The translations under genes were made by a program, and so were the position numbers. Below are positions 1 to 64,000 of a stretch of 64,000 bases of DNA, piece after piece. The stretch spans positions 62,001 to 126,000 of the forward strand of contig JAJFKP010000056.1 in the NCBI GenBank assembly GCA_021773135.1. Reading direction: 5' to 3'. Within the stretch, counting starts at the first letter, position 1. Each line of letters starts with the position of its first letter. This DNA comes from Woeseiaceae bacterium (GTDB lineage: Bacteria; Pseudomonadota; Gammaproteobacteria; Steroidobacterales; Woeseiaceae). The notes under the pieces are model-generated. The model had not been told where the DNA came from. It made no database searches and was given only the letters and a program-made list of their open reading frames with translations.

Positions 1-13
1 GTCTGATCTCGGC

Positions 14-2536
14 ATGGCGATGCGAACGTTGTTATCCAACGATGGAGAGACTGAAGCGCACATTCGCGCGACGCTGCAGAAACAATTCGACAACGGGATC
101 CTGCGCAAGGAAACCTATGAACTCGTACAAAATCTTCTCGGCAAGATCGTTACGGAAGAAATTGCCCGGGCACCGTTGCCGGAATCCAGCCTGATGGCTG
201 ACGAAATTTTCGCCGCCACGGCGGTCATCGAAGACCAGGCGCAGGCGCAGGTGGCCGCACAGGTCGCGGCACAAAAGCAGGTGGTACGAGAAGAACCGGC
301 CCCACGCGCTGAAAACAATCTGCAGGTGGGTTCGGTTCTGCGCGATCGATTTCTTCTAAAAGAACGCGTTGCCGAAGGAAGTATGGGTGTCGTTTACAAA
401 GCGCTTGACCGACGCCTGGCCGAGGCAGGTGAAGAAGCCTGTTATGTTGCGATCAAAGTCCTCAGTCCGAAATTGTCAGGAAACGGCACCGCGTTGCGTG
501 CACTGCAGCAGGAAGCAGCCAAAGGTCGCTGCCTGACTCATCCGAATATCGTCCGCTTCATCGACCTTGACAGGGAAGATGACCTGTACTTCATTATCAT
601 GGAGTGGATTGACGGGCGATCATTGTCGAGCATTCTCGACGAAAATGGCGGCAACGCGCTGGATGTTGATACTTCGCTGCGCATCGTACGCCAGACCGGC
701 AGTGCACTGGACTATGCGCATCAACGTGGCGTCGTGCATGCCGATGTCAAACCCGGAAATATTGTCATCACGCCTGCGGGAGATGTAAAGCTGATCGATT
801 TCGGCGTTGCACGGGTGCGTCAGAAACAGCATGAGAACAAGCCAAGGTTTGACCCGGCCGCGCTGCAGACCGGCGCGCCCGCATATTCAAGCATGCAGGT
901 TTTAACCGGTGAAGAGCCCGTGCCGGCGGACGATGTATTTTCACTGGCGTGTCTGCTTTACAGACTGATTGCCGGCTACCGTGTCTACGGACCGAGAAAT
1001 GCGGCGCAGGCAGCAGAGGACGGGATGGAGCCGCAGCAGCCGCAAGGTCTGAACGCCGCACAGTGGCAGCCGTTGAAGAAAGCGTTGTCCTATTCTCGCG
1101 TAACGCGCTTCCCGACGCCCGAGGCATTCATCAACGCGCTGGACGCGGTGACCAGCAGTGCGGCAAATGTGCAAAGTGTGCGACCGACAAAAGAACAAGC
1201 CGAAGACGCCATCGATTTGGCGGCCCCGGTAGCGATGGAAAAGAAAGCTGTGATCGCCGAGCCCCAAAGCGAAAACGCGGATGCCGGCGCGACAGACCTG
1301 CTTGCGACCCGGGAGTTTCCGCAGCCGAAAAAAAATACGATCAGAGCAATTCGTGCTGAGAACGAATCGATCATGTACGAGCGGGAAGACGACGCGCCGC
1401 GGGTATCTTTAGCGAGAGTCACGATTTTTGCAGCAATCGCGGTGGCGGCAGCTTTCATTGCTTCTCGGGACGACCTCGTCGACCGTATCGGTCAATTCAT
1501 TGAATCGAGCGACGTGACGGTTATCACCGCTGCCTTTAATCCTGACCCTGAAATTATCGATGCGCCGGTAATCGACGAATCATTACAGGATATCGCGGAA
1601 TTCGTACCCGCCGGAGAGGTGTCAGATGCGAATGCTGATCCAGCTACGGATGAGGCACCTGAAGCGCTTCAGACACAGCCGGAAATTGCGGCTACCGCGG
1701 TTGTCGGGACAGAATCCGGGGAAACAGAAGTTGCGGTTGCTACAGAAGAAGTAGCGGTAGCGGCAGAAGACCTGATCGACTGGTCGTCGCTGCCACCGGC
1801 GACAGTGACGATTACGCTGCCACCTGCTGGCAGCACCGCCGCGCTGACAAGCCTGGCAATACGTGAGGACAGCGGACCGGCTTTCGTGGATTTTCTGCGC
1901 ACAGACAGCACGGAAGAATTAACCATCAAATTGTCGGAAGCAGAATTTACCGGCAATAGATCTCCACTTGAGACCGGTCAATACGCACTTGATAGCGGCG
2001 GTGAGGTGCACTTCGCAATCGGGCAGGACCGCGCGAGATTGACGGTGTCCATGAGATCGAATCCGGTTCGCGAGGCCGACAGTGACGTTACTCTGCAGGT
2101 TGTTCCGGTCGGCGATACCGAAAATATTCTCGGAACAATCAGGCTAACGCTCGAGGATGACGATCAGCGCGCCTTCGAAGATGGCTTGCCACCGAATACG
2201 GTTGGCTTTGCGGTCAATCAGATTTCAGTGCGGGAATCTGATCCGGCAGCGCAAGTCGATGTCGTTCGTTTCAAAGCCGATAATGAATCTCTCGAAGTTG
2301 CATACGAGCTGACAGATGTGACGGCAACCGAAGGCCAGGATTATTTTGCGCCGGATCTCTCGGTGGTCTATTTCGCACCCGGGCAACGTTCTGCACGAAT
2401 TATCGTGCCGTTGGGGCAGGACACCAGGGTGGAAGCAGACGAGGCCTTCATGCTTAAACTGAATACTGCTTCCGCGCCGGCGGATTCCAATCTTTTTTCG
2501 CAAATCGCGGTTATGATCAGGGACGATGATACGTAG
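14..2536 (+). CDS. Membrane Ser/Thr protein kinase with C-terminal Calx-beta repeats
   Basis: Predicted transmembrane Hanks-type kinase of 840 residues. A helical N-terminal region (about 1-105) leads into a kinase domain (about 110-380). Visible motifs are a glycine-rich loop near 119-127 (EGSMGV), the VAIK lysine K148, the catalytic loop HADVKPGN at 242-249 (D244, K246, N249) and DFG at 262-264. The usual HRD arginine is Ala243, so this is a non-RD kinase. A hydrophobic segment at about 468-484 probably spans the inner membrane. An acidic linker follows, then two Calx-beta-like beta-sandwich repeats in the last 240 residues, each ending in an acidic EDDD or RDDD turn typical of the family. 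Calx-beta domains often bind calcium, so a periplasmic Ca2+ or adhesion input to a cytoplasmic kinase is inferred. The start lies 13 bases into the window, so an upstream start cannot be excluded. Substrate unknown. Confidence 0.85.
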   Translation: MAMRTLLSNDGETEAHIRATLQKQFDNGILRKETYELVQNLLGKIVTEEIARAPLPESSLMADEIFAATAVIEDQAQAQVAAQVAAQKQVVREEPAPRAENNLQVGSVLRDRFLLKERVAEGSMGVVYKALDRRLAEAGEEACYVAIKVLSPKLSGNGTALRALQQEAAKGRCLTHPNIVRFIDLDREDDLYFIIMEWIDGRSLSSILDENGGNALDVDTSLRIVRQTGSALDYAHQRGVVHADVKPGNIVITPAGDVKLIDFGVARVRQKQHENKPRFDPAALQTGAPAYSSMQVLTGEEPVPADDVFSLACLLYRLIAGYRVYGPRNAAQAAEDGMEPQQPQGLNAAQWQPLKKALSYSRVTRFPTPEAFINALDAVTSSAANVQSVRPTKEQAEDAIDLAAPVAMEKKAVIAEPQSENADAGATDLLATREFPQPKKNTIRAIRAENESIMYEREDDAPRVSLARVTIFAAIAVAAAFIASRDDLVDRIGQFIESSDVTVITAAFNPDPEIIDAPVIDESLQDIAEFVPAGEVSDANADPATDEAPEALQTQPEIAATAVVGTESGETEVAVATEEVAVAAEDLIDWSSLPPATVTITLPPAGSTAALTSLAIREDSGPAFVDFLRTDSTEELTIKLSEAEFTGNRSPLETGQYALDSGGEVHFAIGQDRARLTVSMRSNPVREADSDVTLQVVPVGDTENILGTIRLTLEDDDQRAFEDGLPPNTVGFAVNQISVRESDPAAQVDVVRFKADNESLEVAYELTDVTATEGQDYFAPDLSVVYFAPGQRSARIIVPLGQDTRVEADEAFMLKLNTASAPADSNLFSQIAVMIRDDDT

Positions 2537-2550
2537 AATAAGACTCTATA

Positions 2551-2579
2551 CCTGAGAGTTTTAAACGACCCCTGAGAGT
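2551..2579 (+). repeat. Tandem CCTGAGAGT repeats upstream of ilvD
   Basis: The nonamer CCTGAGAGT occurs at 2551-2559 and again at 2571-2579, exactly 20 bp start to start, about two helical turns. The second copy supplies the GAGAG ribosome-binding site of ilvD. A CTATAC -10-like hexamer lies just before the first copy. Spacing and position suggest an operator or translational control site, but two copies of nine bases could also be chance. Confidence 0.35.
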
Positions 2580-2586
2580 ACGAACA

Positions 2587-4272
2587 ATGGAAGAGAAAGA
2601 ACTGCGGCGCTACTCCCGCGTTGTTGTCGATGGTGTGGCTCAAGCGCCGAGCCGCGCGATGTTGCGGGCCGTTGGCTTCGAGGAAGGCGATTTTAATCGT
2701 CCGCAAATTGGCGTTGCTTCGACCTGGAGCATGATTACGCCTTGCAACATGCATATTCATGACCTTGCAGAGAAGGCTGCAGCCGGCGCGGATGCAGCGG
2801 GCGGCAAGTCAATCATCTTTAACACGATTACGGTATCCGATGGCATCGCGATGGGAACGCCCGGCATGCGCTATTCACTGGTATCGAGGGAGATCATCGC
2901 AGATTCAATTGAAGCGGTGGCAGGAGCCGAAGGATTCGATGGCATCATCGCAATTGGCGGATGTGACAAGAATATGCCCGCCTGTGTCATGGCGATGGCT
3001 CGCTTGAATCGTCCGGCGGTGTTTGTTTATGGTGGCACCATCAAACCTGGCGAACAGCGTCGCGATATCGTGTCCGTTTTCGAGGCGGTTGGCGCGCACG
3101 CCGGCGGCAAGATCGGGGACGAGGAATTGTTGCAAGTAGAGCAGACCGCCATCCCCGGGCCCGGTGCCTGTGGCGGCATGTACACCGCGAATACCATGGC
3201 ATCGGCCATCGAGGCGCTTGGTATGAGCCTTGCGAACAGCTCCGCACAGGAAGCAATATCAGAGAGTAAAGCTGATGACTGCCTGCGGGCGGGAGAGGCG
3301 GTGCTGAATCTGCTCAGGAAAAACATAAGGCCGCGGGACATCATGACCCGGGAGGCTTTCGAAAATGCGATTACGATGGTTAACGCAATCGGTGGTTCAA
3401 CCAATGCCGTTATGCACCTCATGGCGATGGCCAGAGAGGCTGATGTACGGCTTGAGCTGGACGATTTCACACGCATAGGCGCGCGGACACCGGTCTTGGC
3501 CGACGTCAAGCCGAGTGGCAAATACCTGATGTCTGAGTTGATCGAAATTGGTGGTATTCAACCATTAATGAAACGATTGCTTGATCGCGGATTGCTGCAC
3601 GGCGACTGCATGACCGTCACCGGCCAGACGTTGGCGGAAAACCTTGCTGAAGTAGAGGACTATCCGGCCGGTCAGCAAATTGTGCGGGACTTTGATGATC
3701 CCATAAAGCCGGAAGGGCACCTGGTCATCCTGTACGGCAATCTCGCAGAGGACGGTGCGGTCGCAAAAATCACGGGCAAGGAAGGCTTGCATTTCGAAGG
3801 TACGGCGAAGGTATACCATTCCGAGGAACTTGCTTTGCAGGCGATTCTTGACGGCAATGTCGTCGCCGGCGATGTCGTGGTTATCCGTTACGAAGGCCCG
3901 AAAGGTGGTCCCGGTATGCGGGAAATGCTTAGTCCGACTGGCGCGATAATGGGCAAAGGACTAGGTGACGAAGTTGCACTGATCACCGACGGGCGTTTCT
4001 CGGGAGGCAGCCACGGGTTCGTCGTTGGGCACGTATCACCAGAAGCGGCCGTCGGCGGCGCAATTGCCTTAGTCGAGGACGGTGACCGCATCGTCATCGA
4101 TGCGCAGGATTGCCGCATCGATCTGAAAATACCGGACGAGGAGCTGGCCAGGCGCCGCGCGGCGTGGAAGAGACCAAAGTCCAGCGTTAGCACCGGGATT
4201 CTGGCCAAATACCGGGCCGAGGTCCTTTCGGCGTCGGAGGGCGCCGTCACGGTGGCCCCGCCGTGGGAGTGA
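2587..4272 (+). CDS. ilvD: Dihydroxy-acid dehydratase
   Basis: Dehydrates 2,3-dihydroxy-isovalerate and 2,3-dihydroxy-3-methylvalerate to the 2-keto acids, the third common step of valine, leucine and isoleucine synthesis, in the cytoplasm. The 561-residue protein belongs to the IlvD/Edd family. Three conserved cysteines expected to hold the Fe-S cluster are visible: C53 (TPCN), C126 (GGCDKN) and C195 (GPGACGG). The length fits the shorter IlvD class rather than the roughly 616-residue E. coli type. The start follows GAGAG by about eight bases. It stands apart from the ilvC-leuA-ilvE-leuCDB operon about 6 kb away on the opposite strand and shows no attenuator of its own, only the tandem repeats upstream. 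Identification is firm. Confidence 0.97.
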
Positions 4273-4379
4273 AAATCTGGCGGTCAAACTTGACCTGAGC
4301 GGCCGCGTCGGATTTACTTCGTCGACTTAATTGATATCTGCCCACGTATTGTGCCGTGGTGTCGACAAAATCGATGCCC

Positions 4380-4472
4380 GATAATACCTAAAACCAATGG
4401 CGCGCCAGAGGTGCGTGGGTAAGAACGACGGGGAAACTGGCCGCTTATAAGAGCCTGGAAACTGTCATAAAG
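4380..4472 (+). promoter_or_regulatory. Candidate structured leader upstream of lysA
   Basis: A GATAAT -10-like hexamer at 4380-4385 would start a transcript near 4392. That leader is about 110 nt and ends in the intrinsic terminator at 4473-4502, only 18 bases before the lysA start. The leader can fold with GCCAG (from about 4405) pairing CTGGC (to about 4441). It carries GAGGTGCG near 4408 and CTGTCAT near 4462. Both resemble conserved blocks of the lysine riboswitch, but only about 50 nt separate them, too little for the five-helix fold. A 17-codon frame from the ATG at 4397 is not lysine-rich. It could be a reduced riboswitch, another attenuator or a terminated small RNA. Confidence 0.35.
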
Positions 4473-4502
4473 CCCGCAAGGATCTCCGTGCGGGTTTTTT
4501 TT
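4473..4502 (+). terminator. Intrinsic terminator before lysA
   Basis: CCCGCA (4473-4478) pairs with TGCGGG (4489-4494), followed by eight T residues (4495-4502). It could end ilvD transcripts, but its place immediately before the lysA start codon also allows an attenuation role. Confidence 0.75.
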
Positions 4503-4520
4503 GCCCGGGATATATTAAAA

Positions 4521-5666
4521 ATGCACGACAACGAACAACAAGCTTGGTGGGTGAGAAAACGCAATACGTTGTTGGACATAGCCGATAAAAATCTTAACGC
4601 CTACGTCTACGACCTGGAAACAATAGAGAAAGCGGCGCTAGACATGCTGGCGTTGAAATCGGTGTCGCGTGTCCTCTATGCGATGAAGGCAAATTTTAAT
4701 CCGGAGGTACTGCGCACACTGGCAAACACGGGTATCGATTTTGACTGTGTTTCCCCCGGGGAGGTCCTGCATCTTCGCGCAGCGCTGGCGGACGATGCCA
4801 CCGGTCGAATCCTGTTTACGCCAAACTTTGCGCCGCGCGAAGAATACGAGTGGGGCATACGGGAAGGTCTTCGCGTAACTCTGGACAATCTTTTTCCATT
4901 GAAAGCGTGGCCGGAGTTGTTTGCAGGTACACGTCTTTTCGTAAGGATCGATCCGAACCAGGGCGGTGGTCACCACGAACATGTCGTCACCGTCGGCAAG
5001 CGCTCCAAATTCGGAGTCTCACTCCAGGAGCTTGACGAGCTGGTTGCTCTGGTTGACGCTGCAGACGCAACCATAATTGGTATTCATGCGCACAGCGGGT
5101 CCGGGATCCTGGAACCTGCAAACTGGCAGGCAGTGGCTGGCGCATTGCTGGCCGCGGCTGAACGATTTCCGGAAGTCGAGGTGCTGGATCTCGGCGGCGG
5201 CATAGGTGTACCCGACAAACGTGGTGATCCGATTTTTGATCTGTCACTTCTTGATCAATACCTGGCTGAATTCAAGGCCAGCCATCCAGCCTACGAGCTT
5301 TGGCTGGAGCCCGGTCGTTATCTGGTGGCTGTCGCCGGCGTGCTGCTGGCCCACGTAACGCAGTTGAAAGGTAAGGGCGACATGCAGTATGTCGGTGTTA
5401 GCACCGGCATCAACGCCCTGATTCGTCCCGCACTGTATGGCGCGTATCACGAGATCGTAAACCTCACTCGAATCAACCAAGACGCCAGTGAGCGGGTGAC
5501 CGTCGTTGGGCCAATCTGCGAAACCGGTGACAAGTTCGGTACCGATCGCCAATTTCCAGCGAGCAAGGAAAACGACGTCGTGGCAATTGCGACAGCGGGC
5601 GCTTACGGCCGGGTTATGAGTTCCAGCTATAATCTCAGGGAGATACCTCCCGAAGTTACCATCTAG
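4521..5666 (+). CDS. lysA: Diaminopimelate decarboxylase (PLP, fold III)
   Basis: Converts meso-diaminopimelate to lysine, the last step of lysine synthesis. The 381-residue protein shows the fold-III PLP signature AMKANFNP (Schiff-base lysine), IHAHSGSG, GGGIG, EPGR, GPICETGD (active-site Cys of the partner chain) and the AGAYG tail. The opening WWVRKR segment and overall length resemble, from memory, the C-terminal decarboxylase half of bifunctional LysAC proteins of Xanthomonas, but no aspartokinase precedes it here. ATG 4521 is preferred because an in-frame start at 4488 lies inside the terminator. No clear Shine-Dalgarno is visible, only an A-rich TATATTAAAA. Related ornithine/arginine decarboxylases are less likely given CETGD and the overall match. 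Confidence 0.87.
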   Translation: MHDNEQQAWWVRKRNTLLDIADKNLNAYVYDLETIEKAALDMLALKSVSRVLYAMKANFNPEVLRTLANTGIDFDCVSPGEVLHLRAALADDATGRILFTPNFAPREEYEWGIREGLRVTLDNLFPLKAWPELFAGTRLFVRIDPNQGGGHHEHVVTVGKRSKFGVSLQELDELVALVDAADATIIGIHAHSGSGILEPANWQAVAGALLAAAERFPEVEVLDLGGGIGVPDKRGDPIFDLSLLDQYLAEFKASHPAYELWLEPGRYLVAVAGVLLAHVTQLKGKGDMQYVGVSTGINALIRPALYGAYHEIVNLTRINQDASERVTVVGPICETGDKFGTDRQFPASKENDVVAIATAGAYGRVMSSSYNLREIPPEVTI

Positions 5667-5717
5667 TTCGGTCCGGGGTGTATTACGCCAGCGCCGAAAA
5701 ACACACGGAGGATAGCG

Positions 5718-6185
5718 ATGCCGGGTAAGCTTTTTCTTGCACTCATGGTCGTATTTACGACGTCTCTAACGGTTGTCGCTGACGACGAAGCTGCCAGTGC
5801 AAAACTGCACCAGTACTTTGCGGCATTCAACGAAAAAGATGTCGACCGTATCGCAACAAGTATCTATTCGACGCCCGTCCAGATCGGCGCTGCCAGTGGA
5901 CATCGCATCTATGCGGACCCGCAGGACGCTATCGATAATCTGAATCGATTGTATGAGCAAATCGAAGCGCAGGGCTGGGTTGAATCTCGCATTGCAAATC
6001 TTGAAATATGTGTTGCATCGCCAACGCTGGCACTGGTCGATACTCGTTATTCCCGAATTGGCAGCGACGGTAAACCGATTCCGCCAGCGATAAGAACGAC
6101 GCTCTACGTGTTGCAGAAAATTAATGACGACTGGCGAATTGTGGCGTTTTATGGCCATGACAGCGACCGTCGGCCGACATGTTGA
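5718..6185 (+). CDS. Secreted NTF2/SnoaL-like protein
   Basis: Small 155-residue protein with an apparent Sec signal peptide (about 1-21, hydrophobic core LFLALMVVF, cleavage near VVA-DDE). A cone-shaped NTF2/SnoaL-like domain follows, recognised by the opening helix (LHQYFAAFNEKDVDRI) and the closing strands (LVDTRYSRIG, RTTLYVLQKINDDWRIVAFYG). These folds serve as small isomerases or ligand-binding modules. No catalytic set can be assigned, so function is unknown. A GGAGG-type site precedes the ATG. It sits 13 bp before a Tat-exported Rossmann protein, so the two probably form a periplasmic pair. Confidence 0.7.
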   Translation: MPGKLFLALMVVFTTSLTVVADDEAASAKLHQYFAAFNEKDVDRIATSIYSTPVQIGAASGHRIYADPQDAIDNLNRLYEQIEAQGWVESRIANLEICVASPTLALVDTRYSRIGSDGKPIPPAIRTTLYVLQKINDDWRIVAFYGHDSDRRPTC

Positions 6186-6198
6186 CCGGCGGCAAAGC

Positions 6199-7293
6199 AT
6201 GAGTTCGCGCAGAGAATTCATAACGACATCATTGGGCGTAACGGTTGCGGGTTTGTTTGGGACGCAGCTTGGTTTCAGCCAGTCAGCGCCGCATAGCGGG
6301 CTTAGTATCCTGGTGCTGGGCGGGACCGGATTCATCGGTCCCCACTTTGTCCGGCATGCTATGGAGCGAGGGCATCGAGTAACCCTGTTCAATCGGGGAC
6401 GTACCAACACACACCTGTTCCCGGACGCAGAAAAACTGGTTGGTGACAGAAACAGCGACCTAACTGCGCTGGAGGGGCGCCGATGGGATGGCGTGCTGGA
6501 TAATTCCGGCTACACACCGTTACAGGTTCGACAAAGTGTCGATCTCTTACGAAACGCATGTGACCAGTATTTGTTTACATCCACGAGAGCGGTCTATACA
6601 GATTTCAGTGCAGAGGTTATGGACGAGGATGCTCCGGTGGGGCCGAAAGATGTACCGGAATCGGAATGGTCGGGTTATGGCCCCAATAAGGTACTTGCAG
6701 AGCGCATCGTTCAGGACGGCTTCGGCGCCCGTACACTGATTGCACGCCCACCTGTGATTGTCGGTCCGGGTGATCGAACGGATCGATTCACCTATTGGGT
6801 AGACCGTCTGGATGATGGCGGCAATGTGCTGGTGCAGGGCGATCCTGACGATCCTATACAGTTTGTGGACGTCCGGGACCTTGCCGAGTTCTACGTGCAC
6901 CTATTGGAAAATTCGATCACCGGTATCTACAACACGGAGGGGCCGGCATCGGCGCTGAATACTGCGGGCCTGGTTCATGGTGTCAGAGCAATCACCGCCA
7001 CCGCGTCGAAACTTCATTGGTTACCGTGGGATTTTCTGCTCGCGCAGGGTGAGACGCCGCAGGACAGCCTGGCATTCTGGCAGCCTCCGAGGGGCCGCTA
7101 TCTTAACTATGGCAGGATGGTCAATCGCAGGGCGATAGAGAAAGGCATGCGTTTCCGGCCGCTGGCCGCAACCGCGAACGATACGCTCGACTGGCACCGG
7201 TCACGACCCGCGGCAGCGCAGCAAACGCTGCGAGCCGGGTTAACGCGTGATCGGGAGCGGATATTGCTGGTCCGCTATCGTGATTCTCGGTAA
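6199..7293 (+). CDS. Tat-exported NAD-dependent epimerase/dehydratase-like protein
   Basis: A 364-residue extended-SDR protein. The N-terminus carries a twin-arginine motif (SSRREFI) and a hydrophobic stretch ending near GFSQSA, so export of a folded protein, perhaps with its nucleotide bound, is predicted. The Rossmann motif LGGTGFIG follows at about 37-44, and a YGPNK (Y-x3-K) catalytic pair is seen further on. ATG 6199 is chosen because it puts the RR motif at the N-terminus. A longer frame from 6124 would overlap the upstream gene and bury the signal. Relatives usually act on nucleotide sugars or isoflavone-like substrates in the cytoplasm; the substrate here is unknown. It is probably co-transcribed with the secreted NTF2-like gene just upstream. 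Confidence 0.78.
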   Translation: MSSRREFITTSLGVTVAGLFGTQLGFSQSAPHSGLSILVLGGTGFIGPHFVRHAMERGHRVTLFNRGRTNTHLFPDAEKLVGDRNSDLTALEGRRWDGVLDNSGYTPLQVRQSVDLLRNACDQYLFTSTRAVYTDFSAEVMDEDAPVGPKDVPESEWSGYGPNKVLAERIVQDGFGARTLIARPPVIVGPGDRTDRFTYWVDRLDDGGNVLVQGDPDDPIQFVDVRDLAEFYVHLLENSITGIYNTEGPASALNTAGLVHGVRAITATASKLHWLPWDFLLAQGETPQDSLAFWQPPRGRYLNYGRMVNRRAIEKGMRFRPLAATANDTLDWHRSRPAAAQQTLRAGLTRDRERILLVRYRDSR

Positions 7294-7371
7294 TAAAAGA
7301 CTTTAATAAACATATATAACTTATTGTTAAATAATGTTAATAATTTTGTTTTTTGGGTGCATCATTTGCAA

Positions 7372-7728
7372 ATGAGTGACTCCTTTTGCAGCGCTATTCG
7401 CGAGAAACTGCTGCACATTCGGGCAGAGCTTATGGCTGTCGCCGCGACCGGAGCTGCGTCTTCGCAGGTTGTGGAACTGGACCAGGCAAAGGTTGGTCGA
7501 TTGTCACGGATGGACGCGCTCCAGGCGCAGGCGATGTCGAAGGCCTCAGGGCTCCGCAGAGAGCAAACGCTGCAGCTGGTAGCTCAGGCCCTGGCACGGC
7601 TCGATTCGGGCGATTACGGCGATTGCAGGGGCTGTGACGAGCCCATTGACCGCAAACGGCTGCAGTCCGACCCGACTGCCTTCTTGTGTATCGACTGTGC
7701 GACGAAAAATGAGCGGCCAAGACCCTAG
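7372..7728 (+). CDS. DksA/TraR-type zinc-finger protein
   Basis: A 118-residue protein with an N-terminal alpha-helical hairpin and a C-terminal four-cysteine zinc finger (CRGC, then CIDC), preceded by the family signature ALARLDSGDYGDC. DksA-family proteins enter the RNA polymerase secondary channel and modulate initiation with ppGpp. This one is shorter than true DksA (about 150 residues) and lacks the clear acidic DxxDxA coiled-coil tip, so it is more like the TraR/DksA-like group of uncertain function. ATG 7372 is chosen over an in-frame ATG at 7324 that lies in the AT-rich upstream leader. It is convergent with hisC. Confidence 0.8.
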   Translation: MSDSFCSAIREKLLHIRAELMAVAATGAASSQVVELDQAKVGRLSRMDALQAQAMSKASGLRREQTLQLVAQALARLDSGDYGDCRGCDEPIDRKRLQSDPTAFLCIDCATKNERPRP

Positions 7729-7808
7729 ATTGAGGCCCTGGATTACAGCGCGATGAGCCCGCTGATAGCCGTCGGGGCAAACGGCCATCGGTCTGGCGGG
7801 GTATTCGA

Positions 7809-8897
7809 TCAACCGGAGGGCTTTTTCATGACGCTTGTCTCGAAGTCTTTTAGTGTGGCCAGGAAGGCATCGTTCTCGCTCGGACTGCCGATCGTGATCC
7901 GGGCGCAGTTTTTCAGTCCGGGCTGGTCGCCATAGCCCAGGACCAGTATTCCTCTCGACTTTAGGTGTGCGAGCACCGCGGGCTGGTCAGCCAGTTGAAA
8001 CAGTATGAAATTTCCGTGCGACGGCCAAATTCGTTCGACGCAGCGTATGTTGTCCAATGCATGCAACAGTCGCTCACGTTCGGCGACAATCCTGGCAATG
8101 CCGGCTTCAGCGGCGGCCAGGCCGACTTCGCCCAGGGCTTGCAGAACATATGTGACCGCCGGGGTTGAAAACGAGAACGGCGGGAGCACTTTGGCAAGTA
8201 TGTCGATGACCGTTTCGTCAGCAATCACTGCCCCGCAACGGGCACCTGCCAACGCATAGGCTTTAGATAACGTTCGCAGAACGACGAGGTTTTCATGGGC
8301 GTCAATGTTGGCAGCAAGCGAATTCTGTTGCGAGAATTCGATGTAGGCCTCGTCCACGACAACTATCGATTGTCCCTCGCGAGCGGTCGCGATATTCGCA
8401 ATATCACGGTATGTCGCAATATTGCCGGTTGGATTGTTTGGGCTGCAAATAAATATTAATTTCGTTTCGTCGGTGCACGCATCCAGGACGGCGTTCGCAT
8501 TGAGGGCGAAATCGGCAGCAGGCGATAATGGCACGCTGATGGTCTCAGCATCCTGTATCTGGCCAAAATACCCATACAGCTCGAAGGTCGGCGGCAGCGT
8601 TATCAGGCTGTCCTGCCCCGGACGACAAAAAGCGCGAATCAGAATATCAATGCCTTCGCTGCTGCCGCGCGTGACCAGCAAGTTATCGCTCGAGACGTCG
8701 TATAACTCCGCAAGTTTTGCGCGCAGGCCGGACGGGCGGATCTCCGGATACCGGTTTAATCCCAGGCTGTCATCCGGGGATCGGTGGCTGTCAGGCGCCT
8801 CATTCGCATTCAGTCGGATGCTGCTTTGGTCCTGGGCGCCCGTCATCAGGGTGCGCAAAGACTGTACGCTCTTGCGTGCAATTTGGTTCGCAGTCAT
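7809..8897 (-). CDS. hisC: Histidinol-phosphate aminotransferase
   Basis: PLP fold-I aminotransferase (362 residues) that transaminates imidazole-acetol phosphate with glutamate in histidine synthesis. Visible are LNANEAP near the N-terminus, the cofactor loop GSSEGID, SPNNPTG, VVDEAYIEF, and the PLP lysine in TLSKAYALAGARCG, all typical of HisC. ATG 8897 is preferred, with GGGAA upstream; a TTG start at 8942 would add 15 residues. No other his gene is in the window, so hisC is detached from the histidine operon. Detached HisC-like enzymes can also act on aromatic substrates, so dual specificity is possible. Confidence 0.92.
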   Translation of the reverse strand: MTANQIARKSVQSLRTLMTGAQDQSSIRLNANEAPDSHRSPDDSLGLNRYPEIRPSGLRAKLAELYDVSSDNLLVTRGSSEGIDILIRAFCRPGQDSLITLPPTFELYGYFGQIQDAETISVPLSPAADFALNANAVLDACTDETKLIFICSPNNPTGNIATYRDIANIATAREGQSIVVVDEAYIEFSQQNSLAANIDAHENLVVLRTLSKAYALAGARCGAVIADETVIDILAKVLPPFSFSTPAVTYVLQALGEVGLAAAEAGIARIVAERERLLHALDNIRCVERIWPSHGNFILFQLADQPAVLAHLKSRGILVLGYGDQPGLKNCARITIGSPSENDAFLATLKDFETSVMKKPSG

Positions 8898-9249
8898 TGG
8901 TTGGATTCCCGGTTTTGCGGCCGCTATGTTAACGCTGTACAAGCGGCACTGGCAGCTGAAAATTCCCGCCGCGAAAAATGTGCGTGCGCTTGCGTGTCTG
9001 GCGGGGATCCGAATGCACGGTCCAGCCAGGTGTTTTGCTCGCGCGCGGCGTCGTGTCTGCAGCGCTCCGCGGTGCGGCGTTATTGGGTCAGGCGGATCGG
9101 CGGGGCTGTACCAACGTAGCAGTACATTCGTGCACGCTCGCCTGCGGCTGAACAGGCTGCAGGGAATAGTATTGGCAGCGGTGCGACTCCGAAAAAAATC
9201 AATACATAATGAATAGTTAATATGAAATCAAAATAATGATAGAAAGCAG
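8898..9249. other. Intergenic stretch between hisC and metB promoter
   Basis: About 350 bp with no convincing gene. The reading frames crossing it are extensions of frames antisense to hisC. Its last 45 bases (about 9205-9249) are strongly A+T-rich and abut the metB -35 box, so they may act as an UP element. The hisC promoter should lie here on the minus strand but I could not place it. Confidence 0.5.
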
Positions 9250-9279
9250 TTGACTATCGTCGTCGGGCAACCGTAGTAT
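9250..9279 (+). promoter_or_regulatory. Sigma70-type promoter of metB
   Basis: -35 TTGACT (9250-9255) and -10 TAGTAT (9274-9279), with an 18-bp spacer and an A+T-rich block just upstream. The predicted transcription start near 9286 coincides with the first base of the riboswitch P1 helix (9287), which supports both calls. Confidence 0.7.
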
Positions 9280-9286
9280 TGACGAA

Positions 9287-9399
9287 CTCATCGAGACCGG
9301 CTGAGGGAAAGGCCCAAAGAAGCCGGGGCAACCTGCAGAACTAACCATTCTGGCAAGGTGCCAACTCCTGCGGAGTGCATGTCACTTCCGATAGATGAG
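9287..9399 (+). promoter_or_regulatory. SAM-I (S-box) riboswitch
   Basis: All core S-box blocks occur in order: P1 CTCATC (9287-9292) pairing GATGAG (9394-9399), then GAGGGA, GGCCC, GAAGCC, GGCAACC, the AAGGTGCCAA segment and a small ACTCC/GGAGT helix. S-box RNAs bind S-adenosylmethionine and lower expression of methionine genes, matching metB downstream. The 135 bases between the aptamer and the metB start hold no terminator with a T-run. A GCGAC/GTCGC hairpin (about 9491-9505) lies upstream of the ribosome-binding site, so translational control is more likely. Confidence 0.9.
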
Positions 9400-9534
9400 T
9401 GTCGTTTTTGAAGTTGAATCAGCAACGGTGATTTGATGCAGGTAACGACACCCACCCAGGCGGTTTTCGCGGGGATCTGATGAGCTGCAAGCGACTTTAC
9501 GTCGCGTTATTGGATCGATAGCGGAGACCAGCAA

Positions 9535-10731
9535 ATGACTTCTTCAGTTAATTCAGCCACTTCAGCCGTACGTGCTGCCCTTGAGACCGATGCACAACAT
9601 GGCGCCGTCGTGCCGCCTTTGCACCTGTCTTCCAACTACACATTCAGGGAATTCGGTGAGAAACGCGAGTACGACTATACGCGCAGCGGCAACCCGACCC
9701 GTACGGCATTGGCCGAGGCTCTGTGCCAGCTGGAAGGCGGTGTCGGGGCGGCAGTGACATCCTCCGGCATGGCGGCCCTGAACCTGGTACTGCAGCTGCT
9801 GCAGCCAGGCGATCTGCTGGTTGCACCGCATGATTGCTATGGCGGGACCTATCGCCTGTTTGAATGTCTCGCGGCAAAAGGTCATTTTCGCGTAGCGTTC
9901 GTCGATCAAACTGACGCACCGGCTGTGCGTGCAGCGTGTGCGGCTGGGCCCAAACTGATTCTTGTTGAAACGCCATCCAACCCGCTGTTGCGCATCGTTG
10001 ATATCAAAAAAATGTCCATAGCAGCGAAGGGCTGCGGTGCGTTGCTTGCAGTCGATAATACGTTCCTGTCACCTGCACTACAGCAACCGATAAAGCTGGG
10101 AGCAGATGTCGTCATTCACTCAACGACAAAGTATCTGAATGGGCACAGCGACGTTGTTGGCGGTGCCGTGATCGCAGCAAGCAGGGAACTGGCAGAAAAG
10201 CTTGATTGGTGGGCAAACTGCCTGGGCATTACAGGTGCACCGTTCGATGCCTATCAGACCTTGAGGGGCGTCCGGACGCTGCATGCACGCATGGAACAGC
10301 ACGAGAAAAATGCCGGCATTCTGGCAACGTTGCTTGATGAACACGATGCGGTGGAGACAGTTTACTATCCCGGACTGTGCAATCACCCAGGCCATGAAAT
10401 TGCACTGCAGCAACAGTCCGGATTTGGCGGCATGTTGAGTTTCGAGATCGCGGGAGGCGAGGGCGCGGTTAAGGCCTTCGTCGAGTCGTTGCGGTTATTT
10501 TCCCTTGCCGAATCTCTTGGCGGGGTCGAAAGCCTCGTCTGTCATCCGCCGTCGATGACGCACGCACCTGTCGACGAGCTGGCGTTGACGCAGGCTGGCA
10601 TTCATCAAAATCTGATTCGGCTGTCGGTGGGCATTGAATGTAGCGAAGACCTGGTCCTCGATGTGCTGCAGGCACTGAATGCTGCGCAACGAGCGGCGGA
10701 CTTTCCGGCGCTCACTGCAGTCGTTGAATAA
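9535..10731 (+). CDS. metB: Cystathionine gamma-synthase / O-succinylhomoserine (thiol)-lyase
   Basis: Condenses an O-acylated homoserine with cysteine to cystathionine in methionine synthesis (cytoplasm). The 398-residue protein is a Cys/Met-metabolism PLP enzyme. Visible are YDYTRSGNPT (phosphate contact from the partner chain), SSGMAA, AVDNTF and the PLP lysine K199 in HSTTKYLNGHSD, plus SLGGVESL in the C-terminal domain. It is preceded by GGAG eight bases before ATG and by the SAM-I riboswitch, which points to synthesis rather than degradation. MetZ-type sulfhydrylase or cystathionine gamma-lyase activity cannot be excluded by eye. Its 3' end overlaps the convergent leuB by 20 bp. Confidence 0.9.
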   Translation: MTSSVNSATSAVRAALETDAQHGAVVPPLHLSSNYTFREFGEKREYDYTRSGNPTRTALAEALCQLEGGVGAAVTSSGMAALNLVLQLLQPGDLLVAPHDCYGGTYRLFECLAAKGHFRVAFVDQTDAPAVRAACAAGPKLILVETPSNPLLRIVDIKKMSIAAKGCGALLAVDNTFLSPALQQPIKLGADVVIHSTTKYLNGHSDVVGGAVIAASRELAEKLDWWANCLGITGAPFDAYQTLRGVRTLHARMEQHEKNAGILATLLDEHDAVETVYYPGLCNHPGHEIALQQQSGFGGMLSFEIAGGEGAVKAFVESLRLFSLAESLGGVESLVCHPPSMTHAPVDELALTQAGIHQNLIRLSVGIECSEDLVLDVLQALNAAQRAADFPALTAVVE

Positions 10732-11773
10732 TCGCCTGGGTCATTTCCTCGGTCGTTACGTAGTGCCCGGAATCACCTGCTATATCGGCCGTACGTACGC
10801 CGGCGGCGATGGTTGCGTGAATTGCGGCCTCGATTTTCGCAGCTTCTTCGTCGAGGTTCAGGCTATGTCGCAGCAGCATCGCCGCACTCGCAATTGTGCC
10901 GCAGGGGTTGGCTAAACCTTTACCTGCGATGTCGGGTGCAGAACCATGTATGGGTTCGTACAAGCCGCGAGTTGACTCGCCCAGTGATGCCGATGGAAGC
11001 ATGCCCAGCGAACCGGCCAGCATTGATGCTTCGTCAGTCAGTATGTCGCCGAACATGTTTTCGGTGACAATGACGTCGAAACTCGAAGGACGATTAATCA
11101 GGTGCATTGCGGCGGCGTCCACAAGCATGTGTTCACTGTCGAGATCGGGAAATTCTGCGGCGAGAGTCGTTGTTGTAACGTCGCGCCACAAGCGTGAGGT
11201 CTCCAATACATTCGCCTTATCCACAGAGCACAATATACCCCTGCGCTGTTGCGCCAGGGTCGCCGCCACGCGAATTATTCTCTCAACTTCGTAGCGATGA
11301 TAGGTGCAGAGGTCGGTGGCTGAATCCTGGTCGCGCGTCTTTTCGCCAAAATAGATGCCTCCAGTTAATTCTCGCACCACCATAATGTCGACGCCCTTTA
11401 GTCGGTCCGTCTTGATCGGAGATGCTTCGGCCAGCTCGTCCATCGTGTTCACGGGTCGCAGGTTGGCGAATACCTGTAGCTCGGCGCGCAGGGCCAGGAT
11501 GCCCTGTTCGGGGCGAATACTCGCGTTCGGGTCGGACCATTTCGGTCCGCCAACTGCGCCAAGCAAAATGGCATCACTTTCTTTGCAGCTTGCTCGCGTA
11601 TTGGCCGGGCAGGGATCGTTTTCCGCATCGATTCCGGCACCGCCAATTAATTGCTCTGAAAATTCAAACTTGTGGCCGTACAGCTGCGCAATTTGTTCGA
11701 GCACGCTCACGCCGGCGCTGGCTACTTCCGGACCGATGCCGTCGCCAGGAAGAACAGTTATCAGGGCGTCCAA
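10712..11773 (-). CDS. leuB: 3-isopropylmalate dehydrogenase
   Basis: Oxidatively decarboxylates 3-isopropylmalate to 2-oxoisocaproate with NAD+. The 353-residue protein matches LeuB throughout: PGDGIGPEV at the N-terminus, GAVGGPKW, RELTGGIYFGE, the VDAAAMHLI region, TENMFGDILTDEA (metal and substrate aspartates) and EPIHGSAPDIAGKGLANP near the NAD site. The start is TTG at 11773, supported by a GAGGAG ribosome-binding site about eight bases upstream. The gene overlaps leuD by 13 bp, indicating coupled translation. Last gene of the ilvC-leuA-ilvE-leuCDB operon, and convergent with metB. Confidence 0.96.
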   Translation of the reverse strand: MDALITVLPGDGIGPEVASAGVSVLEQIAQLYGHKFEFSEQLIGGAGIDAENDPCPANTRASCKESDAILLGAVGGPKWSDPNASIRPEQGILALRAELQVFANLRPVNTMDELAEASPIKTDRLKGVDIMVVRELTGGIYFGEKTRDQDSATDLCTYHRYEVERIIRVAATLAQQRRGILCSVDKANVLETSRLWRDVTTTTLAAEFPDLDSEHMLVDAAAMHLINRPSSFDVIVTENMFGDILTDEASMLAGSLGMLPSASLGESTRGLYEPIHGSAPDIAGKGLANPCGTIASAAMLLRHSLNLDEEAAKIEAAIHATIAAGVRTADIAGDSGHYVTTEEMTQAIIQRLQ

Positions 11774-12345
11774 GATCGGGTCTCCTCAAATTCCTTGATT
11801 GCGGTTTCGTGTTTTAGCAGGAATCCGAGTTGGTCGATTCCCTCCAATAAGCAGTACCTTGCGAAGCTGTCGATCGGGAAAGACACTGATCCACCATCAG
11901 GCAGAATTACGACCGACTGTGCTACATCGATCGTGAGCTCACAACCCGGATGATCAAGCAGCCAGGTGTGTGTGTTTTCGTCGACAACGATCGGTAGAAA
12001 TCCGTTCTTCAGTGAGTTGCTGCGGAAAATATCTGCAATTTCAGTGCTGATGACGGCCCGCAATCCGTAGTCCAGTAGCGCCCATGGGGCATGTTCACGA
12101 GACGAACCACAGCCGAAGTTTCTGCCCGCTACCAGAATTTGACAGTCTTTCGCAGCCTGTTTGTTCAGCGCAAAAGTATTGATCTCTTCGCCATCTGCAT
12201 CAAAACGCCAGTCGTAAAAGAGGTTCGCGCCCAGTCCCTGGCGGGTGGTCGTGGTCAGAAAGCGCGCCGGAATAATCTGATCTGTATCGACGTCCGTCGC
12301 CGGCAAAACAACGGTTTTGGACTTCAGGTGCGTGATCGGCTGCAT
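11761..12345 (-). CDS. leuD: 3-isopropylmalate dehydratase small subunit
   Basis: Small subunit of isopropylmalate isomerase, which works with LeuC to convert 2- to 3-isopropylmalate. The 194-residue sequence carries the swivel-domain hallmarks: VLPATDVDTDQIIPARFL near the N-terminus and GRNFGCGSSREHAPWAL in the middle. ATG 12345 is chosen because it starts 10 nt after the leuC stop with an AGGT ribosome site. A frame-open start at 12393 would run back into leuC. Confidence 0.96.
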   Translation of the reverse strand: MQPITHLKSKTVVLPATDVDTDQIIPARFLTTTTRQGLGANLFYDWRFDADGEEINTFALNKQAAKDCQILVAGRNFGCGSSREHAPWALLDYGLRAVISTEIADIFRSNSLKNGFLPIVVDENTHTWLLDHPGCELTIDVAQSVVILPDGGSVSFPIDSFARYCLLEGIDQLGFLLKHETAIKEFEETRSWTP

Positions 12346-12355
12346 GCGGTCTGAC

Positions 12356-13765
12356 CTACAGGTATTGGCGCGGGTCTGCGACGCGACCCGCAATTGCGGA
12401 TGCCGCAGCAGTCATGGGGCTCGCGAGAATGGTGCGCGCACCAATTCCCTGGCGACCCTCAAAATTCCGGTTGCTTGTGCTCACGCTCAGCTGTCCTCGT
12501 GGCACCGTGTCACCGTTCATGCCAAGGCACATGGAGCAACCTGACTCCCGCCATTCTGCGCCCGCAGCGATGAAGATTTTGTCCAGGCCAAGTGACTCCG
12601 CCTCCTTTTTAACCTGCTGTGACCCAGGCACCACGAGCATGCGAACGCCATCAGCAACCTTGCGATCACGCACGATATTGGCGGCTTCCTGCAGATCGCT
12701 AATACGGGAGTTAGTACAACTGCCGATGAATACGACATCGACTGCCGCGTGACTTAAGGGCTTGCCTGCTGCGACCTGCATGTAATCCAACGCCTTTTCG
12801 AAACTGGCATTGCCGTTTGCCGGTGGAACATTTTCGTTAACCGGAATAACCATTCCGGGATTCGTGCCAAAAGTTGCCATGGGCTGCAGTCTGCTGCCGT
12901 CAATCGTGACCGTCTTTTCGAACTTCGCACCCGGATCGCCGCGCAAGGCAAGCCAGCGTTTTATTGCAACCTCCCAGTCTGCTCCCTGAGGCGCCTTTGG
13001 TCGGCCCTCAAGGTAGTCGAAAGTAGTTTGGTCGGGTGCGATCATGCCTGCCCGGGCGCCTGCTTCAATGGACATGTTGCAAACGGTCATGCGCTCGTCC
13101 ATTGACATCGATTCGATTGCGGAACCACGATACTCAATGACATGACCAGTGCCACCGTCGACCCCAATTTCGCCAATAATTGACAGGATGACATCCTTTG
13201 CCGTGACTCCGGCTTGCAGTTTCCCGGTGACCTCTATAGCGAGGGTTTTCGGTTTTCGCTGCAGCAGACACTGGGTCCCAAGTACGTGCCCGACTTCCGT
13301 AGTGCCGATGCCGAATGCGAGCGCACCGAATGCGCCGTGGGTGCTGGTATGACTATCACCGCAAACGATAGTCTTGCCGGGCTGCGTGGCGCCCATCTCC
13401 GGCCCCATGACGTGCACGATGCCGCGATATTTCGAATCGAAACCGTGTAGTTCGAGTCCGAATTCTTTGCAGTTTTCCTGCATTTTGGCGACCTGCATGG
13501 CGGCCCCCTCGCCAACGATCGCCAAATCCTTGAACGAGCGCACGGGTGTGGTCGGCGTCGAGTGATCCATCGTGCCCAACGTTAAGTCTGGGCGACGAAC
13601 TGACAGGCCCTGCTCGCGTAGGAGGGCGAACGCCTGTGGCGTCGTAACTTCATGAATCAAGTGCAGGTCGATAAAAAGAATTGCGGGCGTGTCGGGCGTC
13701 TCTTCTTTGACGACGTGATCCTGCCAGACTTTTTCGAATAGAGTTTTTGGGGCTAATTCGCTCAC
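12356..13765 (-). CDS. leuC: 3-isopropylmalate dehydratase large subunit
   Basis: Fe-S aconitase-family large subunit of isopropylmalate isomerase. Visible are [32 protein letters not shown], and the 4Fe-4S cysteines in IGSCTNSR and [11 protein letters not shown]. The likely start is GTG 13765 ([13 protein letters not shown]), giving 469 residues, the normal LeuC length, ten bases after the ilvE stop. Longer open frames to 13816 or 13873 add residues that only read through ilvE in another frame. A GGAG lies 15 bases upstream of the GTG, longer than ideal, so the start is less certain than the identity. Confidence 0.95.
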
Positions 13766-13775
13766 GCTGTTCTGA

Positions 13776-14735
13776 TCAAGCTCCGCCTGCAGCGACGGCC
13801 GATGGCGTTGCGACATATTCCAGCCAGCCGTCACGATCTTCCGTTTGGCCGTTGAACAGGCCAAAGAACGCATCCTGCAATTGTTTCGTTATCGGTCCAC
13901 GCTGACCCGCGCCAATTTCAATACGATCGACCGAGCGAATGGGCGTAACCTCCGCTGCGGTACCTGTAAAGAACAATTCGTCAGCCAGGTACAGCGCTTC
14001 ACGCGGTATCGACTTTTCTTCAACGGTGATGCCAATACGGCCCGCCAGCTTGATCACAGTGTCGCGGGTCAGTCCGGTCAGTATTGAAGATGTCGCCGGT
14101 GGAGTAAGGATGCGGCCATCGCGAATCATAAACAGGTTCTCGCCGGCGCCCTCGCTAACCGTGCCGTCTGTAGAAAGGGCGATGCCCTCATGAAATCCGA
14201 GGCGTTTTGCTTCGGTGCTGATCAGCTGGCCGGACAGGTAGTTGCCGCCCGCCTTGGCCAGTGCAGGAATTGTATTCGGCGCGACCCTTTGCCAGCTTGA
14301 AACGCAAACATCAACACCGTTTTCCAGTCCTTCCGCACCGAGATAGGCACCCCATTCCCAGGCGGCAATGGCAACGTCAACGCGGTGGTCGGGCTTTGGT
14401 GCGAGCCCGGGTTCACCGTAACCGCGAAAGGCAAGGGGACGAATGTATGCGCCATTGACCAGATCATTCGCACGTACGACCTCCTTACAGACTTCCACGA
14501 GTTCATCACGTTCATAGGCCAGCGGCATGCGGTAAATTTTTGCCGAGTCATAAAACCGCTGCATATGATCAGTCAGGCGAAATATGGCGCATCCGTCGGG
14601 GGTCTTGTAGCCCCGAATTCCTTCAAATACGGAGGAGCCGTAGTGCAGGGCGTGCGCCATTATGTGAACAGTTGCCTGTTCCCAGGGAATCATCTGACCG
14701 TTGTGCCAGATCAGTTTTCCACCGCTAAAACTCAT
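13776..14735 (-). CDS. ilvE: Branched-chain amino-acid aminotransferase
   Basis: Fold-IV PLP aminotransferase of 319 residues that makes valine, leucine and isoleucine from their keto acids with glutamate. The sequence closely follows E. coli-type Ilv[29 protein letters not shown] (with the PLP lysine), [18 protein letters not shown], and [16 protein letters not shown]. The ATG has a GGAG about nine bases upstream. It sits between leuA and leuC, so the final transamination enzyme is co-regulated with the leucine pathway by the upstream attenuator. Confidence 0.96.
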
Positions 14736-14817
14736 TCCAGAATACTCCGATACACTTCCATTAAAGCAGCGCGGAAGCTTAGTAAGCGATTACGTTTTTT
14801 GGCGCCTGTCGCCAAGC

Positions 14818-16386
14818 CTAAATTGTTGCCCGGTTGACGTCTGTCGTTGCCTTGATTTCCTCCAGCCCCAGCTCTCTTCTGCGCAAAATGCGATTGATGA
14901 CTTCCAGGTAGGCACGACAGGTCGCCTCGATAATGTCCTGACTTGCCCCGTGACCGCGGAAGGGCTGCCCATTGAATTCTACGACGACGGTCGCCTCGCC
15001 CTGGGCGTCCTCGCCAACCGTTGCGCTATGCAGCTCAAAATTCTTGAGTGTCAAATCGATGCCGCTGGCATCTTCCAGCGCTGTAAATGCAGCCTCTACG
15101 GGCCCGTCACCGACAGCCTCTTTCCTGATCTGTGCGCCATTTTCGTCAAGTAGTTCGAGCGTCGCCGTGGCGTCGATGCCTGTCCCAGATGTAATTTGCA
15201 GCGATTTCAGTGTCCATGGGCCCGTAGACGAATTGTCAACGTTCATAATGATCGCTTCAATGTCGCCGTCGTACATGTCCTTCTTTTTGTCCGCCAGTTT
15301 CTTGAATTCCTGAAAAGCCCGGTTCACTTCAAAATCATCGAGGTCAAATCCCAGGTCTCGGACGCGATCGCGAAATGCATGCCGGCCGCTGTGCTTGCCC
15401 AATACCAGGTTCGACTTGCTAATGCCGATTTCTTCCGGCCTCATAATTTCGTATGTCGAGGCATGTTGGAGCATGCCGTGCTGGTGAATGCCGGCCTCAT
15501 GTGCAAACGCATTCTCGCCGACTATCGCCTTGTTGCGCGGTATTTGCATGCCAGTGATGCCGGACACAAGCCTTGCGGTTGGGTAAAGACGGGTTGAATC
15601 GATGCCAGTATCCAGAGAGTAGAATTCGCTGCGGGTTTTAAGTGCCATGACGACTTCTTCCAGCGAACAATTTCCAGCTCTTTCGCCGATGCCATTGATC
15701 GTGCACTCAACCTGGCGCGCGCCTGCACCGACTGCAGCCAGGCTGTTCGCCACTGCCATGCCCAGGTCGTCGTGGCAATGCACACTAAGTGTAATATTCT
15801 CAATGCCGGTGACATGTTCGTGCAGATAACGGAATAGCTTGTCGAATTCCGCAGGCACCGTGTACCCGACTGTGTCAGGAATATTTACGGTCGTCGCACC
15901 TGCCTCAATTGCAGCGCTAACAACTTCAGCAAGATAGCTGAGCTCAGTTCTGGAGGCGTCCTCCGGAGAGAACTCCACATCATCACAAAGCTCGCGCGCC
16001 ATGGTTATCGCACCGACCGCACTTTTGATGATTTCCTCTTTTGCCATCTTGAGCTTGTACTCGCGATGTATGGCGCTGGTAGCGACAAAAACATGAATGC
16101 GATGTTTGTCGGCACTCTTGACTGCCTCGTGTACTTTTGCAATATCTTCAGGATTACATCGAGCAAGGCCGCAAATAACCGGGCCACGATTTTCATCGGC
16201 AATGGCTTTGACTGCGTCGAAGTCGCCCGGTGACGCAGCCGGAAATCCCGCTTCGATAATGTCAACATTCAGATCGGCGAGCGCTTTGGCGATTCTGAGC
16301 TTTTCCCTGAGCGTCATGCTGCAGCCGGGCGCCTGTTCTCCATCTCTCAATGTCGTGTCAAAAATCTTGATGCGATTCGTCGCCAT
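14818..16386 (-). CDS. leuA: 2-isopropylmalate synthase
   Basis: First committed enzyme of leucine synthesis, condensing acetyl-CoA with 2-oxoisovalerate. The 522 residues match the standard LeuA: an N-terminal TIM barrel ([46 protein letters not shown]) and a C-terminal regulatory domain (about 390-510) that normally binds leucine for feedback inhibition. The ATG follows a GGAGCAGGA ribosome site. It lies 82 bp downstream of ilvC, and an 82-bp gap separates it from ilvE. Confidence 0.97.
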
Positions 16387-16468
16387 AATCCTGCTCCAGA
16401 TACGTCCTGATGCTGTTACCTATGATCCTGCGATCAGCAATTCCCGCCAGGACACGACTGCGGGTCTC

Positions 16469-17455
16469 CTAGTTCTCCAACCAATCCATCTTGCTGCGCA
16501 GCCTGGCACCCACTTCCTCTATGGGGTGCTCCAGATCTGCATTCATTAACCGTTTGTACTCGGGTTGTCCGGCTTTGTTTTCCTCAATCCATCTCTTGGC
16601 AAACGTGCCATCCCGGATATCGTCAAGTACTTCCTGCATCTTCGCCCGCACATGCTCATCCACAACCCGCGGGCCGCTGATAAGGTCGCCCCAGGCAGCA
16701 GTCTCGCTTATGAATTCGTGCATTTTGCGGATGCCACCCTCGTGCAGCAGATCGACAATCAGCTTGAGTTCGTGCATTACCTCGTAGTAGGCGACCTCCG
16801 GCTGGTAGCCTGCTTTGACCAGGGTGTCGAAGCCTGCGACCACGAGCTCGGTCGCGCCGCCACAAAGCACCGCCTGCTCGCCAAACAGATCGGTTTCAGT
16901 CTCCTCGGCGAAAGTCGTTTCGATCACACCGGCGCGCGCACCGCCAATACCCTGCGCATAGGCCAGGGCAAGCTTGATCGCATTGCCGGTCGCATCCTGT
17001 GCGACGGCAACCAGGCAGGGCACGCCGTGGCCTTCCTCGTATTGCCGACGTACCAGGTCTCCGGGGCCCTTCGGTGCGATGAGCACAACATCGAGGTCGT
17101 CACGGGGAGAGATCTGCTTGAAATGAATATTGAAACCATGGGCGAAGAGCAGGGTGGTGCCCTGCTCGATATTGTTCACCACGGACTCGTACAATGCTGA
17201 TTGCGAGGTATCCGGTGTCAAAATGGCAACAATAGACGCGCCTTTGACCGCTTCAGCGGGTTCCTTGACCACGAATCCGTCCGCCTCTGCCTTGCTGAAA
17301 CTGCCGCCCCCGGCGCGTGCGCCGATGACAACATCGTGACCACTGTCCTTTAAATTCAATGCATGGGCACGGCCCTGACTGCCGAATCCCAGGATGGTGA
17401 TCTGTTTGCCTTCGAGGCACGAAGTATCTACGTCAGATTCTGAATACATTTGCAT
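16469..17455 (-). CDS. ilvC: Ketol-acid reductoisomerase
   Basis: Class I KARI (328 residues) that isomerises and reduces acetolactate or acetohydroxybutyrate with NAD(P)H and Mg2+. Visible are the Rossmann motif [42 protein letters not shown], and the metal site [22 protein letters not shown]. In the cofactor loop [10 protein letters not shown] the arginine and last serine typical of NADPH enzymes are kept, but one serine is glycine, so cofactor preference is not obvious. GGGAA precedes the ATG by about seven bases. It is the first structural gene after the attenuator. Confidence 0.96.
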
Positions 17456-17503
17456 TTTCGATTCCCACAGTCCTTTAGCAAATAAAAAAGCGATTCCCGC
17501 AGC

Positions 17504-17538
17504 AAAAAAAACCCCACTATCCTGATCGGGATGCGGGG
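17504..17538 (-). terminator. Attenuator terminator of the ilvC-leu operon
   Basis: On the minus strand CCCCGCATCC (17538-17529) pairs with GGAT-A-GTGGGG (17522-17512): ten pairs with one G-U and one bulged A, and a six-base loop. Eight U residues (17511-17504) follow. It ends about 48 bases before the ilvC start, so it must be overcome for expression of the operon. Confidence 0.85.
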
Positions 17539-17577
17539 CCGGTGTTGCTGAGATTCAATAAGCGAACGTTACCGGCC
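17537..17577 (-). promoter_or_regulatory. Antiterminator of the ilvC attenuator
   Basis: GGCCGGT (17577-17571) is perfectly complementary to ACCGGCC (17543-17537). Its 3' arm uses the first two C residues of the terminator stem, so the two structures exclude each other. The 5' arm overlaps the last codons and stop of the leader peptide, so a ribosome that finishes the peptide masks it and lets the terminator form. Confidence 0.75.
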
Positions 17578-17670
17578 GTTTCTCCCGCTAAGGAGCACCA
17601 GCACTAACTGCTGGATAAGCAGTTTGCACAGGGTGTATGCCCGTATAACGATTTCCGTAACTAAACTCAT
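17569..17670 (-). CDS. Branched-chain amino-acid leader peptide
   Basis: Short frame of 33 codons from ATG 17670 to TAA 17571-17569. Fifteen residues are Leu, Val or Ile, dense at residues 17-27 (LLIQQLVLVLL). Such a composition just before mutually exclusive hairpins is the hallmark of ilv/leu transcription attenuation: stalling at Leu/Val/Ile codons frees the antiterminator, while completion covers it. There is no Shine-Dalgarno. The promoter at 17679-17707 predicts a transcript start about two bases before the ATG, so translation may be leaderless. An overlapping frame from ATG 17683 is not enriched in these residues and starts within the -10 box. Confidence 0.8.
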   Translation of the reverse strand: MSLVTEIVIRAYTLCKLLIQQLVLVLLSGRNGR

Positions 17671-17678
17671 AATCGCGG

Positions 17679-17707
17679 ATCATGTTGCAAGGGGTAGTGG
17701 ATGTCAA
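17679..17707 (-). promoter_or_regulatory. Promoter of the ilvC-leu operon leader
   Basis: Perfect -35 TTGACA (17707-17702), a 17-bp spacer and a -10 CATGAT (17684-17679, four of six matches). Predicted start about 17672, two bases upstream of the leader-peptide ATG. Confidence 0.65.
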
Positions 17708-18403
17708 CTGTCGAAAATTCAGTTACTTGTGTTACGAGTCAGGTTTGTTCTCGGCGTTGCTATCGCGGCTCATCGAGCAACGTAGCGAACGGCCCGAGAG
17801 CGTCATCCCCGGATTCGAGTTGACGTTAAGGAGTTGCCATAACATATTGAAGCGACTCTTTATAAGCCGAACTGTATCACGCGGACTTTGTGTCGAGCGC
17901 CTTATTGCCAGCCAGGCAACAGCACTTACAGAGCAGCACGTGATGCCGGCGCCAGGGTTCGAACAAAGCTTCATTCGCTGTGACGCTGGAGGCCAAACCG
18001 AATGCAGCTTGCGTGGCTCGCGCCCGTCTGCGATTCGTTGCGAAAACGAATAATCCGAATATCGCACTGCCCCGAAACTGCGGATGGGATTAGAAAGCGC
18101 ACATATCGTCAGGAAATTTCCGACATTACGTAATGTTGCTACAAGGCTGGCGATCTATCATGCTTATGGTATTCTTGTGCCCGACAAGGCGGGACCTATT
18201 AATCAAGGCCGGTTGCACAGGGGGTGTACAACCAGTCGGGTGGTCCAAAAAATTAAAGAGAAGACATTACAATTAGAAATAATCGCCGCGGCGTTAGTGG
18301 AGAGGGTCGCGAGCGCAAGGGGGATTGCATGCCACTGGATGTGGTCCGTCTGTTTGTTGTGCACGTTGTCTCATGATTACTGCGCATCCCTCTCCCAAAA
18401 TCC
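17708..18403. other. About 700 bp without a recognisable gene
   Basis: Lies between the ilvC leader and the TonB energiser operon. Open frames of 111-123 codons exist on both strands (17682-18053 plus, 17732-18067 minus, 18084-18428 plus). They overlap one another or the leader, lack good ribosome sites and resemble no family I know. A GGTTG/CAACC hairpin sits near 18209-18233 without a T-run. It may hold a small RNA or a decayed gene. Confidence 0.5.
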
Positions 18404-18409
18404 TATAAT
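18404..18409 (+). promoter_or_regulatory. -10 box of the TonB energiser operon
   Basis: A perfect TATAAT 28 bases upstream of the first coding frame; the -35 region is poor. The first gene then has a strong AAGGAG ribosome site (18427-18432). No Fur-box-like palindrome was seen nearby. Confidence 0.45.
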
Positions 18410-18437
18410 TAAAAACTCGAAGTATTAAGGAGTATCA

Positions 18438-19232
18438 ATGAAACGGTGCAAATACAGCAGCCGGCAAATGACAAGCGCAGCGATTGGAGCCATTGTTATT
18501 GCCGCTGGCAGCGTCTTCGCCCAGACCTCGTCAGTCGATCAGGTTCTTCAGGCAGATTTAAGACGACTTGAGCTTGCGCAGGAGTCTCAGGAAAGAATCA
18601 ACGCGGTAGTGGAAGGTACCCGTTCTCTTGCCGACGACTATCGCTCGATCAACAAAGAAATCGACGGTTTGAAGGTCTATAACCGCTTAATGACGGCGCA
18701 AACCAATGGTCAGCAGGCGACGCTCGACGATATCGCGCTGTCAATGGAACAGGTCGACGTGATAAATCGGCAGATTTTTCCGCTGATGGAGCGAATGATC
18801 GACGGTATTGAGCAGTCGATTTCGCTTGATATTCCATTCCTGATGGACGAGCGCGATAATCGTATTAGTGACCTTAAGGACATTATGGAGCGGTCGGACG
18901 TCAGCGTTGCTGAAAAATTCCGCAAAGTGATGGAGGCCTATCAGATCGAGAGCGATTACGGTACTTCCAGTGAGTGGTATAAGGAAGAATTGAACGTTGA
19001 TGGTGCCGTGCGCGAATACAACATGTTCCGTGTCGGACGTATCGGTCTGTATTTTCAGTCGGATGACGCCTCCATCACCGGTTGGTGGAACCCGGAGTCC
19101 GGGCAATACGAAATGTTGGGCAGTGAGCATCGGAATGAAGTCCGCAAGGGCATTCGAATTGCACGCCAGTTAATTGCACCGGAACTGGTATTGCTGCCAT
19201 TTCCAGCGGCTAAACCTGTCGGGGGGGCTTGA
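18438..19232 (+). CDS. DUF3450 periplasmic coiled-coil protein of a TonB system
   Basis: A 264-residue protein with a Sec signal peptide (about 1-29, ending VFAQT). A long helical coiled-coil segment (about 35-120) follows, and then a compact C-terminal domain containing the WYKEELNVDG and GLYFQSDD...TGWWN motifs of the DUF3450 family. DUF3450 genes commonly open operons encoding TtpC-type TonB complexes, as here, and the product is presumed to be a periplasmic partner of the long ExbB-like protein that follows three bases later. Biochemical role undefined. AAGGAG precedes the ATG by five bases. Confidence 0.85.
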   Translation: MKRCKYSSRQMTSAAIGAIVIAAGSVFAQTSSVDQVLQADLRRLELAQESQERINAVVEGTRSLADDYRSINKEIDGLKVYNRLMTAQTNGQQATLDDIALSMEQVDVINRQIFPLMERMIDGIEQSISLDIPFLMDERDNRISDLKDIMERSDVSVAEKFRKVMEAYQIESDYGTSSEWYKEELNVDGAVREYNMFRVGRIGLYFQSDDASITGWWNPESGQYEMLGSEHRNEVRKGIRIARQLIAPELVLLPFPAAKPVGGA

Positions 19233-19235
19233 TCG

Positions 19236-20591
19236 ATGAAACGTATAGCAATAGCAGTCGCAAGCTTATTTCTGGCAACGGGTATGGCACACGCTCAGAC
19301 CGATGCCAGCTCAATGTCGGAACTCCTGAATCAAATCCAGCAGGGCCAGGCGCGGGACAGCGCTGAAGCCCGCGAGCGTGAGGCGAGATTTGCGCAATCA
19401 CGCAGCGAACAGCAGAATCTCGTCAATCAGGCACGTGCCGAACGGACAAGACAGGAACGTGAAAGTGAGCGTCTCGAAGCGCTCTTCAATACGAACCAGG
19501 AGCAAATCGTAACGGCTCGTGCAGCCCTCGATGAGCGCCTGGGCGCCCTGAAAGAGCTGTTCGGTGTTCTGCAGACGGTCGCTGGCGATGCACAGGGTCG
19601 TTTCAACACATCATTGACCAACATCCAGTTTCCGGATCGCGAAGACTTCCTCGTGGAGCTGGGGTCAAAGATGTCCAGTGCGAGTTCTTTGGCTTCCATC
19701 GAAGAAATAGAGCGCCTCTGGTTCGAGCTACAACGTGAGATCAGCGAGACGGGCAAGATCGTGCGCTTCCCGCAACAGGTCACGAGGGCGAATGGCGAAG
19801 TGGTTAACACGGACATCGTTCGCGTTGGCGCTTTCAATATCGTTTTCGAAGATGGTTATCTGCGCTATGGCGAGACAGGTTCGGTCACTGAGCTACAGCG
19901 CCAGCCGGAGCAGGCTCGTTACACCAACTCGACAGCAGATATCATGGCGGCGACGACAGGGCCGGTGACATTCGGTCTCGACGGCACACGCGGCGGCATT
20001 CTCGACCTGCTGGTCGAATCACCAACGATTACCGATCGCATCAATCAGGGTGGCATCGTCGGCTATAACATTATCGGACTGGGCATCATCGGACTGTTGA
20101 TAGCACTGGTTCGCTGGATCGGGCTATCTTCGGCATCGCGCAAAGTGAAGGCGCAGCTGAAGAGCGATACTGCAAGCACCGATAACCCGTTGGGCCGTGT
20201 ACTCGCAGCGTATGAATCCAATTCCGGCGCTGATACGGAAACGGTTGAGCTGAAGTTGAGCGAAGCTGCGCTGAAAGAGATGCCGGGCCTCACAAAGGGC
20301 CTGCTGTTCATCAAGGTTATCTCCGTCGTAGCACCGCTGATGGGGCTGCTCGGAACGGTGACCGGTATGATCAAGACCTTCCAGGTGATCACGCTTTTCG
20401 GTGCAGGCGATCCGAAGATGATGGCCGGTGGTATTTCACAGGCGCTGATGACGACCGTATTGGGACTGGTTGTGGCCATTCCCATGGTTTTGATTCATAC
20501 CCTGGTTAGTGGTCAGAGCAGGAAGATCATCAACATTCTTCAGTCACAAAGTGCAGGCATCGTTGCCACGCATTCTGAAAAGCACGGCTAG
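19236..20591 (+). CDS. TtpC-like MotA/TolQ/ExbB proton-channel protein with periplasmic coiled coil
   Basis: A 451-residue protein with a Sec signal peptide (about 1-21, MAHAQ) and a periplasmic coiled coil rich in Glu, Arg and Gln (about 35-110). A beta-rich periplasmic domain (about 125-240) precedes three membrane helices in the MotA/TolQ/ExbB module (about 270-440). The last third contains the family core: VVAPLMGLLGTVTGMIKTFQVI and GGISQALMTTVLGLVVAIP. This architecture matches TtpC, the extra subunit of the Vibrio TonB2 system. It probably connects proton flow to the TonB complex or to an envelope receptor. Followed by ExbB, ExbD, TonB and a TPR protein in one operon. Confidence 0.88.
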   Translation: MKRIAIAVASLFLATGMAHAQTDASSMSELLNQIQQGQARDSAEAREREARFAQSRSEQQNLVNQARAERTRQERESERLEALFNTNQEQIVTARAALDERLGALKELFGVLQTVAGDAQGRFNTSLTNIQFPDREDFLVELGSKMSSASSLASIEEIERLWFELQREISETGKIVRFPQQVTRANGEVVNTDIVRVGAFNIVFEDGYLRYGETGSVTELQRQPEQARYTNSTADIMAATTGPVTFGLDGTRGGILDLLVESPTITDRINQGGIVGYNIIGLGIIGLLIALVRWIGLSSASRKVKAQLKSDTASTDNPLGRVLAAYESNSGADTETVELKLSEAALKEMPGLTKGLLFIKVISVVAPLMGLLGTVTGMIKTFQVITLFGAGDPKMMAGGISQALMTTVLGLVVAIPMVLIHTLVSGQSRKIINILQSQSAGIVATHSEKHG

Positions 20592-20610
20592 TGCCGGCTG
20601 AGGAGAAGTA

Positions 20611-21138
20611 ATGCTTTGGCTAACTGACAGTTTTGAAGCCATACGCGACTTCATGGAGTTGGGCGGTCCGGTATTGCGCTGGATTGCGATTACGATATTC
20701 CTGATGTGGGTTCTCATTATCGAGCGGTTGCTGTATTTCCGCTCGTCGATGAAAGTCATGTCAGCGGATATTCATGATCGCTGGGAAGCGCGGCCGGAAC
20801 GCCGTTCCTGGAACGCACACATGATTCGCGAAGGTATGATTTCGCGTTTTTCACAGGCAACCAATGCGTCGATCCCCATGATTCAGACCATGGTGGCGCT
20901 CTGCCCGCTGCTCGGTCTGCTGGGTACAGTCACCGGCATGATCAAGGTGTTTGAGGTCATGGCCGTATCCGGGTCGGGCAATGTTCGCGCCATGGCGGCG
21001 GGTGTTTCCCAGGCCACTGTGCCTACTATGGCGGGAATGGTTGGGGCGCTCTCGGGAGTGCTTCTTGTAACGATACTCAGCCGCCGTGCGGCACGTGAAG
21101 TCGAGTTCCTAGAGGACTCACTTACGATGGACCACTAA
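20611..21138 (+). CDS. exbB: ExbB-family proton channel protein
   Basis: A 175-residue inner-membrane protein with three predicted helices (about 20-40, 95-120 and 135-155). The MotA/TolQ/ExbB core is clear (MVALCPLLGLLGTVTGMIKVFEVM, then GVSQATVPTMAGMVGALSGV). With ExbD it forms the proton-driven stator that energises TonB. It lacks the long N-terminal region of E. coli ExbB, as is usual for the TonB2-type paralogue. A GAGGAG ribosome site lies before the ATG, 19 bp after the TtpC-like gene. Confidence 0.92.
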   Translation: MLWLTDSFEAIRDFMELGGPVLRWIAITIFLMWVLIIERLLYFRSSMKVMSADIHDRWEARPERRSWNAHMIREGMISRFSQATNASIPMIQTMVALCPLLGLLGTVTGMIKVFEVMAVSGSGNVRAMAAGVSQATVPTMAGMVGALSGVLLVTILSRRAAREVEFLEDSLTMDH

Positions 21139-21150
21139 AAGGACTCAAAA

Positions 21151-21561
21151 ATGCGTAGAGCACAAGCAGGAATGGGTGGCGACGAGGAAGAGAATGAAAT
21201 CAATCTCACGCCTATGCTCGATGTTGTATTTATCATGCTCATCTTCTTTATCGTAACGGCCTCCTTTATTAAGGAAGCGGGTATTGACGTTAATCGACCG
21301 GATGCACCGACATCCGAATCGATCGCCGATGCCAACATTCTAATCGCCATCAGTTCGAATGATGAGATTTGGATCGATAAACGAATGGTTGACCCGAGGG
21401 CGGTGCGACCAAATATTGAGCGATTACATGCCGAGAACCCAAAAGGATCTGTTGTTATTCAGGCCGATAAGAAATCGACCAATGAAACGCTAGTGACCGT
21501 TATGGATGCCGCCAGACAGGCCGGTGTATTTAACGTGTCCCTTGCCGCAAATAACAATTAG
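21151..21561 (+). CDS. exbD: ExbD-family energy-transducing protein
   Basis: A 136-residue bitopic membrane protein. A short cytoplasmic tail ends in NLTPMLDVVFIMLIFFIVTASF, where the membrane aspartate of LDVVF is the proton-carrying residue of ExbD/TolR. A periplasmic domain with the VVIQADKKSTNETLVTVMDAARQAG segment follows. It works with ExbB and the TtpC-like protein to power TonB. Confidence 0.93.
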   Translation: MRRAQAGMGGDEEENEINLTPMLDVVFIMLIFFIVTASFIKEAGIDVNRPDAPTSESIADANILIAISSNDEIWIDKRMVDPRAVRPNIERLHAENPKGSVVIQADKKSTNETLVTVMDAARQAGVFNVSLAANNN

Positions 21562-21654
21562 GAACCGAATCGGAGTTGCGAGGTCAGTAATAGAGGACCT
21601 CGCGATTTCGGTGCATACAGCGAAGCGGTTACAGGCCGCACAGGAGCGCCAATT

Positions 21655-22260
21655 ATGATAGGCCGTTATGCATTCTCAATAGTCGTCGGGTCAGTGATTA
21701 CATTGTCACTGATCTTTGTTATGCATTTGCTCATCGAGCATGCCGAGGACGCGATTAGCAAGGAAGGCACGAAACACGTTTTGGATTTCGTTCGAATCAA
21801 AAGGAACGAGAGCCTGAACACGGAAGACTTCACTCCAGAGAAGCCACCGAAGCCCCCAGAGGTTCCACCGGAAGTTCCGCCGCAGGATACCGACGTAGTG
21901 GACCCGAATGCGCCGACCATTGCTATACCGGCACCGGAAGTTTCCGCTAACGTAGATATCGGCGGACCCGGCGGCATGAACATTGCCGAGGGTGATTACC
22001 TGCCAATCGTACGCGTTGCACCTGTATACCCGGCGCGGGCGCTGTCACGAGGTGTCGAAGGGTACGTTGACATGTCCTTTACAGTGACGACCACCGGCAC
22101 TGTAAGAGATCCGGTGGTGACTTTTTCTACCAGCAGCCTGTTCGAAAGAGCTGCGACAAGAGCGGTTTTGAAGTTCAAGTACAAGCCTCGCGTTGTCGAC
22201 GGTGTGCCGGTAGACGTGCCTAACGTGACGACGCGAATCCGGTTTGAGCTTGAGGAATAG
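21655..22260 (+). CDS. tonB: TonB-family energy transducer
   Basis: A 201-residue protein with one N-terminal membrane helix (about 7-29) and a short proline-rich linker (about 62-80, PEKPPKPPEVPPEV). A C-terminal TonB domain (about 115-200) carries the PVYPARALSRGVEGYVDMSFTV and FKYKPRVVDGVPVDV motifs. The linker is much shorter than in E. coli TonB, typical of TonB2-type proteins that rely on extra subunits such as TtpC to reach the outer membrane. Expected to contact the TonB box of outer-membrane receptors, for example the one at 60.3 kb. Symbol used at family level. Confidence 0.92.
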   Translation: MIGRYAFSIVVGSVITLSLIFVMHLLIEHAEDAISKEGTKHVLDFVRIKRNESLNTEDFTPEKPPKPPEVPPEVPPQDTDVVDPNAPTIAIPAPEVSANVDIGGPGGMNIAEGDYLPIVRVAPVYPARALSRGVEGYVDMSFTVTTTGTVRDPVVTFSTSSLFERAATRAVLKFKYKPRVVDGVPVDVPNVTTRIRFELEE

Positions 22261-22295
22261 GCGGTAAAACGGGAATAGACCAAGGAATATCATTT

Positions 22296-23648
22296 ATGAA
22301 TATCAGGAACCGTTTTCTTACCCGACTGGGGTTGTTGTTGATCTGCAGCGTTTTCGCTTCGGGCGCGATTCATGCGCAGGATGACGAGCGCGATAAACGC
22401 GATAATCAGGAAACAAAGCAGGCGCAGGCGGTCAGCAAAGAAGTATATGACCGTATCCAAAAGGCCCAGGAAATGATCGATGCTGACGATCAACAAGGCG
22501 CGTTACGAATGCTGAATCAGCTCAAAACAAAGAAAGGGCTGACCGAGTACGAGTTGCAGAACGTGCTGAATTACATCGGCTTCGTTCATTACAACCTCGA
22601 TAACGTCAATGAGGCGCTGGCGACCTACGAAGAAATGCTGCGTATACCTAGCATTGAAGACCAGATCAGAAAGCAGACGCTGTATACGATGGCGCAGCTT
22701 TCGACAATGCAGGAAAATTACGACAAGGCGTTAGGGTTTCTTGATGAGTGGTTTGTCCTCGAAACCAATCCAGCGCCGGACGCATACATTCTCTATGCCC
22801 AAAATCTTTACCAGGTCAATCGCTACGCGGAGATGGTCAAGCCGATCGAAACGGCAATGGAAGTGGCCGCAAAGCGAGAAGTCGAGGTTAAGGAGGACTG
22901 GTATGTGTTGCTGAACTTTGCGTATTTCCAGCAGGAAAATTACGCAAAGGTGCGTGACATCCAGAAGATTCTTCTCGCCAACTGGCCAAAGAAAAATTAC
23001 TGGTTCTCGTTGGCAGGCGCCTACACGGAACTCGGCGAAGATGACAACCTGATGGCTGCCTACGATTCTGCACATACGCAAGGGCTACTCGAGAAAGAGT
23101 CAGAATTAACGACGATGGCGCAGCTTTATATGCAACACGAAGTTCCGTACAAGGCCGCTACGTTGTTGCAAAAAGAGATGAAAGCAGGACGCGTTTCAGA
23201 GGATGCGAAGAATTACAGGATGCTGTCGCAAGCGCTGACACTCGCAGCTGAAGATGAGATGGCCATACCGGCTCTGCAGCAAGCGGCTAAGCTCAGTGAT
23301 GAAGGCGAGCTCGATCTGCGACTGGGCAATGCCTATTTGAACCTCGGAATGTACAGTGAGTGTGTGTCGGCAATTCAAGCAGGTCTCCGCAAGGGCAAAA
23401 TTAAAAGCCCCGACAACGCACAGATATCGCTGGGTATGTGCCTATACAATCAGAAAAAGTACGATGAATCTCGTGCGGCATTTCGTGAAGCAGGCAAGAC
23501 GCAGCGATCTCGAAGAATTGCAAATCAATGGATCAGCGTGATTGAAAGCGATATCGAGCGGAACCAGCAGATTCGACTTGCCGAGAACGCAGCTCAAAAA
23601 CAACTCCGTGATCTTCGGGAAAGAATAGCCGCTGCGGAACGAATCTGA
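22296..23648 (+). CDS. TPR-repeat periplasmic protein of the TonB operon
   Basis: A 450-residue protein with a Sec signal peptide (about 1-26, ending AIHAQ), a charged linker, and repeated helix-turn-helix TPR-like units through most of the chain (for example 'NYIGFVHYNLDNVNEALAT', 'LLNFAYFQQENYAKVRD', 'LGNAYLNLGMYSECVSA'). The C-terminal helix is charged. TPR proteins commonly end TtpC/TonB2 operons and are presumed scaffolds that assemble the complex in the periplasm. A strong terminator follows 21 bases after the stop. Confidence 0.85.
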   Translation: MNIRNRFLTRLGLLLICSVFASGAIHAQDDERDKRDNQETKQAQAVSKEVYDRIQKAQEMIDADDQQGALRMLNQLKTKKGLTEYELQNVLNYIGFVHYNLDNVNEALATYEEMLRIPSIEDQIRKQTLYTMAQLSTMQENYDKALGFLDEWFVLETNPAPDAYILYAQNLYQVNRYAEMVKPIETAMEVAAKREVEVKEDWYVLLNFAYFQQENYAKVRDIQKILLANWPKKNYWFSLAGAYTELGEDDNLMAAYDSAHTQGLLEKESELTTMAQLYMQHEVPYKAATLLQKEMKAGRVSEDAKNYRMLSQALTLAAEDEMAIPALQQAAKLSDEGELDLRLGNAYLNLGMYSECVSAIQAGLRKGKIKSPDNAQISLGMCLYNQKKYDESRAAFREAGKTQRSRRIANQWISVIESDIERNQQIRLAENAAQKQLRDLRERIAAAERI

Positions 23649-23669
23649 GTCAACATAGATGCTACGCCG

Positions 23670-23698
23670 GCGGGCGCCTCTTGGCGCCCGCTTTTTTT
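23670..23698 (+). terminator. Intrinsic terminator of the TonB energiser operon
   Basis: Perfect nine-base stem GCGGGCGCC (23670-23678) and GGCGCCCGC (23683-23691), a TCTT loop, and seven T residues (23692-23698). Confidence 0.93.
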
Positions 23699-23783
23699 CA
23701 GGCAGAATCAACGCCCGGCAATTGACCCGGGCAGCCTGCCATCCTTACAATGCGCCCTCATTTTTTGAGCTAGGTACTCACGC

Positions 23784-24104
23784 ATGCCAAAAGTAATATT
23801 TGTTCTCCCGGATGGTGAACGCAAGGAAGTTAACGTCGAAAATGGATATTCGATCATGGAAGGGGCGATCAACAATAATATTGACGGAATCGTTGCTGAA
23901 TGCGGCGGTGCCTGTGCCTGCGCCACCTGTCACAGTTACATTGACGCTGCCTGGCTTGCCAAGATGCCGGAAATGGACGATATGGAAGACAGCATGCTTG
24001 ACGCAGCCTATGACAGAAAAGACAACAGTAGACTGACCTGCCAGCTAGAGATGAACGACGAATGGGATGGGCTGGTAGTGCACGTTGCTGAAAACGAATA
24101 TTGA
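23784..24104 (+). CDS. 2Fe-2S ferredoxin, adrenodoxin type
   Basis: A 106-residue electron carrier. The cluster ligands are visible as CGGACACATCH (three cysteines spaced C-x5-C-x2-C) and a fourth cysteine in RLTCQL, the adrenodoxin/putidaredoxin pattern. The acidic helix after the cluster (MPEMDDMEDSMLDAA) is the usual docking site for a reductase or a P450. No ferredoxin reductase, P450 or Isc genes lie nearby, so the partner is unknown. It is probably co-transcribed with the peroxiredoxin 15 bases downstream. Confidence 0.93.
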   Translation: MPKVIFVLPDGERKEVNVENGYSIMEGAINNNIDGIVAECGGACACATCHSYIDAAWLAKMPEMDDMEDSMLDAAYDRKDNSRLTCQLEMNDEWDGLVVHVAENEY

Positions 24105-24119
24105 ACGGAGAAAAAACGA

Positions 24120-24602
24120 ATGACAATTCAGGCTGGTGAGAAAATGCCCAAAGGCGTATTGGGAGTGATGACTGAGGCGGGTCCTGGTGCAGTTTCAACG
24201 GACGAGTTATTCAGTGGCAAGAAGGTCGTGCTGGTATCCGTACCAGGTGCGTTTACGCCAACCTGTTCTGCAAAACATCTGCCGGGCTTCCTGTCTAATG
24301 CGGATGCGCTGGCAGCCAAAGGTGTCGACACCGTCGCCTGCATGTCGGTTAATGACGTTTTTGTCATGGACGCCTGGGGCAAAGACCAGGGTGTTGGTGA
24401 CCGCGTTCAGATGCTGGCAGACGGAAACGGCGAGTATGCGAGGGCATTGGGTCTCGAAATGGACGGAACCGCTTTCGGCATGGGAATGCGCGGTCAAAGA
24501 TTCGCCATCGTCGTGGATGACGGCACGGCGACTCACGTTGCGGTAGAAGCGCCCGGTGAATTTGAGGTCAGCAAAGCCGAGGCAGTTTTGGCTGCGCTCT
24601 GA
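24120..24602 (+). CDS. Peroxiredoxin, Prx5-like
   Basis: A 160-residue thiol peroxidase of the AhpC/TSA superfamily, reducing H2O2 and organic peroxides in the cytoplasm. The peroxidatic cysteine is C49 in PGAFTPTCS, the diagnostic Prx5 motif. The conserved VNDVFVMDAW helix and the arginine in GMRGQRFAIVVDDG are also present. No second cysteine at the usual resolving position stands out, so reduction probably uses glutathione/glutaredoxin or another thiol partner. GGAG precedes the ATG. Convergent with etfA with only 20 bp between. Confidence 0.93.
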   Translation: MTIQAGEKMPKGVLGVMTEAGPGAVSTDELFSGKKVVLVSVPGAFTPTCSAKHLPGFLSNADALAAKGVDTVACMSVNDVFVMDAWGKDQGVGDRVQMLADGNGEYARALGLEMDGTAFGMGMRGQRFAIVVDDGTATHVAVEAPGEFEVSKAEAVLAAL

Positions 24603-24622
24603 GACCCGGTTACGTCGCTTTC

Positions 24623-25567
24623 TCAGCCACCAACGGCGGCTTGAAATTCCGGCACGATTGAAAACAGGTCGCCGACAAGACCTATATCCGCGACCTCAAA
24701 AATCGGCGCATCCGGATCCTTGTTAATGGCCACAATTGTGCCGGCATCCTTAATGCCGGTCAGATGCTGAATGGCACCCGATATTCCGATCGCGATATAG
24801 AGGTCGGGCGCGATAATTTTTCCGGTTTGCCCGACCTGCATTTCATTCGGTACATAGCCCGCGTCTACCGCTGCTCGAGATGCGCCCACGCCTGCGCCAA
24901 GAGCATCTGCAAGTTTGTAAATTATCTCAAAATTTTCTGAGCTTGCCAGTGCTCGACCTCCGGACACCACCTTGGCCGCGGTTTGCAGATCCGGCCGATC
25001 AGAGCTGCCGGCCAGCAATTCGATAAACCGGGTATGCGTTGGTAAGTCAGCTTCGACCGAAATCGCATCGATTTCAGCGTTGCCGCCGTCGCTGACAGCC
25101 TTGTATGACGCCGTGCGGACTGTTGCGACAACCGTTCGCTCCGCGGATGCCTCAACGGTCACGACAGCATTTCCGGCGTAAATGGGACGTTTAAACGTAT
25201 GACTTCCGAGTACAGCCATGATATCGCTGACCTGGTTTACGCCCAGGAGTCCTGCAACCCTGGGCATCAGGTCTTTGCCGAAGGTTGTGGATGGCCCGAA
25301 AATATGCGTGTAGCCGTCAGCGATGGCGACAACCTGCGGTGCAACCACGGCGGCTAGCAGAGTTTCATTGGCCGCATTGTCGATCCGCAGCACTCGCGAA
25401 ACAGAGCCAAGCGCTGCCACCTGCCTGGCGACGCTTTCACCGTTGTCGGAAAACACAGCGACGTGTATCTCAGCATCCTCGATATCAGCGGCACAGCTTA
25501 TGCTTTTGGCAGTGCTGGGATTGACTGTGTCCGCAGCGTGCTCAGCGATTACCAGAATTTTCGTCAT
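24623..25567 (-). CDS. etfA: Electron transfer flavoprotein alpha subunit
   Basis: Carries electrons from acyl-CoA and other dehydrogenases to ETF:quinone oxidoreductase. The 314-residue sequence shows the C-terminal FAD-binding region in full: VSGGRALASSENFEII, GASRAAVDAGYVPNEMQVGQTGKIIAPDLYIAIGISGAIQHLTGI and NKDPDAPIFEVADIGLVGD. Start and stop overlap with etfB (TAATG), so the subunits are translationally coupled. The context of aerobic beta-oxidation fits the FadJ-like gene in the window. Confidence 0.96.
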   Translation of the reverse strand: MTKILVIAEHAADTVNPSTAKSISCAADIEDAEIHVAVFSDNGESVARQVAALGSVSRVLRIDNAANETLLAAVVAPQVVAIADGYTHIFGPSTTFGKDLMPRVAGLLGVNQVSDIMAVLGSHTFKRPIYAGNAVVTVEASAERTVVATVRTASYKAVSDGGNAEIDAISVEADLPTHTRFIELLAGSSDRPDLQTAAKVVSGGRALASSENFEIIYKLADALGAGVGASRAAVDAGYVPNEMQVGQTGKIIAPDLYIAIGISGAIQHLTGIKDAGTIVAINKDPDAPIFEVADIGLVGDLFSIVPEFQAAVGG

Positions 25568-26316
25568 TAAAGCAATCCCCTGTCTTTAAGGGCCGATACA
25601 AGCCCGGCCACATCTTCCACAATTACGCCTTTTTGCCTTTCTGCCGGCGGCTCAAATCCTACAGATTTGATTGGCGTTGCAATCTCGACGCCCAGGTCAT
25701 TAATGGATAACTGGTCCAGTTGTTTTTTCTTTGCCTTCATGATGTCCGGCAACTTCACGTAGCGTGGCTCGTTCAATCGCAGATCGGTGGTTACCACGGC
25801 GGGTAAATCGACTTCAATTACCTCAAGACCAACGTCAACTTCGCGGGTTACTCTGGCCGTGTCCCCGGTCATTTCAATTTTGGAAGCGAAGGTAGCCTGC
25901 GGGCGATTCCAGATAGCGGCAAGCATCTGACCGGTCTGGTTGTTATCGTCATCAATTGCCTGTTTACCTAACAGGACCAACCCGGGATCTTCTCGTTCGA
26001 TCAGTGCCCTGAAAACACGTGCGCCAGTCAGTGGATCAACGGCTGTGTCAGATTCCACCAGAATCGCGCGGTCAGCGCCCATCGCCAGGCCCGTGCGCAG
26101 CTGCTGCTGTGCGTCAGGTGTTCCTATCGAAACGACAATGACTTCTTTCGCTTCGCCGCGCTCTTTGATACGCAAGGCTTCTTCGAGTGCAATTTCATCG
26201 AAGGGATTGATGCTCATCTTGACGCCGTCGGTATTGACGCCGCTTCCATCTGACCTGACACGAACGCGCACGTTATAGTCAACCACACGTTTCAGGCCCA
26301 CAAGGATCTTATCCAC
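25567..26316 (-). CDS. etfB: Electron transfer flavoprotein beta subunit
   Basis: AMP-binding beta subunit (249 residues) of the ETF heterodimer. Visible are the N-terminal KRVVDYNVRVRV, the DEIALEEALRIKE helix, LLGKQAIDDDNNQTGQMLAAIWN and the conserved DLRLNEPRYVKLPDIMKAKKK recognition loop near residue 200. The start is GTG 26316, backed by AGGAG eight bases upstream. First gene of the etfBA operon, divergent from the sulfurtransferase. Confidence 0.96.
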   Translation of the reverse strand: MDKILVGLKRVVDYNVRVRVRSDGSGVNTDGVKMSINPFDEIALEEALRIKERGEAKEVIVVSIGTPDAQQQLRTGLAMGADRAILVESDTAVDPLTGARVFRALIEREDPGLVLLGKQAIDDDNNQTGQMLAAIWNRPQATFASKIEMTGDTARVTREVDVGLEVIEVDLPAVVTTDLRLNEPRYVKLPDIMKAKKKQLDQLSINDLGVEIATPIKSVGFEPPAERQKGVIVEDVAGLVSALKDRGLL

Positions 26317-26454
26317 AGTCGGACTCCTGATCTTGTATCTTGTTTAGAGTTGGCCGGCGGGCAAACCGCCGGCGCTTATTGTGTCCGACCGGCATCACGT
26401 GTACAAGGCAAAAAAGAAGAATTCAGTTTCAAACCAAGGGGAGACAATTCGCCG

Positions 26455-27309
26455 ATGACTACCTACAGAGATCTCGTCAGCGTTCACGAACTGAAGGCGA
26501 TGATTGAGCGCTCGGCCTGTCGAGTTATCGATTGCCGGTTCGATCTGATGCAACCGGACAAGGGGCGAAAAGACTATGGTAAGGCGCATATCCCCGGCGC
26601 TGTTTACGCGGACCTCGACCGCGATTTGGCGAGCGAAATTACAGCGGACTCGGGACGGCACCCCTTACCTTCGCCTGCCGATTTCCAGGCACTCCTGACC
26701 CGTTGGGGCATTGAGAAGGGCGGTCAGGTGGTGGTTTACGATCATGCCAACGGTGCCACCGCGTCGCGACTCTGGTGGATGATGCGCTGGGTAGGACATG
26801 ACAGTGTCGCTGTGCTCGATGGTGGGTTGCTGGCCTGGCAGGCTGCCGGCCAGAAGTTAACGAACGAGATTCCGCAGATAGAGCCTAAACCGTTTGATGC
26901 GCATCCGAATTCCAGCATGATTGCGACTACTGCCGATATAGTGGACTCACTAAATTCGGAGAATGCGCTGCTGTTGGTTGATGCGCGTGACCGGGTCCGA
27001 TTTCAGGGAGTAAGCGAGCCAATCGATGCCGTTGCGGGACATGTCCCGGGTGCGGTTAATTTACCGTTTCTGGAAACGACCGACGACGATGGATTCTGGC
27101 TCAGTCGTCCGGAACTGTCCAAACGATGGCAGGAGGCGCTCGGAGAACACGCAGCAGCGCCTGTTGTAGCGATGTGCGGATCCGGGGTTACCGCTTGCCA
27201 CCTCTTGCTGACGGCGCACCTGCTCGGCCTCGAACCGCCCCGGCTCTACGTGGGGTCCTGGAGCGAGTGGATCAGGGACACTACGCGGCCGATTTCAACC
27301 GGATCCTAG
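26455..27309 (+). CDS. sseA: 3-mercaptopyruvate/thiosulfate sulfurtransferase
   Basis: Two-domain rhodanese of 284 residues. The catalytic loop CGSGVTAC with C241 is the form typical of 3-mercaptopyruvate sulfurtransferases (SseA) rather than the CRKGVTA type of thiosulfate rhodanese. Conserved interdomain motifs HIPGAVYADLD and GHVPGAVNLPF are present. It transfers sulfane sulfur to thiols or cyanide. ATG 26455 has a strong AAGGGGAGA site ten bases upstream; an upstream frame to 26350 lacks this support. Confidence 0.9.
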   Translation: MTTYRDLVSVHELKAMIERSACRVIDCRFDLMQPDKGRKDYGKAHIPGAVYADLDRDLASEITADSGRHPLPSPADFQALLTRWGIEKGGQVVVYDHANGATASRLWWMMRWVGHDSVAVLDGGLLAWQAAGQKLTNEIPQIEPKPFDAHPNSSMIATTADIVDSLNSENALLLVDARDRVRFQGVSEPIDAVAGHVPGAVNLPFLETTDDDGFWLSRPELSKRWQEALGEHAAAPVVAMCGSGVTACHLLLTAHLLGLEPPRLYVGSWSEWIRDTTRPISTGS

Positions 27310-27436
27310 GCGTTGTTTAGGCGTGTCGGTATCGCGGATTTGAGATGAACTTAATGTGATTTTTGGCAGTCGAATCGAATAAGTTGGCTAATAATTCAGC
27401 GCTCGGCAATACCGACTGGCAGCGTACGTGAGTGAG

Positions 27437-27910
27437 ATGAAAGCATTTATAAAACAATCGATTATCGCCATTATTTCATGTAATTTCTTAATAGCGTGCG
27501 CGGTCACTGACGAAGAATCGGAGCTTGGGTCGGACATCAACTACCAAGGTTCGGATTGCATCTCGATCCGGACTATCCGAGACTATGAGCCGTTGGACAG
27601 GCAAAGCCTCCTGATGAAGGCTGGCGGCAACAGGACCTATTTCGTCACTCTCGCCGGTTCGTCCATGGAGCTTCGATCAGCTTTCAGGCTGGGTTTTTCG
27701 TCACGGGACAGCTGGCTGTGCCCTTATGGCGGTGACCGGATCGTTTTCGAAGGTATCTCCGGCGTTGGCATGCCAATACGAGCGATTAGCCGGGTAACCG
27801 AAGAGCAGGCGGAAGAGTTACTCATTCGGTTTGGTAAGAAACAACCGCCAGAATTGCAAGATCCGGCGCCTGCGGACATTAAAGGCGCCGAGGTCGAAGA
27901 GCTAGGCTAA
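27437..27910 (+). CDS. Putative lipoprotein, DUF6491-like
   Basis: A 157-residue protein with a signal peptide and lipobox-like LIAC (cysteine about residue 21). A globular part contains the segments DCISIRTIRDYEPLDRQSLL, MELRSAFRLGFSSRD and LCPYGGDRIVF, which resemble the small DUF6491 family of proteobacterial lipoproteins by recall only. Two cysteines outside the lipobox may form a disulfide. Function unknown. ATG 27437 gives a standard signal peptide; GTG 27428 would add three residues. Confidence 0.65.
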   Translation: MKAFIKQSIIAIISCNFLIACAVTDEESELGSDINYQGSDCISIRTIRDYEPLDRQSLLMKAGGNRTYFVTLAGSSMELRSAFRLGFSSRDSWLCPYGGDRIVFEGISGVGMPIRAISRVTEEQAEELLIRFGKKQPPELQDPAPADIKGAEVEELG

Positions 27911-27985
27911 ATCGTTTTGACTTGAGGTTTAACGACCAGGGTCAGGCGATGTGGCCACGCAATCCGCAATCTCCGTGCGGACCCG

Positions 27986-28020
27986 CCCGACCACCCTATG
28001 GGTGGTCGGGTTTTATTTTT
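27986..28020 (+). terminator. Intrinsic terminator after the lipoprotein gene
   Basis: Ten-base perfect stem CCCGACCACC (27986-27995) and GGTGGTCGGG (28001-28010), a five-base loop, then TTTTATTTTT. It excludes the open frame start at 27998 for the next gene and isolates the CoA-transferase transcription unit. Confidence 0.9.
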
Positions 28021-28060
28021 CTTGCGGTATTGGCGCCGTCGCTCGACAATTCTCGACCTG

Positions 28061-29305
28061 ATGGTTGATCCGAATACAAAGAAATCAAATGGACCGTTGC
28101 GGGGCGTAAAAGTGCTCGACCTCAGTCGAATACTTGCCGGTCCATGGGCGACCCAGCTGCTCGGTGACTATGGCGCCGAGATTATTAAAGTGGAGCGACC
28201 TGGCAGCGGCGATGACACACGTTCGTGGGGCCCACCTTGGCTCGGCTCGGGCGATGCCGGGACGGACAGAACTGCGGCCTATTTTCTGTCCGCCAATCGC
28301 AACAAGCGTTCTATAACCATAGATATCTCTCACCCCGACGGCATCGAAATCATCAGGAAGCTGGTGCTTGAATGCGATGTCTTCGTTGAAAACTTCAAGG
28401 TCGGCACGCTGGCAAGGTACGGACTCGATTACGCAAGCCTGCGGGCATTGAGGCCCGAGCTGATCTATTGCTCCGTATCGGCGTACGGTCAAACCGGGTC
28501 TCGCGCTGCGGAGCCAGGTTACGACGCTATGATCCAGGCATCCGGCGGCTTGATGAGCATTACAGGCGCGCCCGACGAAGAAGGCGGTTCGCCACAAAAG
28601 GTTGGGGTCGCGATCGCGGATATCATGGCAGGCATGTACGCGGTAACCGCAATTCTGGCCGCTCTGTTTGCCCGCAACGAATCCGGCACGGGACAACAAA
28701 TTGATATACCACTGTACGACACCCAGGTCGCCTGGTTGGCTAACCAAAACATGAACTATCTCATTGGCCATGCCGTGCCCGGACGCCAGGGAACCGGGCA
28801 CCCAAACCTGGTGCCGTACCAGACTTTTGCGACTGCCGATGGCTACCTGACCGTTGCAGTTGGAAACGATCGACAGTTTGCCGCGTGTGCCAGGTGCCTC
28901 GATTTACCGGGCCTCGTAGCAGATCCGCGCTTTCGCACTAATGCAGATCGCGTGCAGCATCGCGATGAGCTGATTCCGGAGATGGCGGCGAAACTGGGTG
29001 AGAAGGTTACGCAGTACTGGCTTGAGATCTTGACAGAATGCGGCGTTCCGGTGGGACCGATCAATTCCATCGCGGACGTGCTGGAGAACGACTATGCGCA
29101 CGAAAGAAAGTTAGTACGCTCAATCCAGCATGCATCCGTCGGTCGTATCCCAACCGTCGCGAACCCGGTCGAATTCTCGGCTACTTCGGTCGCATACGAA
29201 CTCGCGCCGCCGCTGCTCGGAGAGCATACGGAAGAGATCTTGATAAACGAATTGGGCTACACAGCGGCTAAGATTGCTGATCTGCGTAAGGCGGGTGCGA
29301 TATGA
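28061..29305 (+). CDS. CaiB/BaiF family (class III) CoA-transferase
   Basis: A 414-residue family III CoA-transferase, swapping CoA between carboxylic acids. Typical motifs are VKVLDLSRILAGPWATQLLGDYGAEIIKVERPGSGDDTR, the FLSANRNKRSI stretch, the catalytic aspartate segment GYDAMIQASGGLMS, and VAIADIMAGMYA. The substrate cannot be read from sequence. ATG 28061 is chosen because upstream in-frame starts fall in or before the terminator. No Shine-Dalgarno is visible. A weak promoter (TTGCGG 28022, GACAAT 28045) would put the transcript start next to the ATG. The stop overlaps the start of the aminotransferase gene (ATGA). Confidence 0.9.
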   Translation: MVDPNTKKSNGPLRGVKVLDLSRILAGPWATQLLGDYGAEIIKVERPGSGDDTRSWGPPWLGSGDAGTDRTAAYFLSANRNKRSITIDISHPDGIEIIRKLVLECDVFVENFKVGTLARYGLDYASLRALRPELIYCSVSAYGQTGSRAAEPGYDAMIQASGGLMSITGAPDEEGGSPQKVGVAIADIMAGMYAVTAILAALFARNESGTGQQIDIPLYDTQVAWLANQNMNYLIGHAVPGRQGTGHPNLVPYQTFATADGYLTVAVGNDRQFAACARCLDLPGLVADPRFRTNADRVQHRDELIPEMAAKLGEKVTQYWLEILTECGVPVGPINSIADVLENDYAHERKLVRSIQHASVGRIPTVANPVEFSATSVAYELAPPLLGEHTEEILINELGYTAAKIADLRKAGAI

Positions 29306-30531
29306 AAAAGCAGGCACCGAACTCTGCGGTTCGAACCAGTACGACACTGAACGACGTTAGGTACGAGATTCGTGGCCAATTGGCACATCGTGCAGAGGAA
29401 ATGGAAAAACGCGGCTACGAAATTCTCTCGTTGAATATTGGTAATCCCGGTCTTTTCGGCTTCAGAACACCGGAAACGATGCGCCTGGCGATGATTGAAA
29501 ACCTGGGGGCAGCGGAGCCCTACAGTCACCAGAAAGGAATTTTTCCCGCGCGCGAAGCCGTCGTGATGCAGCAGCAGGATCGCGGCATCATGAACACGAC
29601 CGCAGAAGACGTATTTATCGGCAATGGTGTCAGTGAATTGATTGACCTGGCATTGCGGGCATTACTGGATAGCGGCGACGAGGTGCTGGTGCCAAGCCCG
29701 GATTACCCGCTTTGGTCAGCCGCGGTCGCACTAAACGGCGGCACGGTTCGGCATTACGATTGTCCGCCAGACAGGGAATTTGCACCCGACATTGGGCACA
29801 TTGAATCTCTTATTGGACCCAGAACGCGCGCAATCGTCATCATTAATCCCAACAATCCAAGCGGGGCGGTCTACGATTTGCGCACGCTGGAACAGATTGT
29901 GGCGCTTGCTGAAAAGAACCACCTGGTCGTACTTTCCGATGAGATATACGATCAGATGGTCTACGACGATGCCGAGTTTATTCCCCTTGGGACACTGGTG
30001 ACGAATACGCTCTGCCTCACATTTTCCGGGCTTTCAAAAGTGTACCGGGCGTGTGGCTATCGTGTCGGCTGGTGCGCGTTTAGCGGCGACCTGGATATTG
30101 CCGACAATTATCGCAATGGCATGGAGTTGCTGGCATCGCTCCGCCTGTGCAGCAATGTTCCTGGTCAATGGGCGGTGCAAACGGCGCTGGGTGGCTTTCA
30201 GAGCATAAAAGATCTGGTCAAGCCGGGTGGACGCTTGTACCAGTCTCGGCAGGCGGTTATTGATGCGGTCGACAATAGTCCTTACCTCAGCATGAGCAGG
30301 CCAATGGGTGCGATGTATGCCTTCATTCGGCTGAATGCGGCATCGGCCGCTGTAATGGATGACCAGGCATTCGCGCTCGAACTCCTGGAAACCAGGCATG
30401 TTCTCGTAGCGCCTGGAAGCAGTTTCAATACCGAATACACGGACCATTTTCGGATCACCACGCTACCCGATCCGGATGTATTGCAGGACGTTTTCGGGCG
30501 GATAAATTCGTTACTGGAACAACACGCCTGA
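29302..30531 (+). CDS. Class I/II PLP aminotransferase, AlaA-like
   Basis: A 409-residue fold-I aminotransferase. NIGNPGLFGF, PYSHQKGIFPAREAV, the PLP-phosphate site GNGVSELIDLAL, NPNNPSGAVY, SDEIYDQMVYD and the lysine loop LSKVYRACGYRVGW match the AlaA (glutamate-pyruvate aminotransferase) group of alanine synthesis. Translationally coupled to the upstream CoA-transferase by a four-base overlap, which is unusual for AlaA and may hint at an amino-acid or keto-acid catabolic role. Followed after four bases by the AddB-like gene. Confidence 0.87.
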   Translation: MKKQAPNSAVRTSTTLNDVRYEIRGQLAHRAEEMEKRGYEILSLNIGNPGLFGFRTPETMRLAMIENLGAAEPYSHQKGIFPAREAVVMQQQDRGIMNTTAEDVFIGNGVSELIDLALRALLDSGDEVLVPSPDYPLWSAAVALNGGTVRHYDCPPDREFAPDIGHIESLIGPRTRAIVIINPNNPSGAVYDLRTLEQIVALAEKNHLVVLSDEIYDQMVYDDAEFIPLGTLVTNTLCLTFSGLSKVYRACGYRVGWCAFSGDLDIADNYRNGMELLASLRLCSNVPGQWAVQTALGGFQSIKDLVKPGGRLYQSRQAVIDAVDNSPYLSMSRPMGAMYAFIRLNAASAAVMDDQAFALELLETRHVLVAPGSSFNTEYTDHFRITTLPDPDVLQDVFGRINSLLEQHA

Positions 30532-30535
30532 CCTC

Positions 30536-33136
30536 ATGTATTCGTGGCTACAGGAGGCGGTTAGCGATCAGCGCGAGATTGTCACGGCAAGCCGCCGTCT
30601 TGCGCGCGAACTGCGTGATAGTTACAACCAACAACAATTCGCCGCCGGCCATCAGGCGTGGTTGACCCCGACAATATTCTCCTGGCACGACTGGCTGAGC
30701 TCGCAGCTTGACCGGGTCCGGCAGCCGGACGGGTTGCCCCGAATTCTTGATCCGGCATCGAGCGCTCTGGTCTGGGAACGCTGCCTGCGACAGTTATGTC
30801 CGGATGGTTTGCCCGGGATTGGCGGCCTGGTTCGACAAGCCATACAGTCCTGGTTGCGGGCCCAGGACTGGGGAATTCCTGTCACAGCACTTCGCGATTC
30901 CGCGCGTAGCCAGGACGAACGTATCTTCGCCGCTGCGGCACACGACTATCAGCGACGCCTGCAGGACAACAACTGGATTGATGCCGGCGGCAAAGCCGGT
31001 CTGGTTACTCGCCTGGTTGAAGCCGGCACGATTATTCCGTCCGCTAACGTCACGTTTGCCGGTTTCGATCGCGTAAGTCCGGCTGTGCAACAAATAATAA
31101 TGGCGCTGAAGGAAGCTGGGGCCTCCGTGCACACTGCACCCGAGCCGGCAAACCATAACGCACCATCTTGCTTGTCATTCGACCATGCTGACGCAGAGCT
31201 ACGCGCTGCTGGTACCTGGGCCCGGCTGCAACTTGACGGCGATCCGGCTGCGAAAATTGCGATTGTCGTGCCCGGGCTTGAGGTATGTTCGGCCAGCGCA
31301 ACTCGGCTCATAAGAGAAGGCCTTGTTCCGGGTTGGCAGTATGGCGGGTCAGCGTTCGCGTCTGCGACAAACGTCTCATATGGACGCAGGCTTGCGGACT
31401 ATCCAGCGGTATCGATTGCGTTGCTTGCATTGCGTTGGGCACACCGATCGCTTTCCAGTCGGGAAATCAGCCTGCTGCTGCGGAGTCGTTGTCTGGTCAG
31501 TGACGAAACAACAGGACGTTGCCGCCTCGAAATCGAAATGCGTGGTCACCCGGATCGGAACTGGTCGCCTGAAGATTTTTCAAGTGTATTCAAGGCCGAC
31601 GACGATGCTGAAGACGCGCAGCGATTTCTCGACTGTGTAGCAACCCTGGCAAGTTTCCGGTCGAGCCAGGGTGATCGACTGCGGCCAGGAGAGTGGGTGC
31701 GACGTATCGACTCATTGTTGACGCAGCTACATTGGCCTGGTCCTGCTGTATTGGAAAGTGACGAATTTCAGCTGGTAAATCGCTGGCGCGAGCTGCTAAA
31801 CGAGTATGCGCGAATTGAGATAGTAGCGCCGCTCGTTGACTTCGGAGCAGTTGTTCAGCGACTTGGATCTATGGCGACGGATATTTTGTATCAGCCCGAT
31901 AACGGCCCCGGCGTGGTGCAGGTACTCGGGGTCCTGGAGGCAACGGGTATGGAGTTTGATCACGTCTGGGTTTGCGGCATGGATTCTTCGCAGTGGCCGC
32001 CGGCTACGACGCCAGCGCGTTTCATTTCCCTGTCGTTGCAAAGGCAATATCGGATGCCCGATGCTACACCCGCCGATACGCTTGAGTTCGGTCGGCAGGT
32101 GCTGCGGGGATTTGCTGCAGCGGGGAAGCGCTGCGTCTTTAGTTCCGTAACCTGCAGCGAAGAATTGGAACTCACGCCAACGAGTCTTCTGGATGAGCTG
32201 GGTTGCGTCGCTGCAGACCAGGCCGAAGACCCCGGCTGGTACGCAGCAACACTTGTAACTGCGGACGCACTGCCAGTCGAATTGGATGATCCTGCACCGC
32301 CGGTTGGCACGCACGAAAAAATTCGCGGTGGCGCCTACACGGTGCAAAGGCAGTTCAAGGAACCATTCAGCGCGTTCGTGCACGGCCGCCTTGGCGTAAG
32401 ACTGTTGGATAAATTTGCGCCCGGTTTATCACCGGGCGTCCGTGGCAATATTGTTCATGCCTCGCTGCACAATCTGTTGGTGTCCAGGCCGTCACAGGAC
32501 ACCATAACTGGTTGGACAGAAAAGGAGCGCTTGCGAAGAATCGGCAGCGCGGTCGATGCGGCTTTGGCAGAACATGGTCGCAGAGCAGATTCTATTCTAA
32601 GGCGAATTCTACGCTGCGAAAGAGAGCGGCTACTTCGGCTGTTGGACAGTTTTCTGAGCGCCGAAACAGAACGCGTTTCTTTCGCAATTGCGGAGGTCGA
32701 GCACAACGTCGCTTACAGCAAATTCGGTATTGAACTGGGGCTGCGAATTGATCGCATCGATCGGCTGAGTGATGGCAGCCTTTTCGTCATTGACTATAAG
32801 ACTGGCATACCAAAACACTTTCTGGGTGGCTCGGGCGAATTGACTGATTTGCAGCTCGTCGTATATGCCGATGCGCTTAGAGAAGCGGTAGGTGGTTTGG
32901 CGCTGATCAATATCGACAGTCGCACGATCAAGGCCAGGGGCGCAGGCGCGGGCGGCAGCTGGAGCAAGAAATACGCAGATTCTTGGGAGCAGACGCTTGC
33001 ATCGTGGCGAACCGAGGTGCATCGGACGATAGAGAAATTCTCGGCCGGAGATGTGCGGTTAAATCGGTCTTTTTCAGCAAGTGAAGATCGTCCGCTGGTA
33101 ATACTCAGTCGCAAGGGGGCGCAGTCGTTTGAATAG
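30536..33136 (+). CDS. AddB-like PD-(D/E)XK nuclease, probable DNA repair protein
   Basis: An 866-residue protein resembling the 'probable DNA repair protein' family paired with AddA-like helicases. The N-terminal region is an inactive helicase-like fold without a recognisable Walker A. The C-terminal third ends in a RecB-type nuclease core: LGLRIDRIDRLSDGSLFVIDYKTG, where D and the D-Y-K triad are catalytic. Four cysteines of an AddB 4Fe-4S cluster are not evident. Expected to act with the next gene in double-strand-break end resection. The downstream helicase starts inside its last codons. Confidence 0.85.
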   Translation: MYSWLQEAVSDQREIVTASRRLARELRDSYNQQQFAAGHQAWLTPTIFSWHDWLSSQLDRVRQPDGLPRILDPASSALVWERCLRQLCPDGLPGIGGLVRQAIQSWLRAQDWGIPVTALRDSARSQDERIFAAAAHDYQRRLQDNNWIDAGGKAGLVTRLVEAGTIIPSANVTFAGFDRVSPAVQQIIMALKEAGASVHTAPEPANHNAPSCLSFDHADAELRAAGTWARLQLDGDPAAKIAIVVPGLEVCSASATRLIREGLVPGWQYGGSAFASATNVSYGRRLADYPAVSIALLALRWAHRSLSSREISLLLRSRCLVSDETTGRCRLEIEMRGHPDRNWSPEDFSSVFKADDDAEDAQRFLDCVATLASFRSSQGDRLRPGEWVRRIDSLLTQLHWPGPAVLESDEFQLVNRWRELLNEYARIEIVAPLVDFGAVVQRLGSMATDILYQPDNGPGVVQVLGVLEATGMEFDHVWVCGMDSSQWPPATTPARFISLSLQRQYRMPDATPADTLEFGRQVLRGFAAAGKRCVFSSVTCSEELELTPTSLLDELGCVAADQAEDPGWYAATLVTADALPVELDDPAPPVGTHEKIRGGAYTVQRQFKEPFSAFVHGRLGVRLLDKFAPGLSPGVRGNIVHASLHNLLVSRPSQDTITGWTEKERLRRIGSAVDAALAEHGRRADSILRRILRCERERLLRLLDSFLSAETERVSFAIAEVEHNVAYSKFGIELGLRIDRIDRLSDGSLFVIDYKTGIPKHFLGGSGELTDLQLVVYADALREAVGGLALINIDSRTIKARGAGAGGSWSKKYADSWEQTLASWRTEVHRTIEKFSAGDVRLNRSFSASEDRPLVILSRKGAQSFE

Positions 33137-36100
33137 TGAGCAACGGCTTCTCGACGCAGACCTGGAGGCGAGAGTGGAAGCGCTCGACATTGGCCGTTCC
33201 TTCATCGTGCAGGCACCGGCGGGTTCAGGCAAAACCGAGCTGCTCATTCAGCGCTACCTGAGATTGTTGCCGCTAGTGGACCATCCCGAGGAAGTCCTTG
33301 CGATCACGTTTACCCGCAAGGCTGCTCTTGAAATGAAGCTGAGGGTGACGAATGCGCTAAAAGAAGCTCGCGATGGAGTCGTATCGGAAACCGAACATGG
33401 GCGTCTCACGCTGTCGCTCGCTGCAGACGTGCTGGCTCGTGATGCCAGCGAAAATTGGCGACTTATCGATTCACCCGGACGCATGCGCATTGAAACTGTG
33501 GATGCTTTTGGCGCCAGCATCGCGAGGTCGCTGCCAATCAGTTCCGGACTCGGTGGCACTACTGCCACAATCAGTGATGCAGAAATGGACGGCATTTATC
33601 GGGATGCCGCCACGGCGACGTTGGACTATCTCGCCACGGCCACACGATCAGGTAACGTCGTCGAGAACGTCCTTGTTCATCTCGACAATAATGTCGCGCT
33701 CTTTGTTGACTATCTCTCCCGAATGCTTGCATCTCGCGAGCAGTGGCTGTCGATCACTGGGGCTGGTTTCGCCAATGCCGATGAGGCAGCTAACGCCCGC
33801 AGGCAGCTGGAACAAAACATTGAGACGATCGTCGGCACCCAACTCGAAATCGCGCGGTCACAACTCCCGGCTGAATCGCATCATGCGGTAACGGAGTTGC
33901 TGCGCTACGCGGCGAAGAATGTCGCTGAGGCGGGGAAAATCGACCACCCGTTTACAGGATGCTGCGGGCTCGGATCGATGCCTGAACCTGTCGCTAAGCA
34001 GCGCGCAGCCTGGCAGGCAATTGCCAACCTGCTGTTGACGAAAACAGGCTCGTGGCGCAAAAGCATCAACAAAAACGATGGTTTCCCCGTCGGTGATGAT
34101 GGGCAGAAAAAGGCCCTCTATGAACTAATCGGCACGCTATGCGAGCGGCACGCACTTCGCGAAAGTCTGCATCGGACAAAATTGTTGCCTTCTGCGGGAT
34201 ATTCCGATGAACAGTGGAAGGTGCTCACTGCGTTGTTCGATCTGCTGCCACTTGCCGTGGGCGAGTTGCGGCGTTTGTTTAGCGAGCGCGGGGTAAGTGA
34301 CCACAATGAGGTTGCGCTGGCCGCGGGTCGTGCATTGGGCTCAGCGGAGGACCCAGGTGAAATAGCGCTGGTTCTCGATTACACGATTCAGCACTTGCTG
34401 GTCGACGAAATGCAGGACACGTCATTCGGCCAGTATGAGTTGTTAACAAAAATAATCGCCGGCTGGAGCTCGGGTGACGGGCGCACAATTTTTTGCGTCG
34501 GGGACCCGATGCAGTCCATATACCGGTTTCGGGGTGCCGAGGTAGGCGAGTTCCTATTGGCGCAAAAAAACGGGATTGGAAATGTGCAACTTGATACTTT
34601 GGTACTGCGCAGAAATTTTCGCTCCGGCGAGCATATCGTGCATTGGGTCAACACGGTCTTCACGCAGGTCATGCCCCTTTCCGACAATATTGCCGCTGGC
34701 GCAATTTCTTACGCGGAGTCCGTCCCTGTGGAGCAGCATGCCAATGCTGGTGCATGCAGGGTTCACAGTCTGTTTGACGCCGACTATGATCAGGAAGCGG
34801 AGCATACGCTGTCAGTCATACGCGACTGCCTGCAAGACTCGGAAGACGAGAACGTTGCCCTGCTGGTTCGCAGCAGGACGCAGCTCGCAAACCTGTTGCC
34901 ATTGCTGCGACAGAGCGGTATCAAGTACCAGTCTGTAGAGATAGACCGCCTTACAGACCTGCCGGAAATCATTGACGCGCTGGCACTGACGCGGGCCCTG
35001 TGTCACGAGGGAGATCGCCTCGCTTGGCTTGCCCTGTTGCGCAGTCCCTGGACAGGCCTGAAGTGGCAGGACCTGCACGCGCTTACGTATAACGACCACC
35101 ACCGCACCCTGACTGAGATCGTTGCTGATAAAGAGCGGCTGGCGGCAATGTCACAGGATGGCCGCGCTCGCCTTGAGCGTTTCTTGGGGGCGATAGCCCC
35201 GTACGTCCAACGCTCAGCTACCTGGACACTGCGAAACCGCGTGGAATTGGCATGGTGTGCGCTGGGCGGACCAGCGCTCCTGCAGGACGAGGAACAGCTT
35301 GAGAACGTCTACCGGTTCTTTGCCGTCATCGAAAAGATCGAGAAATCCGGAACGCTCGTGGATGTTCGTGAGCTCGAACGCAGGCTTGACGACGAAAGGG
35401 TTTCCAGCGTGACGTCATCAGATTGCAGAGTCCAGGTGATGACCATGCACAAGGCAAAAGGGCTGCAGTTTGATCACGTCGTGCTGCCGGGGCTGGGTCG
35501 CGCTGTACGAGGCGGCGACAAATCAGTGCTGAGCTGGCTGAACATACCTACGGCGGCTGGCGGCAATGAAATGATTATCAGCCCGGTCGGGTCACGTGCG
35601 GATGTCGAGAATGACCCGCTACACCAGTTTATCGAGGCAACGGAAAACGACAGGAACAAGATGGAGCTTGATCGGCTCCTGTATGTGGCCTGCACGCGGG
35701 CCGTCAGGTCATTGCATCTGATCGGCAGTGTGGCGACCGGGCCGGACAATGATGCGCTAAAGCCACCCGTCAGCGGCTCGCTGCTGTCGAGACTGTGGTG
35801 TGCGCTGGACCACTACTATGCTGACGCACTTGCCGCAGGAACCGGCGTCACCGGGAATGCAAATGCAGGCTCGGCTGGCAGCGAGATTGCGGTAAATCCG
35901 CTGTTGCAAAGGCTCGATCCCGCCTGGAGTGCGCCGGTTCCCGAGCGCCACGTAGCGCTGGCATTGGCCAGCTCCAGTGCTGCAGAAGAACCGGAGCAGG
36001 CTGTCGAATTTTATTGGGTTGGCACGGCGGCACGCCACGCAGGCACCATTGTTCATCGCCTGTTGCAGCGACTCGGTGAGCGTGGAGCCGACAATGCGAA

Positions 36101-36542
36101 TTTCGATCCAGCGGCGGAATTGCCAACCGTGCGTCGCTGGGCGCGCGATTTAGGCGTCGCCGAAAAAGATATCGATACGGTCTGGGAGCGCGTGCGCAGT
36201 GCCGTGGAGGGCGCTTTGAGTGACCCGCGCGGTCGGTGGCTCCTGAACGGCCCCGGACATTCCGAGCTTGCGGTAACAGGCGTGCACAACGGACGCGCGG
36301 AGTCCGTCGTTATCGACCGCATTCGCATTGACGACGATGGCGTGCACTGGATCGTCGATTACAAGACCAGTACCCACGAGGGTGGCGATATGAGTGGATT
36401 CCTGCACCAGGAATCCGATCGGTACAGGCCACAGCTACGTCGTTACGCGGAGCTTTATGCCGCACTGTCCGGTGCGGATGTCAGAACGGCGCTGTATTTT
36501 CCGTTGCTTAAAGAGTTTTGTGAGGTATCGGTGACTCAATGA
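33129..36542 (+). CDS. AddA/UvrD-like helicase-nuclease
   Basis: SF1 helicase of 1137 residues. Motif I is APAGSGKTELL (K35), then ITFTRKAALEMKLR (Ia), LLVDEMQDTS (II, Walker B), GDPMQSIYRFRGAE (III), RNFRS (IV), VQVMTMHKAKGLQFDHV (V) and LLYVACTRA (VI). A C-terminal RecB-family nuclease region ends with HWIVDYKTSTHE. Its layout is that of AddA, pairing with the AddB-like protein as a RecBCD-type end-processing complex. The start is TTG 33129, eight bases inside the previous gene, preceded by AAGGGGG. Convergent with gspN with three bases between the stops. Confidence 0.92.
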   Translation: MNSEQRLLDADLEARVEALDIGRSFIVQAPAGSGKTELLIQRYLRLLPLVDHPEEVLAITFTRKAALEMKLRVTNALKEARDGVVSETEHGRLTLSLAADVLARDASENWRLIDSPGRMRIETVDAFGASIARSLPISSGLGGTTATISDAEMDGIYRDAATATLDYLATATRSGNVVENVLVHLDNNVALFVDYLSRMLASREQWLSITGAGFANADEAANARRQLEQNIETIVGTQLEIARSQLPAESHHAVTELLRYAAKNVAEAGKIDHPFTGCCGLGSMPEPVAKQRAAWQAIANLLLTKTGSWRKSINKNDGFPVGDDGQKKALYELIGTLCERHALRESLHRTKLLPSAGYSDEQWKVLTALFDLLPLAVGELRRLFSERGVSDHNEVALAAGRALGSAEDPGEIALVLDYTIQHLLVDEMQDTSFGQYELLTKIIAGWSSGDGRTIFCVGDPMQSIYRFRGAEVGEFLLAQKNGIGNVQLDTLVLRRNFRSGEHIVHWVNTVFTQVMPLSDNIAAGAISYAESVPVEQHANAGACRVHSLFDADYDQEAEHTLSVIRDCLQDSEDENVALLVRSRTQLANLLPLLRQSGIKYQSVEIDRLTDLPEIIDALALTRALCHEGDRLAWLALLRSPWTGLKWQDLHALTYNDHHRTLTEIVADKERLAAMSQDGRARLERFLGAIAPYVQRSATWTLRNRVELAWCALGGPALLQDEEQLENVYRFFAVIEKIEKSGTLVDVRELERRLDDERVSSVTSSDCRVQVMTMHKAKGLQFDHVVLPGLGRAVRGGDKSVLSWLNIPTAAGGNEMIISPVGSRADVENDPLHQFIEATENDRNKMELDRLLYVACTRAVRSLHLIGSVATGPDNDALKPPVSGSLLSRLWCALDHYYADALAAGTGVTGNANAGSAGSEIAVNPLLQRLDPAWSAPVPERHVALALASSSAAEEPEQAVEFYWVGTAARHAGTIVHRLLQRLGERGADNANFDPAAELPTVRRWARDLGVAEKDIDTVWERVRSAVEGALSDPRGRWLLNGPGHSELAVTGVHNGRAESVVIDRIRIDDDGVHWIVDYKTSTHEGGDMSGFLHQESDRYRPQLRRYAELYAALSGADVRTALYFPLLKEFCEVSVTQ

Positions 36543-36545
36543 GCC

Positions 36546-37274
36546 TTAAAGCGATCCTTCGAAACGAAAAGGCCGCATGCCCTTATCATCCGGGCTACCC
36601 AGGAACTCGAGCTGCCGCGTCACGGAGGGCGGGGCGGAAGGTCGGGCGCCGACATTCCCGATCAGGCTATAACTTCGGTCAGGGGCCAATGTGACGACCC
36701 CGTTTACTTCAAGTACACCCGAAGTGTCTGTCACTTCGGCAGTGACAGTGCCGCTGTCGGTATGAAACTCCGCTCGATAATCTCCAAGCCTCGCTGAAGA
36801 CAGTTCGGGCACAAAGAAATTGGTAACAGTAACGTTGCCCTCGACGTCTTCCGGCAATCCATTGCGCAACACCAGCCGAGCGAAGTCGAGCGCCAGGTCG
36901 CCGCTAATGCCTGCTTGTTGAAATGCTTCATGCACGAGGTCCAGCGGCATAGACCCGGTCATAGCCGACAGCGTTAACGCGCCGTCCAGTGCGACGGCGA
37001 CATTCGCTTCGATCTGGCCGGCTGCCGGCTGTGCCGAGACCCGGTAGGCGAGCTGCCCGGACAAAATCGACGCGGGCTGAATCTGCCAGTTCAGATTTCT
37101 GAGATAGGCCCCTGCCGCCAGTCCTTCTGCTGCGCTGCCGTTCCAGATTGAACCGGAAATGCCGGTAAGGCTCAGGTCCGGAGGTGCGAATTGGTTGTAG
37201 GCCACCCGCGCTGGAAATGTGGTTGCCAGAACGGCGAGGAATACGATCAATCCGGCGAAAATGTAACGTTTCAT
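36546..37274 (-). CDS. gspN: Type II secretion system protein N
   Basis: A 242-residue inner-membrane-anchored protein with one N-terminal helix (about 3-22) and a periplasmic beta-rich domain. The PPDLSLTGISGSIWNGSAAEG segment near residue 32 is characteristic of GspN. GspN is a non-universal T2SS component of unclear role. Last gene of the pseudopilin operon. Confidence 0.85.
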   Translation of the reverse strand: MKRYIFAGLIVFLAVLATTFPARVAYNQFAPPDLSLTGISGSIWNGSAAEGLAAGAYLRNLNWQIQPASILSGQLAYRVSAQPAAGQIEANVAVALDGALTLSAMTGSMPLDLVHEAFQQAGISGDLALDFARLVLRNGLPEDVEGNVTVTNFFVPELSSARLGDYRAEFHTDSGTVTAEVTDTSGVLEVNGVVTLAPDRSYSLIGNVGARPSAPPSVTRQLEFLGSPDDKGMRPFRFEGSL

Positions 37275-37343
37275 AGTTTGGCTTAATAACTTTTGAAGTA
37301 ACCAAGTGCCAGGCGGGAACTGTTGCGGCAGGTGGGCGCCACT

Positions 37344-37829
37344 TTAACGCTCAAGCGTTACACTCGAATTGACCCGGCCCGGGCTGTCGCTCGATGCAAT
37401 CGAAAAGCTGCCTGACTGCACTCGAAGACCAAACTGTCGGTGCAGGTCACCGAGCCACAGCATCAGATCATCAAACGCAGCACTTTCGAATTCGACTCGA
37501 ATGCCATTGCCGCCCGGTGTCGGTTGACTGCGCTGCAACGATCCGTACAAGCCGCGCTGCCGCAAACTGTTGTCGACAATGACCACCAGCGATTGATTCT
37601 GGCCCGTTGCAGCCGGGCGGGAATTTGCCGATGCCTGTACCTGGCCCTTCATCGGGCGCAGTTCTGCAAGTGAGCGTTGCCAGGTGGAGACGTTTTCAGC
37701 TGCTCTCTTGTGGCCGGCGTTTAGTGGTTCCCAAACCCCGAACCAGGCAGCCGCAAAGATGACGAAGGCCAAAGCTGCCGCGACAAACAGGCGTTCGCGC
37801 TGATCCAAAGCCAGGAACCAATCTTTCAT
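37344..37829 (-). CDS. gspM: Type II secretion system protein M
   Basis: A 161-residue bitopic protein. A short cytoplasmic start (FLALDQRERLFVAAA) leads to one membrane helix at about 14-32 and a periplasmic ferredoxin-like domain ending with the SFSIASSDSPGRVNSSVTLER strand. GspM binds GspL and stabilises the inner-membrane platform. The start overlaps the gspL stop by four bases. Confidence 0.9.
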   Translation of the reverse strand: MKDWFLALDQRERLFVAAALAFVIFAAAWFGVWEPLNAGHKRAAENVSTWQRSLAELRPMKGQVQASANSRPAATGQNQSLVVIVDNSLRQRGLYGSLQRSQPTPGGNGIRVEFESAAFDDLMLWLGDLHRQFGLRVQSGSFSIASSDSPGRVNSSVTLER

Positions 37830-39106
37830 GAGCCTGCCACCTGTATCTGGATCCGGCTGCTGACCGTTTCACCGTCCTGGTCCGTCGATTGAATCGTGGC
37901 CTGAAACTGACTGTTCTGAGCAATGGCGCGTTGCAGTCCGTCGAGAGTTGCAACGTCCGGTGCCGACACGCGCAGGTCAACAACGCCGGCGCGGAAACTG
38001 ATGGCCTGAATTTTTGCCGTCTGGTTTTGGCTAACGGCGCGGCTGAGTTGTTCCATCGTCTGCAGAAATACAGGTGGGGCATCCACGTTGCCAATGCGCC
38101 GCCGCAACGATTCAACTACTGCCGCCGGGTCGTCGACGTCCGGGGCACCTGGCAGCATTTGCTGATACTCGGCATTGAACATCTGGCGGAGCTCAGCTTC
38201 CTGCCTGGTCAGAAGGTAATAGTCGGCGGCTTTCGCCCCCAGGCCCACCAATGCAAACGCCAGCAGCAACATCGCCGCAGTCTTCCATGGCTTGAAGAGC
38301 CCGGAGTATTCTTTCTTTGCCGCGTATTGTCCCTGGAGAAGGTTGATTCCGACACCCGTCGCAACCGTCACCGCAAGCCGTGGCATTACACCGTCCGGTA
38401 ACAGTTTTACGTCGACGCTGTCCAGTTCATGCCGCATCGCGATCCAGTCATGCTGGTAGCGTTCATCGTCTCCTGGCTCGCAATAGACGAGCACATGCCG
38501 CGGCATTGAGGCGGCCGGCGGTTCATCCTCCGTATCCGTGTCGGCTGCAGCGCTGTCATCATCAAGTGCACCTATAGCCGCAAGTGCATCTCCCGGGCTC
38601 ACCCCCTGCATGACCAGTTCGATATCACTGCCGTCATTGATAAATACGAAATCGCCGGCAAGCAGCATGCTGATGGTGCCGGGGATGCGTGCCAGGCCGT
38701 AGCTGTCTGCAATGATGGAGTTTGGCAAAATTCCTGCCTCGTCCAGCCACGCAAGCCATTCCCGCATGCGCTCGTGACTGACTACGCTCACCGGTGTTCT
38801 GCCGCTGGACCGTCGTGTGCCGGCAGCAAAGTGCAGCGATTCGATGTCTTCTGCAAGATACTCTTCCAGCGCATAGGGAAGTGCGGCCTGGAGTTTTGCT
38901 CCTTTTACCGGGATGTCGACACTGGTCGTAAGAACCTCTGCGCTGGGGACCAGCACAATGACGTCGCGGTCGTGTATATCACTGACCGCCTCATGCAGGG
39001 GCCCTTCCGCAGGCTGACTGCGACGCGCCCCGGATGAATCCACGGCCATCCACTGCGACAGCTCGTTCGCTGTGGCACCCAGGCGTATGACCAGGTATTC
39101 AGACAT
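37826..39106 (-). CDS. gspL: Type II secretion system protein L
   Basis: A 426-residue platform protein with an actin-like cytoplasmic domain (about 1-240, with VLVPSAEVLTTSVDIPVKGAKLQAALPYALEEYLAEDIESLHFA). A membrane helix (about 268-288, TAAMLLLAFALVGLGAKA) precedes a periplasmic ferredoxin-like domain. GspL docks the GspE ATPase to the membrane. The region around 190-205 is unusually rich in Asp and Glu. No gspE is present in the window, so the ATPase must be encoded elsewhere. Confidence 0.92.
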   Translation of the reverse strand: MSEYLVIRLGATANELSQWMAVDSSGARRSQPAEGPLHEAVSDIHDRDVIVLVPSAEVLTTSVDIPVKGAKLQAALPYALEEYLAEDIESLHFAAGTRRSSGRTPVSVVSHERMREWLAWLDEAGILPNSIIADSYGLARIPGTISMLLAGDFVFINDGSDIELVMQGVSPGDALAAIGALDDDSAAADTDTEDEPPAASMPRHVLVYCEPGDDERYQHDWIAMRHELDSVDVKLLPDGVMPRLAVTVATGVGINLLQGQYAAKKEYSGLFKPWKTAAMLLLAFALVGLGAKAADYYLLTRQEAELRQMFNAEYQQMLPGAPDVDDPAAVVESLRRRIGNVDAPPVFLQTMEQLSRAVSQNQTAKIQAISFRAGVVDLRVSAPDVATLDGLQRAIAQNSQFQATIQSTDQDGETVSSRIQIQVAGS

Positions 39107-39107
39107 G

Positions 39108-40034
39108 TCAGGTAGTTCCCAGGCTGCGCAGGATCGGCGTCACATTTCCCTGCGGGCCGCGTTGCAGTAACGTGTTCATTGTGACGCGCACGGTATCAAT
39201 CTGAACCACGACCTTCAATTGAAAATGCTGCGTCTCGTCATCGAGGATATTGTTTATCACATCCGGTGTCACAAGTGGTGCGAAAGAGCTCTCGATATCG
39301 GCAAAGCCTGCGCTCTCCCGCTCGGCCAGCAATCCTTCCACATCTGCCGTAGTCATGTTGGCGTCCAGCGATAGCAGCACAGGAGCGGTTGCGGTGTTCA
39401 CGTTGATTTTCGTTTGACCCGGCAGAGCCGCGATGTGTGGCTCAAGGACCTTGAAAGTTGCCCGATCCATGCCTTCGATGGCGGCGAGTTCACTGACACT
39501 GGCAAGCGGCTGATTCGGGGTTCGATAGGGCGGTATCATGCCAGTGTATATAGAGTCTTCGGCGCCGTCAGGAAACGAAGCTTCGAGGTCGGTGTCGATC
39601 CAGTCTGCCGCGATGCCGGCAAAGCGTGGGTCCAGACCCAGTGCGTTGAGCAGGCGCCGAAACTGGTTCAGATTGTCTTCATCGATTTCGCCACGGTCGT
39701 CGACCAGGTTATTGATATTGAATCGGCCCTGTAAGTCCTCGATATTGCCAAATACTTCGCCGCCTTCGATCGGTAATCCGGGGAGATCAGATGCCCACAG
39801 TTCACCGAGATGGTCAGTTTCGCTGTCCTCGCGGTCCTGATGCAGAATGCTGATAATCCAGCTTTCGCCACCCAGTGCAACCTGCACCGCCTGATCGCGG
39901 TTCATCAGTACCATGGTGCGTCGCACGTCCAGAGCATTATCCCAGCTCAGATTCGCTGCCACCATCGTGGCCAGTGCAGCGATCAGCATCGCGGTAATCA
40001 GTGCAACGCCACGATTGAGCCGACGCTGCATCAT
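39108..40034 (-). CDS. gspK: Type II secretion system minor pseudopilin K
   Basis: A 308-residue large minor pseudopilin that caps the pseudopilus tip. The N-terminus RRLNRGVALITAMLIAALATMVA is a type IV prepilin-like signal with the Gly before the cleavage site, followed by the tip domain with the DWIDTD and YRTPNQPLASVSEL motifs usual in GspK. ATG 40034 overlaps the gspJ stop (ATGATGA); the longer frame to 40151 only reads through gspJ. Confidence 0.92.
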   Translation of the reverse strand: MMQRRLNRGVALITAMLIAALATMVAANLSWDNALDVRRTMVLMNRDQAVQVALGGESWIISILHQDREDSETDHLGELWASDLPGLPIEGGEVFGNIEDLQGRFNINNLVDDRGEIDEDNLNQFRRLLNALGLDPRFAGIAADWIDTDLEASFPDGAEDSIYTGMIPPYRTPNQPLASVSELAAIEGMDRATFKVLEPHIAALPGQTKINVNTATAPVLLSLDANMTTADVEGLLAERESAGFADIESSFAPLVTPDVINNILDDETQHFQLKVVVQIDTVRVTMNTLLQRGPQGNVTPILRSLGTT

Positions 40035-40648
40035 GGCGCTACCTCGACCAGCCGCATGATTTCTCCCTCGTCTTCCAGGGTCAGGATGAATTCGACCGCC
40101 CGGGGACGCGATCGGACGCTGCCTGCGCCCGCCGTGGTCTGTGCCGGCCACTGTTCAACAAAGTCTTCGTCGGATCTATAGAAACGGAATTGCAGACTTT
40201 CCACGCCATCCAGCAGAGAGACGACAATCGGCTCATTGCTCAGTGTTCTGTCGAGTACATTCCAGTGATAACGGACCAGCTCGTTCTCTTCGATGCGATA
40301 GGCGGCCCGCTGTTGCGTACTGCGGGGCAGCACCATTGGATTACTCCATCCTGCGCGAGTCAGTTCCAGCGCAAAACCGGTCTGGAAACTGGTATTCAGG
40401 GCCGGACCGTAATTGTCACCCAACTCGTCGCGAACCGGGCGCGGTGTGAGTTGTTGTAAATCGTCTGTCAGCATGCGCACGGCCCGCTGCAGCGCCTGCA
40501 GCCGATCCATTCGATCGCTCAATATTTCGGCACTGAGCAGCGTCTGGTTGAGCGTTCCGTAAGCCAGTGCGGCGACCAATGCGAACACGGCCATTGCGAC
40601 CAGCACTTCGATCAACGTAAATCCTTTTGAGTGTCGCAGGGCATTCAT
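40031..40648 (-). CDS. gspJ: Type II secretion system minor pseudopilin J
   Basis: A 205-residue minor pseudopilin with the prepilin signal SKG-FTLIEVLVAMAVFALVAALAY at about 7-31, where the Glu at mature position 5 is kept. The downstream LTDDLQQLTPRPVRDELGD region is typical of GspJ. Forms the tip complex with GspI and GspK. Start and stop overlap gspI and gspK by four bases each. Confidence 0.93.
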   Translation of the reverse strand: MNALRHSKGFTLIEVLVAMAVFALVAALAYGTLNQTLLSAEILSDRMDRLQALQRAVRMLTDDLQQLTPRPVRDELGDNYGPALNTSFQTGFALELTRAGWSNPMVLPRSTQQRAAYRIEENELVRYHWNVLDRTLSNEPIVVSLLDGVESLQFRFYRSDEDFVEQWPAQTTAGAGSVRSRPRAVEFILTLEDEGEIMRLVEVAP

Positions 40649-41076
40649 TGCTCTTCACCAACAGGACCGCGGTCGATCGCGTAGGCGCGGTTGCTTTGGC
40701 CAGGCACGCTGGGCTCACCGATAAAGCCGACAATCGTGCGGATCACGGCGTCGGTGCCGGGTCGAGCTACATCAACGTCTACTCTGAACAGGTTTTCTAC
40801 GCCGGTTTCCGAAATATTTGCGGTCCAGGCCCACTCCTGTCCGCCGAATTCCACCTCGCCATTTGATTCACTGACCTCAGGTATGACATTGGCAAGCCGC
40901 AGTTCCGTGATCTTGTTCTGGCCTATCCAACTGGCATAGGTGCGCTCCCGCATCGTCAGTCCTGAATCGGCCATCTGACTGACTGCAGCCAGTACTCCAC
41001 CGAGTGCGAGCGTGGCGATCACCAGTGCCACCAACACCTCGATTAGCGTAAACCCGCCGCTGCCTTTATATTTCAT
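40645..41076 (-). CDS. gspI: Type II secretion system minor pseudopilin I
   Basis: A 143-residue minor pseudopilin. ATG 41076 gives a short prepilin leader (KYKGSGG) followed by FTLIEVLVALVIATLALGGVL. The ASWIGQNKITELRL motif is diagnostic for GspI, the nucleating subunit of the tip complex. The start lies 11 bases inside gspH. Confidence 0.93.
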   Translation of the reverse strand: MKYKGSGGFTLIEVLVALVIATLALGGVLAAVSQMADSGLTMRERTYASWIGQNKITELRLANVIPEVSESNGEVEFGGQEWAWTANISETGVENLFRVDVDVARPGTDAVIRTIVGFIGEPSVPGQSNRAYAIDRGPVGEEQ

Positions 41077-41665
41077 CGTTCTCGTCCGGGCCGATTTTGA
41101 ATTCACCGGCGGCAGTCATAGTTAACGCGACTTCTGCCTTGTCAGATTGACGGATGATGCGCAGTTCGAACGGGCTCGTATCACCGCTCGACAAAATCAG
41201 AATATGTGGCAGGTAATCATCGGTAAGATCACGATTGTCCTCGTCATCGTCTTCGTTTTCCGTTTCCCTCGCAGCTTCCTCGAGCAATACCCGACGTTCC
41301 TCGATGATCAGTTCGAACTCTGAACCCTCCTCGAGTGCGCGTTCGCGCATAAAGTCGTCATCGGTTATCTGAAACCACTGATTCAGAAATGGATCGAATT
41401 CAACAAACCGATACCGGGATTGCATGACTTCCAGGCCGAAATCCCGCCCCTGAATCGTCGCATCGTCACTTGCCATCTGGATCAACGTAGACAGTCGTCG
41501 TGCCTCGGTCTCGAGATTCCGGTTGTCGCCCAGTGTGCCGAGAGACAAGAGCGCCATGGCGACAATAATGCCGACGATAAAAAGTACAACGAGGATTTCC
41601 ACCAACGTAAAACCCCCGGCATATCGATCGGGTAATTTCCTGAGTCGGCGAGTTCGGACTGACAT
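41066..41665 (-). CDS. gspH: Type II secretion system minor pseudopilin H
   Basis: A 199-residue minor pseudopilin with a prepilin signal YAGG-FTLVEILVVLFIVGIIVAMALL. The RRLSTLIQMASDDATIQGRDFGLEV segment is the standard GspH pattern. An acidic insert (about 148-163, ETENEDDDEDNRDLTDD) is an oddity, perhaps a calcium- or partner-binding loop. It links the pseudopilus shaft to the tip. Confidence 0.92.
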   Translation of the reverse strand: MSVRTRRLRKLPDRYAGGFTLVEILVVLFIVGIIVAMALLSLGTLGDNRNLETEARRLSTLIQMASDDATIQGRDFGLEVMQSRYRFVEFDPFLNQWFQITDDDFMRERALEEGSEFELIIEERRVLLEEAARETENEDDDEDNRDLTDDYLPHILILSSGDTSPFELRIIRQSDKAEVALTMTAAGEFKIGPDENDEI

Positions 41666-41742
41666 TTATTTAATCGTCCGGAATTTGCAATTGATTTCCG
41701 AGGTTTGCTGCGTGAGAGTCAGCAAACGTCCGGCCTGATAAA

Positions 41743-42177
41743 TCAGAGGTTCCAGTTGCCGAAGTCGGCGTCCAGACCCTCGCCGCCGGGTCGACCGTCA
41801 CGGCCTAGCGTGAAGATATCGATTTCTCCATTTTGGCCGGGATTCAGATATTGGTAATTGTTGCCCCACGGATCCTGAGGCATCCGATCCAGATAGCCGC
41901 CGGCTTTCCAGTTGCGAATATTGGGGTCCGCCGGCTTGGAGATCAGGGCCTCCAGACCCTGTTCGCTGGACGGATAGGCAAAGGTGTCGAGCCGGTAGAA
42001 TTTCAAGGCGGTTTCGATCGCACGCAGATCCTGTTGCACACGGGCGACCTGCGCGTCATCTATCTTGCTGATTACGTTGGGCGCAACTATTGCGGCCAGA
42101 ATGCCCAAGATAACGACCACGACCATGATTTCGATCAATGTGAATCCACGTTGTTTCCGTTCGATTACTTTGCCCAC
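41743..42177 (-). CDS. gspG: Type II secretion system major pseudopilin
   Basis: A 144-residue major pseudopilin. The prepilin signal is QRG-FTLIEIMVVVVILGILAAIVAPNV, and the C-terminal calcium-binding loop region (YPSSEQGLEAL, LDRMPQDPWGNNYQYLNPG, and the terminal DADFGNW) is fully conserved. It polymerises to form the pseudopilus shaft. First gene of gspG-H-I-J-K-L-M-N; genes for GspC, D, E and F are absent. Divergent from the rhombosortase gene. Confidence 0.96.
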   Translation of the reverse strand: MGKVIERKQRGFTLIEIMVVVVILGILAAIVAPNVISKIDDAQVARVQQDLRAIETALKFYRLDTFAYPSSEQGLEALISKPADPNIRNWKAGGYLDRMPQDPWGNNYQYLNPGQNGEIDIFTLGRDGRPGGEGLDADFGNWNL

Positions 42178-42261
42178 CTGATTTGCTCCGAATTAGCGCT
42201 CTGCATGACCGGCCCGGCCTTTCATTGACTCCCGATCTTATTAAACGTCAGTATATCATTC

Positions 42262-42873
42262 ATGGGGTTAGTCAATCGTCGTGAACAGAGTCTCATTTCT
42301 CGCATAAAACATGCCACTTATTGGCATTTCGCGGCAGTGCTGATTATCGCCGCCTGCGTGGTTGGCGCCTTTGGCGATGAGGGCAGGGAGCTGCTGAAAT
42401 ATGACCGCCCGGCAATTGAAAGCGGTGAATTATGGCGTTTTGTAACCGCACATTTTGCGCATCTGAGCACCTCGCACCTGCTGCTGAACATGCTGGGCCT
42501 GTTCCTGACCTGGCTGCTTGTTGGGCGCTATTTCTCAGCGCTGCAGTGGTTATTTGTCGCAACAGTGTCGGTGGCGGTGCAGGCTGTCGGGTTCTGGTTC
42601 CTGGATAGCAACATGCTGTGGTATGTCGGCATGTCAGGATTGCTGCATGGCCTCATGCTGGCTGGGGCGCTGCGAGGAATCGGGACGCTGCGAACAGAGT
42701 CCCTCCTGCTCTGCGGGCTGATTATAGCGAAGCTCGTCTACGAGCAGTTGTGGGGGCCGTTGCCTGGGTCGGAGTCCACGTCCGGTGGGAGTGTGATCGT
42801 CAATGCCCACCTGTACGGTGCCGTAGGCGGAGCACTGGCGGCCTTGGTTCTCAGACATAGAGACCGGGCGTGA
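42262..42873 (+). CDS. rrtA: Rhombosortase (rhomboid-family intramembrane serine protease)
   Basis: A 203-residue membrane protein with about six helices. The rhomboid core is visible: HFAHLSTSHLLLNMLGL (about 64-80), the catalytic serine S125 in GMSGLLHG, and the histidine H183 in NAHLYGAVGG. Small size and this motif pattern fit the rhombosortase subfamily, which cleaves GlyGly-CTERM tails of proteins exported by the type II secretion system. The divergent gspG operon alongside supports the assignment. No Shine-Dalgarno precedes the ATG. Confidence 0.85.
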   Translation: MGLVNRREQSLISRIKHATYWHFAAVLIIAACVVGAFGDEGRELLKYDRPAIESGELWRFVTAHFAHLSTSHLLLNMLGLFLTWLLVGRYFSALQWLFVATVSVAVQAVGFWFLDSNMLWYVGMSGLLHGLMLAGALRGIGTLRTESLLLCGLIIAKLVYEQLWGPLPGSESTSGGSVIVNAHLYGAVGGALAALVLRHRDRA

Positions 42874-42925
42874 GCCTCTATATAATCCACGCGCAATCCA
42901 ACAACACTATCGACGGAGAATATTC

Positions 42926-43861
42926 TTGACACTCGCATTCGTATTTCCCGGGCAGGGCTCTCAATCCGTCGGCATGCAGTCAGATCTCGCTGCGCGCTAT
43001 CCGCTGGTCGAAGAAACTTATGCGGAGGCGAGTTCTGTCCTGGGTTTAGACCTCTGGGACCTTGTGCAGAACGGGCCAGCGGAGAAACTCAATCAAACCA
43101 TCAATACCCAACCCGCGATGCTTACCGCGGGAGTTGCCGCTTGGCGGGTGTGGCGCGATTCGGGCGGAAAGATCCCCAAAATGATGTCAGGGCATAGTCT
43201 TGGCGAGTACACCGCGCTTATTTGTGCCGAATCACTGGCTTTCACTGACGGAGTTCATCTCGTCAGACGACGGGCAGAACTCATGCAGGCTGCTGTTCCT
43301 GCCGGTGAGGGCGCGATGGCGGCCATCCTGGGTCTCGATACGCAGAGCATACTGGAGGTGTGCAGTGATGCATCGCTTATCGGTGTTGCTGAGCCCGTTA
43401 ACTTCAATTCTCCCGGTCAGACGGTGGTTGCCGGGCACAAAAAAGCTATCTTGCAATTGATCGATCTTGCCAAGGGTGCGGGCGCTAAAAGGGCGATAAT
43501 GCTGCCGGTCAGCGTGCCGTCTCATTCATCTCTGATGCGTCAAGCCGGCGAGGTGCTCGCTGAGTCCCTGAATGCGACTGAATTCGGTGCTCCGACATGC
43601 GAAGTTGTATGTGCGTTTGAAGTTACGGCTTATGTCGATGCGGCTGACATGCGGAAACGGCTGTCAGAGCAAACCTACAGCCCGGTGCGCTGGGTTGACG
43701 TCATAAAGCATATGTCCGCTCAGGGGGCAACTTCGATTATAGAGTGCGGGCCTGGCAAGGTGCTCACAGGCCTGACGAAGCGGATTGATCGCGGGCTGTC
43801 CGGCGCGTGTATTGATACGTCAGCATCGTTGACGAAAATTATTGAAGGGGAAGAAGAATGA
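42926..43861 (+). CDS. fabD: Malonyl-CoA:ACP transacylase
   Basis: Transfers malonyl from CoA to acyl carrier protein for fatty-acid elongation. The 311-residue protein has FVFPGQGSQSVGMQ at the start, the nucleophile elbow GHSLGEYTAL, the malonyl-binding NFNSPGQTVVAG segment and the PVSVPSHSSLM histidine motif. The start is TTG 42926 with GGAG seven bases before it. It overlaps fabG (ATGA). The usual rpmF-plsX-fabH genes do not precede it; the rhombosortase does. Confidence 0.96.
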   Translation: MTLAFVFPGQGSQSVGMQSDLAARYPLVEETYAEASSVLGLDLWDLVQNGPAEKLNQTINTQPAMLTAGVAAWRVWRDSGGKIPKMMSGHSLGEYTALICAESLAFTDGVHLVRRRAELMQAAVPAGEGAMAAILGLDTQSILEVCSDASLIGVAEPVNFNSPGQTVVAGHKKAILQLIDLAKGAGAKRAIMLPVSVPSHSSLMRQAGEVLAESLNATEFGAPTCEVVCAFEVTAYVDAADMRKRLSEQTYSPVRWVDVIKHMSAQGATSIIECGPGKVLTGLTKRIDRGLSGACIDTSASLTKIIEGEEE

Positions 43862-44613
43862 CGAGTTTTTTTTCTGCGACCGCTCTGGACGGCCAGGTTG
43901 CGCTCGTCACGGGCGGATCACGTGGCATAGGCGCTGCAATTGCGAGCGCTCTTGCCGCAGCCGGCGCTACGGTGATTGGCACGGCCACATCAGATTCCGG
44001 CGCTGCAGGAATAACTACTGCGCTTAACGGTAAAGGACGCGGCCTGGTTCTGGATATCGCCAGCGACGAGTCCGTGCAGGCGGCAATCAAGGACATTCAG
44101 GCGCACGAAGGTGCGCCAACAATTGTCGTCAACAACGCAGGAATTACCCGTGACAATTTGCTTATGCGTATGAAGAACGAAGAGTGGGAGGATGTATTGT
44201 CCACAAATTTGTCGGGTGCCTTCAGAGTCTGTAAGGCGGTCCTGCGCGGCATGATGAAGGCGAAACAGGGACGCATCATCAATATCGCCTCGGTCATCGG
44301 CGTAACGGGCAATGCCGGTCAGGCCAACTATGCTGCCGCAAAAGCCGGCCTGATCGGCTTTTCCAAATCGTTGGCGATGGAGATCGGATCGCGCAACATC
44401 ACGGTTAATGTTGTTGCGCCGGGCTTCATTGATACCGATATGACGCGCGTTCTGCCAGAGGAGCAACGCGCCGCATTGTTGGGACAAATTCCGCTCAACA
44501 GGCTTGGTTCCGCAGACGATATCGCTACTGCTGTGGTTTTCCTGGCCTCTGCTGCGGGGGCATATATCACTGGTGAAACGCTCCACGTCAACGGCGGAAT
44601 GCTAATGGACTAA
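43858..44613 (+). CDS. fabG: 3-oxoacyl-ACP reductase
   Basis: NADPH-dependent SDR of 251 residues that reduces 3-ketoacyl-ACP. Motifs: VTGGSRGIGAAIA (cofactor loop), NNAGITRDNLLMRM, the active-site serine in NIASVIG, YAAAKAG (Tyr-x3-Lys), and NVVAPGFIDTDMT. Translationally coupled to fabD. Confidence 0.96.
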   Translation: MTSFFSATALDGQVALVTGGSRGIGAAIASALAAAGATVIGTATSDSGAAGITTALNGKGRGLVLDIASDESVQAAIKDIQAHEGAPTIVVNNAGITRDNLLMRMKNEEWEDVLSTNLSGAFRVCKAVLRGMMKAKQGRIINIASVIGVTGNAGQANYAAAKAGLIGFSKSLAMEIGSRNITVNVVAPGFIDTDMTRVLPEEQRAALLGQIPLNRLGSADDIATAVVFLASAAGAYITGETLHVNGGMLMD

Positions 44614-44717
44614 TCGCGCGACAGGGCGCCACGAATTTGTGTCTGAATCGCCTTGGGTGGGGCACTAGATTGCCTATTCGGATTCACATACAATACCGTG
44701 CCACCCTGCGGTCAGGC

Positions 44718-44747
44718 TTGAAATATCAAATACTTACGCGCGATAAA
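44718..44747 (+). promoter_or_regulatory. Candidate acpP promoter
   Basis: TTGAAA (44718-44723) and GATAAA (44742-44747) with an 18-bp spacer, within the 260-bp gap between fabG and acpP. An extra promoter here is expected because acyl carrier protein is needed in large excess, but the match is modest. Confidence 0.35.
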
Positions 44748-44874
44748 GTCCAGTATCTGACGCGCAAACGTGACGAACACAGGATTCGAATGGCGGTGAT
44801 GAGAGACACCGTTTGAAACCGGCTTAATAGTCCGGACAGTTTTACAAGTCTCTTCTTAAGGAGAAGTGATAAAA

Positions 44875-45114
44875 ATGAGCAGTATCGAAGAACAAGTTAA
44901 GGGGATCGTCGCCGAGCAATTGGGCGTCAAAGAAGATGAAGTCACTAACGATGCTTCCTTTGTTGATGACCTGGGCGCGGATTCTCTGGACACGGTCGAG
45001 TTGGTCATGGCTTTAGAAGAGGAATTTGAAACAGAGATTCCTGATGAAGACGCGGAGAAGATTACAACCGTCCAGCAGGCGATTGATTTCATCAACGCGC
45101 GCAAGAGCGCTTAA
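44875..45114 (+). CDS. acpP: Acyl carrier protein
   Basis: A 79-residue acidic four-helix carrier of fatty-acid intermediates. The phosphopantetheine serine lies in [22 protein letters not shown] 44875 is preferred: AAGGAG (44858-44863) is about 11 bases upstream, whereas GTG 44866 would be too close to it. It sits between fabG and fabF as in most gammaproteobacteria. Confidence 0.97.
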
Positions 45115-45123
45115 GTTTCAGGA

Positions 45124-45149
45124 CCGCGTGATGGGTAACCATCGCGTGG
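45124..45149 (+). other. Stable hairpin in the acpP-fabF gap
   Basis: Eleven-pair stem (45124-45134 with 45139-45149, two G-U pairs) closed by a GTAA loop, a GNRA-type tetraloop. No T-run follows, so it is not an intrinsic terminator. It begins nine bases after the acpP stop and could shield acpP mRNA from 3' decay or set the acpP to fabF ratio. Confidence 0.6.
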
Positions 45150-45213
45150 CCCGTTCCGTTCCCACCATTGGCATTTCTGCCATTCAATCACCCATGTTAT
45201 TGCGGATAAACGA

Positions 45214-46455
45214 GTGAGCGCGCGACGTGTCGTAGTCACAGGTATGGGTATCATTTCTCCGGTTGGAAATGATATCGCCACAGCGTGGACCAGCGTGTGT
45301 GAAGGTCGATCAGGTATCCGGCGACTCGATGATTTCGATGTCGGCGGCTTCGCGACGCAGATAGCGGGCACGGTGCCGGACTTTAATGTGTCCGACTACA
45401 TGTCGCCGCGCGACGCCCGGCGCATGGATATTTTCATGCATTACGGGATTGCGTCGTGCGTCGATGCGCTCAAGGACTCGGGGCTTCAGGTCACGGAAGA
45501 GAACGGTCATCGAGTCGGCGTCGCGATGGGTGCCGGCATTGGTGGGCTTGCGACGATCGAGGACAACCACAACAAATTCCTGGCAGGTGGTGCGCGCAAG
45601 GTATCGCCATTTTTCATACCGGGTAGCATCATTAATATGGTGTCGGGCAATGTCAGCATCATGCATGGCATGACCGGCCCCAACCTTTCCATCGTCACGG
45701 CGTGTGCAACCTCGACGCACAGTATTGGCGTAGCTGCACGCAGCGTGATGCACGGCGATGCGGATGTCATGCTGGCCGGTGGTTCGGAATATGCTACGAC
45801 ACCCCTTGCAATGGGTGGCTTCTGTTCTGCCCGGGCGATGACAACCAGAAACGACGATCCGGAGGGGGCGAGCCGCCCCTTTGACAGGGATCGCGACGGT
45901 TTTGTCCTGAGTAATGGCGCTGGCTGCCTGGTGCTTGAGGAACTTGAACACGCGCAGGCGCGCGGTGCGAATATTTATGCAGAAATGATCGGCTTTGGCA
46001 TGAGCGGCGACGCGCATCACATTACATCGCCACCAGAGGACGGCGAGGGCGCGCGAAAATGTATGACCGCGGCCATCAACGATGCCGGGCTCGAGCCCTC
46101 CGACATTGATTATCTGAACGCTCATGGCACCTCTACACCAGTTGGTGACAAGGGCGAGACAACGGCAATCAAGCGGGCTTTTGGCGACTCAGCGGCGCAT
46201 CTGGCAGTGAGTTCTACCAAGTCATGCACAGGTCATCTGCTGGGTGCAGCGGGCGCTGTTGAGGCAATCTTCTCTGTTCTTGCTATCCGCGACGGCATCC
46301 TGCCGCCGACGATTAATCTAGAAAACCCCGACGAGGACTGCGATCTGGACTACGTTGCCAACACGGCGCGTGACGCCAAGGTCAGGACAGTGATGTCGAA
46401 TTCATTCGGTTTTGGCGGCACCAATGCCAGCCTGGTTTTCCGGGCATTCGACTGA
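45214..46455 (+). CDS. fabF: 3-oxoacyl-ACP synthase II
   Basis: Condensing enzyme (413 residues) that elongates acyl-ACP with malonyl-ACP. The Cys-His-His set is visible in TACATSTHSIG, NAHGTSTPVGD and KSCTGHLLGAAG; the N-terminal VVVTGMGIISPVGND is standard. The start is GTG 45214 with only a weak GGAT upstream. It follows acpP by 99 bp and the gap holds a stable hairpin. Confidence 0.96.
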   Translation: MSARRVVVTGMGIISPVGNDIATAWTSVCEGRSGIRRLDDFDVGGFATQIAGTVPDFNVSDYMSPRDARRMDIFMHYGIASCVDALKDSGLQVTEENGHRVGVAMGAGIGGLATIEDNHNKFLAGGARKVSPFFIPGSIINMVSGNVSIMHGMTGPNLSIVTACATSTHSIGVAARSVMHGDADVMLAGGSEYATTPLAMGGFCSARAMTTRNDDPEGASRPFDRDRDGFVLSNGAGCLVLEELEHAQARGANIYAEMIGFGMSGDAHHITSPPEDGEGARKCMTAAINDAGLEPSDIDYLNAHGTSTPVGDKGETTAIKRAFGDSAAHLAVSSTKSCTGHLLGAAGAVEAIFSVLAIRDGILPPTINLENPDEDCDLDYVANTARDAKVRTVMSNSFGFGGTNASLVFRAFD

Positions 46456-46483
46456 TTTCAAAGCACTGCCATATACTTGGCGA

Positions 46484-47512
46484 ATGAGCGTCAGCGTCAA
46501 AATCATCCTGGGATTGGTCGCAGCCTTTGGCGTTGCGATGCTCGGCATGTTTTTGCAGCTAAACCGTTTCCTGGATACCCCGATCGATATTCAAGGCACA
46601 GATACCGTGTTCGAGGTTCGTCCCGGGATGCCATTTGGACAAATCAGCAGCGCACTTGCAGAGCGGGGGATCATCGATCAACCGACGCTGTTTCGACTCT
46701 ATGCCCGCATTGTCGACAAAGCGGGCCGGGTTCATGTGGGCGAATACCCGATTGAAAACGGCATGACGCCGAAACAAATACTTGACATGTTTGTTGTTGG
46801 CGACGTCAGGCTTTACTCGTTTACGATTGTCGAGGGATGGACATTTCGCGAGCTGCTTGATGCGCTGAATAGAGACCCGATCGTCGTAAAAAGTACGGTT
46901 CACGAAGATTGGCCTGGATTGCTCGACAGCCTCGGTGCAGAAGTGAGCCATCCTGAGGGGTTGTTTCTACCCGAAACCTATCGCTTCCCAAAAGGCACCA
47001 CCGACATTGCCTTATTGCGGCAAGCCTATGAGCTGATGCAGGAGACGCTGGCGGCTGAATGGGACGCCCGCGCACCTGATTTGTCCGTCGCGAGTCCTTA
47101 TGAGGCACTGGTGCTGGCGTCAATTATTGAAAAAGAAACTGCGCTGGCATCGGAGCGCCCCCGAATTTCAGGCGTTTTTACGCGGCGTCTCGAGCAACGA
47201 ATGCGATTGCAAACGGATCCGACTGTTATTTACGGAATTGGTGAGGAATTCAATGGAAACCTTACCCGACGGGACCTGCGCACGGATACGCCTTATAACA
47301 CCTATACTCGCAGCGGATTGCCACCTACACCAATCGCGCTCCCGGGCCGGGCGGCGATCAATGCTGCATTGAATCCCGCGCCCGGCACAGAGATCTATTT
47401 CGTGGCGACGGGTCTTGGCGATGGCAGCCACAAGTTTTCGAATACCAAGGCCGAGCATGATGCCGCCGTGCAGGAATATCTTGCTCGGCAGCGCGCCGCT
47501 CGAAATCGCTAG
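46484..47512 (+). CDS. mltG: Endolytic murein transglycosylase
   Basis: A 342-residue membrane-anchored YceG-fold enzyme that cuts nascent glycan strands and so sets peptidoglycan strand length. One N-terminal helix (about 5-25) is followed by a LysM-like subdomain (PGMPFGQISSALAERGI). The catalytic glutamate is in ASIIEKETA, and RMRLQTDPTVIYG and YNTYTRSGLPPTPI are conserved. ATG 46484 is chosen; the frame extends upstream into fabF. No pabC lies between fabF and mltG, unlike E. coli. Confidence 0.94.
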   Translation: MSVSVKIILGLVAAFGVAMLGMFLQLNRFLDTPIDIQGTDTVFEVRPGMPFGQISSALAERGIIDQPTLFRLYARIVDKAGRVHVGEYPIENGMTPKQILDMFVVGDVRLYSFTIVEGWTFRELLDALNRDPIVVKSTVHEDWPGLLDSLGAEVSHPEGLFLPETYRFPKGTTDIALLRQAYELMQETLAAEWDARAPDLSVASPYEALVLASIIEKETALASERPRISGVFTRRLEQRMRLQTDPTVIYGIGEEFNGNLTRRDLRTDTPYNTYTRSGLPPTPIALPGRAAINAALNPAPGTEIYFVATGLGDGSHKFSNTKAEHDAAVQEYLARQRAARNR

Positions 47513-47527
47513 CCGGGAAGTCACGAC

Positions 47528-48160
47528 ATGCGCGGTAAATTCTTAACGGTCGAGGGCATCGAGGGGACCGGAAAGTCGACCAACATCGATTTCCTGACCG
47601 ACATAATCGAAGCGCGTGGCCACGTGGTCATGCGGACGCGCGAGCCTGGCGGGACACCAATGGCCGAAGGAATCCGGCAACTGTTGCTTGGCAATGACCA
47701 GGAACCGGTGCCGGATATTGCAGAATTGCTGCTGTTTTTCGCCAGCCGCTCTCTGCACCTGCAAAACGCGATAATTCCAGCGCTGGAGCGCGGCGAATGG
47801 GTTGTTTGCGACCGTTTCACGGACGCGAGCCGTGCTTACCAGGGCTCCGGGCGCGGGCTGGACATGGATCGCATCGAGCGCCTGGCTGAATGGGTTCAGG
47901 ACGGTGTCGAGCCTGACCTGACTGTACTTCTGGACGCCCCTGCCGAGCTTGGCCTGCAACGTGCCGCTGCACGTGGAAATGCGGATCGAATGGACAGCCA
48001 GGCCATCAGTTTCTATCAGCGTGTGCGTGCTGGCTACCTCGAACTCGCCAAGCAGCATCCGGACCGCTTCGTCGTTATCGATGCCAGCGGTACACTCGCG
48101 CAGGTCAGGGCGTCAATTGAGACCGAAATGCAGTCGCTATTTGATGATAATTCAGTTTAG
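47528..48160 (+). CDS. tmk: Thymidylate kinase
   Basis: Phosphorylates dTMP to dTDP. The 210-residue sequence has the P-loop EGIEGTGKST, the REPGGTP motif, DRFTDASRAYQG (DR(Y/F) motif) and the lid region, consistent with bacterial Tmk. 15 bases after mltG, with GGGAAG upstream. Confidence 0.96.
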   Translation: MRGKFLTVEGIEGTGKSTNIDFLTDIIEARGHVVMRTREPGGTPMAEGIRQLLLGNDQEPVPDIAELLLFFASRSLHLQNAIIPALERGEWVVCDRFTDASRAYQGSGRGLDMDRIERLAEWVQDGVEPDLTVLLDAPAELGLQRAAARGNADRMDSQAISFYQRVRAGYLELAKQHPDRFVVIDASGTLAQVRASIETEMQSLFDDNSV

Positions 48161-48187
48161 AAAAATAAAATAAATAACTGAAATATA

Positions 48188-49138
48188 ATGGATATTCCAT
48201 GGTTACATAATGTTGTAAAGGCGGCCGAGTCAAGTCAGGCTCAGGGTCGTGCTGCGCATGCCCTGATGATTTCCGGGGCCGTTGGAACCGGGAAGAGGTC
48301 CGCCGCCGCCTGGCTCGCAGGCCGGCATCTTGGTATCGGGTCGGGGGAATCGCTGCCGCAGTTCCCGCTGACAGTGCCGGAGCATGCTGATCTGCGCTGG
48401 GTAACGACGCCCGAGGACAAGCACACAATCGGTATAGAGCAGATCAGAACGCTGGTTTCTCATCTCAGCCTTACCAGTTATGCCGGCGGTGGCAAGGTGG
48501 CGGTCATCGAACCCGCCGAGGCAATGACCCACAATGCCGCGAACAGTCTGCTCAAAACGCTCGAGGAACCGTCTGGCGACTCTCTGCTTATCCTGATTGC
48601 CGATCGCCTTGGCCGGTTGCCAGCGACCATATTCAGCCGCTGCCAGCGATTGAACGTACACGTCCCGAAAGAGCAGGCGGGCCTTGCGTGGTTGCAGAAC
48701 CTGCATCCGGGCACGTCGTGGGGGGCAGTGCTGAAGGACTCCGGCTTTGCGCCGCTGGCCGCGCTAGATGCACACAAGCGACTGGACGAGACGGCGGCAA
48801 TGGCCAGTGAACTGGTTGCCGTTGCAGAGGGTCGGGCAGCGCCGCTTCCGGTTGCGGCCAAGTGGGCGAAACATGAGCCGGACTTTGTATTCAGCTGGTT
48901 CAGCCGACAGATCCAGACCTGCATACTGCGGGTTAGCGGGTGTGCGCCGGCGGGTGTTTCTGCGATCGTTGACGATTCTGTGCTGGGACGCATAGACAGG
49001 CGAAATTTGTTCTGCTATTTAGACATAATCAACAGGTTGCGCGGCCAGCCAGCTGGCTCGTTCAATGTGCAACTAACGCTGGAATGCCTGCTGATCGACT
49101 GGGCCGGAAGCCTCAAGTCGATTACAGACACTGAGTAA
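48188..49138 (+). CDS. holB: DNA polymerase III subunit delta' lacking the zinc module
   Basis: Clamp-loader subunit (316 residues). P-loop-like SGAVGTGKRSAAAWLAG lies at about 29-45; IGIEQIRTL, NAANSLLKTLEEPS and the SRCQRLNVHVP sensor motif identify delta'. In most delta' proteins four cysteines form a zinc finger just after the P-loop. Here that segment (about 46-70, HLGIGSGESLPQFPLTVPEHAD) contains none, so the zinc module seems lost. AT-rich spacer and no Shine-Dalgarno before ATG 48188. Position between tmk and pilZ supports the call. Confidence 0.9.
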   Translation: MDIPWLHNVVKAAESSQAQGRAAHALMISGAVGTGKRSAAAWLAGRHLGIGSGESLPQFPLTVPEHADLRWVTTPEDKHTIGIEQIRTLVSHLSLTSYAGGGKVAVIEPAEAMTHNAANSLLKTLEEPSGDSLLILIADRLGRLPATIFSRCQRLNVHVPKEQAGLAWLQNLHPGTSWGAVLKDSGFAPLAALDAHKRLDETAAMASELVAVAEGRAAPLPVAAKWAKHEPDFVFSWFSRQIQTCILRVSGCAPAGVSAIVDDSVLGRIDRRNLFCYLDIINRLRGQPAGSFNVQLTLECLLIDWAGSLKSITDTE

Positions 49139-49144
49139 GCAAAA

Positions 49145-49483
49145 ATGAGCAAACCTGGATTACTGACACTGACGATCAAGGACAAGAGCGCACTGTATCT
49201 TGCCTACATGCCATACGTGATCAATGGTGGGCTGTTTATCCCAACCAACAGCTCCTATCGACTCGGCGACGAAGTATTCATGCTCCTGAACCTGATGGGA
49301 GAAGAAGAGAAAATTCCGGTGGCAGGAACGGTGATCTGGATGACGCCGAAGGGCGCCCAGGGAAAACGAACGGCGGGAATTGGCGTACAGTTCAGCGACC
49401 AGGATCAGGGCAACACCCAGAAAAAAATCGAGAATTACCTGGCGGGTGCTTTGGGCGGAGATAAACCGACACATACAATGTAG
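49145..49483 (+). CDS. pilZ: PilZ-domain protein
   Basis: A 112-residue single-domain PilZ protein of the type IV pilus class (GGLFIPTNSSYRLGDEVFMLLNLM, VAGTVIWMTPKGAQGKRTAGIGVQF). This class lacks the RxxxR c-di-GMP motif, as here, and acts with PilB and FimX in twitching systems. It is six bases after holB, the usual neighbourhood; tatD, often next, is missing. The following 270 bp hold no gene I can support. Confidence 0.9.
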   Translation: MSKPGLLTLTIKDKSALYLAYMPYVINGGLFIPTNSSYRLGDEVFMLLNLMGEEEKIPVAGTVIWMTPKGAQGKRTAGIGVQFSDQDQGNTQKKIENYLAGALGGDKPTHTM

Positions 49484-49757
49484 GGTTAGTCCTTCCCGGA
49501 GACATCGCGACTATCGATATCGTTCAAATTGCCACCACAGCAGAAGTACAAACGCTTTTGTGGCGCAAGCAGCAGCGCAAATTTGAGAATATCCGCTTGA
49601 GACCCTCTCCCCGACCGAAAATTTCATGCTGACCAGTGCGAGAGAATTGGAGACCGGCATCATGTCGAGGGATCGATACATTCAGTTTGCACCGATAAGT
49701 CCAGAAAATTTATTGCACACGACAGAACGTCAAATGACGTCAGTTCGACACGGGCTT

Positions 49758-50801
49758 TCAGTTGGCGTTGATGCCACCCCGCAGCACAAACGCATTGTAA
49801 CCACGCTCACTTAATATATAAGCGCCCGCTGAACTCCTGCGGCCGGTATCGCAACACACAACATAATTCTTGTTTCTGTCCAGCGTGTTAATTTTAAGCC
49901 TGATGAAATAGAGCGGTATATTGATCGCATTATCTTTGTGATGATTCTCGAACTCACTGGGGAGGCGAACATCAAGCCACTCTCCGCCCTCGGCAATGAT
50001 TTTGTCGGCTTCGGCAGGTGTCACCCAGTCCAACATAGGTTCGTTCAGCAAGCGATTGAAATCGTCCTTGCCCAGCCGCATAACAGATCCGTCGGCAGTC
50101 ATGGTTACAGTCGCATTACGTTTGGCATCGGAAATGAGCGCTTCTTCGCCGAAGGTATCGCCAACATCAAGCTCTGCAAGCTTTATGCCTTCTTTGTTCA
50201 ACGGCGTCTCGCGAGTGACCAGGCACTTGCCGCGTGTCAGTACGTAGAAATAGTCGCCCTCGGAGCCTTGTTTCAGGACCACATCGCCAGACTTGTAGTT
50301 GATCTGCTGCATGCGCATGAAGATCGCCTGGATATTGGCTGGCGGAATTTTGTGGAATGCTTTTGCCTGTAACAGCATGGTCATCCAGTCGTCCCCGCCT
50401 ACGTTCTCTGATTTACCCTGTAGTTCGGAGACTTCGTAAGACCCGGTTTGGTCCCACGTCAGCATGACATCCAGCAAGTCGCTGTCTATAGACAGGTATT
50501 GAACTCGGTCATGCGCTCGCGCCGTAAAGCGCCGTGGATAGTGCGGAGAAACCGGGTTGCGTGCGCTGTCGGTACCACCCTCGACGACCTGGGCGATATT
50601 GCCGTCATCAATCAACTCCAGTGCGCCGGAGATGATGTAAATCGTCCTTTTTTCGGTGTCGCCTTCCTTGAACAGGATTTGTTGTGGCGACAGCTCACTG
50701 ATCCGCACCTTTTTCGAAAGGGCGGCCAGATTGTCCCGTTTCAATCCATCTAACGGAGAGAAGGACTTGAGCAGATCAATGTCTAGCTGCTCAGCACTCA
50801 T
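49758..50801 (-). CDS. Tandem cyclic-nucleotide-binding domains fused to rhodanese
   Basis: A 347-residue cytoplasmic protein. The first cNMP-like domain (about 10-125) is degenerate. The second (about 140-255) keeps a phosphate-binding cassette FGEEALISDAKRNAT with R228, so it may bind cAMP or cGMP. A rhodanese domain (about 258-347) has the loop CCDTGRRS, with C317 in the active-site position. There is no DNA-binding domain, so it is not a Crp-type regulator. It may couple nucleotide binding to sulfur transfer or act as a sensor. It stands alone. Confidence 0.85.
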   Translation of the reverse strand: MSAEQLDIDLLKSFSPLDGLKRDNLAALSKKVRISELSPQQILFKEGDTEKRTIYIISGALELIDDGNIAQVVEGGTDSARNPVSPHYPRRFTARAHDRVQYLSIDSDLLDVMLTWDQTGSYEVSELQGKSENVGGDDWMTMLLQAKAFHKIPPANIQAIFMRMQQINYKSGDVVLKQGSEGDYFYVLTRGKCLVTRETPLNKEGIKLAELDVGDTFGEEALISDAKRNATVTMTADGSVMRLGKDDFNRLLNEPMLDWVTPAEADKIIAEGGEWLDVRLPSEFENHHKDNAINIPLYFIRLKINTLDRNKNYVVCCDTGRRSSAGAYILSERGYNAFVLRGGINAN

Positions 50802-50968
50802 TATTCATCCTGTTTTCGCTCAATCGGTGGCCGCTGCAAACGGTCCCTGGGGTGCCTGCAATCACGCATAAGCCCTTATTCTAACTTCAATTTGTTATGT
50901 TTCGATACCGCTGTGCCGCGCTATCGTGAAGCGGCGCACAGTTTATCAGCATAGCGCCGTCACAACAG

Positions 50969-53014
50969 TCATTCTTTGACTGCAAACGCGTCCCACCCGG
51001 CATGCGGCCGAAAACGTTCTCCAAACTCGGCCGCGAGATGATCGAGCGCCTCGGTAATGTTGTCGATGCCGCGCTCGCGGGCGTATTGCAGTGGGCCGCC
51101 CCGGAATGGCGCGAAACCCGTGCCGAAGATTACGCCGGCGTCCAGCAAATCCGCCTCGGTGACGACTCGTTCAGACAGGCAGGCTACCGCCTCATTGACC
51201 ATGGGAAGGATTAGCCGGTCTATTAATTCTGCTGCCGGTTTTGCATTATCCGAGGGCGGTTTGACGACTTTGCCATTTTCCCAGCGGTAGAAGCCCTGGC
51301 CCGACTTTCGCCCAAGGTGTTTCTTTTCCACCATTTCAGCCAGTGTGCCCGGTACCTCGCGGTCGAATGCCGTTCCAAGTACCTTCGAAACATGCAGCGC
51401 AACGTCCAGGCCCACGCTATCGATGAGCTCTATTGGACCCATCGGCATTCCGAACGCTTCCGCGGCGCTATCGATCGACGTAAGCGCTACGCCGGACTCA
51501 GCAAGGTACATGGCTTCCGCCATATACGGCCCAAGGATGCGGTTGACGACGAAACCCGGTGAGCTGGCGCATTCGAGCGGAAATTTTCCGATCCCCTTGA
51601 CGAAACCGAAACCCGCGTCCAGTACCTTCTGCTGGGTATCCTCGCAGCGAACGATTTCAACCAGCGGCAGTTTTGCGACCGGATTGAAAAAGTGAATGCC
51701 GATGAATCTGTCTGGATCGCGCAGGACTGTGCGCAGCTCTTCGAGGCGGATACTGGAGGTATTGGTTGCCAGAATTGCATCGGACTTCATCGTGGCCTGG
51801 ATCTTCTCGTACAGCGATTGTTTCGCCTCCAGGTTTTCGTATATTGCCTCGATTATCAGGTCTGCCTCGGCAACGCCATCACCTGCAACATCGCCTTTGA
51901 GCCGAGCGCCGACGGCCGCACGTTCCTGCGGTTTGCGAACACGTTTGTCAAAAAGTTTCGCGGCGCGTTCCAGGGCGGGCGTAATGTATTTTTCAGCGCG
52001 ATCCTGAAGGGTAACCTGCAAGCCGCGCAATGCGCACCAGGCGGCTATGTCACCACCCATCACACCAGCGCCGACGACATGCACCTTCTGTATTTTCTCT
52101 TTCGGTTTGTTTCCCTGTGCTTTGAGGCGGTTCTGCAAAAAGAACACCCGCACAAGATTCCTCGAAGTGGGGCCGATCATCAGCTCGGCAAACGACCTTG
52201 CCTCTGCTTCGTAGACATCGTTTCCGGTTGCGCCGTAGCGACTCCACAAATCTATCATCGCGTAAGGTGCCGGATAATGTTCCTTGCGCGCCCTTCCGGA
52301 AACCTGTGCGGTCAATGTGCGAACAATAAAGGGTCGAACAACGCCAAGATTCAGGAGCCTGTCCAGGAGCGGTGCAGTCGCTTTAGGCTTGCCGGATGTC
52401 AGCAGACTGACCGCCGCATCGCGCCATTTCTCGGCGGTTGATATTTCGTCGATAAAGCCTTGGCGAAGCGCTTTATCTACCCGAATGGGTTTTCCGGTCA
52501 GCATGAGTTGCATGGCATTTCGTACGCCGGCCATGTTGACCGACCGCACCGTCCCACCGAAGCCTGGATGCAGACCCAGCTGAACCTCCGGCAAGCCTAT
52601 AATGGCCTTGTCATTCTCCAGTGCGAGTCGATACTTGCAGGCCAGCGCCAGTTCAAAGCCACCGCCCAGGCAAAAACCGTTGATGGCGGCTACCGTAGGG
52701 CAGGGCAGCGCCTCAAGTCGGTTGAACAGCTGCTGCCCTAATCTGATCAGGTCAAAGGCCTCGTCTGCAGACTCGATCGTCGTAAACTCATTGATATCGG
52801 CGCCCATCACGAAGCCACTGGATTTGCCCGAGTAAATGACTATGCCCTTAGGCACATTGCTTTCAAAGCCAAACAGTAATGTGTCAAATTCGCGAAGGAC
52901 GGATTCGGACAATACGTTGGCGCTGCTCTCGGGCTTGTCGAGGCACAGCCAGATGACGTTGTTATCGTCAGTTTCATGATGCCAGTTGTTTGTTGGTTTT
53001 TGGTCTTCTGTCAT
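50969..53014 (-). CDS. FadJ-like multifunctional beta-oxidation protein
   Basis: A 681-residue two-part enzyme: enoyl-CoA hydratase/isomerase (about 1-200: FVMGADINEF and INGFCLGGGFELALAC oxyanion motifs, GLPEVQLGLHPGFGGT catalytic glutamates), then 3-hydroxyacyl-CoA dehydrogenase (about 310-660: VVGAGVMGGDIAAWCA Rossmann motif, ATNTSS, GIHFFNPV with the catalytic His). It hydrates and oxidises enoyl-CoA in fatty-acid degradation. No thiolase partner is adjacent. The start overlaps the EEP-family gene by four bases. FadB and FadJ cannot be told apart here with certainty, hence no symbol. Confidence 0.9.
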   Translation of the reverse strand: MTEDQKPTNNWHHETDDNNVIWLCLDKPESSANVLSESVLREFDTLLFGFESNVPKGIVIYSGKSSGFVMGADINEFTTIESADEAFDLIRLGQQLFNRLEALPCPTVAAINGFCLGGGFELALACKYRLALENDKAIIGLPEVQLGLHPGFGGTVRSVNMAGVRNAMQLMLTGKPIRVDKALRQGFIDEISTAEKWRDAAVSLLTSGKPKATAPLLDRLLNLGVVRPFIVRTLTAQVSGRARKEHYPAPYAMIDLWSRYGATGNDVYEAEARSFAELMIGPTSRNLVRVFFLQNRLKAQGNKPKEKIQKVHVVGAGVMGGDIAAWCALRGLQVTLQDRAEKYITPALERAAKLFDKRVRKPQERAAVGARLKGDVAGDGVAEADLIIEAIYENLEAKQSLYEKIQATMKSDAILATNTSSIRLEELRTVLRDPDRFIGIHFFNPVAKLPLVEIVRCEDTQQKVLDAGFGFVKGIGKFPLECASSPGFVVNRILGPYMAEAMYLAESGVALTSIDSAAEAFGMPMGPIELIDSVGLDVALHVSKVLGTAFDREVPGTLAEMVEKKHLGRKSGQGFYRWENGKVVKPPSDNAKPAAELIDRLILPMVNEAVACLSERVVTEADLLDAGVIFGTGFAPFRGGPLQYARERGIDNITEALDHLAAEFGERFRPHAGWDAFAVKE

Positions 53015-53754
53015 TGCCGTTGGTCTAGTTCAAAATCGCATATAAGAGGAAGGTGATCCGAGTGCCGGACCTGGGGTATTTCGAAATGAGTTACAGTGAT
53101 GCCGTCCTGATAGAGAACGAAATCGAGTTCTTTGCGCGGCGCGCGGCTTGGGTACGACGGTTGACTTGTGACATTGGCGCTGCGTAAACCGGCGGCGCGC
53201 ATGAAGAGGTATATTTCATTCTCGCCCCAGAACGTATTGAAGTCGCCGGCGACCATAACGGGTTTCTCTCGCAGTTCGATCAGATCGTAAAGTTTGCGCA
53301 GCTGCAGGTGCCTGTGCCGGTACTTCAGTGAAAGGTGCACAAGGAAAACCGCAAAGTCGTCCATCTCGAGTTCGATTATCAGTCGTTTGATGCCAGTGTC
53401 AAAATAGTGGAATGTTTCGCCATGCACCCGCGGTGCAGCCAGAAACGCATTGCCCTGCTTGCGAATGATTGGCAATAGCTGATTCAGCGACTTGGCTCCG
53501 TACTTTGTTTCGTAGGACGAATTCATACCCAGTTCGGCTGCTATCGTCTCCGCCTGATTAACGTTCCTGCTGCGGATTGAACCGGTGTCGACCTCTATCA
53601 GGCCAACAATGTCCGGATCGGCGGATTTAATAAACTTGACGATATCGGGCAGCACATTCTGGTTGCCCAGGATATACCCGGCTCCCGGAAGCGGCATGTG
53701 CATAGAGGCGCCGGCGCCAACGCCATAACGGATGTTGTACAGGAGTAGTCTCAT
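53011..53754 (-). CDS. Endonuclease/exonuclease/phosphatase family protein
   Basis: A 247-residue EEP-fold phosphodiesterase. Motifs: LLYNIRYGVG (metal ligand), DIVGLIEVDTGS (catalytic Glu), FLVHLSLKYRH, MVAGDFNTFWG (Asp/Asn) and the final HSDHLPLICDFEL. The family spans DNases, sphingomyelinase-like and phosphoinositide phosphatases, and the substrate cannot be assigned. Coupled to the FadJ-like gene by overlap, and divergent from the TIR-like gene. Cytoplasmic, as no signal peptide is seen. Confidence 0.87.
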   Translation of the reverse strand: MRLLLYNIRYGVGAGASMHMPLPGAGYILGNQNVLPDIVKFIKSADPDIVGLIEVDTGSIRSRNVNQAETIAAELGMNSSYETKYGAKSLNQLLPIIRKQGNAFLAAPRVHGETFHYFDTGIKRLIIELEMDDFAVFLVHLSLKYRHRHLQLRKLYDLIELREKPVMVAGDFNTFWGENEIYLFMRAAGLRSANVTSQPSYPSRAPRKELDFVLYQDGITVTHFEIPQVRHSDHLPLICDFELDQRQ

Positions 53755-53807
53755 GATCGGGGGCTAAGATACACTAGTGGCTCACAGGATGGCAGACGGA
53801 GGATCTT

Positions 53808-54263
53808 GTGTCAGAGAACGACCCTATAAGGGTATATGTGACCCACACATTCCAGGAGAGTGACGACTACCTGCGCGTATTCGAGTTTCTCGAAAGTATG
53901 GAGCGTTTCTTCTATCTCAACTGCAGCAAGCCGGAAAACATGCCGGGTGACGGTGGCCTGGAGGCAATAAAGGATGAGCTGATCAGTCAAATCAAAGAAT
54001 GTGAGGCGGTCATTGTACTGGCTTCACAATATATGGAACAGAATGATCTGACCCGCTATCAAATGGATGTCGCGGATGCGAACAGAAAGCCTATGATTGC
54101 CATCAGGCCTTTCGGCGGCATGGTGGAATCGCCGCCGGACCTGGTCGAGCGCGTCGCCGAGCATATCGAGTGGAATGAGCGCGAAATGGTCGATTCACTC
54201 AAGCGGCAAGCCAGGTACGAAGACACCGCACGTTGGGAGACGATCGAGTTTACGCTTGATTGA
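53808..54263 (+). CDS. TIR-like (MTH538/ThsB-like) domain protein
   Basis: A 151-residue single-domain protein with a flavodoxin/TIR-like pattern: strand RVYVTHTF (8-15), helix, AIKDELISQIKECEAVIVLAS (53-73), and RYQMDVADANRKPMIAIRPFG (83-103). This is the style of the DUF1863/ThsB-like family, some of which make cyclic ADP-ribose-type signals in Thoeris defence. The acidic residue that usually follows the aromatic in this helix is Gln85 here, so NAD cleavage is doubtful. No ThsA or other defence gene is near. The start is GTG 53808 with GGAGG upstream. Co-directional with glycerophosphodiesterase. Confidence 0.65.
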   Translation: MSENDPIRVYVTHTFQESDDYLRVFEFLESMERFFYLNCSKPENMPGDGGLEAIKDELISQIKECEAVIVLASQYMEQNDLTRYQMDVADANRKPMIAIRPFGGMVESPPDLVERVAEHIEWNEREMVDSLKRQARYEDTARWETIEFTLD

Positions 54264-54277
54264 GAGGTACGAAATTA

Positions 54278-55228
54278 ATGGCTGATCGATCAACCCTGGT
54301 CATTGCGCACCGCGGCGCCTGCGGCTACTTGCCGGAGCATACGCTGGAGGCCAAAGCATATGCGCATGCGCTTGGTGCCGATTATATTGAGCAGGACATT
54401 GTCGCCACGCGAGATGATGAACTGATCGTCATGCACGACATTCACCTTGATCGCGTTACCAATGTAGCGGATCGATTCCCGGACAGGAGCAGGGAAGACG
54501 GCCGGTTCTACGTCCGTGATTTCGATCTTGAGGAAATCAAGTCTCTGGTGGCGTGGGAGCGCCGCAGGGCCGATGGCGTTGCAGCTGTCTTCCCCAATCG
54601 TTTCCCCACCGGTTTGGGCACATTTCGAGTCCCGACCTTGCGAGAGGAAATAAAATTCATCCAGGGGCTGAATCGCTCGACCGGCCGAGAGGTTGGCATC
54701 TATCCTGAAATAAAGCGGCCACAATGGCATCGGGATGAAGGTCTGGATATCAGTCAACAGGTCGTGCAGCTCCTGGACGATCTGGGCTATAGGACGAAAA
54801 ACGACCCCTGTTTTCTGCAGTGCTTTGACGCAGCAGAGGTGCGTCGTATCAGGCAGGAGCTGGGCTGCCAACTCAAGATGGTGCAATTGATCGGTGAAAA
54901 CACCTGGGGGGAGTCGCCTACAGATTACGACGAATTGATCAAACCGGCGGCATTGAAGGAGCTGGGGGCCATTGTCGACGGCATCGGGCCGTCACTAGGT
55001 CACCTGGTGACCTTGAGCGAAATTGACGGGAGTCCGGTTTCACTCGGTCTGGTTTCTGCCGCGCACACAGTCGGACTGGCGGTGCATGCCTATACATTCC
55101 GGGCAGATCAATTAGCGCCCGGATTCGATACGATGCAGCAAATGGTGAGTTGGTTTATCGACGAGCTGCACCTGGACGGGATTTTCACGGATTTTCCAGA
55201 CCAGGCAATCGAGGCAATTAACAGTTAG
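54278..55228 (+). CDS. Glycerophosphodiester phosphodiesterase
   Basis: Cleaves glycerophosphodiesters to glycerol-3-phosphate and an alcohol. The 316-residue TIM barrel has AHRGACGYLPEHT and VMHDIHLDRVTNV (catalytic His, metal ligands), PEIKRP, and the C-terminal HAYTFRADQL. An insert and the length resemble periplasmic GlpQ, but no signal peptide is present from ATG 54278 (AGAGG about ten bases upstream), so it is probably cytoplasmic. A TTG start at 54260 would not add one. Follows the TIR-like gene by 14 bases. Confidence 0.92.
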   Translation: MADRSTLVIAHRGACGYLPEHTLEAKAYAHALGADYIEQDIVATRDDELIVMHDIHLDRVTNVADRFPDRSREDGRFYVRDFDLEEIKSLVAWERRRADGVAAVFPNRFPTGLGTFRVPTLREEIKFIQGLNRSTGREVGIYPEIKRPQWHRDEGLDISQQVVQLLDDLGYRTKNDPCFLQCFDAAEVRRIRQELGCQLKMVQLIGENTWGESPTDYDELIKPAALKELGAIVDGIGPSLGHLVTLSEIDGSPVSLGLVSAAHTVGLAVHAYTFRADQLAPGFDTMQQMVSWFIDELHLDGIFTDFPDQAIEAINS

Positions 55229-55330
55229 ATCATAGGATTAAAATATACATTAAAAAAAACCTATAACTATATAATTTTTAAATAAAAAATAAGAAAAAAT
55301 TTCCTATTTCTTCTTACCATGAGTTGCGAA
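55229..55330. other. A+T-rich island
   Basis: About 100 bp of very high A+T, including long A and T runs and a TATAAT at 55270-55275, in a mid-50s GC background. No gene. It probably holds the promoter for the next gene and is a candidate binding site for nucleoid proteins. Confidence 0.5.
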
Positions 55331-55429
55331 CGCTTTACCAGTCACAATTCGGTATTGAGAACCCTGTCCTTTAATCAGCCGTAAAAGTGCCTAACCTACG
55401 CTGTTGCCAGCACCCAAAAGGATCCGGCA

Positions 55430-55960
55430 ATGTTCATGGAGACCCCAGATACCCTACTGTACGTCGCAGGTGGTGCGTTCCTGCTGGGGTGGCTTGTAGG
55501 CAAAATTGGCGCCTACCTGGGTAACCGATTCCAGGCCCGTAAGCGCGATCCGCGGGATGACCGTATCCGTAACCTAGATGCCGAGCTGCGCATCGCTCAA
55601 ACGGAATGCGAAAAAGCGAAGGAAACGGTCGAACGGCTGAACAATCAGCTGACGGATCAAAAAGAGCTGGTAGAGAAACGCGACGGCCTGATTACCGTGC
55701 AACAGCAGACGATGTCCGAGCTTCGGCGTGACCTTAAGGATTCGGTGATGAAAACACGCGAACTGCGTGCAGAATTGTCCAATCGGGCCGCTGAAAACGT
55801 CAAGTCAGAGGTCAAACTTCGGGAAGTTGAGACTGAGCTCTCTGTGGCGCAGGCGTCGACCGACCTGCTTGCCACCGGTGTGCTCGACTATTCGATTGCA
55901 CCTGACGGTGAAGAGGATGACGACGAATGTCAGGGCGACCCTTTGACAGCGGTAACCTGA
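55430..55960 (+). CDS. Membrane-anchored coiled-coil protein
   Basis: A 176-residue protein of unknown function. One N-terminal membrane helix (about 7-26, LLYVAGGAFLLGWLVGKIG) is followed by a basic patch (RFQARKRDPRDDR) and a long coiled coil (about 45-140, many Glu/Lys/Arg heptads). The tail is acidic. The layout recalls cell-division or cell-envelope scaffolds such as YhcB/ZapG, but no family match is claimed. AAAGGAT precedes ATG 55430. The gene stands alone between the A+T-rich island and the MbnP gene. Confidence 0.7.
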   Translation: MFMETPDTLLYVAGGAFLLGWLVGKIGAYLGNRFQARKRDPRDDRIRNLDAELRIAQTECEKAKETVERLNNQLTDQKELVEKRDGLITVQQQTMSELRRDLKDSVMKTRELRAELSNRAAENVKSEVKLREVETELSVAQASTDLLATGVLDYSIAPDGEEDDDECQGDPLTAVT

Positions 55961-56072
55961 AACCAAAGGTCACTGGTTACAAAATGTGCGAATCTGCGAT
56001 TTGATTGCACCCCCGCGCAACCGCACCCAATTGTGCTTACAATCCACCACTGACTTTTGACCTGCTTTTTCT

Positions 56073-56879
56073 ATGACCTGGCGCGTGGATAAACTGACTC
56101 TGCTTATTCTGTTCTCGCTGGGGACAGCGTGCACTCCGGAACCGACAGAAATCGAGATCCCGTTTACGGTCCTGTATAACGGCAAACCACTCGGCTGCGA
56201 CATGCCGGTTGAAGCAGTGTCGATGACCGATCTGCGCTTTTATGTTTACGACCTGCGCCTCCTGGGCCGCGCCAATGACGACACTTCGATTGCACTCCAG
56301 CCGGATGAATTTTGGCAGAATGAAACAGTGGCATTGCTCGATTTCGAAAACGGGCAGGGCGCGTGTATCAACGGAAGCGAGCGGACAAACACGGTTGTCC
56401 GCGGTCGCCATGCGCCTGCTGAATCCCGGGGTATTGCTTTTCGCATAGGCGTACCGGCGCACCTGAACCACGAGGATGCGCTTGTGGCTTCGCCGCCGCT
56501 CAATTTTACGGATATGCACTGGCATTGGGCAACCGGCTACAAGTTTTTGCGTGCGGGCGTAGAGACGGCGGACGACGGCTTCTGGATGCATCTGGGCAGC
56601 AGCCTGTGTGAGGGTACCGTCGGCAACATCAAGGGCTGTCGTGCGCCTAACCGGCCTGAAGTCACTCTCCCCGACTTTACGCCAGGGCAAGATCGCATCA
56701 CGATTGACCTGGCCGATCTGTTTGCCGACGTTGAACTGGGTGACAGCGCGGCATCGGATTGCTCCTCAGGGCCCGCCGAAGTTGCCTGTATAGCACCATT
56801 TGGAGCACTCGGTATCGATTTTGACAGTGGCAAGACGTTGCGCTCAGCCAGTCCTTTTCGCAGCGAGCGAATTGAATGA
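56073..56879 (+). CDS. mbnP: MbnP-family copper-binding protein (metallo-mystery pair)
   Basis: A 268-residue periplasmic protein with an N-terminal export signal (about 7-20, possibly a weak lipobox at C20). The four-Cys pattern of the family is seen as C42, C98, C179 and C189. The core motif MHWHWATGYKFLR (148-160), with a GFWMHLGS segment after it, marks the family. Literature on MbnP shows that a tryptophan is converted to kynurenine by the partner MbnH to build the Cu(I) site; W150 and W152 are candidates here, by inference. The gene overlaps mbnH by four bases. No methanobactin genes are nearby. Confidence 0.87.
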   Translation: MTWRVDKLTLLILFSLGTACTPEPTEIEIPFTVLYNGKPLGCDMPVEAVSMTDLRFYVYDLRLLGRANDDTSIALQPDEFWQNETVALLDFENGQGACINGSERTNTVVRGRHAPAESRGIAFRIGVPAHLNHEDALVASPPLNFTDMHWHWATGYKFLRAGVETADDGFWMHLGSSLCEGTVGNIKGCRAPNRPEVTLPDFTPGQDRITIDLADLFADVELGDSAASDCSSGPAEVACIAPFGALGIDFDSGKTLRSASPFRSERIE

Positions 56880-58012
56880 GGCATTTAGCGATTGTCGTGG
56901 TTTTGCTAACGATTGGCACCCTGGCCTGGTTTTTTTGGTCAGATACCGACGACTATCGGTGGCGGCTGCCGGCCAATATTCCACAACCGTCAGTGCCGAG
57001 TGACAATTTAATGAGTACGGTCAAGGTTGAGCTGGGCCGCTGGCTGTTTCACGACGTGCGGCTGTCAGTCAACGGCACAACATCATGCGCGACCTGTCAT
57101 ATTCAGTCGCTGGCATTTACAGATGGCAAATCACGATCTATCGGTGCGACAGGAGAGACGCATCCGCGAAGCGCGATGTCATTGGTGAATGTTGCCTATG
57201 TCAGCCGACTAACCTGGGCCAACCCTTTTCTGGATCGCCTCGAAGTGCAGGCGCTGACGCCGATGTTTGGCGAGAAGCCTATCGAGATGGGGCTTGCGGG
57301 CAGGGAGTCTGGCGTGGTCGAGTTGCTGCGAACTGACGCGCGATACAGCAAGCTTGTTCCCCGCGCGTTTCCCGACGACGCCGATCCCTACTCGATTCTC
57401 AATACGGTGCGTGCAATCGCAAGTTTCGCACGCAGCATAGTATCTTTTGACTCACCCTATGATCGATATCTCGCAGGCGACACCAACGCGATGTCGCATG
57501 CCCAGGTACGCGGTATGGCGCTGTTTTTTTCCGAGAAACTAGAATGCTTTCACTGTCACGGTGGCTTCAATTTTACGGACAGCAGCACCCACGCAAAGGC
57601 CGTCGTTGAAGCGGTTGGATTTCACAATACCGGTCTCTATAACATCGATTCGAATGGCGCCTATCCTGAGGACAATAAAGGATTGCTGGAACTCACCGGC
57701 AAACGCCGTGACATGGGTCGATTCAGGGCGCCCGGGTTGCGCAATATTGCACTGACAGCGCCGTACATGCACGACGGCAGTATTGCGACACTCGATGCAG
57801 TAATCGATCACTACCAGCAGGGCGGTCGGCTTATCAGGGAGGGCCCTTTTGCAGGGGACGGCAGCAGAAGCCCTTACAAGTCAGTTTTCGTCCGCGAGTT
57901 CGAATTGAGCAAGTCAGAACGCGCGGATTTACTCAGTTTCTTGCATGCGCTGACAGACGCGACCGTAACAAAAGACCCGGCGCTGAGCGATCCGTTCAGG
58001 CGAACACCGTGA
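56876..58012 (+). CDS. mbnH: MbnH-family di-heme cytochrome c peroxidase-like enzyme
   Basis: A 378-residue periplasmic enzyme with an N-terminal membrane anchor or signal (about 5-22). Two haem c motifs are visible: CATCH (71-75) and CFHCH (224-228). It belongs to the bacterial CcpA/MauG superfamily in the MbnH branch. Members oxidise a partner tryptophan instead of only reducing peroxide. The four-base overlap with mbnP implies coupled synthesis, fitting a maturation role. Confidence 0.9.
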   Translation: MRHLAIVVVLLTIGTLAWFFWSDTDDYRWRLPANIPQPSVPSDNLMSTVKVELGRWLFHDVRLSVNGTTSCATCHIQSLAFTDGKSRSIGATGETHPRSAMSLVNVAYVSRLTWANPFLDRLEVQALTPMFGEKPIEMGLAGRESGVVELLRTDARYSKLVPRAFPDDADPYSILNTVRAIASFARSIVSFDSPYDRYLAGDTNAMSHAQVRGMALFFSEKLECFHCHGGFNFTDSSTHAKAVVEAVGFHNTGLYNIDSNGAYPEDNKGLLELTGKRRDMGRFRAPGLRNIALTAPYMHDGSIATLDAVIDHYQQGGRLIREGPFAGDGSRSPYKSVFVREFELSKSERADLLSFLHALTDATVTKDPALSDPFRRTP

Positions 58013-58013
58013 G

Positions 58014-58721
58014 CTAATCGGTGCCGGTCCGCCATTCGTGTTTAAAGCAGGTTGTTTGCCAGGAATACCAACTAACAATGAAATACAACTGCATCATCAG
58101 AGCAGCAATCCACTCGATAATATTTTCCGCGGCATCGGGATCATCAAGGGTCGCCTTCAGAGTCAGGTTCAAGCCACCCAGCATGCAGGGAATCAGCGCC
58201 AGCCATAGCTGCCCTCGAGCGACGGCCTGAATCTTTTCGAGCCCGGACGATTTTGCGAGACGAATGGTCTTGAGGGCCAAAATGATTTGCGCAATCACCA
58301 TGAACAGGAAATAGAAGTAAATTCCAAAGCGCCGCATGAATTCGTAGAGGGGCGTCTGGGTTCCCAAGAACGTGACATAAATGACGAGCGCGACAGATGA
58401 GGCTACACCGAACGCCACGATTGATCGGCCACCACTTTGCTGGCTTTCCAGATTACCTCCAACAGAGCCCAACCAACCAGCAGCTGCGTACCAGTACGCC
58501 GTCAGCAGTGTCGCCTGGAGTGTCATTGCGGGCTTGAATACGAATGACGCTGGCTCGTAGCGACCGGTCGCACTGATTGATACACAGCCATCTAGGTATG
58601 GAATACAAACAGGTATCGTGCCAGCATGAAATGCCAGCAGCAGGCTTGCATGAATTGCAATTACCGGGAGGAGGCCGGTTGCGAGCGCCAGGAACCGTAT
58701 CGGCATCCTATCGGCAATCAC
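58014..58721 (-). CDS. Frag1/DRAM-like membrane protein
   Basis: A 235-residue protein with six or so predicted membrane helices. The loop IPYLDGCVSISATGRYEPASFVFKPAM between helices 1 and 2 resembles the Frag1/DRAM/Sfk1 family. Bacterial members have no known function; eukaryotic ones act in lipid remodelling or autophagy. Coupled to the cysteine hydrolase gene upstream by a four-base overlap. Confidence 0.65.
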   Translation of the reverse strand: MIADRMPIRFLALATGLLPVIAIHASLLLAFHAGTIPVCIPYLDGCVSISATGRYEPASFVFKPAMTLQATLLTAYWYAAAGWLGSVGGNLESQQSGGRSIVAFGVASSVALVIYVTFLGTQTPLYEFMRRFGIYFYFLFMVIAQIILALKTIRLAKSSGLEKIQAVARGQLWLALIPCMLGGLNLTLKATLDDPDAAENIIEWIAALMMQLYFIVSWYSWQTTCFKHEWRTGTD

Positions 58722-59401
58722 CCACGTCCGAGTCGAGTGATCACGTCGCTGGTTGACATCACGGCACCAAACGACTGCGCAAACGTTCGCAGGCCGGCAA
58801 TGTGATCCTCGTCAGTGCGCGCGACATTGGCGTCTTCGATCATCACGGTTCGAAAATCCAGCATCATTGCATCGCGTGCCGTCGACTCGCAGCATATGTT
58901 AGTTGCGACGCCCGCGATCAGCACGGTGTCCATGCCGTGACCACGAAGCAACTCTTCCAGATTTGATGATCCCGCGATGAAGGCGCTGAAACGATCCTTG
59001 GAAACGATCGGGTCACCAACGTGAATATCGAGATCCGGCCACAGGTCGTGCATGGGACTGCCTGGCGTCAGCGCCTTACGAGCCTGCGCACCCTCGTCGG
59101 CATTTTCGAGACGCTCAAAAAACATCGGCCAGGCTGAACGTCCCGTATCAGAAAAGCTGACGATTACCCAGACGACCATGCCCCCGGATGTCCTGAGGTG
59201 GTCTGCGATACGATTAATGTTCGGCACAATCTCATGAGCGTTTTTGACGTAGCTCAGGCCGTCTTTGTCAACCCAGTGATTCTGCATATCGATGACCAGC
59301 AACGCGGTGTTGCCTGGCTCGAATTCATTAAAGAACTTTGCCCGGTCTGATTTCTCGTCGAGTGCTGGGTTGAGAATGGCTGGCAATTTTGTCTTATGCA
59401 T
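58718..59401 (-). CDS. Isochorismatase-fold cysteine hydrolase
   Basis: A 227-residue amidohydrolase of the isochorismatase superfamily. The catalytic triad is visible: D38 (LLVIDMQ), K135 (VSKDRFSAF) and C170 (GVATNICCES). Relatives include nicotinamidase, ureidoacrylate amidohydrolase and N-carbamoylsarcosine amidase; the substrate is not assigned. ATG 59401 is preferred, since a longer frame to 59467 would overlap the divergent solute-binding gene. It leads the Frag1-like gene in a two-gene operon. Confidence 0.88.
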   Translation of the reverse strand: MHKTKLPAILNPALDEKSDRAKFFNEFEPGNTALLVIDMQNHWVDKDGLSYVKNAHEIVPNINRIADHLRTSGGMVVWVIVSFSDTGRSAWPMFFERLENADEGAQARKALTPGSPMHDLWPDLDIHVGDPIVSKDRFSAFIAGSSNLEELLRGHGMDTVLIAGVATNICCESTARDAMMLDFRTVMIEDANVARTDEDHIAGLRTFAQSFGAVMSTSDVITRLGRG

Positions 59402-59459
59402 GGCAGATATGGGCTGGCGAACTTTGCTATGGCGTTCGAATCGATTTCTCGGAGAAGAC

Positions 59460-60116
59460 ATGGGCAAGAAACTGCGTATTGGCTTTAACCGCGACTTCTA
59501 TCCCTTGGCGCAGGGTGATGCAAAGCGCGCATCCGGGATCATCGTGGACATTGTCAGTTCGGTTTTCGCTCGCACGGAGTTCCCCGTGGAATTTGTACCC
59601 TGTTCCCTGGATAACTTATCACGGCATTTCACTGAAGGCGACGTTCAGGCGTTCGCCGGGATTGCGATAACTGATGTCCGGCGTCAGCAGGTGATCTTTT
59701 CTGCACCGGTAATAGACTCGGGCGGAGCATGGTTCCGGTTAAATGGTGCCGGGTCGCAACCGCAATCGGCGGCAACACCGTCTGCAGGACCGCTGCAGAC
59801 CGTCATAGAGTCGCGGTTTCCCGGTATTAGGGTCCACGGCGTGCGGAATTACTGCGACGCACTGGAAATGGCGGTCACCGGCGAGGTGGACGCGGCGGCG
59901 TTAAACGTTCATGTGGGTAGTCACCAGGCTATCCGCGACTTTCCAGGCAGGTTTTTGTTGCCAGCGCAGCTGTTTCTGTCGCTGCAACTTGGCGTAGCCT
60001 TTGCGCGGGATACGGACACCAATCTCATCAGAGTCTTTAATGTGGAACTTGAAAAAATGCGGCGCGGCGGTGGCATGGACAACGTCATGCGCAAGTACGC
60101 AGTGGTGGGCGGATGA
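59460..60116 (+). CDS. Solute-binding-protein-like (SBP family 3) protein without signal peptide
   Basis: A 218-residue protein with the bilobal periplasmic binding fold: KLRIGFNRDFYPLAQG, GIIVDIVSSVFAR, AGIAITDVRRQQVIFSAPVI, the CDALEMAVTGEVDAAALN hinge segment, and the C-terminal MDNVMRKYAVVG. ATG 59460 follows GGAGAAG. No Sec signal is present, and the open frame upstream (to 59292) reads antisense to the hydrolase. It may be a cytoplasmic sensor or a domain lost from a transporter. No permease or ATPase gene is adjacent. Confidence 0.75.
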   Translation: MGKKLRIGFNRDFYPLAQGDAKRASGIIVDIVSSVFARTEFPVEFVPCSLDNLSRHFTEGDVQAFAGIAITDVRRQQVIFSAPVIDSGGAWFRLNGAGSQPQSAATPSAGPLQTVIESRFPGIRVHGVRNYCDALEMAVTGEVDAAALNVHVGSHQAIRDFPGRFLLPAQLFLSLQLGVAFARDTDTNLIRVFNVELEKMRRGGGMDNVMRKYAVVGG

Positions 60117-60303
60117 CCGGCGCAAGCTGTGCCAAAGCCATTCATTCGGCGAGCTATACCACAAGAAATTCTGAAGGCAAATAGGGGCTTACCAATTATA
60201 TTTCACCGAACTTAACACCCCATTGGCACGGATTGCGGTATTATCGACCGATAGTGCAAACGCAATTTCACATAATTTCGTCATCAATATCCCTGGGGGA
60301 CAC

Positions 60304-62832
60304 ATGAACGACAATCTTAAACTCTGCCTCGGGTTGGTGGTCGCCAGCTCAATAGGCATTCCGGTGCTCGCGGCGCAGGCCCAAGAGGACTTCATCTACG
60401 AAGAAATCACGGTTACTGCAACAAAGCGCGAGCAGACGTTGCAGGAAATACCGGTTGCCGTATCGGTTACCAATGCGGAAACCATGGAGAAAGCACAAAT
60501 TCTGGACGTTCTGGATCTACAGACGGTCGTGCCCTCATTGCGTGTGACCCAGCTGCAAACCTCAGGCAATACCAATTTCCTGATTCGCGGCTTCGGTAAT
60601 GGCGCCAACAATCCCGGCATTGAGCCGTCGGTCGGCGTCTTTATCGATGGCGTCTATCGTTCTCGTTCGGCCGCCGCTTTGAGTGACCTGCCCAACCTGG
60701 AACGCGTCGAAGTATTGCGTGGACCACAGAGCACGCTGTTTGGTAAGAACGCATCCGCTGGCGTCATCAGTGTAATCACCGCGTTGCCACGGCAGGAATT
60801 AGGCGGTTCGGCTAAATTGACCGTCGGCAATTACGGCCAGACTATTGTTAAGGGGGAGATCTCCGGGCCGCTGTCGGATACCGCCGGTTTCGGACTGTCG
60901 GTGAACAGTAACCAGCGAGATGGCTATTTCGACAACCTGGAAGATGGTTCGACATTTAACGAACGCGATCGTTGGGGTGTGCGCGGTCAGTTTTCGATGA
61001 TTCCGACCGACAGTTTGTCGCTCAGAGTGATCGCAGACTATGATGAAATTGACGAGCTCTGTTGCGGTGTTGGCAACTTGATTAACGGGCCGACAGGTGC
61101 GGTCGTTGTTGGCGTTGGTGGCAATCTCGTGCCGGAAAACGTGTTTTCCGATTCCGGGTACCTGAACCTCAACCCCAGGAATGAAGTCGAAAACAGCGGC
61201 ATTTCGCTGCAAGCCGATTTCGATCTGGCCAATTCACTCATTACGTCTATTACAGCCGTCCGCAATGTTAGTCGTGTCGAGGATGCCGACGTTGATTTTA
61301 CGAGTGCCGATATAGTCGGCAGTAATTTCAGTGATACTGACATCGATACGTTCACGCAGGAATTGCGGTGGTCGTCGACAGGTGGAGAGAATCTCGACTG
61401 GATGATTGGCGCATTCTTTTTCAGCGAAGATGTTAGTTACGACACGTCACTAAACTACGGTTCGGATGCGCGCCTGTATGCCGACCTGCTTGCCGGCCAG
61501 ATCTCGGGTACAGGGTTGCCCGGCTCGCTCGCGACACTGGAGGCTGCCCTGGGTGGACTTCCTCCCGTATTTTTCGCCGATGGCACAGGCGTAGTCGAGA
61601 ATGCGGGTCAGGACAACACCGCGTTGTCCATTTTTGGGCAAATCGACTGGTTCCTGAACGACCGCACGACGGTGACCTTGGGGCTAAATTATACGCAGGA
61701 TGAAAAAGACGCATTTGTACGTCAACCGGTGAATACGGACGCTTTCGCTGCGGTTGATTTTGTCCAGGTAGGCTTCGGGCAAATATTCAGTACTTTAACC
61801 GGCGGCCAGCCACCGACACCGGCAAACTTCGCTATGTTCCCGGCGCAATTTGGTCAGGCGCAGGCGCTCAGCACGGTGCCTTGCTCCGCGACGACCGGGC
61901 CCGCCTGTAATCCTCTATTGTCCTTCCAGTCCGTGCAGGTGCTTTTGCCTTTTGTTGATTATCCGAATGCCGTCGAGAACGGCAATTCCGACGACAGTGA
62001 AGTGACCTGGACGGCGCGCATCGCATTTGACGTCAGTGACGACGTTAATATTTACGCGAGTGCGGCGACGGGTTTCAAAGCAACGTCTTGGAATTTGTCG
62101 CGAGACTCACGCCCGTTTCCGATGGACATCGCGGCGATCGAGTCGGGCGGTCTCAGCGTCCCGAACCTCGTTTCGGGAACACGCTTCGCCGGGCCGGAGG
62201 AGTCTACTGTTTACGAAATTGGCCTGAAAGCTCGTTTCGCGAAAGGGGCAGTTAACCTCGCTATCTTCGATCAGACTATTGAAGGCTTTCAGTCAAATAT
62301 TTTTACGGGGCTTGGCTTCAATCTGGCCAACGCCGGCGAACAGTCTGCGACCGGCTTCGAGTTTGACGGCACTTTTTATCCTACTGAGAATTGGCAGATG
62401 ACACTTGCCGGTACCTGGATGGACCCGGTCTTCGATTCGTTCGTTGGCGCTTCCGGAGTAACCGGACCGGTGGACCTGTCAGGAACACAACCACCGGGAA
62501 TTCATGAATTAAGCGTAGCCGCTTCCGCAACTTATTCGAATTATTTCTCCAACGGAATGGAAGGCTTTATTCGCGCCGACTATCTCTACGAAGACGACAT
62601 TCGAACGAATGAAAATGTGCCTGCCTCGGCGGGAAGACGTGAAGTGAGTGTGCTCAATGCGAGTTTCGGTATCTCGACTGAGAGTGGCTGGGACGTAATT
62701 GTTTGGGGTCGTAATCTGACTGATGACCGGTATTTGCTCAGTTCAGCGCCGGTACCATTTCAGGAGGGAAGTTTCCTTGGCTATGGCAATCAGCCATTAA
62801 CTTACGGCGTTACGGTTGGCAAGGAATTCTAG
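60304..62832 (+). CDS. TonB-dependent outer-membrane receptor
   Basis: An 842-residue receptor. The Sec signal peptide ends near residue 24 (VLAAQAQ), a TonB-box-like EEITVTATKRE follows, then a plug domain (LQEIPVAVSV to LPRQELGG, with LIRGFGNGANN and VEVLRGPQSTLFGKNASAGVI) and a 22-strand barrel ending in the aromatic KEF terminus. This style is common in marine gammaproteobacteria and transports large or hydrophobic substrates; the ligand is unknown. ATG 60304 has GGGGGA upstream. A strong terminator follows. It may use the TonB operon at 18-24 kb. Confidence 0.93.
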   Translation: MNDNLKLCLGLVVASSIGIPVLAAQAQEDFIYEEITVTATKREQTLQEIPVAVSVTNAETMEKAQILDVLDLQTVVPSLRVTQLQTSGNTNFLIRGFGNGANNPGIEPSVGVFIDGVYRSRSAAALSDLPNLERVEVLRGPQSTLFGKNASAGVISVITALPRQELGGSAKLTVGNYGQTIVKGEISGPLSDTAGFGLSVNSNQRDGYFDNLEDGSTFNERDRWGVRGQFSMIPTDSLSLRVIADYDEIDELCCGVGNLINGPTGAVVVGVGGNLVPENVFSDSGYLNLNPRNEVENSGISLQADFDLANSLITSITAVRNVSRVEDADVDFTSADIVGSNFSDTDIDTFTQELRWSSTGGENLDWMIGAFFFSEDVSYDTSLNYGSDARLYADLLAGQISGTGLPGSLATLEAALGGLPPVFFADGTGVVENAGQDNTALSIFGQIDWFLNDRTTVTLGLNYTQDEKDAFVRQPVNTDAFAAVDFVQVGFGQIFSTLTGGQPPTPANFAMFPAQFGQAQALSTVPCSATTGPACNPLLSFQSVQVLLPFVDYPNAVENGNSDDSEVTWTARIAFDVSDDVNIYASAATGFKATSWNLSRDSRPFPMDIAAIESGGLSVPNLVSGTRFAGPEESTVYEIGLKARFAKGAVNLAIFDQTIEGFQSNIFTGLGFNLANAGEQSATGFEFDGTFYPTENWQMTLAGTWMDPVFDSFVGASGVTGPVDLSGTQPPGIHELSVAASATYSNYFSNGMEGFIRADYLYEDDIRTNENVPASAGRREVSVLNASFGISTESGWDVIVWGRNLTDDRYLLSSAPVPFQEGSFLGYGNQPLTYGVTVGKEF

Positions 62833-62870
62833 CGCCGGAAACTTGCCTGAATTTTCAAGTTAGCAATAGT

Positions 62871-62901
62871 CGCCGCGTCCTTCCGGATGCGGCGTTTTTT
62901 T
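62871..62901 (+). terminator. Intrinsic terminator of the TonB-dependent receptor gene
   Basis: Ten-pair stem CGCCGCGTCC (62871-62880) with GGATGCGGCG (62885-62894), one G-T pair, a TTCC loop, and seven T residues (62895-62901). Confidence 0.9.
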
Positions 62902-62902
62902 G

Positions 62903-63880
62903 TCAGGTCATCAGCAGAACAACTTTGCCTAACGCACGACGTTCGGTAATTGCTTTGAACGCATCGACAAAGTCATCGAGGAGATAGGTCTCGGTAACCC
63001 TGGGTATCAGTTTGCCATCGGCGATCATGGCCGTCATCTCGCTTACATTCTGTGTTTGCAGCTTTGGATTCCTGGCGGCCCACGTGCCCCACCAGACGCC
63101 AATGATGCTGGCTTCTTTAAGTAGCGCAATGTTTGCCGGAAATGCAGGAATGTCGCCACAGGCGAATCCGATTACCAGGTAACGCCCCTGCCATGCCGTC
63201 GCTCTGAACGCCTGCATTGCAAGCTCACCGCCAACCGGGTCGTAAACGACATCGACGCCCTGACCGTCGGTCAAGGCCTTCACCGACTCCTTCAGCGGTT
63301 GATGTGAATAGTTGATCGCTTCGTCGGCACCTGCGCCCTGCGCGAAAACCAGTTTCTCGTTGGTACTGGCAGCTGCGATCACGCGCGCACCCATCGCCTT
63401 GGCAATTTCGACGGCCGTGATGCCAACGCCACCCGCTGCCCCAAGCACAAGAACAGTTTCTCCAGCCGTTAGATTCGCGCTTTGCTTTAACGCGTGGTAG
63501 CTGGTGCCATAGGTAACGGCGAAACCGGCACCTTGCTCAAAAGTAAGCCCATCGGGAAGTGGCATCGAAGTCGCTGCCTCCGCCACGCATTTCTCGGCAA
63601 AGGTGCCACCACGCGTTGTGACAATTACCTTATCGCCAACGGCAAAATGGCTGACATCACCACCGACTGCGGAAACGACACCCGCAGCTTCATTCCCCGC
63701 AATGAACGGAGTCGGTGTTTTTACCTGGTATTTCCCAGCGATAGACAAGACATCAGGAAAATTGATCCCAGCGGCTTTGACGTCAATCAGCAACTGCCCT
63801 GGGCCGGGGACAGGGTCCTGCTGTTCTTCAATCGTCAGCGAATCCGGTGGGCCGTATTCATTGCACACGAGTGCTCGCAT
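62903..63880 (-). CDS. NADPH:quinone oxidoreductase-like MDR enzyme
   Basis: A 325-residue zinc-free medium-chain reductase. Visible are AGINFPDVLSIAGKYQVKTPTPFIAGNEAAG and the Rossmann motif GAAGGVGITAVEIAKAMGARVIA (cofactor loop), while the catalytic zinc cysteines of alcohol dehydrogenases are absent. Relatives reduce quinones or enones such as acrylyl-CoA. The start overlaps the stop of the upstream thiolase (TGATG), so it may serve acyl-CoA metabolism. Confidence 0.9.
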   Translation of the reverse strand: MRALVCNEYGPPDSLTIEEQQDPVPGPGQLLIDVKAAGINFPDVLSIAGKYQVKTPTPFIAGNEAAGVVSAVGGDVSHFAVGDKVIVTTRGGTFAEKCVAEAATSMPLPDGLTFEQGAGFAVTYGTSYHALKQSANLTAGETVLVLGAAGGVGITAVEIAKAMGARVIAAASTNEKLVFAQGAGADEAINYSHQPLKESVKALTDGQGVDVVYDPVGGELAMQAFRATAWQGRYLVIGFACGDIPAFPANIALLKEASIIGVWWGTWAARNPKLQTQNVSEMTAMIADGKLIPRVTETYLLDDFVDAFKAITERRALGKVVLLMT

Positions 63881-64000
63881 CAGGCAACTTCAAAAAGCGA
63901 TGCCGCACCCTGGCCACCACCAATGCACATCGTGCAAACGACGTATTTTGCCTTGCGCCGTTTGCCTTCAATCAACGCGTGTCCAACCATCCGCGCACCT
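63880..64000 (-). CDS. Acetyl-CoA acetyltransferase (thiolase), C-terminal fragment
   Basis: Only the last 39 residues fall inside the window. They read GARMVGHAL then CTMCIGGGQGAASLFE, the thiolase C-terminal motif with the active-site cysteine and glycine-rich oxyanion loop. The stop overlaps the start of the MDR reductase gene. The rest lies beyond the window edge. Confidence 0.9.
   Translation of the reverse strand, partial: GARMVGHALIEGKRRKAKYVVCTMCIGGGQGAASLFEVA

Follow-up and report, generated by a model that had tools for sequence, protein, structure and literature searches.

Textbook attenuation in Gammaproteobacteria relies on a leader peptide whose frame is preceded by a 5′ untranslated region (UTR). 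The region upstream of ilvC in the Woeseiaceae genome studied here raises the question of whether an attenuator in this class could work with a leader peptide translated from an RNA that begins at, or almost at, its start codon. An initial annotation of the 64,000-nucleotide window (the whole stretch of DNA analyzed here) had described a branched-chain attenuator at this position and suggested that its leader was probably leaderless. Our comparison of related loci indicates that the region is very probably a leucine-responsive, and to some extent valine-responsive, ribosome-mediated attenuator of the ilvC-leuA-ilvE-leuC-leuD-leuB operon, with a leader peptide whose message would be leaderless or nearly so.

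Architecture of the leader locus

The features of the locus lie on the minus strand. The −35 hexamer TTGACA (17702..17707), seen in the sequence and in a promoter scan, is separated by a spacer of 17 nucleotides from the −10 hexamer CATGAT (17679..17684), which matches the consensus at four of six positions. The leader peptide frame MSLVTEIVIRAYTLCKLLIQQLVLVLLSGRNGR (17569..17670) opens with an ATG at 17670, 8 nt past the −10 hexamer with the bases CCGCGATT intervening, and closes with a TAA at 17571-17569. Leu, Val and Ile account for 15 of its 33 codons, exactly as had been described for a minus-strand frame just behind a TTGACA promoter, and a block of control codons, TTA GTG CTG GTG CTC CTT (Leu-Val-Leu-Val-Leu-Leu), occupies 17590..17607.

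Downstream of the frame, an intrinsic terminator hairpin, CCCCGCATCC/GGATaGTGGGG (17512..17538), is predicted by folding. Its stem is followed by eight T, U in the RNA (17504..17511, read from 17511 to 17504), and the hairpin with eight U residues that had been reported before ilvC is therefore present. The antiterminator has a 5′ arm, GGCCGGT (17571..17577), that covers the two final sense codons and extends to the first base, T, of the stop codon, confirming the reported overlap with the end of the leader, and a 3′ arm, ACCGGCC (17537..17543), whose positions 17538-17537 are common with the terminator. Promoter, frame, hairpins and U run were all found where the initial annotation had placed them.

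The operon that the attenuator was said to precede is likewise supported, its gene identities resting on NCBIfam models. The first structural gene, ilvC (16469..17455; NF004017, TIGR00465), is followed on the same strand by leuA (14818..16386; TIGR00973), ilvE (13776..14735; TIGR01122), leuC (12356..13750; TIGR00170), leuD (11761..12393; TIGR00171) and leuB (10712..11773; TIGR00169). The start of leuC is approximate, because its frame is listed from 13873 and TIGR00170 matches from residue 42 on. The best named match of IlvC is a Woeseiaceae MAG (L032) with 92% identity, near-identical records having possibly been left out. Among the neighboring genes, a cystathionine gamma-synthase-like gene (9535-10731) overlaps the 3′ end of leuB with its own 3′ end and is preceded by a SAM riboswitch (RF00162, 83.2 bits; window 9285-9401, plus strand). 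At window 18438-20591 (plus strand), open frames diverge from the ilvC promoter; they include a 451-aa product whose C-terminal part resembles TolQ/ExbB.

Taken alone, the promoter match is not above chance, with two matches found in an 801-base region against 1.0 (s.d. 0.9) in shuffles. A strict pattern of TTGACN, a 17-nt spacer, the −10 hexamer, 6 to 8 nt and ATG occurs twice on the two strands of the window, at the leader and at 62363 on the plus strand. The locus stands above chance by its conservation: 51 of the 53 distinct loci that have a leader frame, the present one among them, share its promoter spacing, its start distance, its Leu-rich frame and its terminator. The leader stretch is present as a single copy in its own genome. 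No Rfam family matched it at the gathering score, the only match up to an E-value of 5 being to an unrelated family (E 3.6).

Sample of related loci

Up to 600 bases upstream of ilvC were taken from relatives and from 40 further stretches. The family of the genome under study (f1) comprises 61 genomes; five were without a match and four partial matches were left out, leaving 52 loci, of which four (L018, L021, L022 and L023) have too little upstream sequence. Among 13 named loci, four duplicates were dropped (L032, L033, L037 and L042), and L085, L088 and L100, for which the script gave no match extending to the start of ilvC, were left out. Family and near named relatives together provided 54 distinct loci with enough upstream sequence, 53 of them with a leader frame. 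At L148, the leader is absent upstream of ilvC.

Promoters were picked by score, with spacers of 16-18 allowed and 17 favored, and the start was taken as the first in-frame start codon downstream. Two loci that failed the script’s Leu filter (L016 and L045) were added by hand. L121, which failed the same filter, was read separately; the alignments and energy counts, with their 52 rows, do not include it. At L012, the script chose a GTG 2 nt after the −10 hexamer, and the in-frame ATG at 8 nt was used instead.

Distance from promoter to start codon

The start codon lies close behind the promoter in nearly all relatives. Among the 53 distinct loci with a leader frame, it follows the −10 hexamer by 6 nt in 7, by 7 nt in 6, by 8 nt in 32, by 10 nt in 5 and by 12 nt in 1, so that 45 fall at 6-8 nt and 51 at 6-12 nt. 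The exceptions are L131, with an ATG 28 nt after the −10 hexamer, an AGGA motif and an in-frame ATT at 7 nt, and L121, where the Leu-rich frame begins 24 nt after the −10 hexamer and is preceded by a four-codon frame. The hexamers themselves vary little: in the 50 loci tabulated, the −35 is TTGACA in 45 and TTGACT in 5, the −10 reads CATNAT in 44, and the spacer is 17 in every case under a score that allowed 16-18 and favored 17.

Sigma-70 transcription starts about 7 nt after the −10 hexamer. This predicts transcripts with 0-6 nt ahead of the start codon at 51 of the 53 loci, and for the genome under study an RNA that starts 0-3 nt ahead of the ATG at 17670. A pyrimidine precedes the start codon in 46 of 52 loci; the A of the ATG would therefore often be the first reachable purine, which suits initiation at that base. 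The start codon is ATG in 51 of 52 loci and GTG in the remaining one, and a passage of a review of leaderless translation describes AUG as the preferred start of leaderless mRNA in E. coli (PMC9031893).

Shine-Dalgarno pairing

Sites were counted as Shine-Dalgarno-like when their pairing energy with the 16S tail was −4.5 kcal/mol or lower. None of the 52 leaders reached this value (shuffles, 9/260), against 36 of 52 ilvC starts (shuffles, 95/260), in agreement with the initial annotation, which had seen no Shine-Dalgarno sequence before the leader ATG. By a motif list, 1 of 52 leaders (L131, with its 28-nt distance) and 40 of 52 ilvC starts carry such a site; the energy measure was added because this list misses the site of E. 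coli trpL. With the signal absent from the leaders and mostly present at ilvC, the leader lacks a canonical signal wherever its RNA starts.

A missing Shine-Dalgarno site is by itself no proof of leaderless initiation, since the anti-Shine-Dalgarno energy of E. coli ilvL is also weak (−0.9 kcal/mol, compared with −5.6 for leuL and −4.5 for trpL). Combined with the start distance of 6-12 nt in 51 of 53 loci, the lack of a Shine-Dalgarno-like site in 52 of 52 nevertheless places the leaderless suggestion, which depends on predicted start sites, on much firmer ground than when it was first made.

Coding evidence and control codons

The leader behaves as a translated frame. It is open in all 52 loci counted, and leucine is kept while its synonymous codons vary. 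Across 143 non-independent pairs differing by at most 45%, differences at codon positions 1, 2 and 3 number 534, 385 and 759, respectively. Counted back from the stop, codons −7, −8 and −9 specify Leu, Val or Ile in 94%, 88% and 94% of 50 loci, and codon −7 is Leu in 47 of these. The initial annotation had proposed control by all three amino acids; leucine stands as the main one, with some valine, whereas isoleucine is prominent solely at codon −6 (11 of 50 loci). Of 140 leucine codons at −6 to −9 in the leaders of the 52 loci, 103 are CTT or CTC, against 350 of 971 in ilvC (32 of these loci), where CTG is the commonest. The preference could stem from a particular leucyl-tRNA or from RNA pairing.

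These codon patterns bear on the proposal that the region is a plain terminator, or another type of RNA switch, in which the small frame goes untranslated. Conservation of the terminator alone would yield a folding signal, and such a signal is present: the 183-nt stretch 17672-17490 folds better than 200 of 200 shuffles (z −2.64). Rfam provides no match at the gathering score by which a named class could decide the matter. However, an untranslated frame fits poorly with a reading frame that stays open in 52 loci, retains leucine through synonymous variation and changes most often at third positions, and both the position of the frame and its codons are those that attenuation requires. We therefore regard this proposal as very improbable and retain the leader peptide attenuator as the preferred interpretation. 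A comparison of the leader among relatives had been suggested in the initial annotation; frame, codons and hairpins are all kept there.

Terminator and antiterminator

A simple consensus scan listed no terminator, probably because the stem contains a one-base bulge. In alignment A1, whose rows were cut at a T run following the stem, such a run is present in every row. Over the 52 aligned loci, 96.2% of cells are paired in the terminator, with 6 cells changed on both sides. The antiterminator of the family consists of GCGGG/CCCGC plus GCG/CGC and takes five bases of the terminator 5′ arm; here 91.8% of cells are paired and 12 are changed on both sides. The number of cells changed on both sides is unusual (0/500 shuffles for each helix), whereas the count of pairs containing such cells is not (reached in 79/500 shuffles for the terminator and 181/500 for the antiterminator), shuffles of related rows being a soft control. 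RNAalifold did not find the antiterminator with all 52 rows, and found it on 45 of the 52 (seven divergent rows left out) when these were cut before the terminator 3′ arm. Slid controls lean towards the antiterminator because the helix was taken from this run on 45 cut rows.

Other hairpins are less evident. Pairing between the early leader and the antiterminator arm, which normally serves as a safeguard in the absence of translation, has a mean z of −0.50 (SE 0.17), with 18 of 52 related rows below −1, and is barely above shuffles. The mean z for local pause hairpins is +0.31, and a search across the 52 loci revealed neither a pause nor a protector hairpin that is conserved at the 5′ end.

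The genome under study departs from its family in the antiterminator. A C at 17574 disrupts the pairing register of the family; GGCCGGT/ACCGGCC pairs instead, a shifted register that shows matching changes on both arms relative to the nearest relatives. The resulting helix overlaps the terminator by two bases only, and the remaining eight terminator pairs can coexist with it in the fold. Its stretch has a folding energy of −15.7 kcal/mol, against −13.1 to −19.3 in 10 of the 11 relatives folded and −6.9 in L125. These models suggest that GGCCGGT/ACCGGCC is a real pairing that nonetheless looks derived, and that it should compete less strongly with the terminator than the helix of relatives does. 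Of the competing antiterminator described at the outset, the helix is upheld, whereas its overlap amounts to two bases and is a variant of this genome.

Such a variant could mean that the attenuator of this genome is weakened or being remodeled, with a terminator that is poorly blocked, a leader that mostly limits expression and little response to leucine. The two-base overlap, the 8-bp terminator core that coexists with the antiterminator in the fold and the broken family pairing at 17574 are all consistent with this possibility. It appears rather unlikely, since the antiterminator stretch folds no less stably than in most of the relatives folded, and since the new helix requires its two arms to have changed in step, suggesting selection for one that works. 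An attenuator that still functions remains our favored interpretation for this genome.

Leaders of the same layout elsewhere

A leader with a run of Trp codons precedes trpE in the same genus, including the present genome (G000:C24, near 158446), and was identified at L210 and 32 further loci. The trpE sample comprised 37 loci, 10 from the genus and 27 among the family’s best 30, with 58 of 61 genomes matched. The script found the trp leader in 33 of the 37, always starting with ATG and always 6-9 nt after the −10 hexamer; 3 of these 33 have an AGGA or AGGT motif upstream. The four missed by the script (L211, L232, L235 and L243) show by eye a TTGAC hexamer and a similarly spaced ATG; in the last three, TAAAAG occupies the −10 position. 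The trp leader therefore repeats the geometry of the ilvC leader with different hexamers.

The ilvC layout also occurs in two other families of the order. In f4, it is present at 4 of 4 loci, with starts at 7-8 nt, and in f13 at 9 of 10 usable loci, with starts at 5-8 nt; within f13, L169 is too short, and L165 was assigned another promoter by the script, the layout being visible by eye. The f13 loci (L160-L170) come from small-genome relatives of 1.1-1.6 Mb, which keep a Leu-rich leader of leaderless layout together with a terminator. Sister loci outside f1, f4 and f13 are mixed, with starts, counted from the best promoter found, at 21 (L142), 34 (L099), 41 (L146), 43 (L059), 49 (L060), 50 (L046), 82 (L068) and 102 nt (L055), and at 2-6 nt after a best promoter with a spacer of 19 in L043 and L047. 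The layout is thus lineage-wide without being universal, and we do not claim it for all Gammaproteobacteria.

Leaders for other amino acids were sought at further loci of the genus. Under thresholds that we set ourselves, no His-rich frame was found at nine hisG loci and no Phe-rich frame at nine pheS loci, and nine ilvB loci returned five weak hits confined to two of them.

Upstream element and promoter position

A conserved element, GTAWCACAAGTAACTGA (17719..17735, minus strand), lies at about −65 to −49 from the predicted start and is found in most rows of alignment A2 (52 loci). It is a possible activator or UP-type site. One exact copy exists in its own genome. A regulon defined by the pattern GTAWCACAAGTAACTG was considered and rejected: with up to two mismatches, the genome holds 4 sites, the present one included, against 5 for the reversed control pattern. 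At the next best site (L153), no branched-chain gene was recognized among the adjoining frames listed.

An element conserved upstream of the −35 hexamer is also what might be seen if the attenuator were of the ordinary kind, with its promoter lying further upstream, a normal 5′ UTR that has no canonical Shine-Dalgarno site, and with TTGACA...CATNAT serving as an operator or second promoter. The longer distances at L142, L099, L146 and L046, which are still without the Shine-Dalgarno motifs searched for, point the same way. This arrangement is nevertheless unlikely. The conserved block has both hexamers, 17 nt apart in all 50 loci tabulated, and the start codon sits at a nearly fixed distance from it, whereas nothing is conserved in the roughly 15 aligned columns above the element; the repetition of this geometry at the family’s trp leader, with other hexamers, argues against it as well. 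Transcription from the TTGACA promoter just before the leader is accordingly the arrangement that we adopt below.

Discussion

The logic of attenuation proposed for this locus is supported by conserved control codons, by coding-type substitution and by helices that are kept or compensated. From these parts and their conservation, the lack of a Shine-Dalgarno site and the alternative helices, we infer the start site, the translation of the leader, the stalling and the direction of the response. Transcription would begin 0-3 nt before the ATG at 17670, and a ribosome would load on the 5′-proximal AUG without Shine-Dalgarno pairing. When leucine is plentiful, this ribosome would reach the stop codon and cover the antiterminator 5′ arm, so that the terminator forms and the RNA ends in the U run. 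When leucyl-tRNA is short, it would stall in the Leu/Val block and leave the antiterminator 5′ arm free. The free arm could then pair with the sequence reaching into the terminator 5′ arm, allowing the operon to be read.

The recurrence of the layout has implications beyond a single operon. The whole family and parts of the order seem to have lost the 5′ UTR at two unrelated attenuators, with promoter-to-AUG spacing nearly fixed. We tentatively suggest, as a possibility of rather low probability, that leaderless initiation is ancestral and selected for the leucine and tryptophan attenuators of this gammaproteobacterial order, which would then couple the leading ribosome to RNA polymerase as soon as the transcript begins. 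Since a leaderless RNA engages 70S ribosomes directly, these attenuators would also read, besides tRNA charging, the state of the ribosome, meaning free 70S ribosomes, initiation factors and stress. Such loci may offer a simple natural system for studying leaderless initiation in the context of attenuation, including whether ribosome state adds a second input. The signature of a −10 hexamer, 6-8 nt and an AUG could also provide a sharp means of finding unannotated leader peptides in the lineage.

The leuL, ilvL and trpL leaders of E. coli have 5′ UTRs. They share with the present locus a short frame of control codons, a choice between antiterminator and terminator, and a biosynthetic operon downstream. 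They differ in promoter position: a similar script places their best promoter matches 75-110 nt from the ATG and none at 6-12 nt, a control that shows little beyond the absence of the pattern, since the script’s −10 rule misfits the E. coli trp promoter. A polycysteine leaderless leader peptide is reportedly known from mycobacteria.

Leaderless mRNAs are described, in part of a review, as rare in enterobacteria and as mostly loaded by 70S ribosomes (PMC9031893). The closest parallels come from other lineages. The leaders of Streptomyces lividans ilvL, leuL and trpL, before branched-chain, trp and tRNA ligase genes, are reported as leaderless in the portion of the article concerned with them (PMC8079986). 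This actinobacterial case is likened to ours by layout, its leu, ilv and trp leaders having 12-18 codons and some being without a typical terminator, according to the same portion (PMC8079986). The ilvBNC attenuator of Corynebacterium glutamicum is discussed as leaderless in sections of two articles, where a title by Morbach refers to leader peptide formation without a ribosome binding site (PMC11857589, PMC10272879). As presented in those sections, the C. glutamicum attenuator belongs to another lineage, precedes ilvB and has a frame of 15-17 codons (PMC11857589, PMC10272879).

Two other systems allow further comparison. In an excerpt on Sinorhizobium meliloti trpL (rnTrpL), a proteobacterial attenuator, the 5′ end of the RNA coincides with the leader ATG (PMC7298713); that system is alphaproteobacterial, concerns Trp, has a frame of 14 codons, and has a leader RNA and peptide that also act in trans, as the excerpt describes (PMC7298713). 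The Campylobacter jejuni LeuL is a Leu leader before leu genes, in a genome where, by an extract of the report, its Leu codons are rare (PMC3847290). The search described in that extract required an upstream ribosome binding site, and LeuL is hence, unlike the leader studied here, not leaderless (PMC3847290).

Among the matches listed from the open-access literature, neither a leaderless attenuator in Gammaproteobacteria nor the present leader was recognized. The leader itself may have been predicted earlier, as a 2004 comparative study of proteobacterial attenuators exists. Leaderless attenuator leaders had already been reported from Actinobacteria and for alphaproteobacterial trpL; what appears to be new, as judged from the matches listed, is the lineage-wide occurrence of probably leaderless leader peptides in Gammaproteobacteria.
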